Translations under genes and position numbers: made by a program
Shown here: positions 1 through 34,226 of the stretch, in pieces
Numbering within the stretch: position 1 is the stretch's first letter
Layout of the letters: each line of letters begins with the position of its first letter
Source: Bacteroidota bacterium
GTDB taxonomy: Bacteria; Bacteroidota; Bacteroidia; Bacteroidales; UBA10428
Assembly (NCBI GenBank): GCA_003252385.1
Contig: QKEH01000118.1
Location: 1-34,226, forward strand
Reading direction: 5' to 3'
Length of the DNA stretch: 34,226 bases
The notes under the pieces: model-generated
What the model was told of the DNA's origin: nothing
Seen by the model: only the letters and a program-made list of their open reading frames with translations
Databases searched by the model: none

Positions 1-94
1 TCTTTTCATCTACTGAGCTGATCTCAAAATGCTGGGTAATGTCCTCAGGGAAAAATACACTTAGCAGGCTTTTTATTAATTCAGGTGATTCCAT
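1..94 (-). CDS. Probable transposase, N-terminal fragment (cut by window edge)
   Basis: An ATG at 94-92 on the minus strand opens a frame that stays open for 31 codons to the window edge, beginning MESPELIKSLLSVFFPED and continuing ITQHFEISSVDEK. The pattern of a helical start, then a short (F/L)PE motif and an HFEI/YFEI-like stretch, resembles the N-terminal region of Bacteroidota ISAon1-type transposases; I recognise it by pattern only. Only about 31 residues are visible, so the catalytic domain, the other end of the element and its inverted repeats lie outside or cannot be identified. It could be an intact insertion sequence or a relic. The reading frame is directly visible; the family is an inference. 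Confidence 0.4.
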   Translation of the reverse strand, partial: MESPELIKSLLSVFFPEDITQHFEISSVDEK

Positions 95-302
95 GCTCCA
101 AAGTAAGCAATACTTCTCCAGCACCTCAAATTAATATTTAGCCGGATTACCCATCCACTATCCGATAACCCTTATTCCCCAAGGATAACACACCCATCCG
201 GTTCCGTAGCACCTGTCCCATGCCGTTAGTAATTTCCGGAACTTCGTCCGCCCGCATACTGTCCATAACGACAGGAAAGGGCACAATTATCCCCTGTTCC
301 CA

Positions 303-311
303 GGGGGGGGG
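303..311 (+). repeat. 9-G homopolymer tract
   Basis: Nine consecutive G residues, preceded by CCCCTGTTCCCA so that the first G residues can pair with the upstream C run (stem CCCCTG/CAGGGG, 4-base loop). It lies 44 bases upstream of the -33 element of the cca promoter. Such tracts can slip during replication or be miscounted in sequencing. Confidence 0.75.
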
Positions 312-355
312 TAGCCTGTACTCAGGTTGGGGTTTCACGGTTGTACCAGCAAACC

Positions 356-387
356 TTTGCCCGTTTGGCTTGTTTCCCGTACTTTTG
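356..387 (+). promoter_or_regulatory. Bacteroidota-type promoter of cca
   Basis: TTTG at 356-359, 20 bases, then TACTTTTG at 380-387, matching the phylum's -33 TTTG / -7 TAnnTTTG pattern. The cca ATG begins at 395, only 7 bases after the -7 box, so the transcript should have almost no leader. Confidence 0.65.
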
Positions 388-394
388 CCCCGCT

Positions 395-1807
395 ATGAAT
401 TTAAAACAGCAATTAACTCACCCGGTATTTAATGTAGTGGCCGAAGTAGCCCGCGAGAAAAACCTGGAATGCTATGTAATTGGAGGCTTTGTGCGCGACC
501 TGCTCCTGCTGCGGCCCTCCAAGGATATTGATATTGTAGTGGTTGGCAGCGGTATTGATCTGGCTACTGAAACCGCCCAACGCATGGGTAAAATTAAGGT
601 GAGCGTTTTCCGGAATTTTGGCACGGCCATGTTTAAATTCCGGGATAGCGATATTGAATTCGTAGGTGCCCGGCGCGAATCGTACCGGCGCGATTCACGG
701 AAACCCATCGTAGAAGACGGCACGCTGCAGGACGACCAGCAACGGCGCGACTTCACCATTAATGCCCTGGCACTTTCTCTGAATCCCGACAATTATGGCG
801 ACCTGATCGATCCCTTTGGAGGACTGGAGGATATGGAGGCACGTCTGATTCGCACCCCGCTCGACCCCGACACCACCTACTCCGACGACCCCCTGCGCAT
901 GATGCGTGCCATCCGCTTTGCTACCCAGCTGGATTACAGGATTGAAGACGACTCACTCAAAGCTATCGGCCGGAACGCCCACCGCATCGACATCATCTCG
1001 AAGGAACGCATAACGGACGAGCTGAATAAAATTATTGCCTCTCCCTCGCCCTCCCGGGGGTTTTACCTGCTTGACCAAACCGGACTGCTCGAACTCATTT
1101 TCCCGGAGATGCACCACCTCAAAGGAGTGGATCTGCGCGATGGACGGGGACATAAGGACAACTTTATTCACACCCTGAGAGTGCTCGACAACCTTTCCGC
1201 TGTTTCCGATAACCTTTGGTTGCGATGGGCCGCTATACTGCACGATATTGCCAAGCCGGCCACCAAACGCTACGACAAAAACACCGGATGGACCTTCCAC
1301 GGCCATGAATTCCTTGGTAGCAAGATGGTTCCTTCCATTTTTAAACGATTAAAGCTTCCGCTGGGAACTCCCATGAAGTACGTGGGCAAATTGGTACAAC
1401 TGCACCTGCGTCCCATTGTGCTCGCCGAAGATGTCGTAACCGACAGTGCGGTACGTCGCCTGCTCTTCGATGCCGGCGACGACGTGGACGATCTGATGGT
1501 GCTGTGCGAAGCCGATATCACCTCCAAGGACGACCGCAAGGTAAAGCGCTACCTCGATAACTTTAAACTGGTTCGGCATAAGTTGAAAGAAATTGAAGAG
1601 AAGGATGCCGTGCGCAACTTTCAGCCCCCGGTAACCGGCGAAATGATTATGGAACATTTTGGCCTCTCGCCCTGCCGTGAGGTAGGCCTGCTGAAAAATG
1701 CCATTAAGGAAGCCATACTCGAAGGTGAAATAAAAAACAATCCTGACGAAGCCTGGTCGTATATGCTCACCAAAGCCGAAGCTCTTGGCTTGAAGCCGGT
1801 AAAATAA
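395..1807 (+). CDS. cca: CCA tRNA nucleotidyltransferase (HD-domain type)
   Basis: Adds or repairs the 3'-terminal CCA of tRNAs in the cytoplasm. The 470-residue protein has the class II nucleotidyltransferase head: GG at 30-31 in YVIGGFVRDLLL, the metal-binding DID at 44-46, RRDFTINAL at 118-126 and DPLRMMRAIRFA near 165-176. This is followed by the poly(A)-polymerase RNA-binding region (ERITDELNKI...GLLELIFPEM) and an HD domain with H283-D284 (LHDIAKP). The frame opens upstream at 341, but I chose ATG 395 because homology-like sequence begins there and the promoter -7 box (380-387) lies inside the longer version. It could be called a poly(A) polymerase family member; the HD-containing form is usual for Bacteroidota CCA enzymes. 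The tRNA-Val at the right edge lacks encoded CCA. Confidence 0.93.
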   Translation: MNLKQQLTHPVFNVVAEVAREKNLECYVIGGFVRDLLLLRPSKDIDIVVVGSGIDLATETAQRMGKIKVSVFRNFGTAMFKFRDSDIEFVGARRESYRRDSRKPIVEDGTLQDDQQRRDFTINALALSLNPDNYGDLIDPFGGLEDMEARLIRTPLDPDTTYSDDPLRMMRAIRFATQLDYRIEDDSLKAIGRNAHRIDIISKERITDELNKIIASPSPSRGFYLLDQTGLLELIFPEMHHLKGVDLRDGRGHKDNFIHTLRVLDNLSAVSDNLWLRWAAILHDIAKPATKRYDKNTGWTFHGHEFLGSKMVPSIFKRLKLPLGTPMKYVGKLVQLHLRPIVLAEDVVTDSAVRRLLFDAGDDVDDLMVLCEADITSKDDRKVKRYLDNFKLVRHKLKEIEEKDAVRNFQPPVTGEMIMEHFGLSPCREVGLLKNAIKEAILEGEIKNNPDEAWSYMLTKAEALGLKPVK

Positions 1808-1838
1808 ATCAGGGTTACCCGGTGAGAGTAACCCTGAT
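1808..1838 (-). terminator. Bidirectional intrinsic terminator between cca and the OMP gene
   Basis: Perfect 11-bp stem ATCAGGGTTAC (1808-1818) / GTAACCCTGAT (1828-1838) with a 9-base loop, directly behind the cca stop codon. Read on the minus strand it is followed by TTTATTTT, a U-rich tail that overlaps the last codons of cca, so it is a good terminator for the leftward gene. On the plus strand the tail is weak. Confidence 0.75.
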
Positions 1839-1860
1839 GAATAGTTCCGTGAGTTACTAC

Positions 1861-2457
1861 CTAGAAATAGTAGTTTAATGAGATTTTAGTATAGGTTGGG
1901 CTCAAGCTCAACTTGAGGTCTTCTTCTACATCGTGAGCATTATAATTGCTTTCGTAAGAATAATTGCTCTTCACTCGAATGTAACGCAAGCCAAATTCAC
2001 CTCCCAAGCTAAAATTGTCATCAAAAAAGTACTCGGTGCCAAAGCCCAGTTCGCCACCCCATAATTTTAAGCCTTCCACCTGCGAATCCAATACATCTTC
2101 AACATCTTCGTCCTCCAGATTGAACTTGGCGGTAACCATGGGTTTTGAAAGGGTCAGCGTGGTGTACGCCTTAATCTGATTTTGGGTATACACAAAATAC
2201 TTAACCCCGATATTCGGGACAAACAGCTGCCCCTTTACTTTCGCCTTGGAATCGCTACTGCCGTAATCGACTTTGTACGAGTAGTTAATCTTTCCATATT
2301 GCAGGCCGCCATAAACAACCATTTTTTCATCGATCTGATAACCGAAACTGGCACCGTTAAAAGATAAACCAGGGGACACTCCAAAGCTGAATTGTGAAAA
2401 AACATTTGCCGACATCAGACACAAAAGGCCCGCCAGCACATACCATTTAGTTTTCAT
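1861..2457 (-). CDS. Small outer-membrane beta-barrel protein
   Basis: A 198-residue secreted protein with a signal peptide (MKTKWYVLAGLLCLMSANVFSQ, cleavage expected after the A/S-F-S region near residue 21). Alternating hydrophobic/polar strands rich in Tyr, Gly and Phe follow, ending in ISLNYYF with a terminal Phe typical of barrel proteins inserted by BamA. The pattern fits the OmpA/OmpW-like small porin families (eight-stranded barrels), probably in the outer membrane. No ligand or enzymatic motif is visible, so the function is unknown. It is a monocistronic minus-strand gene that converges on cca and shares its terminator. An inverted repeat CTTGT-TT-ACAAG lies at 2507-2518, about 50 bases upstream of the start, and could be an operator. 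Confidence 0.8.
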   Translation of the reverse strand: MKTKWYVLAGLLCLMSANVFSQFSFGVSPGLSFNGASFGYQIDEKMVVYGGLQYGKINYSYKVDYGSSDSKAKVKGQLFVPNIGVKYFVYTQNQIKAYTTLTLSKPMVTAKFNLEDEDVEDVLDSQVEGLKLWGGELGFGTEYFFDDNFSLGGEFGLRYIRVKSNYSYESNYNAHDVEEDLKLSLSPTYTKISLNYYF

Positions 2458-2814
2458 TGAAATAGATTTTAGTGAATATTTGATGGTTGATAAAGTTTAT
2501 GCCATTCTTGTTTACAAGTTCCAATAATATTGATTCTTACACCTGCCGCTAAACATACACTTTTCGCCCTCTGCTAACCTTCGTGGTTTAAAACCGGTAT
2601 CCCTTTACAAAAAACAAGCCAAAAGGTGAGTCGTCCTTTTTTTGCAATCCGCAACAACACCTAAAATACGTCGCAAAGCTAAAATACTTTTTCAAATTAT
2701 GGCCTGTTGACCTATGCCAATAGGCAGTAGCCACACAGGCAATGGAATGGATCGGGTCCACGAATAATCCGTGATGCTGTATTTTTGCTACCTTTGCGCA
2801 CATAAAAGGTAACC
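2458..2814. other. Divergent intergenic region without a supported gene
   Basis: This 357-base region separates the leftward barrel gene from the rightward pseudouridine synthase. It contains the CTTGT-TT-ACAAG repeat (2507-2518) near the barrel gene and the -7 boxes of the pseudouridine synthase gene (2780-2796). The short minus-strand frames in the middle have no recognisable content and I do not call them. I see no clear small-RNA promoter-terminator pair. Confidence 0.5.
2780..2796 (+). promoter_or_regulatory. Tandem -7 boxes before the pseudouridine synthase gene
   Basis: TATTTTTG (2780-2787) and TACCTTTG (2789-2796) both match TAnnTTTG and lie 18-27 bases before the ATG at 2815. No good -33 TTG is present at the usual spacing for either, so which one is used is uncertain. 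Confidence 0.45.
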
Positions 2815-3507
2815 ATGGCCAAAGAACTCCATATTTTGTATGAAGACAACCACCTGATTGTGGTTAACAAAACCAATAACGATTTGGTGCAAAAAGATGC
2901 CACAGGCGATTTGGCCCTCGACGACCTGCTGAAAGTATACCTGAAAAACAAATACCACAAACCCGGCAACGTGTTTTTAGGTATCCCGCACCGGCTCGAC
3001 CGGCCGGTAAGTGGTGCAGTGGTGTTTGCCCGCACCAGCAAAGCCCTGACCCGCTTGAACGAATTGTTCCGTTCGGGTGACGTAAAAAAAACCTATTGGG
3101 CTCTGGTGAAAAACCGCCCCCAACCCGAGTCGGGTACGCTGGTTCATTTTATGGTGCGAAACACCAAACAGAACAAATCGTACTGCCATGCCTCCGAAGT
3201 AAAGGATTCCAAACGTGCCGAACTGGACTACCGCCTGCTGGCCAGCTCCGATCAATACCATCTGTTGGAAATTGACCTGAAGACCGGCCGTCATCACCAG
3301 ATACGCGCCCAGCTGGCTACGCTGGGATGCCCCATCAAGGGTGACCTGAAATACGGCTTTCCGCGCTCCAATCCCGATGGGGGCATCTCGCTACATGCCC
3401 GGCAGATTTCATTTATCCATCCGGTTTCCTCGGAACTGGTCGAGATTGTAGCTCCTCCTCCTAATAACGATACCCTTTGGGACTTCTTCGTCAAGAACCA
3501 AAGCTAG
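2815..3507 (+). CDS. RluA/RluD-family RNA pseudouridine synthase
   Basis: Converts specific uridines in rRNA or tRNA to pseudouridine. The 230-residue protein contains the family's catalytic motif HRLDR (59-63; D62 would be the nucleophile) followed by PVSGAVVFA, the KKTYWALV strand and the KTGRHHQIRAQLA motif, then GDLKYG. It lacks an N-terminal S4 RNA-binding domain, so it is the short form that is common in Bacteroidota. The substrate position cannot be told from sequence. It is monocistronic; two TAnnTTTG boxes precede the start, and no terminator is obvious in the 119 bases before the convergent NifX-like gene. Confidence 0.9.
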   Translation: MAKELHILYEDNHLIVVNKTNNDLVQKDATGDLALDDLLKVYLKNKYHKPGNVFLGIPHRLDRPVSGAVVFARTSKALTRLNELFRSGDVKKTYWALVKNRPQPESGTLVHFMVRNTKQNKSYCHASEVKDSKRAELDYRLLASSDQYHLLEIDLKTGRHHQIRAQLATLGCPIKGDLKYGFPRSNPDGGISLHARQISFIHPVSSELVEIVAPPPNNDTLWDFFVKNQS

Positions 3508-3626
3508 CAGATTGCACCTGCACGTTTCGCTGTGCACACAGAATGAATACTGTTAGAGGGCTCCTTCCCTGGATACCAAACGAAACAACAAACGGAAAGG
3601 TCTCAATTAATAGCCTTGGAAACCAG

Positions 3627-3992
3627 TTAATGGCTGCACTGATGATCGTCGCCGTGATGTGAGCAGGTTTCGCCCGAGTCTTTAACCAAGTCTCTTAAAT
3701 ACGCTTCCGCCAACAAACGAACCGGTCCTGTACAACCCCGAAAAACCTGAATCCCGGCCTGCGAAACTTTATTCACTGCCCCCTGGCCCATATTACCGGC
3801 CAGCATTACCTTTACACCCTTTTCCTGAAGGACTGTGGCAATGTCGGACTTACAGCCACATCCCTGTGGTGCCTGAAATAATTCTTCGTTAACAATGGTT
3901 TTAGTATCCGATACCGAATAAATGGTATAATACTCACAATGACCAAAATGGTCGTCGACCTGCTGATTTCTGGAGGGTATTGCTATTTTCAT
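3627..3992 (-). CDS. NifX/NifB-like (dinitrogenase Fe-Mo cofactor biosynthesis domain) protein with CxC and His-rich tail
   Basis: 121 residues matching the dinitrogenase iron-molybdenum cofactor biosynthesis fold (ribonuclease H-like; the family includes NifX, NafY and the NifB C-terminus). It starts MKIAIPSRNQQVDDHFGHC, the usual DHFGH signature, and has GCGCKSD (44-50) and a C-terminal tail with several His and Cys residues (from residue 110). These suggest binding of a metal or Fe-S species, but no nitrogenase genes are in the window and stand-alone members occur in non-fixers, so the actual cargo is unknown. It is the last gene of the minus-strand operon headed by the DUF134 regulator, 46 bases after the DUF1847 gene. 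Confidence 0.85.
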   Translation of the reverse strand: MKIAIPSRNQQVDDHFGHCEYYTIYSVSDTKTIVNEELFQAPQGCGCKSDIATVLQEKGVKVMLAGNMGQGAVNKVSQAGIQVFRGCTGPVRLLAEAYLRDLVKDSGETCSHHGDDHQCSH

Positions 3993-4038
3993 TTCTATTT
4001 AAGTATAAGATATTATAAGGCATATTCTGCAACAAAGC

Positions 4039-4521
4039 CTATTGGCCGTTTACCATCAAATCGAGGCGTTCCATGGTGTGGTGTCTCCGTTTGCGGTCTT
4101 TAACCACCAGGGTCGATGTGGGAGCCTCGGATTTCTTGTTGAAAACAATATCGTGACCTACACATAAACCTAACACCAGGTTCATTTCAGTATTACTGCC
4201 GTTGAGCACAGCAGCTTGTCCCGCCGGATTGCATAATGTCCCCTGGCTTTCGGGGCGGATGGCACTACGAGGTATCTTCCCAACTTTACAATGCACCCGT
4301 ACCACTTCAAATCCCTCCTGCTCCAAATGCTTCTCCAGTGCCACCGATTCCTTCTCAAACGAAATGCAATTGGCAATGCCTATGCGCTTCATGCCGGCTG
4401 CCCGTGCAAAAACCACCAGCTCATCCACCCGGTCGTTTGTCCGGTTTATCGAATCTTCTGCCAGCTGCATGGTTTTCCAATCCGAATCGCTATACAGCTC
4501 CTTAAACTCCCTCTCTTCCAT
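4039..4521 (-). CDS. DUF1847 family protein lacking the Cys-rich N-terminus
   Basis: A 160-residue cytoplasmic protein of the DUF1847 family, recognised by IGIANCISFEKES, the VHCKVGKIP segment, LCNPAGQA and GLCVGHDIVFNKKSEAP followed by STLVVKDR. The conserved cysteines and the C-terminal GHD suggest a metal-binding enzyme of unknown activity. Family members I know of usually start with a cysteine-rich stretch of about 50 residues; here the protein begins directly at the helical region, so that part is missing. It sits third in the operon, 9 bases after the cysteine-free NifX-like gene and before the CxC-bearing one. The function is not established; family assignment is fairly secure. Confidence 0.8.
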   Translation of the reverse strand: MEEREFKELYSDSDWKTMQLAEDSINRTNDRVDELVVFARAAGMKRIGIANCISFEKESVALEKHLEQEGFEVVRVHCKVGKIPRSAIRPESQGTLCNPAGQAAVLNGSNTEMNLVLGLCVGHDIVFNKKSEAPTSTLVVKDRKRRHHTMERLDLMVNGQ

Positions 4522-4530
4522 ATTATAGTA

Positions 4531-4851
4531 TTACTTATTTCTGTTTCTATAATAAACAACATCCTGCAAGTTCCGGATTTTGGCGTCCAGAACAATAATC
4601 TGCACTTTATTCTTTAATGCCATCTGCTGAATTTTTAATCCCAGCTCGTAAGCAGCCAAAGTACTTACCCCCATCTCGTTTACCAGCATATTAAAAACTT
4701 TTCGCCCGGCATGCAACGGGTTATTGGCATACGGATTGGCCAGTAATACCGGAAGGGTTCCGTCCAGAATCGCAAAGAAAGCACTACGGGCAAACTGCAT
4801 GCTTAACGCGCTGTCCAAACTGTATGTTGATATAGGGACCACCAACTTCAT
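4531..4851 (-). CDS. NifX/NifB-like protein without cysteines
   Basis: 106 residues with the same fold signature as the gene at 3627-3992 but divergent: it starts MKLVVPISTYSLDSALSMQF, has an AxxFAILDG strand and a GVSTLAAYELGLKI helix that match the second half of the dinitrogenase Fe-Mo cofactor biosynthesis domain. It has no cysteine and no DHFGH motif, so it is unlikely to bind the same cofactor and may act as a partner or scaffold of the CxC-containing paralogue. It is second in the operon, starting 3 bases after the DUF134 stop codon, which suggests translational coupling. Family call is moderate; role is inference. Confidence 0.65.
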   Translation of the reverse strand: MKLVVPISTYSLDSALSMQFARSAFFAILDGTLPVLLANPYANNPLHAGRKVFNMLVNEMGVSTLAAYELGLKIQQMALKNKVQIIVLDAKIRNLQDVVYYRNRNK

Positions 4852-4854
4852 ACC

Positions 4855-5262
4855 TCATCCTTTAACCCGCTCGTACTGGTTACTCCCACATAAAGGACAA
4901 CACTCCGCCCCCTTCCCAACCGGATCGTTAAACTTGCTTCGACACGCCAAACAGGCAAACCACCGGCCTTCGAAAATGGCGGTTCCACCTTCTATTATCA
5001 CCTGGCGCCCTTCGGTTAAGGCCGAAGCTATTTTAAACCTGGCTCGCTCGTAAATCCGCGTTAACGTAGGACGCGAAACCTGCATAAACCCCGATGCTTC
5101 CTCCTGCGACAGGTGTTCATAATCCAACAACCGTATGGCTTCATACTCTTCGAGATGAAGCATAACAATACGCTCGGGCTCCTGGGTATAATGCCCCAAA
5201 GGCATAAACCCCTTCACCCGTGGAGGAGACTGTATTTTACTTATTTGCCGGGGACGTGCCAT
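4855..5262 (-). CDS. DUF134 family DNA-binding protein with zinc-ribbon tail
   Basis: A predicted transcription factor of 135 residues. It has the DUF134 arrangement: MARPRQ start, a PLG...E segment, and a helix-turn-helix of sigma-70 region 4 type (EEYEAIRLLDYEHLSQEEAS then VSRPTLTRIYERARFKIA, about 38-82). The C-terminal part carries two CxxC pairs (CLAC and CPLC, about 103-124), likely a zinc ribbon or a metal-sensing site. DUF134 genes are often found beside NifX/NifB-like genes, as here, where it heads a four-gene operon. A perfect palindrome at 5289-5302 sits inside its own promoter, suggesting autoregulation; that link is inferred from position. Confidence 0.85.
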   Translation of the reverse strand: MARPRQISKIQSPPRVKGFMPLGHYTQEPERIVMLHLEEYEAIRLLDYEHLSQEEASGFMQVSRPTLTRIYERARFKIASALTEGRQVIIEGGTAIFEGRWFACLACRSKFNDPVGKGAECCPLCGSNQYERVKG

Positions 5263-5279
5263 CTACTGAAATGAGGATG

Positions 5280-5310
5280 CAAATATATTGAACATATGTT
5301 CATAACCCAA
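5280..5310 (-). promoter_or_regulatory. Promoter of the DUF134 operon
   Basis: On the minus strand TTG (5310-5308), 20 bases, then TATATTTG (5287-5280), a full match to the Bacteroidota -33/-7 pattern. The box ends 17 bases before the ATG at 5262. Confidence 0.7.
5289..5302. promoter_or_regulatory. 14-bp palindromic operator candidate
   Basis: TGAACATATGTTCA is a perfect palindrome lying wholly within the 20-base spacer between the -33 and -7 elements of the DUF134 operon promoter. A protein bound here would block RNA polymerase. The DUF134 product is the obvious candidate ligand, but this is inferred from position only. Confidence 0.6.
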
Positions 5311-5461
5311 GCCCGACGGTAAAAAAACATTCCGCCTTGAATCTTCTTTTTACCAGGCAAATCGTCTTTTGTTGAAAATTACGCATCCCAAACCTCCTAT
5401 CCACGATGCTTTGCTTGTATTTTTGTCGAAATAGCGCTCTGCGCACGCTGCTCGTGGTTGC

Positions 5462-6625
5462 ATGAATTGGATGAAAAAATCCGGCTCATGGAATACCCGG
5501 CTACCGTGCGTCAGTTACTGGTTCTGGCCAGTGACGAGAAGCACAAGAGTAAACCAAGAAACTGAATTGCGTTTGAAGACCATTTGGATAACACTACTGG
5601 CAGGGGTATTTGGAATAGCATCCGCGAATACCGGGCGAAAAATAAGCCAGGAAGAGTATATTGACACATATAAAGAGATTGCCATGCGCGAAATGGAGCG
5701 CAGCAAAATACCGGCCAGCATCACCCTGGCTCAGGGAATTCTTGAATCGGGACATGGCAACAGCACGCTGGCTCGCCGGGCCAACAATCATTTCGGAATA
5801 AAATGTCACGATTGGAATGGTAAAAGCATTACTCACGACGACGATGCCCGTAACGAATGCTTCCGAAAGTACAAAACCGCCGAAGAGTCGTTCCACGACC
5901 ATTCGGAGTTTTTAACCACGCGCAGCCGCTACGCCGACCTGTTCTCGCTGGAGATCAGCGACTACAAGGGTTGGGCCAAAGGCCTTAAAAAATCAGGCTA
6001 TGCAACCAGTCCCACGTATGCCGAAGCGCTTATACGTATTATTGAAACCAACAACCTGCAACAGTACGACTCCGAAGTGCTGGCACGTAGTAACGAACAC
6101 TTGAAGGGAAAACCCGAATACGATAAAACCGAATATGCCGGAGGCCGTAAGGTCTTTTTTAAAAATCGGGTAAAGTACGTCTGCGCCCGACAGGGAGAAA
6201 CCTTTCAGGATCTTAGCGAGGAGTTGGATCTCTTCCAGTGGCAACTTCCCAAATACAACGACCTGCCCGAAAGCCACACCTTCGCCGAAGGCGATATGGT
6301 CTACCTGCAACCCAAACGCAGCAAGGCCGAAGCCGGAAATAAATTCCATACCGTTCAACCCGGCGAAAGCCTGCTTGATATTTCGCAACAGTATGCCATC
6401 CGGCTCGATGTGCTGGCGCGGCGTAACCAGCTTGCCACCAATTCCGTTCCGGAGCCAGGTTCAAAGCTACTGCTCAGAGGCCGCAAGAAAGCCACCCACC
6501 CGGTGCAGCCGGAAACTGCAACTGCCAGAACTCCGGTTAAAATCAAACGCCCCGACCTGCCAACCACAAAAGAATCCGAGGAATCCCAGGACGAATTTCA
6601 GGTAGAGTTTGATCCGGATATCTAA
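5462..6625 (+). CDS. Glucosaminidase-domain peptidoglycan hydrolase with two LysM repeats
   Basis: Predicted exported N-acetylglucosaminidase that cuts peptidoglycan glycan strands. The catalytic domain (about 65-200) shows SITLAQGILESGHGNSTLA, NNHFGIKC, CFRKYKTAEESFHDHSEFL and GWAKGLKKSGYATSPTY. Two LysM-like repeats follow (about 232-285, 297-345: FHTVQPGESLLDISQQYAI), then a low-complexity tail rich in Pro, Thr and Lys. The ATG at 5462 is kept as the conventional start, but its first 35 residues look unlike a secretion signal, whereas TTG at 5567 would give MRLKTIWITLLAGVFGIASA, a clean signal peptide. A TATTTTTG box lies at 5418-5425. A terminator follows the gene. Confidence 0.85.
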   Translation: MNWMKKSGSWNTRLPCVSYWFWPVTRSTRVNQETELRLKTIWITLLAGVFGIASANTGRKISQEEYIDTYKEIAMREMERSKIPASITLAQGILESGHGNSTLARRANNHFGIKCHDWNGKSITHDDDARNECFRKYKTAEESFHDHSEFLTTRSRYADLFSLEISDYKGWAKGLKKSGYATSPTYAEALIRIIETNNLQQYDSEVLARSNEHLKGKPEYDKTEYAGGRKVFFKNRVKYVCARQGETFQDLSEELDLFQWQLPKYNDLPESHTFAEGDMVYLQPKRSKAEAGNKFHTVQPGESLLDISQQYAIRLDVLARRNQLATNSVPEPGSKLLLRGRKKATHPVQPETATARTPVKIKRPDLPTTKESEESQDEFQVEFDPDI

Positions 6626-6693
6626 GCTAGTCCGGCTTACGCAATCAACCACTTACACTAGGCTACCTCACTCAAACCTTGAGGTGAAATTTG

Positions 6694-6720
6694 TAATCTG
6701 TTGGCAGATTAGCTTTTATT
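6694..6720 (+). terminator. Intrinsic terminator after the glucosaminidase gene
   Basis: TAATCTG (6694-6700), loop TTGG, CAGATTA (6705-6711), then GCTTTTATT. A second small hairpin, CTCAA-ACC-TTGAG, lies at 6671-6683. The stem is AT-rich but perfect and has a U-rich tail. Confidence 0.55.
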
Positions 6721-6754
6721 CTCTATTTTAGACCCACGAATTATTACAGGACAT

Positions 6755-7090
6755 ATGCCATACAAGGAGAAAAAAATAGAAAAACTGTACTATTCCATAG
6801 GCGAAGTAGCCAACATGTTCGATGTCAACACCTCCCTTATTCGTTTTTGGGAAAAAGAATTCGATGTTATCCAACCCCGGAAAAACAAAAAAGGCAACCG
6901 CTTCTTCACCAAACAGGACATCCACAACATTGAACTGATCTATCACCTGGTAAAAGTTCGCGGACTTACTCTCTCCGGAGCTAAAAAGAAACTCAAAGAA
7001 AACAAAGAGGACACCCAGAATAATTTCGAAGTCATCCAGTCGCTGACCGAAATCAAGAATCTCCTTCTGCAAATCAAGGATAACCTTTAG
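6755..7090 (+). CDS. MerR-family transcriptional regulator
   Basis: A 111-residue DNA-binding protein. The N-terminal winged helix-turn-helix is clear: YYSIGEVANMFDVNTSLIRFW (about 12-32) then EKEFDVIQPRKNKKGNRFF and the second helix pair TKQDIHNIELIYHLVKVRGLTLSGAKKKL. The C-terminus is a short dimerisation coil with no effector domain and no cysteine pattern for metal sensing, so the signal is unknown. This small MerR type, followed by a Nif3-like gene and a zinc-ribbon coiled-coil gene, looks like one operon (gaps of 31 and 1 bases), ending at the terminator at 9023-9056. Confidence 0.88.
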   Translation: MPYKEKKIEKLYYSIGEVANMFDVNTSLIRFWEKEFDVIQPRKNKKGNRFFTKQDIHNIELIYHLVKVRGLTLSGAKKKLKENKEDTQNNFEVIQSLTEIKNLLLQIKDNL

Positions 7091-7121
7091 GCCTCAACTC
7101 CACCTATATAATACACCGAAT

Positions 7122-8219
7122 ATGCAGATCCAGGACGTACTGCGAAAAGTAGAAGAACTGGCACCACTCAGCCTGCAGGAATCGTACGACAATGCCGGAT
7201 TGCTTACCGGCAATCCAAAATGGAACATCACCGGGGTTCTTTGCACGCTCGACGTGGTGGAAGAAACCATCGATGAAGCCCTGCGCCTGAAGGCCAACCT
7301 GATCATGTCTCACCACCCGGTAATCTTTGGTACGCTAAAAACCTTAACCGGCCGGAATGCCACGGAACGCATCCTGATAAAAGCCATTCAGAACAACATA
7401 GCCATTTATGCGGCCCACACCAACCTGGATAACATTCAAAATGGAGTTAACCAGACCATTGCATGGCAATTGGGTCTGATCAACACACGCATACTGGCCC
7501 CTTCGGGAAATAGGCTCAACAAACTGGTTACCTTTGTTCCCGAAAAGGAAGCCGACCGGGTACGTCAGGCCATTCTGACAAACGGTGGCGGACACCTTGG
7601 AAAATACGATCAATGCAGCTACAACCTCCACGGAACCGGTACTTTCCGGGCTGGGGAGGATAGCAATCCTTTTATAGGCCAACGGGGCCAAATCCACCAC
7701 GAGCCTGAGGTACGCATCGAGACCATTGTCCCCGACTATCACCTTTCTACCTGTATTAATGCCATGCTGGCTGCCCATCCGTACGAGGAGGTTGCCTACG
7801 ACGTATACCCGTTAAAGAACACTTTGAACAGCGTAGGTGCCGGAATTATTGGCGATCTTCCCAAGGCAATGCCATCCGATGAATTTCTAAGAAAACTAAA
7901 AGACACCTTTGGTATTCCGGTGATACGCCATGCCGGCCGTTTGGAGGATGCCATTCAAAAAGTGGCACTTTGCGGGGGCTCGGGCAGCTTTCTGCTGCGC
8001 AACGCGCTGAGCCAAAATGCCGATGCCTTCCTTACCGGCGATATCAAGTACCATCAGTTCTTCGAGTCCGAAGACCGGCTGCTCTATTGCGACATCGGAC
8101 ACTATGAAAGTGAGCAATTTACCCCGAAAATATTTTATAGCTTACTTACAAAAAATTTCAGTACATTTGCCGTTCATTTGACAAGCATAGTCACTAATCC
8201 GATAAAATATTACGTGTAA
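7122..8219 (+). CDS. Nif3-like dinuclear metal centre protein
   Basis: A 365-residue member of the NIF3/YbgI (DUF34) family, which forms toroidal hexamers with a two-metal site. Metal ligands are visible in SHHPVIFG (H64, H65), HTNLDN and near the C-terminus in GDIKYHQFFE and CDIGHYESE. The region between about 130 and 235 is the extra PII/CutA-like domain found in the long version (HPYEEVAYDVYPL is typical of it). The precise reaction is not established for the family; YbgI homologues have been linked to GTP cyclohydrolase-like chemistry and metal insertion. The stop codon lies one base before the start of the next gene, implying translational coupling. Confidence 0.9.
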   Translation: MQIQDVLRKVEELAPLSLQESYDNAGLLTGNPKWNITGVLCTLDVVEETIDEALRLKANLIMSHHPVIFGTLKTLTGRNATERILIKAIQNNIAIYAAHTNLDNIQNGVNQTIAWQLGLINTRILAPSGNRLNKLVTFVPEKEADRVRQAILTNGGGHLGKYDQCSYNLHGTGTFRAGEDSNPFIGQRGQIHHEPEVRIETIVPDYHLSTCINAMLAAHPYEEVAYDVYPLKNTLNSVGAGIIGDLPKAMPSDEFLRKLKDTFGIPVIRHAGRLEDAIQKVALCGGSGSFLLRNALSQNADAFLTGDIKYHQFFESEDRLLYCDIGHYESEQFTPKIFYSLLTKNFSTFAVHLTSIVTNPIKYYV

Positions 8220-8220
8220 A

Positions 8221-9000
8221 ATGGCAGAAACTAAAGCAAAATCTTCTGGGTTAACAGACATATCGGTAGAAGAAAAACTCCGCACCCTTTATAAGTTACA
8301 GAAGGTTTCATCCGAAGTGGATAAAATCCGCACCCTGCGCGGCGAACTTCCTTTGGAGGTACAGGATCTTGAAGATGAAATCGTTGGTTTGGAAACGCGT
8401 ATCAACAAGTTTAAAGAAGAGGTTAGCAGTCTGGAACGGAACATTGCTACCAAAAAAAACGAGATTGTTGAAGCGGAAGGTTTAATTGCCAAGTACAAAG
8501 ACCAGCAAAACAACGTACGCAACAATCGGGAATACGATTCTCTTTCAAAAGAAATTGAATACCAGACGCTGGAAATTGAACTCTGCGATAAACGCATTCG
8601 GGAATTTACCCAGCAAATTAAAGACAAAAAAGAAGTCATCTCGGAATCACAAGCCATATTCGACGATCGCAGCAAAGATCTTGATGATAAGAAAGCTGAG
8701 CTGAACGAGATTGTTAACGACACCCAAAAAGAAGAAAACGAGTTGCTTTCCAACGCAACCAAATACGAAGAAGTAATTGAAGAACGTCTGCTTTCTGCTT
8801 TCCATAAAATCCGCAAGAATGCACGTAACGGCTTGGCCGTAGTAATGGTTGAGCGCGATGCCTGTGGCGGATGCTTCAACAAAATCCCTCCCCAGAGACA
8901 GTTGGATATCAAATCGCGTAAAAAAATTATTGTTTGCGAATATTGCGGCCGTATCCTGGTCGATGACGACATTTTGGAACTTCGTCCCGCCGAAGAATAA
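8221..9000 (+). CDS. Coiled-coil protein with C4-type zinc ribbon
   Basis: A 259-residue cytoplasmic protein. Residues about 15-190 form a long charged coiled coil (for example LEDEIVGLETRINKFKEEV). The C-terminus is a zinc ribbon with C215-x2-C218 (ACGGCFNK) and C239-x2-C242 (CEYCGRIL), the zf-RING_7 type. Members of this family are proposed to bind nucleic acids or act in the cell envelope, but no function is firmly known. It is very often next to a Nif3-like gene, as here, one base downstream, suggesting a shared job. A strong terminator follows 22 bases after the stop codon. Confidence 0.88.
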   Translation: MAETKAKSSGLTDISVEEKLRTLYKLQKVSSEVDKIRTLRGELPLEVQDLEDEIVGLETRINKFKEEVSSLERNIATKKNEIVEAEGLIAKYKDQQNNVRNNREYDSLSKEIEYQTLEIELCDKRIREFTQQIKDKKEVISESQAIFDDRSKDLDDKKAELNEIVNDTQKEENELLSNATKYEEVIEERLLSAFHKIRKNARNGLAVVMVERDACGGCFNKIPPQRQLDIKSRKKIIVCEYCGRILVDDDILELRPAEE

Positions 9001-9022
9001 TAGCAAGTTAAGATCTATCATA

Positions 9023-9056
9023 AAAGCCATCCTTTCCCGGGATGGCTTTCTTTTTT
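9023..9056 (+). terminator. Strong intrinsic terminator between zinc-ribbon and CapA-like genes
   Basis: AAAGCCATCC (9023-9032) / GGATGGCTTT (9040-9049), a perfect 10-bp stem with a 7-base loop, then C and TTTTTT (9051-9056). It ends the rightward merR-nif3-zinc ribbon operon and can also serve the leftward gene that stops at 9069, where the tail reads TTTTAT. Confidence 0.85.
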
Positions 9057-9068
9057 CATGAAAAGCTC

Positions 9069-10280
9069 TCAAGGTTTTTCCTGAGCACTAGCCGTGCCGG
9101 CGTGCGGCCTGTAGAAGGAACTCTCGGGGATCGCATCAAGATGCTCCCGGGTATCCCTGATAAAACGTTCCAAACGAACGCGGTTGTCGGGTGTCATCTT
9201 AAAGCTATCCGGAGTAGTCTCGTACTTCGCCACTGGCAAAATCTGAAATACCGACCGGCCCGGTATGCGGTAATCATCGCGCCATACCCAGTGCGGCAGA
9301 TACTGCAAACTATCCAGAACCGTTTGTTCCCCTTCCTTGCTCAGGTGCAATTCGGCAATAATACCCCCGTCGGTATAGGGATCGCGTTGGTTCGACACAA
9401 AGTTGCCCAGCGAATACACCACCGGATAGTGGGTTAAGGAATCTCCAGGCAGCTGCAGGAAACGAACCGGCTGCACCACATGTGGATGCGAACCTATAAT
9501 AGCATCAGCGCCTTGTTCAATTAAAAAAAGTGCAAGCTGTTCCTGTTCCGAATTCTCCAGTCGCTCGTATTCTTTACCCCAATGGATACATACAATAATA
9601 TAATCGGACTGGGCTGCCTGTGCCTGTTGCAGTTCTTCTTCCATCCGATTGCGCTCAATCCGGTTCACCACCAGCGGATCCCTCACCGTCAAGCCGTTGG
9701 TGCCATAGGTGTAATTCAGTAAAGCTACCCGAATGCCGTTCTTCTCTATAATCAGCGGATGCCGGGTTGCCCGCTCCGCCGAATCGCGATAGGTGCCGGC
9801 ATGTAAAATTGCCATACTGTCCAGCCGATCTAAAGTGCGCAGCATTCCCTGAGCTCCCCGGTCGAGTGCATGGTTATTGGCCGTAACCAGCACATCAAAG
9901 CCCGCATCCCGGGTGGCCAGCGCCAGTTCGTTGGGGCTCGAAAACTGAGGGTACCCCTTGAACGGTGGCCCTGCCAGGGTAACCTCCAGATTTGCCACGG
10001 CAATATCGGCCGCCTGTACGTAATCGGAAATCAGGCTGAAAGTAGGTCGATACTGATACTCCCGCAAAGAGGAGTCGTAGGCATTACGAATCTGACTGTC
10101 GTGTCCCATAATATCGCCGGCAAACAACAGGGTTAAATGCGGCCTATCCGCCTCAACCGAAGCGGAATCCATCGTCTGAGCCCGAAGGGACAGAACGGGA
10201 CCGGAACCCAGCCAGACGATCCATCCGACACAAAACCACACCCGGCCTTGGGTATGCCAAAATTGATTATCTTTATCCAT
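9069..10280 (-). CDS. CapA-family (poly-gamma-glutamate capsule-type) metallophosphoesterase-like protein
   Basis: 403 residues with an N-terminal hydrophobic segment (about 12-35) that should act as a signal peptide or anchor. The CapA/PGA_cap core follows: LLFAGDIMGHD near 50, ADIAVANLEVTL, VTANNHALDRG, IVCIHWGKEYE and GADAIIGSHPHVVQPV, then VYSLGNFVSNQ. These are the metal-ligand positions of the calcineurin-like fold. In Bacillus CapA helps make or export poly-gamma-glutamate, but many Bacteroidota homologues occur without capB/capC, as here, so a capsule role is unproven. The -7 box TATATTTG ends only 4 bases before the ATG. Confidence 0.88.
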   Translation of the reverse strand: MDKDNQFWHTQGRVWFCVGWIVWLGSGPVLSLRAQTMDSASVEADRPHLTLLFAGDIMGHDSQIRNAYDSSLREYQYRPTFSLISDYVQAADIAVANLEVTLAGPPFKGYPQFSSPNELALATRDAGFDVLVTANNHALDRGAQGMLRTLDRLDSMAILHAGTYRDSAERATRHPLIIEKNGIRVALLNYTYGTNGLTVRDPLVVNRIERNRMEEELQQAQAAQSDYIIVCIHWGKEYERLENSEQEQLALFLIEQGADAIIGSHPHVVQPVRFLQLPGDSLTHYPVVYSLGNFVSNQRDPYTDGGIIAELHLSKEGEQTVLDSLQYLPHWVWRDDYRIPGRSVFQILPVAKYETTPDSFKMTPDNRVRLERFIRDTREHLDAIPESSFYRPHAGTASAQEKP

Positions 10281-10284
10281 AACA

Positions 10285-10292
10285 CAAATATA
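10285..10292 (-). promoter_or_regulatory. -7 box of the CapA-like gene, possibly leaderless transcript
   Basis: Minus-strand TATATTTG, followed by GTGT and then the ATG at 10280. With the usual start 5-8 bases after the box, transcription would begin at or next to the start codon. No clear -33 TTG is visible at the normal spacing. Confidence 0.5.
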
Positions 10293-10364
10293 ATGTAGCC
10301 CCAGTAATAAGGGTGAATTTTTTTTGGCACCATTTTAGCTTCACCCAGGTAAACTTTACGAACC

Positions 10365-10778
10365 ATGAAAGCACAGAAATTCTTACTCGGAATTGCACTA
10401 CTAACCAGCATGCTTGCCTGCGAAGACCCCACCGACCCGGAAACCAAAGCCGAACGCCTGGCCGGTCGCTGGATGGTGGAAGAAGAAGATCATTTAAAAT
10501 CCGTAAACGATTCGTACCATGTTGAAATTGAAATCCACCCCATTTATGAAGACCGGATATTGATCGATAATTTCTATGCCCTCAGCTCCGATAACAGCAT
10601 CTACGCCGATATTAACAACATGACTCTGGAAGTACCGGAACAGGAGATCGATGGATTCTCGATCCATGGTTCTGCAACCATTGCCTCTGATTACAAGCAT
10701 CTCACCTGGGTCTATTTTGTCGATGACGGAAGCGGAACTGAACTTGAAGTCCATGCGGAATTCACCAAAATTGAATGA
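10365..10778 (+). CDS. Small lipoprotein of unknown function
   Basis: A 137-residue predicted lipoprotein: signal peptide MKAQKFLLGIALLTSMLAC with a lipobox (SMLAC, C19 lipidated), then an acidic mature protein of about 118 residues (CEDPTDPETKAERLAGRWMV...). The size and the LAGRWMVEEEDH start resemble lipocalin-like lipoproteins common in Bacteroidota, which begin with an AG.W motif, but I do not recognise a specific family. It sits alone between the divergent CapA-like gene and the universal stress protein. The residues after the lipidated Cys are acidic (E, D), a feature of surface-exposed lipoproteins in some Bacteroidota, though this is suggestive only. Confidence 0.72.
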   Translation: MKAQKFLLGIALLTSMLACEDPTDPETKAERLAGRWMVEEEDHLKSVNDSYHVEIEIHPIYEDRILIDNFYALSSDNSIYADINNMTLEVPEQEIDGFSIHGSATIASDYKHLTWVYFVDDGSGTELEVHAEFTKIE

Positions 10779-10841
10779 TGGCCATGCTGAAGATCTCCTG
10801 AAAATATTGTACATTTCCTACGACAATTAGCCACATACCCA

Positions 10842-11735
10842 GTGGAAGAACGTATTGACATACATAAAATACTGGTGCCGGTCGACTACTCCGAGTCCAG
10901 TGTACAAGCTTGTCGTTATGCACTGAAAATTGCATCCAAAGCCAAAGCTGAACTTTTCCTCTTTCACGCCTTCTACTCCCCGGCATTTGATCTGATTGAA
11001 CTTTCAGGCAATAAATCCACACAAAAAAAACTCCGCGAAGAAGTTACCCAAAAACTGATGGTGAACGAGAAAGTTACCATGCAGGCATTCCGGGAACGAA
11101 TCGTGCATTTTCCGGAAGCAAAAAAAATTTCGCCGGATCAATTGCTTACCGATATCCATGCGGGAGAGGCAAAGAAAGAAATACCGGCACTTTGTGCCAC
11201 ATATCGCCCCGATTTAGTGGTAATGGGCTCTCACGGAAGAAGTGATGACTCTAAATCCATCTTGGGCAGTATTACGGAATACGCCATTAAGCGACTGCCT
11301 TACCCGATTCTTTCCGTACCTGTGCATTATTCTTTTGTCGGCCACGAGAAAGTTAACAACATTCTCTTTCTAACCGACTACGACGAGTCGGACTTCGTCA
11401 GTATTAAGAAATTGATGGGATTTGCCCACCTGATGAATATGTCCATTTATTGTTTGCATATAGGCTCCCAAGTCGAAAAATGGGACGAACTTAAAATGAA
11501 TGGTCTGAAGCAATATTTTAAAACCACGTATCACACGGTAAAAGTAGAATGTGATATTTTAAATAAAACGGACTCGAAGATCAATTCCATCAACCAATAT
11601 GTGTTGGAAAAAAACATCAACATCATATCCATTACCACACGTAAGCGCAATATCATAGAGAAGTACCTGAAACCCAGCCTGACCAAAAAACTGTTTTACC
11701 AGACCAATATTCCCCTGTTGGTGTTTCATTCCTGA
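10842..11735 (+). CDS. Tandem universal stress protein (UspA family)
   Basis: A 297-residue protein with two Usp domains. Domain 1 (about 8-160) starts HKILVPVDYSESS and ends with the ATP-binding motif G129-x2-G-x9-GS (GSHGRSDDSKSILGS, 129-143) followed by LPYPILSVPV. Domain 2 (about 165-297) starts VNNILFLTDYDESDF and ends NIPLLVFHS but lacks the glycine motif, so it should not bind ATP in the same way. Such tandem Usp proteins are typical of Bacteroidota and respond to stress or energy limitation. The start is GTG at 10842, because no ATG precedes the first strand in frame. A weak terminator may lie at 11806-11830. Confidence 0.88.
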   Translation: MEERIDIHKILVPVDYSESSVQACRYALKIASKAKAELFLFHAFYSPAFDLIELSGNKSTQKKLREEVTQKLMVNEKVTMQAFRERIVHFPEAKKISPDQLLTDIHAGEAKKEIPALCATYRPDLVVMGSHGRSDDSKSILGSITEYAIKRLPYPILSVPVHYSFVGHEKVNNILFLTDYDESDFVSIKKLMGFAHLMNMSIYCLHIGSQVEKWDELKMNGLKQYFKTTYHTVKVECDILNKTDSKINSINQYVLEKNINIISITTRKRNIIEKYLKPSLTKKLFYQTNIPLLVFHS

Positions 11736-11805
11736 CAGATTGAATGATTTCTCCGTAAGCATGAAGTTTATCCGCCAGAGACTTTAAAAACCGGCATTCC
11801 AATTC

Positions 11806-11830
11806 GTGCCACATGGCACAGGAACTTTTT
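11806..11830 (+). terminator. Possible weak terminator after the stress protein gene
   Basis: GTGCC (11806-11810) - ACAT - GGCAC (11815-11819), then AGGAAC and TTTTT (11826-11830). The stem is short and the U tract starts six bases after it, so efficiency is doubtful. Confidence 0.3.
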
Positions 11831-12191
11831 ACAACTTATTCATCTGAATCAGATATAGCGCACAGGCATGTAGCACTTTAATACCCGCTTGTTGGGCCAA
11901 TTCAGCCAGTTCGTCGTTTACGGTACCCGGATTAAAAACGAGTTGTCGGGGTTTCAGGTCGACAATGGATTGATAGTACCCGGGCTGGTGCGTTGGATTG
12001 ATGTAGAGCAATACCGTATCGACCTCTTCACCGGGAGGTATGTGGGGTAAAACCGGAATCCCGAAAACCGGTTCGTCGGTTCTGCGCCCCACGGCAATAA
12101 CCTCACGGTTTTTGTGGATTAAACGCCCTATGGCCTGGTACGACTTTCGCCACGAATCCGGGCTGGCTCCAATGATTAGAATTTTTCCCAT
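11829..12191 (-). CDS. CoA-binding protein (Rossmann, YccU type)
   Basis: A 120-residue single-domain Rossmann-fold protein of the CoA_binding_2 family: KILIIGASPDSWRKSY (nucleotide-binding loop at 4-15), EVIAVGRRTDEPVFGIPVLPHI, TVLLYINPTHQPGYYQSI, LVFNPGTVNDELAELAQQAGIKVLHACALYLI. The family resembles the CoA-binding part of succinyl-CoA synthetase alpha; YccU-like proteins have no firmly known function. It is downstream of ispF on the same strand, 96 bases away, without an obvious terminator in between, so it may be the last gene of the porU-porV-ispF transcript. Confidence 0.85.
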   Translation of the reverse strand: MGKILIIGASPDSWRKSYQAIGRLIHKNREVIAVGRRTDEPVFGIPVLPHIPPGEEVDTVLLYINPTHQPGYYQSIVDLKPRQLVFNPGTVNDELAELAQQAGIKVLHACALYLIQMNKL

Positions 12192-12287
12192 CCCATCAGA
12201 TTAAACTTCACCGTATAACACAACAGGAGTTTCCTTGTTCACCCCGAACAGCTACCCGCTCGCCCTTAGTGGGCAATAACAGTTGGT

Positions 12288-12773
12288 TTAGCGTTGAAGC
12301 AGAACTACGGCCTGAGCAGCTACGCCTTCCTCACGACCTACAAAACCCAGCTTTTCGGTAGTGGTTGCTTTTATGTTAATACATTCGGGATCCACCCCCA
12401 TACAATGCGCTAAAGCCTGCTGCATTTGTTCAATATGAGCACGTAGTTTAGGACGTTCCAAAGATACCGTAGCATCCATGTTTACCACGTTGTATCCCTT
12501 TTTATCCAGTATCAGGCGAACTACATGTTTTAACAACTGCTTGCTGTCAATTCCTTTGTACCGGGGATCGGTATCCGGAAAATGCAGCCCGATATCGCCC
12601 ATTCCCGCAGCCCCTAAAAGGGCATCGCAAATGGCGTGAATCAGCACATCGCCATCCGAATGCGCTACCGGTCCTTTTTCATAAGGTACAACTATACCCC
12701 CCAAAGCAAAAGGTATACCCTCGGCGAGTTGATGAACATCGTACCCAAATCCAATGCGAAAACTGGGACCCAT
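12288..12773 (-). CDS. ispF: 2-C-methyl-D-erythritol 2,4-cyclodiphosphate synthase
   Basis: Fifth enzyme of the methylerythritol phosphate route to isoprenoids; it cyclises CDP-ME 2-phosphate to MEcPP with release of CMP, as a homotrimer. The 161-residue length is normal. Zinc ligands are visible as D12 and H14 (GYDVHQL) and H46 (LIHAICD), with HSDGDV (38-43), GDIGLHFPDTDP and the C-terminal ATTTEKLGFVGR(E)EG signature. It starts two bases after the porV stop codon, so it is translated with porV and porU. The pairing of ispF with T9SS genes is a conserved neighbourhood in parts of Bacteroidota rather than a metabolic link, as far as I know. Confidence 0.97.
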   Translation of the reverse strand: MGPSFRIGFGYDVHQLAEGIPFALGGIVVPYEKGPVAHSDGDVLIHAICDALLGAAGMGDIGLHFPDTDPRYKGIDSKQLLKHVVRLILDKKGYNVVNMDATVSLERPKLRAHIEQMQQALAHCMGVDPECINIKATTTEKLGFVGREEGVAAQAVVLLQR

Positions 12774-12775
12774 GC

Positions 12776-13966
12776 TTAGTCAAATAAAAAGCCCAGGGTA
12801 AAACGCATGGTATTGTTCAGCGGGCTCTGGCGACCCAGAGAACTCAGATAGGAAAAGTCGAGAGTAAACACATTGAGCTTCAACCCAACCCCCATGGTTA
12901 AAAATTTTCGATTGCCTTTGCTTTGGTGTTCGTAAAAGTAACCGGCGCGTAAAGCAAACTGCTCCAAATACCAGTACTCAAGCCCGGCGCTAATCATAAT
13001 CTCGCGCATTTCTTCTTTAAACACATTCCGGCTGCCATCGCTTTCCAACACCCCGGGGGCATCGTAAAACGACTGGAATAAACCAGGCAACATAGCAACT
13101 TCGTCCGTACGCCCGGCCACTATACTGTCTCCAATTCTCTCAGGAGGGGTTGGCACTAATAGCTTGTTTAGATCGGTAGTAAACGAAATGGAATTGTATT
13201 GATCCAGCTCCATGGTTAACCGCCCGCCCAAACGCATATTGGTCGGAATAAATTCCTTGGAATCCCCTTCGGAGTAACCCATTTTAGAACCAATATTGGA
13301 GATATTCAACCCATAGGCCATTTCGGAATTGTAACCACCAATCCGAATGGGGCGCTCGTAATAGGTCGACAGGTCGGCTGCATAAGATACCCCGGGGTTG
13401 TAATCCAAATTATTGATCGCGCCGGCACCTCCGGCAATGTTGGAATAGATAAAGCGCAATACCAATCCTCCGCCCAGATATTCGGAAAGTTTCAGTCCAT
13501 AACCCGCATCTATGGCAAACTCATTAGGATGACGGGTTCCGGCAGATTCGCCGGTATTATCGGTAAGGTTGATCGACCCCAGGTTAAAATAGCGTAAACC
13601 GGCACTTACCGCCTGACGGTCATCCAGCTTATAAAATCCCGACAGGTAGAGCAGGTTAATATCATCTACCTGCAAGGCTTGTAACCAGGGAGTGTACGAG
13701 GTTCCAAAACCCATACGTTCCTTCATGAACAAATACTTGGATGCATTCCAGTATTGTGAATAAAGGTCGGGGCTGGTTGCTACCCCCGCATCACCCATGG
13801 CTGACCCCCTCGAATCGGGAGCAATGGTCATAAAAGGAACCGTGGTCAAAATAGCATTCAATTCCTGACCAATCGCATTCTCATCATCGCCAGGAGCCGA
13901 AAGAGCCGGTAATGCAATTAGTGCAAAGCACGCCAAAATAAATATCGGGGTTGCAATTCTTTTCAT
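12776..13966 (-). CDS. porV: Type IX secretion system outer membrane channel protein PorV
   Basis: PorV (LptO) is a FadL-like 14-stranded outer-membrane barrel that binds T9SS cargo C-terminal domains and hands them to the PorU sortase in the attachment complex. The 396-residue protein has a signal peptide (to about residue 24, ALSA) and the PorV signature TTVPFMTIAPDSRGSAMGDAG (about 41-61) followed by SQYWNASKYLF, with LNKLLVPTPP in the second half. It lies 58 bases after porU and 2 bases before ispF on the same strand. The length and order match known porV-porU pairs; I regard the assignment as secure. Confidence 0.95.
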   Translation of the reverse strand: MKRIATPIFILACFALIALPALSAPGDDENAIGQELNAILTTVPFMTIAPDSRGSAMGDAGVATSPDLYSQYWNASKYLFMKERMGFGTSYTPWLQALQVDDINLLYLSGFYKLDDRQAVSAGLRYFNLGSINLTDNTGESAGTRHPNEFAIDAGYGLKLSEYLGGGLVLRFIYSNIAGGAGAINNLDYNPGVSYAADLSTYYERPIRIGGYNSEMAYGLNISNIGSKMGYSEGDSKEFIPTNMRLGGRLTMELDQYNSISFTTDLNKLLVPTPPERIGDSIVAGRTDEVAMLPGLFQSFYDAPGVLESDGSRNVFKEEMREIMISAGLEYWYLEQFALRAGYFYEHQSKGNRKFLTMGVGLKLNVFTLDFSYLSSLGRQSPLNNTMRFTLGFLFD

Positions 13967-14024
13967 GGTTTTATACTGTAATTAGTGGTTCGCAAATATA
14001 AAAATTAATATTAGAACGGTGCTT

Positions 14025-17000
14025 TTAACGTATTATTATCATTTTTTGATCGATAAAAGAGGTGCCCAGTGAGGTAGTAACCCGTAAACGGTAGGGATAT
14101 ACCCCAGGCAAAAGCCTTCCGCCTGCGGTAGTATTTAAATTCCAAAGAACAGGTTCCGAGATGAACCCTGACTCGTAGTTACTGGTCTGATATCGGGTCA
14201 TCAGCCGCCCCGAAATATCAAAAACTTCGAGTGTGATTTGATGTACCTCATCGGGAGCATTGTGTGCGTATTGAAAATAAGTATACTCACTGGCGGGATT
14301 AGGATAATTGATCAGCTTTTTAAGAACCAAACCATCGGAACCTTCTACAACAAAACCAATCTGGGCATCTCCCGAGTTATTAAATACATCCCAGGCCTTC
14401 ACCATTAACAGGTGGGATCCTTCGTCCAAATCGAACAGCTGATAGCGTAAGGATCCCGATCGATAATCGTCCACTGTGGCCTCATAGTAATCATTCAGCA
14501 CATAGGGCTTCTTATTTGCATCGTCAAGCACCGCTACAATATCGTGCCCAATGCCCACTCCGGTCGTGTTAATGCCGTTTTCATCGAATAGTTTAGCTAT
14601 AATGAAGGGTTCCGGATTGGTCATATCCCCGTCCTCAAAGTATTCGTTGTTCAAATACAACTCAATTTCCGGACTGGAGTAATCCATTTCGACCTGGGTA
14701 TCCGTACCTCCAACCTTCACCTGGTTATACTCTCCCCGTGCGTCAATGGAGCCATTCTCGGCATAATAGCTCAGTTTTCCATTGCCAACGTTATAACTAA
14801 TATCCCGGGGAACAATAAAGCTGAACCGGAATCTGCCGTTTTGCACAGTAGCTTTCCCCCGGTATAACAAATTGTTTTGCTGATTAAAATGAAAGGGAGA
14901 CTGTTCATCATTCCCGAAAGTGGTTATCTGCTGCACCTTATCGTATACGTTTGGATACACCAGTCCGTTGAAATTCGAAAGCCATACCGAATCGTTGCCC
15001 GCCACGTGCCCAGCTATCGTAACTTTACTAAAAGCCTTAAGGGTATCCACAGCATCGTTTACCGAAAGTAGGTTAATGCTGTCAGTAAACACCTGATATC
15101 TCGGATAGTTCAGACACATGGCCGGATCGCCCAATAAGGTAAAGTTTAACTTATTGTCATCACTGAGTTGGTTCTTTGCCATTCGAATGATTTCGCCCAA
15201 CCGATACGGCACTCCATCAACATCTTCGCGAAAGATATTTGCCATAACCTTTAACGACAAAGCCCTGTTCTGGCTTGAATAGACTACACGCGTTGTGGTG
15301 AGCAACGCTGCAGCCCCCCCTTGTGGATTGAGGAAGGCCTGTTCACCCGATGATGTTTCGGCAATCAAGGTTCCTGCCGATTCGCTCTCGTAGCTCACAT
15401 GGTCAAAACGACTGAACTGACAGGTTGCAGTTATAAACAAAGGCAATACATCGGTGTTTTTAAGGCTAACCACATCCTGTCGGGTTAAAATGGCCTCTCC
15501 ACTCAGTTGGTTTTCGCTACCATGTCCGGCATAGAAAAAGACCAACATGCCCCGCTTAAACAGGTTGTCCAGTTCTTGTTTAGCATCCGGATAACTTTGT
15601 CCTGTGGAACTGTTCACCTGGGGATAGGCATCAAGGTAAATCTTTTTCAACTCAAATCCGGGATAGGTTGCACCCACATAGTTCGCGACGGTATCCGCAT
15701 CCGCCATATGCCCCACCCCATCAGTTGAGCCCCCCGGATCGTATCCATCATCACCAACAAAGCACAAGCGACGCCGCCAATCGGTAAAAGGAGCTGAATG
15801 GTACCGAATCACTTTATCTACGGCATTTTCCGCTTCGGTTGCCACTCCATCAACCAATTTCACCGGAAAACGACCTATGCCCAGATCCAGCTTCCCAACC
15901 AACACCCCGTTCACATCGCCCTCTCCATCGTCCAGCAAACCAAAAAAATCGTCTGAAACGTATGATTCTGTAGGCTTAAGTGAATTGAGCGATTGATACG
16001 TAAGAATGTAATTGGTATTACCCGGACTTGAGTTGGTATTGTCGAACGATCCGTCTCCGAACAGTAAAACGTACTTTAACGGGTCATTAACCGGGCTGTT
16101 CAGGTATTGGTATCTTAAAAAATCGCGTATCGCAGTTACATCGGGAGTTCCTGACGAAAACTCGTTGTAGATCTGCTCAGGAGACACTACTTCCACCCGA
16201 AGTCCATTGTGGTTCCGGTGGAAATCTGCCAAACGATCGGCCTGACTCTTAAAAGCATCCGGAGCAATAATGATGTAGTTCGGCGGATTCATTCCGTGCA
16301 AATTCTGATTGGAAATCATCCCCACACCCTTTTCTCCACTATCGATAATCGGCCGGGGATAATCGTAATCAAGATTAAGAACAACAAACTCATGCAATTC
16401 GTCGCTGGCAGCCTTAAAAGAGAAAGTGCTCCCCGAAGTCTCGCCCTCAATTGAAAAAATGGAATTGATATTGCTGATATCCCAAACCTGGAAGTTGCCA
16501 TTGACTCCCTGTACCCGGTATTCCGTAATGTTACCGGCACCAACAGTCCCCATATCACGAAACAACAACTCTCTGCCATTATTTTTTATTGAACAGTGGG
16601 CGTTTATTGTGAAATAGTCCAAATACCCTTTGTCTGCCAGGTCGCCTATTCCGAAGGTCATGCCAACCAAAACAGAACCTGAACTGGCTGTAAATGCATG
16701 ATAAAAGCTCTTGCTTTCTGCAAAAAGATTCCAGCTATACGCCGTATTAACAGGGTTGAATGATTGATTCTGTGCCACACCTCCGTTTATGGATAAAGTA
16801 GCACTTCGGCTGTTCACCGAACGACCAACCGCTGTTGTATACACTTTGACCGTACTTTGAGGAATGAAGTCTGCAAAGGAGAATGTCTTCTCGAACGGCA
16901 CTGAATTGAGGCTATGCGCGTACCAGGTTCTACCGGAACCGATCAAATTGTATTTTTCTTCTTCGTAGTAATCATACGCATCATAGCTTTCGGTGGTATG

Positions 17001-17903
17001 CGTTGGGTTTAAACTCCGGTTATCGACAGTTGGAACCTGTGTTCCCACTCCTTGCGAGCTGGTTAGAAAGTAATACGCGGCATCCGAATAACCGTGAATG
17101 TGCTGCCGGAACATTCCAATTGACCCATCGTAATGCCAGGAAACAGGCCCTTCGGCATAAAATAGAATGTAGTCCCCGGCATTAAAAACACCATCACTTC
17201 CCTTGTTCATGTAGATGGCTATTTCTGCCATATCACGGGGTCGATCCGGTCCTGCCGTCATATCCAATGGTCGGCCACCGTAACCAAAAACCCGAACCCG
17301 GTCGGGAGCACTTAGGCCTATGGAAACCAAATCCTCATAGGATAGTTTATAAATACCCGTGTTTTTCACCTTTATTTTATACCACGACCCGCTACTGAGC
17401 AAAGAATTTGAAATCGTTTTCTGCAATTTCTCTTTCGCAACGGATTCCCGCCCGGTGGCAACCAAATCAAAAGCGACCACCCGATCCCAGGAGCCATGTT
17501 GCCCCTTACGGATTGCCTGAAATTGCACATCGAGATATACCTGCGCTGGCCCGCCGGAATAAACCGCAGCACGAAAATCTTCGGTGGAAAGCACATCGGG
17601 CAGCGTAACATCCCGAAGCAGGCTGTCCGGTACAGGTTCATAGATCACATTGGTTACTTGATAATTTTGACTCGGATCCTCCAACATAAATGAATTCTGA
17701 TACCGGGGAATACCGTCCGAGGAAAGGGTCATCCCTTCAAATGCCAGATAGGGGTACCGTACTTTCTGATCGTGCTCCTCCAATACCAAAATCTTATTGG
17801 CTGTCCAGCAGATCCGATAGGTACCTTCCTGTGCCAGCCCAATAGCAACAATCAACTGTAAAACGAATACTAAGCCTTCACGCTTAAAGCAATTGACGAT
17901 CAT
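14025..17903 (-). CDS. porU: Type IX secretion system sortase PorU
   Basis: PorU is the gingipain-like C25 cysteine protease that cleaves the C-terminal sorting domain from T9SS cargo at the outer surface and links it to lipid A-type anchors. The protein has 1292 residues, a signal peptide (to about residue 24), beta-rich N-terminal domains, and a peptidase domain from about 540 to 950. Its catalytic pair is visible: H794 in FFYAGHGSENQLSGE and C828 in ITATCQFSRFD. The C-terminus shows a T9SS-type sorting-like domain, beginning NYPNPASEYTYFQY and ending in FIDQKMIIIR. It is the first gene of the porU-porV-ispF operon and is divergent from the PorP-like gene. No disruption is visible. Confidence 0.95.
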   Translation of the reverse strand: MIVNCFKREGLVFVLQLIVAIGLAQEGTYRICWTANKILVLEEHDQKVRYPYLAFEGMTLSSDGIPRYQNSFMLEDPSQNYQVTNVIYEPVPDSLLRDVTLPDVLSTEDFRAAVYSGGPAQVYLDVQFQAIRKGQHGSWDRVVAFDLVATGRESVAKEKLQKTISNSLLSSGSWYKIKVKNTGIYKLSYEDLVSIGLSAPDRVRVFGYGGRPLDMTAGPDRPRDMAEIAIYMNKGSDGVFNAGDYILFYAEGPVSWHYDGSIGMFRQHIHGYSDAAYYFLTSSQGVGTQVPTVDNRSLNPTHTTESYDAYDYYEEEKYNLIGSGRTWYAHSLNSVPFEKTFSFADFIPQSTVKVYTTAVGRSVNSRSATLSINGGVAQNQSFNPVNTAYSWNLFAESKSFYHAFTASSGSVLVGMTFGIGDLADKGYLDYFTINAHCSIKNNGRELLFRDMGTVGAGNITEYRVQGVNGNFQVWDISNINSIFSIEGETSGSTFSFKAASDELHEFVVLNLDYDYPRPIIDSGEKGVGMISNQNLHGMNPPNYIIIAPDAFKSQADRLADFHRNHNGLRVEVVSPEQIYNEFSSGTPDVTAIRDFLRYQYLNSPVNDPLKYVLLFGDGSFDNTNSSPGNTNYILTYQSLNSLKPTESYVSDDFFGLLDDGEGDVNGVLVGKLDLGIGRFPVKLVDGVATEAENAVDKVIRYHSAPFTDWRRRLCFVGDDGYDPGGSTDGVGHMADADTVANYVGATYPGFELKKIYLDAYPQVNSSTGQSYPDAKQELDNLFKRGMLVFFYAGHGSENQLSGEAILTRQDVVSLKNTDVLPLFITATCQFSRFDHVSYESESAGTLIAETSSGEQAFLNPQGGAAALLTTTRVVYSSQNRALSLKVMANIFREDVDGVPYRLGEIIRMAKNQLSDDNKLNFTLLGDPAMCLNYPRYQVFTDSINLLSVNDAVDTLKAFSKVTIAGHVAGNDSVWLSNFNGLVYPNVYDKVQQITTFGNDEQSPFHFNQQNNLLYRGKATVQNGRFRFSFIVPRDISYNVGNGKLSYYAENGSIDARGEYNQVKVGGTDTQVEMDYSSPEIELYLNNEYFEDGDMTNPEPFIIAKLFDENGINTTGVGIGHDIVAVLDDANKKPYVLNDYYEATVDDYRSGSLRYQLFDLDEGSHLLMVKAWDVFNNSGDAQIGFVVEGSDGLVLKKLINYPNPASEYTYFQYAHNAPDEVHQITLEVFDISGRLMTRYQTSNYESGFISEPVLWNLNTTAGGRLLPGVYPYRLRVTTSLGTSFIDQKMIIIR

Positions 17904-18005
17904 TTTAACGACTTATTAAAAGTTTTTCTTTCAGAACGCACGCTTTTATCTAATATTGCTCCGAAAATAGAGTAATTAATTTAATAATCTGCCGTTTCAA
18001 ACAGG
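17904..18005. promoter_or_regulatory. Divergent regulatory region, porU versus PorP-like/gldJ
   Basis: 102 AT-rich bases hold the promoters of both arms of the T9SS locus. I see candidate but imperfect -7 boxes (for example TATTTTCG toward porU), and no full TTG/TAnnTTTG pair. A common regulator site would fit the arrangement, but none is evident. Confidence 0.4.
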
Positions 18006-18959
18006 ATGAAACATGGGTGTGTTAAAATACTTTTCTTCTTAGTCGCTGTCTGGTTTCGGCCCCTTACACTTACGGCACAGAATATCAATTATTCTAACTG
18101 GGTTGAAAACAGCATCAATCGAAATCCGGCTACTGCCGCAAACTGGAGTGATATTAACCTGATGGGATATTACCGGAATCAATGGCCGGGCACCTCGGAT
18201 TTTGTCAGTTACAGCGCCTCAGCTCTTGTAAGTTTTGGTCGAACAGGAAGTGCTGCCGGCTTCACCGCCATTCGCGATGTGCAAGGTAGTGGTCTTATTG
18301 CCTATACTATGTTATCCGCCCTATACAGTTATCGTTTCCCATTTGCCAGATACTGGCAGGCAAGCTGCGGTTTACAAGTGAGTTATTCGGCTTACACCAC
18401 CCAGTTTAGCAATCTGACCTTTGAAAATAACAATTCTTCAGCGTCTTTTTCGAACGAATCGCGAATGGGTTTTGGTTTCGCATCCGGCATCGAATTGAGT
18501 TTCAACAATCAGGCGTGGTACGGTTTATCCTTCCAAAACCCGGTGACCGGCGACCTTGCCACAACACTGCCAGGCGAACGCGCTATTGACATACACTACC
18601 GTAGCCGCATACGTTTAGCCGGCAGTTTCCAGGGAATTCCTACCCGACTGGAACCCAGCCTGTATTTACAATGGCGTCCTTCAGCCACTGTGATGTTGTC
18701 TGGCACCCGGTTCGATATGAATAAAATACTCGCCGGACTCTATTTCAGAAATAATTTACGGCTTCAATTTGATGCTGCCATCATATTGTTAGGAACTCGT
18801 TTTGGAAATTCGACAGTTTTTTATTGTTATGATATAAATTTGTCTAATGCAGGCTCTCAGTTTACCAGTTTGGCTGCACATGAGGTAACTTTTTCCTATC
18901 GATTAAAGTATAACGGAAAAAGTAAAAAGAAAGGGGCAATAAAGTGCCCCAAGTTTTAG
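18006..18959 (+). CDS. PorP/SprF-family type IX secretion system membrane protein
   Basis: A 317-residue outer-membrane protein of the PorP/SprF family. It has a signal peptide (to about residue 24, LTLTAQ) and the family start: SINRNPATAANWSDINLMGYYRNQWPG (the NPA... and YRNQW pattern), then amphipathic strands to a KYNGKSKKKGA tail. PorP and SprF are needed for secretion of large adhesins by the T9SS and are normally encoded next to an adhesin gene; here the partner is gldJ, and no adhesin gene is present. The ATG at 18006 is six bases into the first in-frame segment and gives a good signal peptide. PorP proper is encoded in the porPKLMN operon, so this is best called PorP/SprF-like. Confidence 0.85.
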   Translation: MKHGCVKILFFLVAVWFRPLTLTAQNINYSNWVENSINRNPATAANWSDINLMGYYRNQWPGTSDFVSYSASALVSFGRTGSAAGFTAIRDVQGSGLIAYTMLSALYSYRFPFARYWQASCGLQVSYSAYTTQFSNLTFENNNSSASFSNESRMGFGFASGIELSFNNQAWYGLSFQNPVTGDLATTLPGERAIDIHYRSRIRLAGSFQGIPTRLEPSLYLQWRPSATVMLSGTRFDMNKILAGLYFRNNLRLQFDAAIILLGTRFGNSTVFYCYDINLSNAGSQFTSLAAHEVTFSYRLKYNGKSKKKGAIKCPKF

Positions 18960-19028
18960 TTTATTACAAAAGATTAACTAAATTTAGTATAAGATAATTC
19001 GTACTAGTATCAATAAAATCGTTTTACC

Positions 19029-20522
19029 ATGAATTTTAAGCTGTCTGTAATTGCACAATTAGTCGTACTGGCGTTTGTACTGGCTTCTTGTGGTGGTGGT
19101 AACAAAACCGCTTCAACAACAACCGGATGGGGCTATAACGACCCTGATAACGGTGGTTTTGAAGTGAAGAGTGGCTTTGAGCAGGAAACTGGCCCGGGTC
19201 TGGTACTGATCGAAGGTGGTACCTATTCCATGGGACGCGTAGAACAAGATGTTCTATACGACTGGAACAACGTTCCCCGTCGTGTCACTGTGAGTTCCTT
19301 CTATATGGACGAAACCGAAGTTCGCAACGTAGACTACCGGGAATACCTGCACTGGATTAGTCGGGTATTTGTAGATTATCCCGAAGTTTACAACAACGCA
19401 CTCCCCGATACCTTGGTATGGCGGAGACCAATGGCTTTTAACGAGCCCTATGTACAATATTATTTCCGTCACCCTTCATACAACGAATACCCTGTGGTTG
19501 GAGTAAACTGGCTGCAGGCCACAGACTACTGCGCATGGCGTACCGACCGAGTCAACGAAGGTATTCTGATCCGTGAAAAAATTCTCAATCACGATCCCAA
19601 TCAAATCAATGAGGAAAACTTCAACACCGAAGCCTACCTGGCCGGACAGTATGAAGGATTGGTAAACGAAAACCTGCCGGATTTGGATCCAAATAAAGAT
19701 AGCCGTCGGGTGCGTTTGGAAGATGGCATTCTTTTACCCAAATACCGACTTCCTACCGAAGCAGAATGGGAATACGCAGCATTGGCGCTCATTGGAAATT
19801 CCTTTGAAGAACGCGTTTACGAACGCAGAATATACCCTTGGGACGGACACAATGTTCGCCAGGATGAAGCTGCCAATCGGGGCCAGATGCGCGCCAACTT
19901 TGTTCGCGGACGAGGCGATATGATGGGGGTTGCCGGAGACCTTAACGATAACGCAACCGTTCCGGCACCTGTTGATTCTTATTGGCCTAACGATTTTGGC
20001 TTGTATTGTATGGCCGGCAACGTTAACGAATGGGTACAGGACGTGTATCGCCCACTGACCTTCGAGGATGTGGATGAATTTAACCCTTATCGCGGCAACG
20101 TTTTCCAAAAACTTGCCACCGACGAAGAAGGCAATGTAGCTGAAAAAGACAGTTTGGGTCGCCTTAAATATGTTGAAATCAGCACAGACGAGGCTATTAA
20201 TCGCTGGAACTACAAGAAAGCCGATTACCGCAACTATATGGATGGCGACTACGAATCTTCCATTAGCGATGCAGGTGGTGACTGGAACTCAGGATCCGCC
20301 TCTCAGGAAAGAGGTTCCAACCGAATGTATAAAAAAGATATCGGTGATGAGAGTTCACTGATTACGGATCAATCGCGCGTTTACAAAGGAGGTTCCTGGC
20401 GGGACAGAGCATACTGGATGAGCCCCGGAAGCCGCAGATACCTGGAAGAAGATGCATCGCGTGACGACCTTGGATTCCGCTGCGCCATGATTCGCGTAGG
20501 AAGTCCTGCCGGTGCCAAATAA
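19029..20522 (+). CDS. gldJ: Gliding/type IX secretion lipoprotein GldJ
   Basis: A 497-residue lipoprotein: signal peptide ends LASC (C21 lipidated). It has an FGE/sulfatase-modifying-factor domain starting GLVLIEGGTYSMG (about 58-70), with VPRRVTVSSFYMDETEVRN, YPVVGVNWLQATDYCAWR, YRLPTEAEWEYAA, GLYCMAGNVNEWVQDVY and the end YKGGSWRDRAYWMSPGSRRYLEEDASRDDLGFRCA. The TGWGYNDPDNGGFE start after the Cys is typical of GldJ rather than GldK. GldJ is required for T9SS function and stabilises GldK; catalytic activity is not expected. It follows the PorP-like gene by 69 bases and is closed by a strong terminator, giving a gldJ transcript separate from murF. Confidence 0.92.
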   Translation: MNFKLSVIAQLVVLAFVLASCGGGNKTASTTTGWGYNDPDNGGFEVKSGFEQETGPGLVLIEGGTYSMGRVEQDVLYDWNNVPRRVTVSSFYMDETEVRNVDYREYLHWISRVFVDYPEVYNNALPDTLVWRRPMAFNEPYVQYYFRHPSYNEYPVVGVNWLQATDYCAWRTDRVNEGILIREKILNHDPNQINEENFNTEAYLAGQYEGLVNENLPDLDPNKDSRRVRLEDGILLPKYRLPTEAEWEYAALALIGNSFEERVYERRIYPWDGHNVRQDEAANRGQMRANFVRGRGDMMGVAGDLNDNATVPAPVDSYWPNDFGLYCMAGNVNEWVQDVYRPLTFEDVDEFNPYRGNVFQKLATDEEGNVAEKDSLGRLKYVEISTDEAINRWNYKKADYRNYMDGDYESSISDAGGDWNSGSASQERGSNRMYKKDIGDESSLITDQSRVYKGGSWRDRAYWMSPGSRRYLEEDASRDDLGFRCAMIRVGSPAGAK

Positions 20523-20548
20523 TATTTTAACAGAAAAACAATACCTTT

Positions 20549-20577
20549 AAGGCTGCCTTTCTTTGGCAGCCTTTTTT
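20549..20577 (+). terminator. Intrinsic terminator after gldJ
   Basis: AAGGCTGCC (20549-20557), a 7-base loop, GGCAGCCTT (20565-20573), then a T run (20572-20577). It ends 10 bases before murF, so murF must use a promoter inside or beyond this element, or rely on read-through. Confidence 0.85.
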
Positions 20578-20587
20578 CATTCGTCCT

Positions 20588-21895
20588 ATGCAGATCCAGC
20601 AATTTTATCAGAAATACTACCGACCCGGAATCATTACCACCGACTCCAGAAAAATACACCCCGGCGACATTTTTATAGCCCTCAAAGGCGAGAACTTTAA
20701 CGGAAACCGTTTTGCCGCGCAAGCCTTAACACAAGGAGCCTCTGTGGTGGTGGTTGATGAAGATCCAGCCGAAGCTCACCCGGACATTATACAGGTTAGT
20801 AATTGCCTTACCTTTCTGCAGGATCTGGCAAGAGAACATGTAAAGCAAAGTTCGTTTCTGGTGATTGGCCTTACCGGTTCCAACGGAAAAACCACCACCA
20901 AGGAATTGCTTCATGCCGTAATGCAGGAGAAATTCCGAACCTACGCCACCAAGGGTAATTTAAACAACCACATTGGAGTGCCACTAACCTTACTTTCCGT
21001 TGATCCCAATGCGGAATATGCCATCGTAGAAATGGGAGCCAACCACCAGGGCGAAATTGCAGATTTGTGTTCCATTGCCCAACCCCGGATTGGGCTGATT
21101 ACCAATATTGGAAGAGCTCATCTGGAAGGATTTGGTGGTATTGAAGGAGTAAAAAAAGCCAAAGGTGAACTGTATGATTACCTAAAAGAACATCATGGAA
21201 AAATTTTTTTTAATGCCAACGATCCAATACTATGCAACCTTATAGGCAAGTACCCCAATACGCTCGCCTATAACAACACACAATTCAAAGGTAGCCTGCT
21301 TGCATCCTCGCCCTTGTTGTCTGTTAGAATTGAATGGATAAATGGCAATAGTATACTAGTAAACAGTAATCTCTATGGAGAATACAATCTAATAAACATT
21401 CTTGCAGCTGCCAGCATAGGTTTCGATCTGGGTGTTGAACCAAATCAGATCAAAGCCGGCATTGAAAAGTACGTCCCGGAGAATTTCCGCTCGCAGATGG
21501 TTCGTTTAGGCAGTACCACTCTGATCCTCGATTGCTACAATGCCAACCCAAGCAGTATGAAGCTGGCTCTTGACGAATTTGGCAAACACCCATCCGGAAA
21601 GAAAATTGGGATTCTTGGAGGCATGAAGGAATTGGGCGAATTCAGCCAGGAAGAACATCAAAATATCAATAACCAGGTCAGACAACTGGGATTTGATTTA
21701 GTCCTGTTTTATGGAGATGAATTTTTGGATATTTCAAATCCCTCCGGAAAAGTGTGTCAATCGCATAATGAAATCATTTCAATACTGGAATCAACAAATC
21801 TGAATAACACAACCCTATTAATAAAAGGTTCTCGCTCCAATAAACTGGAGGCTATTGGCAACTATCTACAAACAAAACTAGACAAAAACGCTTGA
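20588..21895 (+). CDS. murF: UDP-N-acetylmuramoyl-tripeptide--D-alanyl-D-alanine ligase
   Basis: Adds D-Ala-D-Ala to UDP-MurNAc-tripeptide with ATP, the last cytoplasmic step in the peptidoglycan precursor. The 435-residue protein shows the Mur ligase domains: N-terminal TTDSRKIHPGDIFIALKGE (about 18-36), the ATP loop GLTGSNGKTTTKE (94-106), AIVEMGANHQGEIADLC, LITNIGRAHLEGFGG and the C-terminal LDCYNANPSSMKLAL. The length is usual. Codon use becomes more AT-rich toward its 3' end. A minus-strand frame (21878-22012) overlaps its last codons. Only 10 bases separate its ATG from the gldJ terminator. Confidence 0.96.
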   Translation: MQIQQFYQKYYRPGIITTDSRKIHPGDIFIALKGENFNGNRFAAQALTQGASVVVVDEDPAEAHPDIIQVSNCLTFLQDLAREHVKQSSFLVIGLTGSNGKTTTKELLHAVMQEKFRTYATKGNLNNHIGVPLTLLSVDPNAEYAIVEMGANHQGEIADLCSIAQPRIGLITNIGRAHLEGFGGIEGVKKAKGELYDYLKEHHGKIFFNANDPILCNLIGKYPNTLAYNNTQFKGSLLASSPLLSVRIEWINGNSILVNSNLYGEYNLINILAAASIGFDLGVEPNQIKAGIEKYVPENFRSQMVRLGSTTLILDCYNANPSSMKLALDEFGKHPSGKKIGILGGMKELGEFSQEEHQNINNQVRQLGFDLVLFYGDEFLDISNPSGKVCQSHNEIISILESTNLNNTTLLIKGSRSNKLEAIGNYLQTKLDKNA

Positions 21896-22012
21896 GATGG
21901 TTGCAGATGCTTTGTCAAGTATTTCATATAACCACTGGTTGATGGCAAGTCGGCTATCGGACTTATTATAGCTATCCTTTAGATCTTGCAATTGTCCGGT
22001 CAAAAAAAGCAA
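21878..22012 (-). pseudogene. Possible gene remnant, unknown
   Basis: A minus-strand frame with stop codon TAG at 21880-21878 and no ATG. Its C-terminal stretch reads LTGQLQDLKDSYNKSDSRLA then INQWLYEILDKASATISSVFV, which has a soluble helical look. It overlaps the end of murF by 18 bases, and the frame is closed upstream by TGA at 22033-22031, next to the inverted-repeat end at 22020-22028. I do not recognise the family. It may be the 3' end of a gene truncated by the insertion of the neighbouring AT-rich gene, or noise. Evidence is weak: the only signal is the protein-like residue pattern. Confidence 0.2.
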
Positions 22013-22019
22013 ATTATTC

Positions 22020-22587
22020 CGGCTTAACGTTCACAATCTTTATAGCCCAATGCGATATTGACATTAAGAAATGACCCCTAGATTTGAAATATCAAATGAA
22101 AAGAAATTAGTCGGGAAGCGTCTAAAAATGAGCTTTGCAGACTATAAAGCTGGTGAACTTTGGAAGGATTTTCTGTCTAAACGAAATGAAATCTGCAATT
22201 GTGCGAACAACGAACTCATTTCAATCTCTGTTTATAAATCGAAACATTTTGAGGACTTCAAATCAACAGACGAATTTGATAAGTGGGCAGCCGTTGAAGT
22301 CATGGACTTTGAAAACGTACCAAACGAAATGGAAACTTTTGTTTTGCCCAGTGGACTCTGTGCAGTTTTTGACTACAAAGGATTGAACACAGATAATTCA
22401 ATTTTCAAATATATACTGGGAATGTGGTTGCCAAGTTCGCAGTTCACTTTGGACGACAGACCACATTTTGAAGTATTAGGCGACAAATACAAAAACAACG
22501 ACCCAACATCGGAAGAAGAAATTTGGATCCCCATCAAGAAGAAATAAAAACAACCACCATGAATACGCGGTATAGGTTAACGAGCCG
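22020..22587. repeat. Imperfect inverted repeat bounding the GyrI-like gene
   Basis: CGGCTTAAC at 22020-22028 is matched, as reverse complement, by GTTAACGAGCCG at 22576-22587 (CGGCT-CG-TTAAC), differing by a 3-base insertion. The two arms bracket a single AT-rich gene. This may mark a small mobile or cassette-like insertion, but short repeats of this length can arise by chance. Confidence 0.3.
22071..22547 (+). CDS. GyrI-like small-molecule-binding domain protein
   Basis: 158 residues matching the GyrI-like/AraC effector-binding (SHV) fold: a short N-terminal helix, KLVGKRLKMSFADYKAGELWKDF, then SVYKSKHFEDF..KWAAVEVMDFENVPNEMETFVLPSG, and VFDYKGLNTDNSIFKYILGMWLPSSQFTLDDRPHFEVLGDKYKNNDPTSEEEIWIPIKKK, the last with the usual RPHFE..G..Y and EE(I/L)WIPI ending. 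Such stand-alone proteins bind or hydrolyse small hydrophobic compounds; the ligand here is unknown. The first 120 coding bases are only one third G+C, well below flanking genes, and an imperfect inverted repeat flanks it, suggesting recent acquisition. No partner gene is adjacent. Confidence 0.82.
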   Translation: MTPRFEISNEKKLVGKRLKMSFADYKAGELWKDFLSKRNEICNCANNELISISVYKSKHFEDFKSTDEFDKWAAVEVMDFENVPNEMETFVLPSGLCAVFDYKGLNTDNSIFKYILGMWLPSSQFTLDDRPHFEVLGDKYKNNDPTSEEEIWIPIKKK

Positions 22588-22599
22588 AAACCGAACGAG

Positions 22600-22944
22600 C
22601 TATTCCCCTTTAGACACCTGAACTGTAATCCGTTTGCTGTTAAACGGAGGCTGAATATAACCCGGACATACCGAGATATACAAGGAATACTTGCCGGCAT
22701 CGAAAGAAACCGGCACATGCAGAAGGAAATCCTTTTGTTCACCGCTTGAAAGAATTGTTCCTTTCAAATCAACCGCATACCTGGTTTGGTAATGATGCTC
22801 CTGACGGAAGAAAGTAAGCACTATATTGTCGCCCTCCCGAAACTCAATACTGTCTGGTCGGGTATTTCGCAGGATAATAGGAATGGTGAGGGAATCTCCG
22901 GATTTCAATGTGTATTCCGTAATCATCAATGAATTCATAGCCAT
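22600..22944 (-). pseudogene. Frameshifted C-terminal part of the GT39/ArnT-like glycosyltransferase
   Basis: A 114-codon frame beginning MAMNSLMITEYTLKSGDSL. From E10 (22917) on, it reads as the soluble C-terminal domain expected at the end of the membrane glycosyltransferase encoded at 22844-24271 (TIPIILRNTRPDSIEFREGD, and SLYISVCPGYIQPPFNSKRI near the end). Removing one C from the CC at 22917-22918 of the plus strand fuses the two frames as FIDDYEYTLKSGDSL and gives a 556-residue product. The first nine residues of this frame overlap the upstream frame and are not meaningful. It is unlikely to be an independent gene. Confidence 0.7.
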
Positions 22945-24271
22945 ATTTCTCGCCTACCACGGTGTACATGGTCTGTTTAGGGGCAACTCCCTGAATAAGC
23001 ATTACCCGCTGATGTTGAATCGAATCTTCAAAAGGCCAGATATCGTACTGGTTTTTCCGGTAATGTACTGAATTTAAGGAGTGGGCAAATTTACCCTTGG
23101 TATAAAACGAATACTTTGCCGGCCGTTGGAATGTACTGGCAAAAACCACCATACGCCCACCAGCTACCGAATCGACCTGTTTTGCCCACTGATCCCAATT
23201 ATGTAGCTCCTGCCCCAATTTCAGCTTAGGCGGGAATATTTGAACAATCAGTGCAATACGCAAGAAGATAAACAGGCATATACCAGGCAAATACAACCGT
23301 TGTAACCACATCAGGCATTTTGGATTGCCTAAACAACTTTTTTGAGCAAGTACCAGCAGGGGAATGTAAGCTACTGCAGTCCAATGTGCTTCTACCCTGC
23401 CCTTAAAACTGGCGAGAAAAAAGAAAAGCAATACCCCCAGGAAATTAATCTTCAGAATACGATCAAAGGTGTTCTGTGGCCGATAACTACCTGCAGCATA
23501 AAGAACAGTAATGGCAACCAACGGTCCGGCAATAAGCAACTGACTATACAGATAATTAAAGGTGAAATCAAACTGATAGGAAGAGGAACGACCTACCAGA
23601 TGATATTGAAAAGTCGGAAATCCATTATGAATCTGCCAGAACAGGTGAGGCATGAGCACCAGAATGATTACCAGGGGTATGATCCAAAATGTTTTTCTTT
23701 TTACAATCTTCAAATAGGCCAGCAGAGTAAAACCCAGTACCAATACGGCATGATACTTACTGTACAACATCAAAGCCGCTACAATACCAAGAAGCGCAGC
23801 CAGAACCAGACTGTCCTGATTCAGGTACTTCTTATAGAGCAGCAGAAAAAAGGCAGAAAAAAAGACCACTGGAATGTCTGGTATGGCCAAAAATCCTCCC
23901 ACATGGCTATAAACCAACACGATGGATGTGGTTAGCAGGATATACAACCACAACGACCTCTTTTCCTTATCCTGCAACAGATAAATAAACATCAGGGTGA
24001 GCGTTCCCATAAGAGCTGTAAACAGACGCACTCCCAATTCGTTGGGGAACAGGCTATACCCAGCTTTAATTAACAGCGCAATGACAGGAGGATGATCGAA
24101 ATACCCCCAGGCCAGATTCCGGGAATACATCCAGTAGTAGGCCTCATCGTGAATCAACTCGGTAAAAGCCGCCTGAATCAGATTAACCCCAAGCCAAATC
24201 AACAGGAAAAGAAATAAGTACCATTTTTCCCTTTCTGGTCGGTCTATAGTTGATCGAAAGTAGTATCGCAT
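22844..24271 (-). CDS. ArnT/PMT_2-type membrane glycosyltransferase, truncated by frameshift
   Basis: A polytopic inner-membrane protein of the GT39/GT83 type that transfers a sugar from a polyprenyl-phosphate donor, on the periplasmic side. The N-terminus has a membrane helix (about 18-36) and the catalytic loop LIHDEAYYWMYSRNLAWG-YFDHPP (D42, E43, FDHPP 58-62), followed by about ten further helices up to residue 340 and a soluble tail. The natural reading frame appears to continue at E10 of the frame at 22600-22944, after a one-base shift at 22917-22918. As written here the last 24 residues (IHIEIRRFPHHSYYPAKY region) are read out of frame. The sugar and acceptor are unknown; lipid A or a surface polysaccharide is plausible. 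Confidence 0.85.
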   Translation of the reverse strand: MRYYFRSTIDRPEREKWYLFLFLLIWLGVNLIQAAFTELIHDEAYYWMYSRNLAWGYFDHPPVIALLIKAGYSLFPNELGVRLFTALMGTLTLMFIYLLQDKEKRSLWLYILLTTSIVLVYSHVGGFLAIPDIPVVFFSAFFLLLYKKYLNQDSLVLAALLGIVAALMLYSKYHAVLVLGFTLLAYLKIVKRKTFWIIPLVIILVLMPHLFWQIHNGFPTFQYHLVGRSSSYQFDFTFNYLYSQLLIAGPLVAITVLYAAGSYRPQNTFDRILKINFLGVLLFFFLASFKGRVEAHWTAVAYIPLLVLAQKSCLGNPKCLMWLQRLYLPGICLFIFLRIALIVQIFPPKLKLGQELHNWDQWAKQVDSVAGGRMVVFASTFQRPAKYSFYTKGKFAHSLNSVHYRKNQYDIWPFEDSIQHQRVMLIQGVAPKQTMYTVVGEKYGYEFIDDYGIHIEIRRFPHHSYYPAKYPTRQY

Positions 24272-24364
24272 ATGATTATTACTAAGGCTGCAGGCCTTTA
24301 TTCAGATCAAAAATAATATATTTAGCCAATATTAACGCAGTAGCTTGATAGCAACACCAAAATC

Positions 24365-25378
24365 ATGAGTTGTACAAAGTATTCCCAAATACCCGTATGG
24401 GTATTTCTTTTTTTTTCATACATCGTACAGGCACAGTCCTTAACCTGGGAATCGGGTTTCAACGGTTTCTTCGATAACCGGGAATACTTTAATCCCTATG
24501 TGCAACCCCAAACCATGTTTGGGTCGCATGCATTCGCTGCCGGAGGTATTGCCCTTAACAACCACCAACGTTTCGTTGCTGGCGCCGACTTCCTTTATGA
24601 ATTTGGAGGAACAGTTCAGGAAAAATCGGTACAGCCCATTGTCTACTTCAATCTTCAAAAAGACTTCTTTAACATGTACCTGGGAGCCTTCCCTCGCCAT
24701 CAGCTGGTGACAGTACCCCTGTTTATGCTAAGCGATACCCTGCAGTACTATCGTCCGAACGTGGAAGGAATTTACCTTGAAGCCCATAAAAGCTGGGGTT
24801 CCCAAAACGTATGGCTCGACTGGACCTCAAGACAGACCGATGTAACACGCGAGATCTTTCAGATTGGAGGCAGTGGCTATCTGAAAAAAGGAGCCTTTTA
24901 CTATCGCCACCATTTTATAATGACGCATTATGCAGGACCAGCCATTCCAATCCCCGACGATCATATACGCGATAATGGCGGGGCTTTTGCCGGCATTGGA
25001 CTGCAGTACTCCCATTCCATTTTCGATTCGGTTTCTTTGGGTACCGGTTACGTTTTTAACTACGACCGACTGCGCAATGTGTACGACTCCATTCATCACG
25101 GAAGCCTTTCGCACCTTTACCTGGAGCTGCATGGATTTGGCATTCGAGCCAGTCAATATCTTGGAAACGGGCAGACCTTTATCTCAGGCGACGGACTGTA
25201 TAGTGCACCCAGCTACCAGCGCATCGACCTGATCTGGAAAATATTCCGAACCAAACAGGTTAGCGGGAAAGTTGAATTCAGTTTTCACATTATGGGCAAT
25301 ATTTTGGATATGAGCCAAAGCTTTACCATTTATGCCAAGATAGGGCATAACCGGCCACTGTCCGTTCCGGAGTACTAG
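24365..25378 (+). CDS. Secreted, probable outer-membrane protein of unknown function
   Basis: A 337-residue protein with a signal peptide (about 1-23, ending FFSYIVQAQS). The mature part is rich in aromatic residues and in alternating strands, with no lipobox and no enzymatic motif, so an outer-membrane beta-barrel is likely. I do not recognise a family. Notable runs are the FFDNREYFNPYVQPQTMFGSH opening, the LYEFGG and YLGAFPRHQLVTVPLFMLSD segments and a last strand SFTIYAKIGHNRPL. It points rightward and its stop codon overlaps that of the convergent GT2 gene by 4 bases (25375-25378), with no terminator between them. It lies next to envelope glycosyltransferase genes, so a surface role is reasonable but unproven. 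Confidence 0.7.
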   Translation: MSCTKYSQIPVWVFLFFSYIVQAQSLTWESGFNGFFDNREYFNPYVQPQTMFGSHAFAAGGIALNNHQRFVAGADFLYEFGGTVQEKSVQPIVYFNLQKDFFNMYLGAFPRHQLVTVPLFMLSDTLQYYRPNVEGIYLEAHKSWGSQNVWLDWTSRQTDVTREIFQIGGSGYLKKGAFYYRHHFIMTHYAGPAIPIPDDHIRDNGGAFAGIGLQYSHSIFDSVSLGTGYVFNYDRLRNVYDSIHHGSLSHLYLELHGFGIRASQYLGNGQTFISGDGLYSAPSYQRIDLIWKIFRTKQVSGKVEFSFHIMGNILDMSQSFTIYAKIGHNRPLSVPEY

Positions 25379-26400
25379 TAGTTGTACTGATCGAATGTTT
25401 TCATTCCCTTCAGGAAGAATCGTTTAACAACACTTCCCGGAAATATCTGGCTCACCTCGTTTTTTGCAATTATACTGTTAAAAACTTTTCTTTTGGTTAT
25501 TAACATGGACAAGTTGGCATAAAAACGAATATGCGCACGGAACACCGACATAAAGAAAGCCATCTTCCCTTGCAACAGATAAACTACCGCCGACACCCCG
25601 TCGAGAAGCATTCGGGGAATAAGAATGGTGAAGAACTGCTTGCGCTCCAGATTCTTAAACAGTAGGTACAAGCTGTTTCGATAGTTGTAATACAGCTTTC
25701 TGGGGTTGTCGTTAGGGAGGGTTCCTCCTCCAACATGATACACTACTGATTCGGGACAGTACCATATTGTATATCCCAAACGTTTTAAACGCCAGCAAAG
25801 ATCAATTTCTTCCATGTGCGCAAAGAAATCGCCATCGAGGCCTCCGGTTCGGGAGTAGGCCGATGCTCGCATAAACATACAGGCTCCCGAAGCCCAGAAT
25901 ATTTGCTTATAATCGTTATACTGTCCATGATCCTTCTCAATATGGGTCAGAATCCTCCCTCTGCAAAACGGGTATCCGTATTTATCGATATATCCGCCGG
26001 CGGCACCGGCATATTCAAAGAACTCTTTGTTGGTTTGTGCCAGTATTTTCGGCATCATAGCACCCACCTCGGGATGTAAATCCATAAACCGGATAATGGG
26101 TTCAACCCAGTCAGGGGTAACTTCTACATCGGAATTGAGCAATACGTAGTATTCGGCACGTATTTGAGGAAGGCTCAGCGAATACCCTTTGGCAAATCCA
26201 TAATTGGCTTTAAAGCGAATCAGCTCAATTTGAGGGTATTCACGTTGCAAAAATTCTACCGAATCATCTATTGAATGATTATCGGCAACCACAACCTTAT
26301 AATCTGGTCGCGATGAATACCTGATAACCGATGGCAAAAAGGCTTCGAGATGCCTGCGCCCATTCCAGTTAAGAATTACTATGGCCAGTTTGGCATCCAT
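25375..26400 (-). CDS. GT2 family glycosyltransferase
   Basis: A 341-residue GT-A-fold enzyme that transfers a sugar from a nucleotide donor, of the rhamnosyl- or WcaE/WbbL-like kind. Visible motifs are LAIVILNWNGRRHL (about 5-17), VVADNHSIDDSVEF, the NSDVEVTPDW metal-binding region (about 94-103), ASGACMFMRASAY and GGLDGDFFAHMEEIDLCWRLKRLGYTIWYCPESVVYHVGG, with a C-terminal region that has a hydrophobic segment for membrane association. The start codon directly follows the stop codon of the LpxL-like gene (0-base gap), so it is in an operon with suhB-like and lpxL-like genes. The acceptor may be lipid A core or a surface glycan; that is inference. Confidence 0.9.
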   Translation of the reverse strand: MDAKLAIVILNWNGRRHLEAFLPSVIRYSSRPDYKVVVADNHSIDDSVEFLQREYPQIELIRFKANYGFAKGYSLSLPQIRAEYYVLLNSDVEVTPDWVEPIIRFMDLHPEVGAMMPKILAQTNKEFFEYAGAAGGYIDKYGYPFCRGRILTHIEKDHGQYNDYKQIFWASGACMFMRASAYSRTGGLDGDFFAHMEEIDLCWRLKRLGYTIWYCPESVVYHVGGGTLPNDNPRKLYYNYRNSLYLLFKNLERKQFFTILIPRMLLDGVSAVVYLLQGKMAFFMSVFRAHIRFYANLSMLITKRKVFNSIIAKNEVSQIFPGSVVKRFFLKGMKTFDQYNY

Positions 26401-27309
26401 CTACTTTTGTTTGTTAAGTTTGTATTGCTCCGGATTATACTTCCAACGCTTATGGGACCAAAGATAGGTTTCGGGTTGTAAATAAATGCCTCTTTCAACC
26501 GCGCGAATGTATTTTTCGGCAATTTCATATTCGCCCAACTCTTGGGAATGCTCCACTAACAGTTCAAATTCAACTTCATAAAACCCTTGCTTCTTTTGCA
26601 TCACCCGGGAGAATACCACGGGTAAATTATATCGTCGGGCCAATTTATCCATCCCGGTAATAACCGGAACTTCGCGGTTCATGAAAGGTGTCCAGTAGTT
26701 CATGTCCTCCATCCCCGGACGCTGATCGGATAACATATACAGCGCAAAAGGTTCTTTTCGTTGCCGATACTCACTGATGATGCGCAAGGTATGTTTCATT
26801 GGAACGGGTATGCCCCCAAACCGCGAGCGAAGGTAAACAAACAGCCGGTCGAATAAGTCGTTGGACAAGGGCTTATAGACTCCGATCAACGCATGCCGGA
26901 ACAGCAGGCTGAAGCGAATGGCCCATTCCCAATTTCCCTGATGACTGGTAAGAAGAATGAAACTTTTTCCTTCGTCATACAACCGATTAATCAGCTCGGG
27001 ATTGGTGTAAACAAATCGTTTGGAAGCCTGGTGTTTACTCATGCGTATCATGTACAGGCTTTCCATAAAATAATCGCACAGGTGCCGGAAAAATTTCCTC
27101 TCAATTACCAGACGATCCTGATCCGTTTTCTCCGGGAAAGCGGCCTTCAGATTGTCTGCTACAACCTTTCGTCGATAGCCAACCAGGTAGTACAGCACCA
27201 TGTACACTCCCCAAGAAATCAGATACAGCACTCTCAAGGGTAAAAGGGCCAGCAACCATGCTGGCGATAATAGTAATTTATCCGTAACTGAGAGTATGCG
27301 GCCTTTCAT
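26401..27309 (-). CDS. LpxL/HtrB-family lipid A acyltransferase
   Basis: A 302-residue lysophospholipid/lipid A late acyltransferase. The family catalytic H-x4-E motif appears as H123-QGNW-E128 (TSHQGNWEWA), after an N-terminal membrane anchor (about 12-45) and the RRKVVADNLKAAFPE helix. SDQRPGMEDM and a C-terminal YIRAVERGIYLQPETYLWSHKRWKY are also typical. It probably adds a fatty acyl chain to lipid A or a similar lipid at the inner membrane. It lies one base after the suhB-like stop and its own stop abuts the GT2 start, implying a tightly coupled operon for envelope lipid synthesis. Confidence 0.88.
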   Translation of the reverse strand: MKGRILSVTDKLLLSPAWLLALLPLRVLYLISWGVYMVLYYLVGYRRKVVADNLKAAFPEKTDQDRLVIERKFFRHLCDYFMESLYMIRMSKHQASKRFVYTNPELINRLYDEGKSFILLTSHQGNWEWAIRFSLLFRHALIGVYKPLSNDLFDRLFVYLRSRFGGIPVPMKHTLRIISEYRQRKEPFALYMLSDQRPGMEDMNYWTPFMNREVPVITGMDKLARRYNLPVVFSRVMQKKQGFYEVEFELLVEHSQELGEYEIAEKYIRAVERGIYLQPETYLWSHKRWKYNPEQYKLNKQK

Positions 27310-27310
27310 G

Positions 27311-28105
27311 CTAATCGTTCATATAATTTGCAACGTGTTGCTGAAATTCATTAAAAATTGCCGCATTGGCAGCCACCAATTCTTTGCCGAAAAGAAAGGA
27401 ATCGCCACCTTTAAAATCGCTTACCCTACCCCCGGCCTGCATCACAATAAATGCTCCTGCTGCCACATCCCAGGGTTGCAGGTTGTACTCATAGAACGCG
27501 TCGTAACGGCCACAGGCTACATACACCAAATCGGTAGCCGCTGAGCCAATGCGACGAACCCCATGAGATTCCTGAAAGAAAAAGTCGAGCGATTTCATGA
27601 AAGGTTTCATACGGTTGTAGTTATCGTAGGGAAATCCGGTGGCAATAAGCGAGTTGGACACCCTAGTTATACCCGAAACCCGAATTTCCTTTCCATTTAA
27701 ATATGCAGCTCCCCCCAGATAGCTATAGAACATCTCGTCCAGGGTAATTTCGTACACCATGCCCATAACCAGTTTGTCGCGTTCCATAAGTGCCACGCTG
27801 ACTGAATAGGGAGGTGCCCCATGAATAAAATTAGTGGTTCCGTCGAGGGGGTCAATAATCCAATTGTACACCTCACCTCTTTTGGTGCTGGTGCCTTCCT
27901 CGGCAATAAAGCCGGCCACCGGTAAAATACGCTCCAAACCGGCTACAAGGCGTTGCTCTGCGGTTTTATCGACATAACTTACAAAATCATGTCGCCCTTT
28001 ACTTTCCACTTTATCCAGCGAAAAATTGATACGTTCGTTCCGTATAAAAGCGCCCACCTCTTTAACTATTCCACAGGCTTCGATCCCCAACTGTTCCAGT
28101 TTCAT
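27311..28105 (-). CDS. Inositol monophosphatase-family protein (SuhB type)
   Basis: 264 residues. The metal-dependent phosphatase signature is complete: E70 in AEEGTST, WIIDPLDGTTNFIHG (82-96, with D85 and D88 as ligands) and WDVAAGAFIVMQAGG near residue 210. Members dephosphorylate inositol phosphate, related sugar phosphates or 3'-phosphoadenosine phosphate; the substrate cannot be read from the sequence. First gene of the operon with lpxL-like and GT2 genes. The -7 box TATATTTG lies at 28126-28133, 20 bases before the ATG. Confidence 0.9.
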   Translation of the reverse strand: MKLEQLGIEACGIVKEVGAFIRNERINFSLDKVESKGRHDFVSYVDKTAEQRLVAGLERILPVAGFIAEEGTSTKRGEVYNWIIDPLDGTTNFIHGAPPYSVSVALMERDKLVMGMVYEITLDEMFYSYLGGAAYLNGKEIRVSGITRVSNSLIATGFPYDNYNRMKPFMKSLDFFFQESHGVRRIGSAATDLVYVACGRYDAFYEYNLQPWDVAAGAFIVMQAGGRVSDFKGGDSFLFGKELVAANAAIFNEFQQHVANYMND

Positions 28106-28125
28106 AAAAGCTTTATTTAGAAGAA

Positions 28126-28133
28126 CAAATATA
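28126..28133 (-). promoter_or_regulatory. -7 box of the suhB-lpxL-GT2 operon
   Basis: Minus-strand TATATTTG matches TAnnTTTG, 20 bases before the ATG at 28105. Only a weak TTT lies at the -33 position, so the promoter is a partial match. Confidence 0.45.
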
Positions 28134-28172
28134 AGGGCTTAATTAGGATAATAAAATCAGTGCAAACGAGGC

Positions 28173-30239
28173 TTAGTTAAAAATTTTCCTCCGGTAGTAC
28201 TCATGCAGTTCGAACTGGGAACGAACCGGATATTTAGCATCGGTGGCCACATACATATTGTCCTGATCTTCGTTAATAACGCGGGCCTTTACGTTATCGG
28301 CCAGCTGAATGGCAATACAGTCGCGGATTTCCTGCTGTATATCGGCATCATAAATGGGGACCGCCACTTCAATTCTCCGATCCAGGTTCCGGCCCATCCA
28401 GTCGGCCGACGAGATGTAGAAGAGATCCTTGCCGGCATTGTGAAAAATGAGCACCCGCGAATGCTCCAAGAATTTATCGACAATACTAACCGCCCGAATG
28501 TTTTCGCTCATACCCGCAATACCCGGTATAAGCGAGCAGGCTCCCCGTACAATCAATACAATTTGCACGCCTGCCCCGCTGGCCTGATAGAGTTTGTTAA
28601 TTATATCCTTATCCACCAGGGTATTAATTTTTATGGTAATGCGAGCCTCCAGACCCGATCGTGCATTTTTAATTTCGTTATCAATCAACTTCTTAAAATG
28701 CTTGCGCATATACAAGGGAGAAACCACCAGGTGCCGGTAATGTTGATTCAGATAGGTGTTGGCAAAAAAGTCGAACACTCGTTTTACCTCTCGTGTAATG
28801 CGCGTATCGGCGGTAAACAGGGTCATATCGGTATATACCGCTGCATTGCCTTCGTGAAAATTACCGGTACTGACACAGGAATACTGTACAGGTTTGCGGG
28901 CTTCCATTCGGGTAATGCATAATAATTTGGCATGAACTTTTAACTGGGGGATGCCAAAATAGATATGGGCGCCCACCTCCTCAAGTTTCCTGGACCAATA
29001 GATATTGGCCTGTTCATCGAACCTTGCCTGCAATTCGATGACTACCACCACTTTTTTCCCATTCCGGCACGCATTCATTAATGCATTCATCACTCTAGAG
29101 TTCTCCGCAACGCGATAAATAGTAAGTGCAATTTCCGTAACCTGCGGGTCAATAGCAGCCTCCTGCAGCAAACGAATGAAGAGGTTAAAATCCTGAAAAG
29201 GCACATGCAGCAAGAAATCCTTGTTTTTCATTACAGCCAGAATGCTATTCTGATATTCGAGTCGCTTATGCCAAACCGGAGCAATGCGTTCATAACTCAA
29301 CCCGGCGGTGCCAATATCGGGAAAGTTCAGGAAATCCTTAAAGTTATGATAACGCCCCCCCGGTATCAGGTTACCAGCCCTGTCGAGATGCAATCGCCGG
29401 ATAATATATTCCAGCAGATCTCCGGCAATGTGGTTATCGTAGACCAAACGAACGGTTTGCCCGCGGTCGCGCCCCTGCACTCCTTTCGCAATTTGCTCTA
29501 AAAAACTTTGGGACACGTCATTATCCATATCCAATTCCGCATCGCGGGTTAATTTAACTGTCCAGGCTTCGCAGGAGTCAAAATTGAAGATGGTAAAAAT
29601 ATCATCGAGTGAGAAACGGATGATGTCCTCCAGCAGAATGATAAATTTCCGTGTTGAATCGGAAGGCAGTTCAATAAAACGGGGCAAAACCTCAGTGGGC
29701 AATTCGATTAATGCGTAACTAGGGTATTGGGGGTTTGCATGGGAAACCAGTTTAATGGCAAAATAGATCAACCTATCCTTCAAGGTGGGAAATGCCGCCA
29801 GATTTTGCAACATAATGGGCGAAATGACCGGCATGATCTTTTGCTTGAAGAACTTACGGGCAAAGATCTCCTGCGACGGATTCAGTTCTTTTTCGTTGAT
29901 AATAAAGATATCGTGCTCTTCGAGCTCCGAAAGAAGGCTCCTAAAAGTAGATTCGAACTTATTCTGCTGACGGAGTACCTTCTCTTGGATCATCCGCATT
30001 ACATGATGCGGCTTTTCACCTTCTACGGTATGATGCCCTTTTTGAACATCAACCATCCTTTTAATGGTAGCCACCCGTACCTTAAAAAACTCATCAAGGT
30101 TATTGGAGAAGATCCCCAAAAAACGTATACGTTCCAACAAGGGTACCTGCTCTTTATCCTGAGCTTCTTGCAATACCCGGTCGTTGAACGACAACCAACT
30201 AATCTCGCGGTTTATGTACTTTGGCAGCCTTTTCGCCAT
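28173..30239 (-). CDS. ppk1: Polyphosphate kinase 1
   Basis: Makes polyphosphate from ATP via a phosphohistidine. The 688-residue protein has the N-terminal PPK domain (INREISWLSFNDRVLQEA), the catalytic His H436 in KVHAKLLCITR, VSTGNFHEGNAAVYTD, the second essential His H593 in LEHSRVLIFHNAG, and SSADWMGRNLDRRIEV; the positions match E. coli H435 and H592. LVRGACSLIPGIAG is another family segment. It is last in a minus-strand operon after PIN-PhoH and sixA-like genes (gaps of 17 and 32 bases). A stress or phosphate link is plausible. No terminator is evident in the short gap before the suhB promoter. Confidence 0.97.
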   Translation of the reverse strand: MAKRLPKYINREISWLSFNDRVLQEAQDKEQVPLLERIRFLGIFSNNLDEFFKVRVATIKRMVDVQKGHHTVEGEKPHHVMRMIQEKVLRQQNKFESTFRSLLSELEEHDIFIINEKELNPSQEIFARKFFKQKIMPVISPIMLQNLAAFPTLKDRLIYFAIKLVSHANPQYPSYALIELPTEVLPRFIELPSDSTRKFIILLEDIIRFSLDDIFTIFNFDSCEAWTVKLTRDAELDMDNDVSQSFLEQIAKGVQGRDRGQTVRLVYDNHIAGDLLEYIIRRLHLDRAGNLIPGGRYHNFKDFLNFPDIGTAGLSYERIAPVWHKRLEYQNSILAVMKNKDFLLHVPFQDFNLFIRLLQEAAIDPQVTEIALTIYRVAENSRVMNALMNACRNGKKVVVVIELQARFDEQANIYWSRKLEEVGAHIYFGIPQLKVHAKLLCITRMEARKPVQYSCVSTGNFHEGNAAVYTDMTLFTADTRITREVKRVFDFFANTYLNQHYRHLVVSPLYMRKHFKKLIDNEIKNARSGLEARITIKINTLVDKDIINKLYQASGAGVQIVLIVRGACSLIPGIAGMSENIRAVSIVDKFLEHSRVLIFHNAGKDLFYISSADWMGRNLDRRIEVAVPIYDADIQQEIRDCIAIQLADNVKARVINEDQDNMYVATDAKYPVRSQFELHEYYRRKIFN

Positions 30240-30271
30240 TAGCTTTCATCTATAAGGCCGGCCCGAATCGG

Positions 30272-30769
30272 TTATTTTTGAGGAATTTCAATCTTCTCGT
30301 CCACCAGGTTTCCAACACCGATATCGGACCAACGATCGCATTCAAAAGTAAAAATTCCCATTCCGCAGGTGGGCAACTCCAGAATGGTTTGCTTGGTAAA
30401 TACCCGTACTACCTCGGTAAAATCGGGATTATGACCAAAAATCATCAAGCGTTCCAACTCGTCGGGTTGTTCCTTAATAATCCGAAGGGTTTCCAGGGTG
30501 CCCCCACCATATAAACGGTCATCGACAGTAAGCACGGTGTAAGGCATTTCGAATACATTTACAAATATCGAAGCGGTATGCAGCGCCCGGTTAGCCGGAC
30601 TGGTGATGATTTTTCCGGGCACGAGCAGATCAATCTTCAGGCGCCGTGCCATTTCATACGCATTTCGAATTCCCCGCAGTTTAAGAGGTCGGTCGCGGTC
30701 CGAAATTCCTTCAATATCCCAACTTGATTTTGCGTGACGTATCACAAACAATTCCTTCTTCTGAGTCAT
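30272..30769 (-). CDS. SixA-type histidine phosphatase
   Basis: A 165-residue member of the histidine phosphatase (phosphoglycerate mutase-like) superfamily. The catalytic RHA is R11-H12 in LFVIRHAKSSWD, followed by DRDRPLKLRGIRNAYEMARRL, KIITSPANRALHTASIF and MIFGHNPDFTEVVRVF (second His). SixA removes phosphate from HPt domains such as ArcB in E. coli, and Bacteroidota homologues are usually of unknown target. The location between PIN-PhoH and ppk1 suggests a phosphate- or stress-related role, but this is only context. It is tightly spaced with both neighbours. Confidence 0.88.
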   Translation of the reverse strand: MTQKKELFVIRHAKSSWDIEGISDRDRPLKLRGIRNAYEMARRLKIDLLVPGKIITSPANRALHTASIFVNVFEMPYTVLTVDDRLYGGGTLETLRIIKEQPDELERLMIFGHNPDFTEVVRVFTKQTILELPTCGMGIFTFECDRWSDIGVGNLVDEKIEIPQK

Positions 30770-30786
30770 ATTTAAAACAAATAGGT

Positions 30787-32118
30787 TTACAATAGATTAC
30801 TGGCCAGTTCAGCCAGATAGCTTCTTTCGCCCCGTATCAGGTTAATGTGCGCAAACACATCCTGGCCGATCATTTTGTCGGTTAAATAGGATAACCCGTT
30901 CGACTTCATATCCAGATAGGGCGTATCTATTTGTTCAATATCGCCGGTGAATACCATCTTCGTTCCCTCTCCTGCACGAGTTATTATGGTCTTTATTTCG
31001 TGAGGAGTAAGATTTTGGGCTTCATCAACTATAAAGAACACGCGCGACAAACTGCGCCCGCGAATATACGCCAAAGGGGTAATAATTAATTTATCGTCTT
31101 TGAGCATTTCTTCAATTTTCTGATAATCCTTACTGGTAACACTGAATTTATTTTTTATAACATCCAGATTATCAAACAAGGGCTGCATATAGGGGCCAAT
31201 TTTATCTTTGGCATCGCCCGGAAGAAATCCTATATCGCGGTTCGACAGCGGAACAATGGGTCGGGCCAGAAAAATCTGGGTGAATTTCTGACGCTGCATA
31301 ATGGCCGCTGCCAGTGCCAACAGGGTTTTACCCGTACCTGCTTTACCGGTAAGCGTAACCAACTGTATGGAGTCGTTCAGCAAAGCATCCAGCCCGAAGG
31401 TCTGCTCGGCATTACGGGGTTCAATGCCATAGACTTTTTGTTTTAATACCCGTTCAAAAACTTTGGTTGGATGGTGGTACCGCACCAGGGCACTGGAACG
31501 GGTACCCTTAAGTACGAAATACTGATTGGATACCGGTTCCGATGGCAATTTGACCAGTGACGCCGGCACTCCTTCCGACTCTTCATACACTTTTGCAACC
31601 ACGTCGTCATGAACCCCTTCAATGGTATTGATGCCTTTATAGAGCTCATCGATATTCTGAACTTTATCGCTCTCGTAATCAGCTGCCAGCACCCCTATCG
31701 ACTTCGCTTTCATGCGCAGGTTGATGTCCTTCGTAACCAGGGTAACTTGCTTGCTTTTATGATTAAGCATTACATACTCGGCAATAGCCAGAATCCTATG
31801 ATCGGGGGTATTCTCGGGGAACGACTCCCGGATTTGGGGCGAAAATACCTTGCCGGTTTCGATGCTAAGATGCCCCAGGCTTTTACCCAGCGAAACGCCT
31901 GCATCGAATAAGCCATCGCCCGAGAGTTTGTCCAGCTCGCGCGTAAATTCGCGTGCGTGAAAGTTAATTAAGTCGTTGCCTTTCTTGAACTTGTCCAATT
32001 CTTCCAGTACGGTAATTGGAATCACTATATCATTATCCTGAAAATTATAAATGCATTTGTAGTCATGCAATAGAACGTTGGTGTCCAGAACAAAGATTTT
32101 GTTTTTCTTTTTTGCCAT
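30787..32118 (-). CDS. PIN-domain PhoH-like ATPase (YlaK type)
   Basis: A 443-residue protein with an N-terminal PIN nuclease domain (KIFVLDTNVLLHDYKCIYNF, ITVLEELDKFKKGND) and a PhoH P-loop ATPase domain: LTGKAGTGKTLLALAAA near residue 257-264, VFFIVDEAQNLTPHEIK (Walker B) and KMVFTGDIEQID. PIN-PhoH proteins act as RNA-unwinding nucleases in some bacteria. It heads the PhoH-sixA-ppk1 transcript. Its start is preceded by AGGAGG at 32132-32127, 8 bases upstream, a strong Shine-Dalgarno sequence, which is rare in this phylum (see findings). It is divergent from the nitroreductase gene. Confidence 0.93.
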   Translation of the reverse strand: MAKKKNKIFVLDTNVLLHDYKCIYNFQDNDIVIPITVLEELDKFKKGNDLINFHAREFTRELDKLSGDGLFDAGVSLGKSLGHLSIETGKVFSPQIRESFPENTPDHRILAIAEYVMLNHKSKQVTLVTKDINLRMKAKSIGVLAADYESDKVQNIDELYKGINTIEGVHDDVVAKVYEESEGVPASLVKLPSEPVSNQYFVLKGTRSSALVRYHHPTKVFERVLKQKVYGIEPRNAEQTFGLDALLNDSIQLVTLTGKAGTGKTLLALAAAIMQRQKFTQIFLARPIVPLSNRDIGFLPGDAKDKIGPYMQPLFDNLDVIKNKFSVTSKDYQKIEEMLKDDKLIITPLAYIRGRSLSRVFFIVDEAQNLTPHEIKTIITRAGEGTKMVFTGDIEQIDTPYLDMKSNGLSYLTDKMIGQDVFAHINLIRGERSYLAELASNLL

Positions 32119-32126
32119 AATCCGCT

Positions 32127-32132
32127 CCTCCT
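32127..32132 (-). promoter_or_regulatory. Strong Shine-Dalgarno sequence before PIN-PhoH
   Basis: Minus-strand AGGAGG with an 8-base spacer to the ATG at 32118. Other start codons whose upstream bases I examined in this window do not show a comparable motif. Confidence 0.6.
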
Positions 32133-32168
32133 ATTGGTGTATGCTTCTAAATTTACTAATTATTCTTA

Positions 32169-32176
32169 TAAATTTG
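32169..32176 (+). promoter_or_regulatory. -7 box of the nitroreductase gene
   Basis: TAAATTTG matches TAnnTTTG, 28 bases before the ATG at 32205. No matching TTG at -33, so a partial promoter. Confidence 0.4.
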
Positions 32177-32204
32177 CGCAATAGTCATCAACAGCGGCAA
32201 GCCC

Positions 32205-32714
32205 ATGAACGTTCAGGAAGCACTTTTCACACGACGGAGTATCCGAAAATATGAGCCCCGGCCCATCGACCCCCAAATGGTGGAAACTATCGTCAAAGCT
32301 GGCATGTATGCCCCCTCGGCCGTAAATAAACAACCCTGGCATTTTATTGTGTTCAGCAGGGAAGAAATAAAGGAGCAAATTATAGCGGTGCACCCCAGTT
32401 CGAAGATGCTCGCCCAATCGCCGGTGAGTATCCTGGTCTGTTACGATGAGCAACTGCAGCACGATGAAGGATATGGTGCAGTCGATTGTTCTGCAGCCAC
32501 ACAAAATATGCTGCTTTGTGCACACGACCTGGGTCTGGGAGCCTGTTGGGTCGGAATTTACCCCCGTATGGCGCGAGTGGAGGCCTTAAAGGAGATTTTC
32601 CGACTGCCGGAGCACGTAGTGCCTTTTTCTTTAATTGCCCTGGGGTACCCCGCCGAAGAAAAGCCGGTTCCGGATCGGTTCAGACCCGAACGCATCCATT
32701 TTGAAAAATGGTAA
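32205..32714 (+). CDS. Nitroreductase-family flavoprotein
   Basis: A 169-residue FMN-binding nitroreductase-like oxidoreductase. The N-terminal RRSIRKYEPRPI motif binds the FMN phosphate, with YAPSAVNKQPWHFIVFS as the second cofactor loop, and AATQNMLLCAHDLGLGACWVGIYP and LIALGYPAEEKPVPDRF at the C-terminus complete the signature. The natural substrate is not known; these enzymes reduce quinones, nitro compounds or related molecules with NAD(P)H. It is 13 bases upstream of folC and may be co-transcribed with it, but no functional link is evident. Confidence 0.92.
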   Translation: MNVQEALFTRRSIRKYEPRPIDPQMVETIVKAGMYAPSAVNKQPWHFIVFSREEIKEQIIAVHPSSKMLAQSPVSILVCYDEQLQHDEGYGAVDCSAATQNMLLCAHDLGLGACWVGIYPRMARVEALKEIFRLPEHVVPFSLIALGYPAEEKPVPDRFRPERIHFEKW

Positions 32715-32727
32715 ATTCCCTTTGGCT

Positions 32728-34035
32728 ATGAATTATCAGGAAACCATTGAATACTTGTTTTCCGCATTGCCCATGTACCAGAATATTGGACAAGCAGCCT
32801 ATAAAGCCAAGCTGGACAACGCGCATAAACTGGATGCCTGTTTTAAGTATCCCCACCAGAGTTTTAAAAGCATACATGTAGGAGGAACCAACGGTAAGGG
32901 CTCCACAAGCCATATGCTGGCTGCGGTATTGCAGTCGGCTGGCTATAAAGTTGGCTTGTACACTTCGCCCCATCTGATCGATTTCCGGGAACGTATCCGC
33001 GTTAACGGATGCCCCGTAACCGAACAATTTGTTATCGAATTCACCGAAAAGCACCAAAGTACTTTCGAACAGATCCAACCCTCATTCTTTGAAATGACCG
33101 TTTTCATGGCATTTGAATATTTTGCCCGGGAGAAGGTAGATTATGCTATCGTGGAAGTGGGACTGGGTGGCCGTTTGGATGCCACCAATGTAATCACCCC
33201 GTTAGTATCCGTTATTACCAATATTGGTCTGGATCACACCCAATTTCTGGGGGACACGCTAACATCTATTGCCCATGAAAAAGCCGGCATTATTAAGCCC
33301 GGGGTTCCGGTTGTAGTAGGCGAGACACTCTCGGAAACTGCCCATGTGTTTAGTCAGAAAGCGCAGGCGGAAGGCTGTCCCCTATGGTTTGCCGATGCGT
33401 ATTTTAAAACCGATTATGCGCTTCAGGATGCCCAACTGAATGCGAGCTGGCACTTTACCACATGCAGTTACTGGCCCTTCACCACCCTTACCACCGATTT
33501 AAAAGGTGCCTATCAGAAAAAAAACCTGGCAACGGTACTCATGACTTTGCGCATTCTCCGGCAATTGCAGTGCTGCACCATTCGGGAAGAGCATATCCGG
33601 GATGGGCTCAAACAGGTTGCGGCACTCACCGGATTGCAGGGTCGATGGCAGATTTTGGGAACAAATCCATTACAAATTGGCGATGTTGCCCACAACGCCG
33701 ATGGCTTCCGCGAAGTTTTCAAACAACTGGAGTCTACTCCTTACAAGAAACTACGTATGGTTCTTGGCTTTGTAAATGATAAGGATCTGGCGCCCATTCT
33801 GCAACTTCTGCCCCGCGAGGCCAGTTACTATTTATGCGAGCCCAAGGTCATCCGTGCTTTAAAAAAGGAGACCCTGGAAAAATATTTTCGCGCCGAAGCA
33901 CTGAATTTCACCACTTTTCAACATGCTCCGGAAGCCGCAATTGCAGCTGTAAATGAATCAGATAGCTCTGATCTGATTTTTATTGGCGGCAGTACCTTTG
34001 TAGTAGCCGATTATTTGGCTTCGAAAAAAGTATAA
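32728..34035 (+). CDS. folC: Folylpolyglutamate synthase / dihydrofolate synthase
   Basis: Mur-ligase-fold enzyme of 435 residues that adds glutamate to folate (and forms dihydrofolate from dihydropteroate in the bifunctional form). The ATP loop is VGGTNGKGST (51-60), followed by LYTSPHLIDFRERIRVNG, VEVGLGGRLDATNVI, ITNIGLDHTQFLGDTLTSIAHEKAGIIKPGVPVVVGE and GRWQILGTNP, GDVAHNADGF. The frame is open from 32635, but that part overlaps the nitroreductase gene and the ATG at 32728, MNYQETIEYLFSALPMY, is the natural family start. The upstream gene ends 13 bases earlier. A tRNA gene with its own promoter follows. Confidence 0.93.
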   Translation: MNYQETIEYLFSALPMYQNIGQAAYKAKLDNAHKLDACFKYPHQSFKSIHVGGTNGKGSTSHMLAAVLQSAGYKVGLYTSPHLIDFRERIRVNGCPVTEQFVIEFTEKHQSTFEQIQPSFFEMTVFMAFEYFAREKVDYAIVEVGLGGRLDATNVITPLVSVITNIGLDHTQFLGDTLTSIAHEKAGIIKPGVPVVVGETLSETAHVFSQKAQAEGCPLWFADAYFKTDYALQDAQLNASWHFTTCSYWPFTTLTTDLKGAYQKKNLATVLMTLRILRQLQCCTIREEHIRDGLKQVAALTGLQGRWQILGTNPLQIGDVAHNADGFREVFKQLESTPYKKLRMVLGFVNDKDLAPILQLLPREASYYLCEPKVIRALKKETLEKYFRAEALNFTTFQHAPEAAIAAVNESDSSDLIFIGGSTFVVADYLASKKV

Positions 34036-34041
34036 AAATCT

Positions 34042-34072
34042 TTTGGCATTATGTAAAAGACCACTATATTTG
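34042..34072 (+). promoter_or_regulatory. Promoter of tRNA-Val
   Basis: TTTG at 34042-34045, 19 bases, then TATATTTG at 34065-34072: a complete Bacteroidota -33/-7 pair. It begins six bases after the folC stop codon and lies 41 bases before the tRNA, leaving a short 5' leader to be processed. Confidence 0.75.
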
Positions 34073-34113
34073 CACCGCTTTACAGCAAGAGTGCTGGTCA
34101 ACAAAAGCAACAA

Positions 34114-34188
34114 GGGCGCTTAGCTCAGCTGGTTCAGAGCACTTGGTTTACACCCAAGGGGTCACTGGTTCGAATCCAGTAGTGCCCA
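34114..34188 (+). tRNA. tRNA-Val (anticodon UAC)
   Basis: A 75-base cloverleaf: acceptor arms GGGCGCT and AGTGCCC (one G-U pair), D arm with GCTC and GAGC pairing around a loop with GG, anticodon arm CTTGG-TTTACAC-CCAAG with anticodon TAC at 34149-34151, and T arm ACTGG-TTCGAAT-CCAGT. The discriminator base is A (34188). The next bases are CAA, so the 3' CCA is not encoded and must be added by the Cca enzyme (395-1807). Confidence 0.96.
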
Positions 34189-34189
34189 C

Positions 34190-34226
34190 AAAAAAGCGAG
34201 TTTCGGCAACGAAGCTCGCTTTTTTT
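34190..34226 (+). terminator. Terminator of the tRNA-Val transcript
   Basis: GCGAG-TTTCG (34196-34205), loop GCAA (GNRA type), CGAAG-CTCGC (34210-34219), then a T run to the window edge. Flanking A and T runs extend the stem to about 16 bp. It is the strongest terminator in the window. Confidence 0.9.

Follow-up and report, generated by a model that had tools for sequence, protein, structure and literature searches.

A DUF134, NifX-like and DUF1847 operon of a Bacteroidales bacterium with a putative DUF134 operator in its promoter

The window, by which we mean the whole stretch of 34,226 nt analysed here (contig QKEH01000118.1 of assembly GCA_003252385.1, from a Bacteroidota bacterium; Bacteroidales, UBA10428), carries four small genes on the minus strand, encoding, in order, a DUF134 protein, a cysteine-free NifX-like protein, a DUF1847 protein and a second NifX-like protein with a CxC motif (Table 1). 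The intergenic gaps are 3, 9 and 46 bases, respectively, and the ORF coordinates, together with the Pfam matches, bear out the original prediction that the four genes form an operon read in one direction. Ahead of them lies a palindrome, flanked by two promoter elements; both the operon and this operator are real. An Rfam search returned one tRNA and nothing else, and scans for sigma-70 promoters and for terminators gave matches at chance level only.

Table 1. Coordinates of the operon and of its promoter elements, as positions in the window
Feature	Position	Strand	Size and evidence
DUF134 protein, putative regulator, first gene; HTH and CxxC...CxxC	4855..5262	-	135 aa; Pfam 2.6e-24
NifX-like protein, cysteine-free, proposed partner	4531..4851	-	106 aa; Nitro_FeMo-Co 5.2e-5, below cut-off; alignment
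DUF1847 protein, short form, four invariant cysteines	4039..4521	-	160 aa; Pfam 1.2e-37; alignments; model
NifX-like protein with HFGHC, GCGC and Cys/His tail; proposed metal–sulfur carrier	3627..3992	-	121 aa; Pfam 1.2e-22
Putative operator, perfect 14-bp palindrome TGAACATATGTTCA	5289..5302	.	sequence; core shared with other DUF134 upstream regions
−7 promoter element TATATTTG, Bacteroidota form TAnnTTTG	5280..5287	-	sequence and pattern match; motif from general background
−33 promoter element TTG	5308..5310	-	sequence; 20 bases before the −7 element; same spacing elsewhere

The product of the first gene scores 86.1 bits against DUF134 (PF02001; Pfam gathering cut-off 27), and its cysteines at positions 104, 107, 121, 122 and 125 include two CxxC pairs, as expected for the HTH protein with two such pairs that had been described from the sequence. 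The structural model, built on five alignment rows, has a mean pLDDT of 67.4, and only its HTH part is fair; this part resembles sigma region 4 and DeoR domains, with all Foldseek E-values above 0.05. The first NifX-like protein indeed has no cysteine, and its Nitro_FeMo-Co match (23.9 bits) lies below the cut-off of 26.3. An FGRC or FARC cysteine is present in 8 of its 11 aligned counterparts, while those of L223 (genome G197) and L054 are without it yet have other cysteines; the complete lack of cysteine in this NifX-like protein is thus a feature of the window. The second NifX-like protein, hereafter the CxC protein, passes the Nitro_FeMo-Co cut-off and has cysteines at positions 19, 45, 47, 87, 110 and 119. 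Among these, C19, C45, C47 and C110, together with H113, are invariant in all 13 aligned sequences, such that the HFGxC and CxC motifs and the C-terminal Cys/His residues are kept in 13 of 13 relatives, and the CxC motif and His/Cys tail ascribed to this protein have stood up. It also matches the C-terminal part of the NCBIfam MrpORP family (1.8e-18), below the full-length cut-off. PDB sequence searches with the DUF134 and cysteine-free NifX-like proteins gave nothing useful.

The DUF1847 protein scores 129.3 bits against PF08901, for which the gathering cut-off is 25. The match covers the profile (157 positions) only from position 28 onwards, the cysteine-rich N-terminal segment that typifies the long form (e.g. 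in L035 and L040) being absent, and this short form is common to many Bacteroidota relatives. There are exactly four cysteines, C52, C78, C97 and C120, and all of these, as well as H123 and D124, are invariant in an alignment of 55 sequences (54 of 80 loci, plus the window). In the structural model (pLDDT 95.9), C52, C78 and C120 follow strands 46–51, 72–77 and 113–117, respectively, and C97 precedes helix 99–108, so the four are expected to come together at one end of the sheet, which is Rossmann-like. Fold matches (Foldseek, best E 5.1e-3; VIA) recover, among the families listed, only the common Rossmann-like arrangement: a match to Dph2 (Z 9.5, rmsd 2.8, 93 residues aligned), of interest for a Dph2/NadA-like [4Fe-4S] fold, is tied with matches to periplasmic binding proteins (Z 10.3). 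PDB sequence searches gave nothing useful for this protein either. A second DUF1847 gene of the same genome adjoins that of an SBF-family transporter.

Bacteroidota promoters consist of a −33 TTG and a −7 TAnnTTTG element. Read along the minus strand, the TTG of the window is followed by TGAACATATGTTCA and then by TATATTTG. The palindrome comprises two 7-base halves with zero mismatches and stands 26 bases ahead of the DUF134 start; its location between the −33 and −7 elements suggests repression. In the literature covered, which subscription papers mostly fall outside, UPF0251, COG1342 and PF02001 (DUF134) are hardly mentioned, the text matches to DUF134 being in part to the longer numbers DUF1349, DUF1343 and DUF1345 in PMC10434189, PMC8459023 and PMC8346489. 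Within the same coverage, we found no mention of DUF1847, COG4887 or PF08901, nothing that joins DUF134 with 'dinitrogenase iron-molybdenum cofactor', and no occurrence of the 14-base operator sequence.

Judged from the upstream regions of related genes, TGAACATATGTTCA is very probably the DUF134 operator, and the earlier suggestion that the operon carries a self-targeting operator has held. The comparison was based on the 30 best-scoring DUF134 loci from 198 genomes of the same order, window's included, and 29 of these were used for a scan of the 200 bp upstream, L152 having no usable upstream region. The core GAACN4GTTC is found in 20 of the 29, the window among them, a number that averages 0.03 and never exceeds 2 when the sequences are dinucleotide-shuffled 500 times; for the 14-base form the figures are 17 of 29 and 0.004, respectively (the 29 loci include near-copies, e.g. 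L142/L154 and L164/L165). By eye, the nine genes without the GAAC form comprise four with GAGCATATGCTT, three with a one-sided site and two with nothing clear. When the operator is combined with the −7 box, the pattern has 80 matches in the 198 genomes, compared with three for the reversed pattern; 56 of the 80 precede a same-strand DUF134 gene by at most 400 bp, and one more does so by 401 bp. DUF134 is present in 63 of the 65 site-bearing genomes, whereas only 104 of the full set of 198 have it (Fisher p = 5e-21). The strict site with its −7 box nevertheless covers only 54 of the 131 above-cut-off DUF134 matches in the 198 genomes, 6 of 137 matches being below the cut-off and excluded from the counts. 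In 38 of 62 distinct contexts, a TTG ends 17–22 bases before the −7 box, most commonly at 20, against 1, 7 and 3 in control windows. G197, which has the gene order of the window, has an imperfect site only, ATGAACATAAGTGCAT.

Within the window's own genome, the strict site occurs only at the promoter of the operon itself, and a genome-wide GAAC regulon was rejected for this genome: when up to two mismatches are allowed, there are 15 copies, compared with 9 for the reversed control, and four of the six that were looked at are inside ORFs.

Across the order, the putative operator extends to a regulon, of which we found no earlier description. Of the 80 sites, 24 not counted as DUF134-upstream were inspected, with gene assignment made partly by eye, and 16 lead DUF134, DUF5320, NifX, ATPase, Mrp, DUF1847 or linked genes. 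The 24 include the site at 401 bp from DUF134. Nine lead DUF5320 (one recognized by Pfam and the rest, by eye, from a shared N-terminus), one leads a NifX-NifX-ATPase-ATPase run, another Mrp-NifX, one a DUF1847 gene (G090, L222) and one the gene of a PLP enzyme of Cys/Met metabolism (Pfam); at three more, another gene comes first and is followed by Mrp, NifX-ATPase or an FAD reductase. Seven are without an assigned gene: those at G157:C716 and in G067, G069 and G121 are inside or before unrelated ORFs, that of G026 is at a contig end, one in G017 is the back-to-back mate of the Mrp site, and the last is in G010. A ZIP transporter is present in the cluster of L225, with similar ORFs in L209 and L217 (by eye).

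Other neighbours are ArsP_2 exporter genes, one of which has operator sites (L218) and another of which stands in the run behind a site (L212), with a similar ORF in L216. They would fit a system serving mainly in the detoxification of thiophilic metals or metalloids, such as arsenic, with the NifX-like proteins and DUF1847 serving as sinks, as would the related operon of G167, which lies beside an above-cut-off arsenite methyltransferase gene and a gene of the low-molecular-weight phosphatase family, and the transporter next to the second DUF1847 gene. However, no arsenic gene adjoins the operon of the window, the SBF transporter, at 62.5, does not reach the ACR3 cut-off of 282.8, and the genes most often standing behind the operator are those for DUF134, DUF5320, NifX, ATPases and Mrp; we regard detoxification as unlikely to be the main role, though not far-fetched.

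The operon had been described as having no nitrogenase, Mrp or ferredoxin gene beside it. This is correct for the window, in which no ORF of at least 50 aa matches (phmmer, E ≤ 1) the genome's own NifH, NifD, NifB, Mrp or two ferredoxin ATPases, but the genome has such genes elsewhere: contig 142 carries a nif cluster, in which nifH, nifD, nifK, nifE and nifB are above cut-off and a fifth, nifN-like gene is below, and contig 79 carries a paralogous DUF134-NifX-NifX-ATPase-ATPase-Mrp run (the ATPases being ferredoxin ATPases) with another operator. Nor is the implied isolation from ATPases and ferredoxins sustained by the wider comparison, since relatives behind the same operator include both, as does the paralogous operon. 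Given the nif genes, the operon might be taken to serve nitrogenase, its NifX-like proteins holding FeMo-co precursors, which NifX-domain proteins are reported in PMC8351635 to bind, and the remaining proteins giving support. Against this, the CxC protein is far under the cut-offs for both NifX (TIGR02663; 19.9 bits, equivalog cut-off 112) and NifB (27.6 vs 343.65), and the nif cluster has separate NifX-like genes of its own; on these two grounds, nitrogenase service was rejected as the main reading, and it appears decidedly improbable.

The gene set recurs outside the window. The same four-gene order is found in G197 (L223), and the order DUF134-NifX-NifX-DUF1847 in G064 (L227), G154 (L228) and G167 (L221); variants are DUF134-DUF1847-methyltransferase-NifX in G039 (L229) and DUF134-DUF1847-NifX in G227 (L050), the latter outside the 198 genomes. 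The check for co-occurrence that accompanied the original prediction thus has a divided outcome: the operon recurs, but its four families are not general neighbours. Among the 30 best-scoring DUF134 loci, NifX is a neighbour in 21, and NifX, ATPase or Mrp in 23, whereas DUF1847 is a neighbour in one, the window itself. By this distribution, DUF1847 is an accessory and not a core member.

DUF1847 is present in 36 of 295 genomes. Distances to DUF134 were counted for 31 loci (8 of 39 being left out, as their genomes are outside the 198 searched), and DUF134 lies within 3 kb in eight and within 10 kb in 10. The eight linked loci comprise six plain same-strand runs, a divergent arrangement in G090 and one with two ORFs between in G107; from ~0.7 DUF134 genes per 3.6 Mb genome, chance is estimated to yield ~0.04. 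On a tree made by a quick method from the DUF1847 proteins of 46 Bacteroidota-type loci, the label 'DUF134 within 3 kb' requires six changes, four of them forced by starred branches, as opposed to 9.3 for shuffled labels. The label is therefore clustered; still, the link between DUF134 and DUF1847 was made or lost several times. Elsewhere, DUF1847 is near thioredoxin or rhodanese-type genes in 11 of 80 named loci, and within the order it stands between radical SAM and thioredoxin-reductase genes in 7 of 30 loci, the families being checked on one. The single neighbour among the 30 best-scoring DUF134 loci, and the placing of most DUF1847 genes elsewhere, would accord with a passenger whose place in the operon is accidental and which does no joint work with the NifX-like proteins. 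Such a passenger is nonetheless very unlikely in view of the excess of linked loci over the chance estimate, the at least four changes needed on the tree, and the DUF1847 gene of G090, which has its own operator (L222).

Turning to the paralogous DUF134 of contig 79, two copies of GAGAATATTCTC, one exact and one with a mismatch, precede its own gene, and each of the two DUF134 regulators of this cell thus appears to have a site of its own. Elsewhere, the paralog's putative operator has one exact copy, on contig 73 and inside a 1004-residue ORF. TGAGAATATTCTCA is the putative site of the paralogous DUF134, as TGAACATATGTTCA is of that in the window. For other phyla, 20 genomes were reached through their DUF1847 loci, and these contain seven DUF134 genes above cut-off: two have TTGAC-type sites (TATTGACATATGTCAATA, and TTGACATAAGTCA twice), one has a long palindrome around GTGCATATGCAC, and four have no clear site match. 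As far as these comparisons go, the operator sequence changes with the DUF134 subtype, the putative site following the regulator. A set of 62 non-redundant DUF134 genes includes L169–L198, which were picked for carrying the site; it is accordingly biased, and no rate was taken from it. The alternative that the palindrome is a LexA SOS box, and the operon DNA-damage inducible and not controlled by DUF134, is exceedingly improbable: it does share its core exactly with the LexA box known from Firmicutes and Actinobacteria, the 12-base sequence appearing as LexA sites in PMC2248561 and PMC11442139, and in the window's genome LexA_DNA_bind is matched above cut-off, next to an ORF that looks DNA-polymerase-IV-like (named by eye), but LexA is above cut-off in only 3 of the 65 site-bearing genomes, window's included (any match, 7 of 65), which led to its rejection, whereas DUF134 is in nearly all of them, no recA, lexA or uvr gene stands, by eye, behind any of the 24 inspected non-DUF134 sites, and the site changes with DUF134 subtype.

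Overall, we put at roughly one half the probability that DUF134 and its operon form an autorepressed module, accessory to the NifX/Mrp network by which anaerobic bacteria would handle metal–sulfur species; a metal–sulfur role is the likeliest reading of the operon, and a plausible one. DUF134 would act as a dimeric repressor, the sigma-region-4-like HTH binding TGAACATATGTTCA; because this site fills the space between the −33 and −7 elements, the bound protein would block the operon that encodes it. Release would then follow from a signal (metal, sulfide or redox) that the CxxC...CxxC segment perhaps senses. The CxC protein may carry a metal–sulfur species on its HFGHC, GCGC and C-terminal Cys/His residues, with the cysteine-free NifX-like protein as its partner. 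DUF1847 could load, reduce or pass on this species at its four-cysteine site at one end of the Rossmann-like sheet, perhaps working with thioredoxin- or rhodanese-type partners.

A more far-reaching proposal, which we hold only tentatively and at somewhat less than even odds, is that DUF134 represents an unrecognized class of metal- or sulfide-sensing repressors, spread over several phyla and with an operator code of its own (GAAC, GAGC, GAGA or TTGAC half-sites about a short core, often ATAT). It would command a regulon dedicated to metal–sulfur trafficking in anaerobes that takes in NifX-like, DUF5320, ferredoxin-ATPase, Mrp, ArsP_2 and DUF1847 genes; DUF1847 would be a new four-cysteine cluster protein, and the operon of the window a second, ATPase-free branch, with an orthogonal operator, beside the ATPase branch of the same cell. 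For a regulator family without a described function, a DNA site and its place in the promoter are now predicted, and the shared putative operator ties NifX-like, DUF5320, DUF1847 and ferredoxin-MinD ATPase proteins into one testable regulon. These families are widespread in anaerobes, with their functions mostly undescribed, and the signal that would lift DUF134 off its site would bear on the purpose of the NifX/Mrp network.

Among the closest known systems is the ORP complex of Desulfovibrio, the genes of which are given as Orp3, Orp4, Orp5, Orp8 and MrpORP/Orp9 in PMC6345978. From the same text, NifX-domain (Di-Nase) proteins are common to both, and the HFGHCE and C-terminal Cys/His motifs of the CxC protein resemble those of the Di-Nase domain of MrpORP; the contig 79 paralog of the operon also has genes for two ferredoxin ATPases and Mrp. 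A Mo–Cu sulfide or Fe–S cluster on the NifX-domain protein counts among the marks of the ORP complex. The operon of the window differs in having no ATPase, ferredoxin or Mrp gene, and in having DUF134 and DUF1847; furthermore, ORP operons are reported there to be sigma54-controlled, whereas the window has a putative DUF134 operator. IssA of Pyrococcus furiosus, an iron–sulfur storage protein according to PMC8351635 and PMC6345978, is likewise a single-domain NifX-domain protein of an anaerobe; its tail, however, is described in the latter as cationic and as binding thioferrate, whereas that of the CxC protein, DSGETCSHHGDDHQCSH, is Cys/His-rich and acidic, not cationic. With NifX and the C-terminal domain of NifB, the CxC protein has the Pfam Nitro_FeMo-Co domain in common, but it is far below both cut-offs and is encoded outside the nif cluster. 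Lastly, the LexA operator has the same GAACN4GTTC core as the putative DUF134 operator, but the two differ in the distribution of the regulator and in gene content.

Elsewhere in the genome from which the window derives, a paralogous DUF134 operon is preceded by two copies of GAGAATATTCTC. Within the nif cluster of the same genome, nifH, nifD, nifK, nifE and nifB give profile scores above the cut-off and the nifN-like gene scores below it; NifX-like genes lie 3' of nifB. A further, weak NifX-like protein has a cysteine-rich tail, CSGSCSSCGTFCS.

Coordinates of operons, clusters and genes noted outside the window
Feature	Locus	Source
Paralogous operon, DUF134-NifX-NifX-two ferredoxin ATPases-Mrp	L054:3881-8180	genome of the window, contig 79
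nif cluster	L055:3764-14148	genome of the window, contig 142
Weak NifX-like protein (22.1 bits)	L056:1938-2315	genome of the window, contig 178
Second DUF1847, short form, with the SBF-family transporter	L057:6792-8395	genome of the window, contig 8
Operon DUF134-NifX-NifX-DUF1847-methyltransferase	L221:310-2620	G167

The second DUF1847 gene is immediately preceded by that of an SBF-family transporter with CBS domains. The long form, which carries the N-terminal cysteine-rich segment absent from the short one, occurs in a conserved three-gene set (L031, L032, L033, L036, L042, L043 and L045) between a radical SAM/SPASM-type protein and a thioredoxin-pyridine-nucleotide disulfide reductase fusion, the families being verified on one of the seven loci (L032). 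DUF1847 also lies 3' of an HDOD-domain gene, itself often preceded by ligA, in eight loci (L079, L086, L090, L091, L092, L107, L109 and L122), the majority labelled Geobacter-type or Desulfuromonadales. Adjoining the G167 operon are two genes, one encoding an arsenite methyltransferase, the other a member of the low-molecular-weight phosphatase family.

Upstream of DUF134 in L139, L141, L149 and L163, GAGCATATGCTT takes the place of GAACN4GTTC, the core of the predicted DUF134 operator; these loci could provide material for deriving a regulator-operator code.
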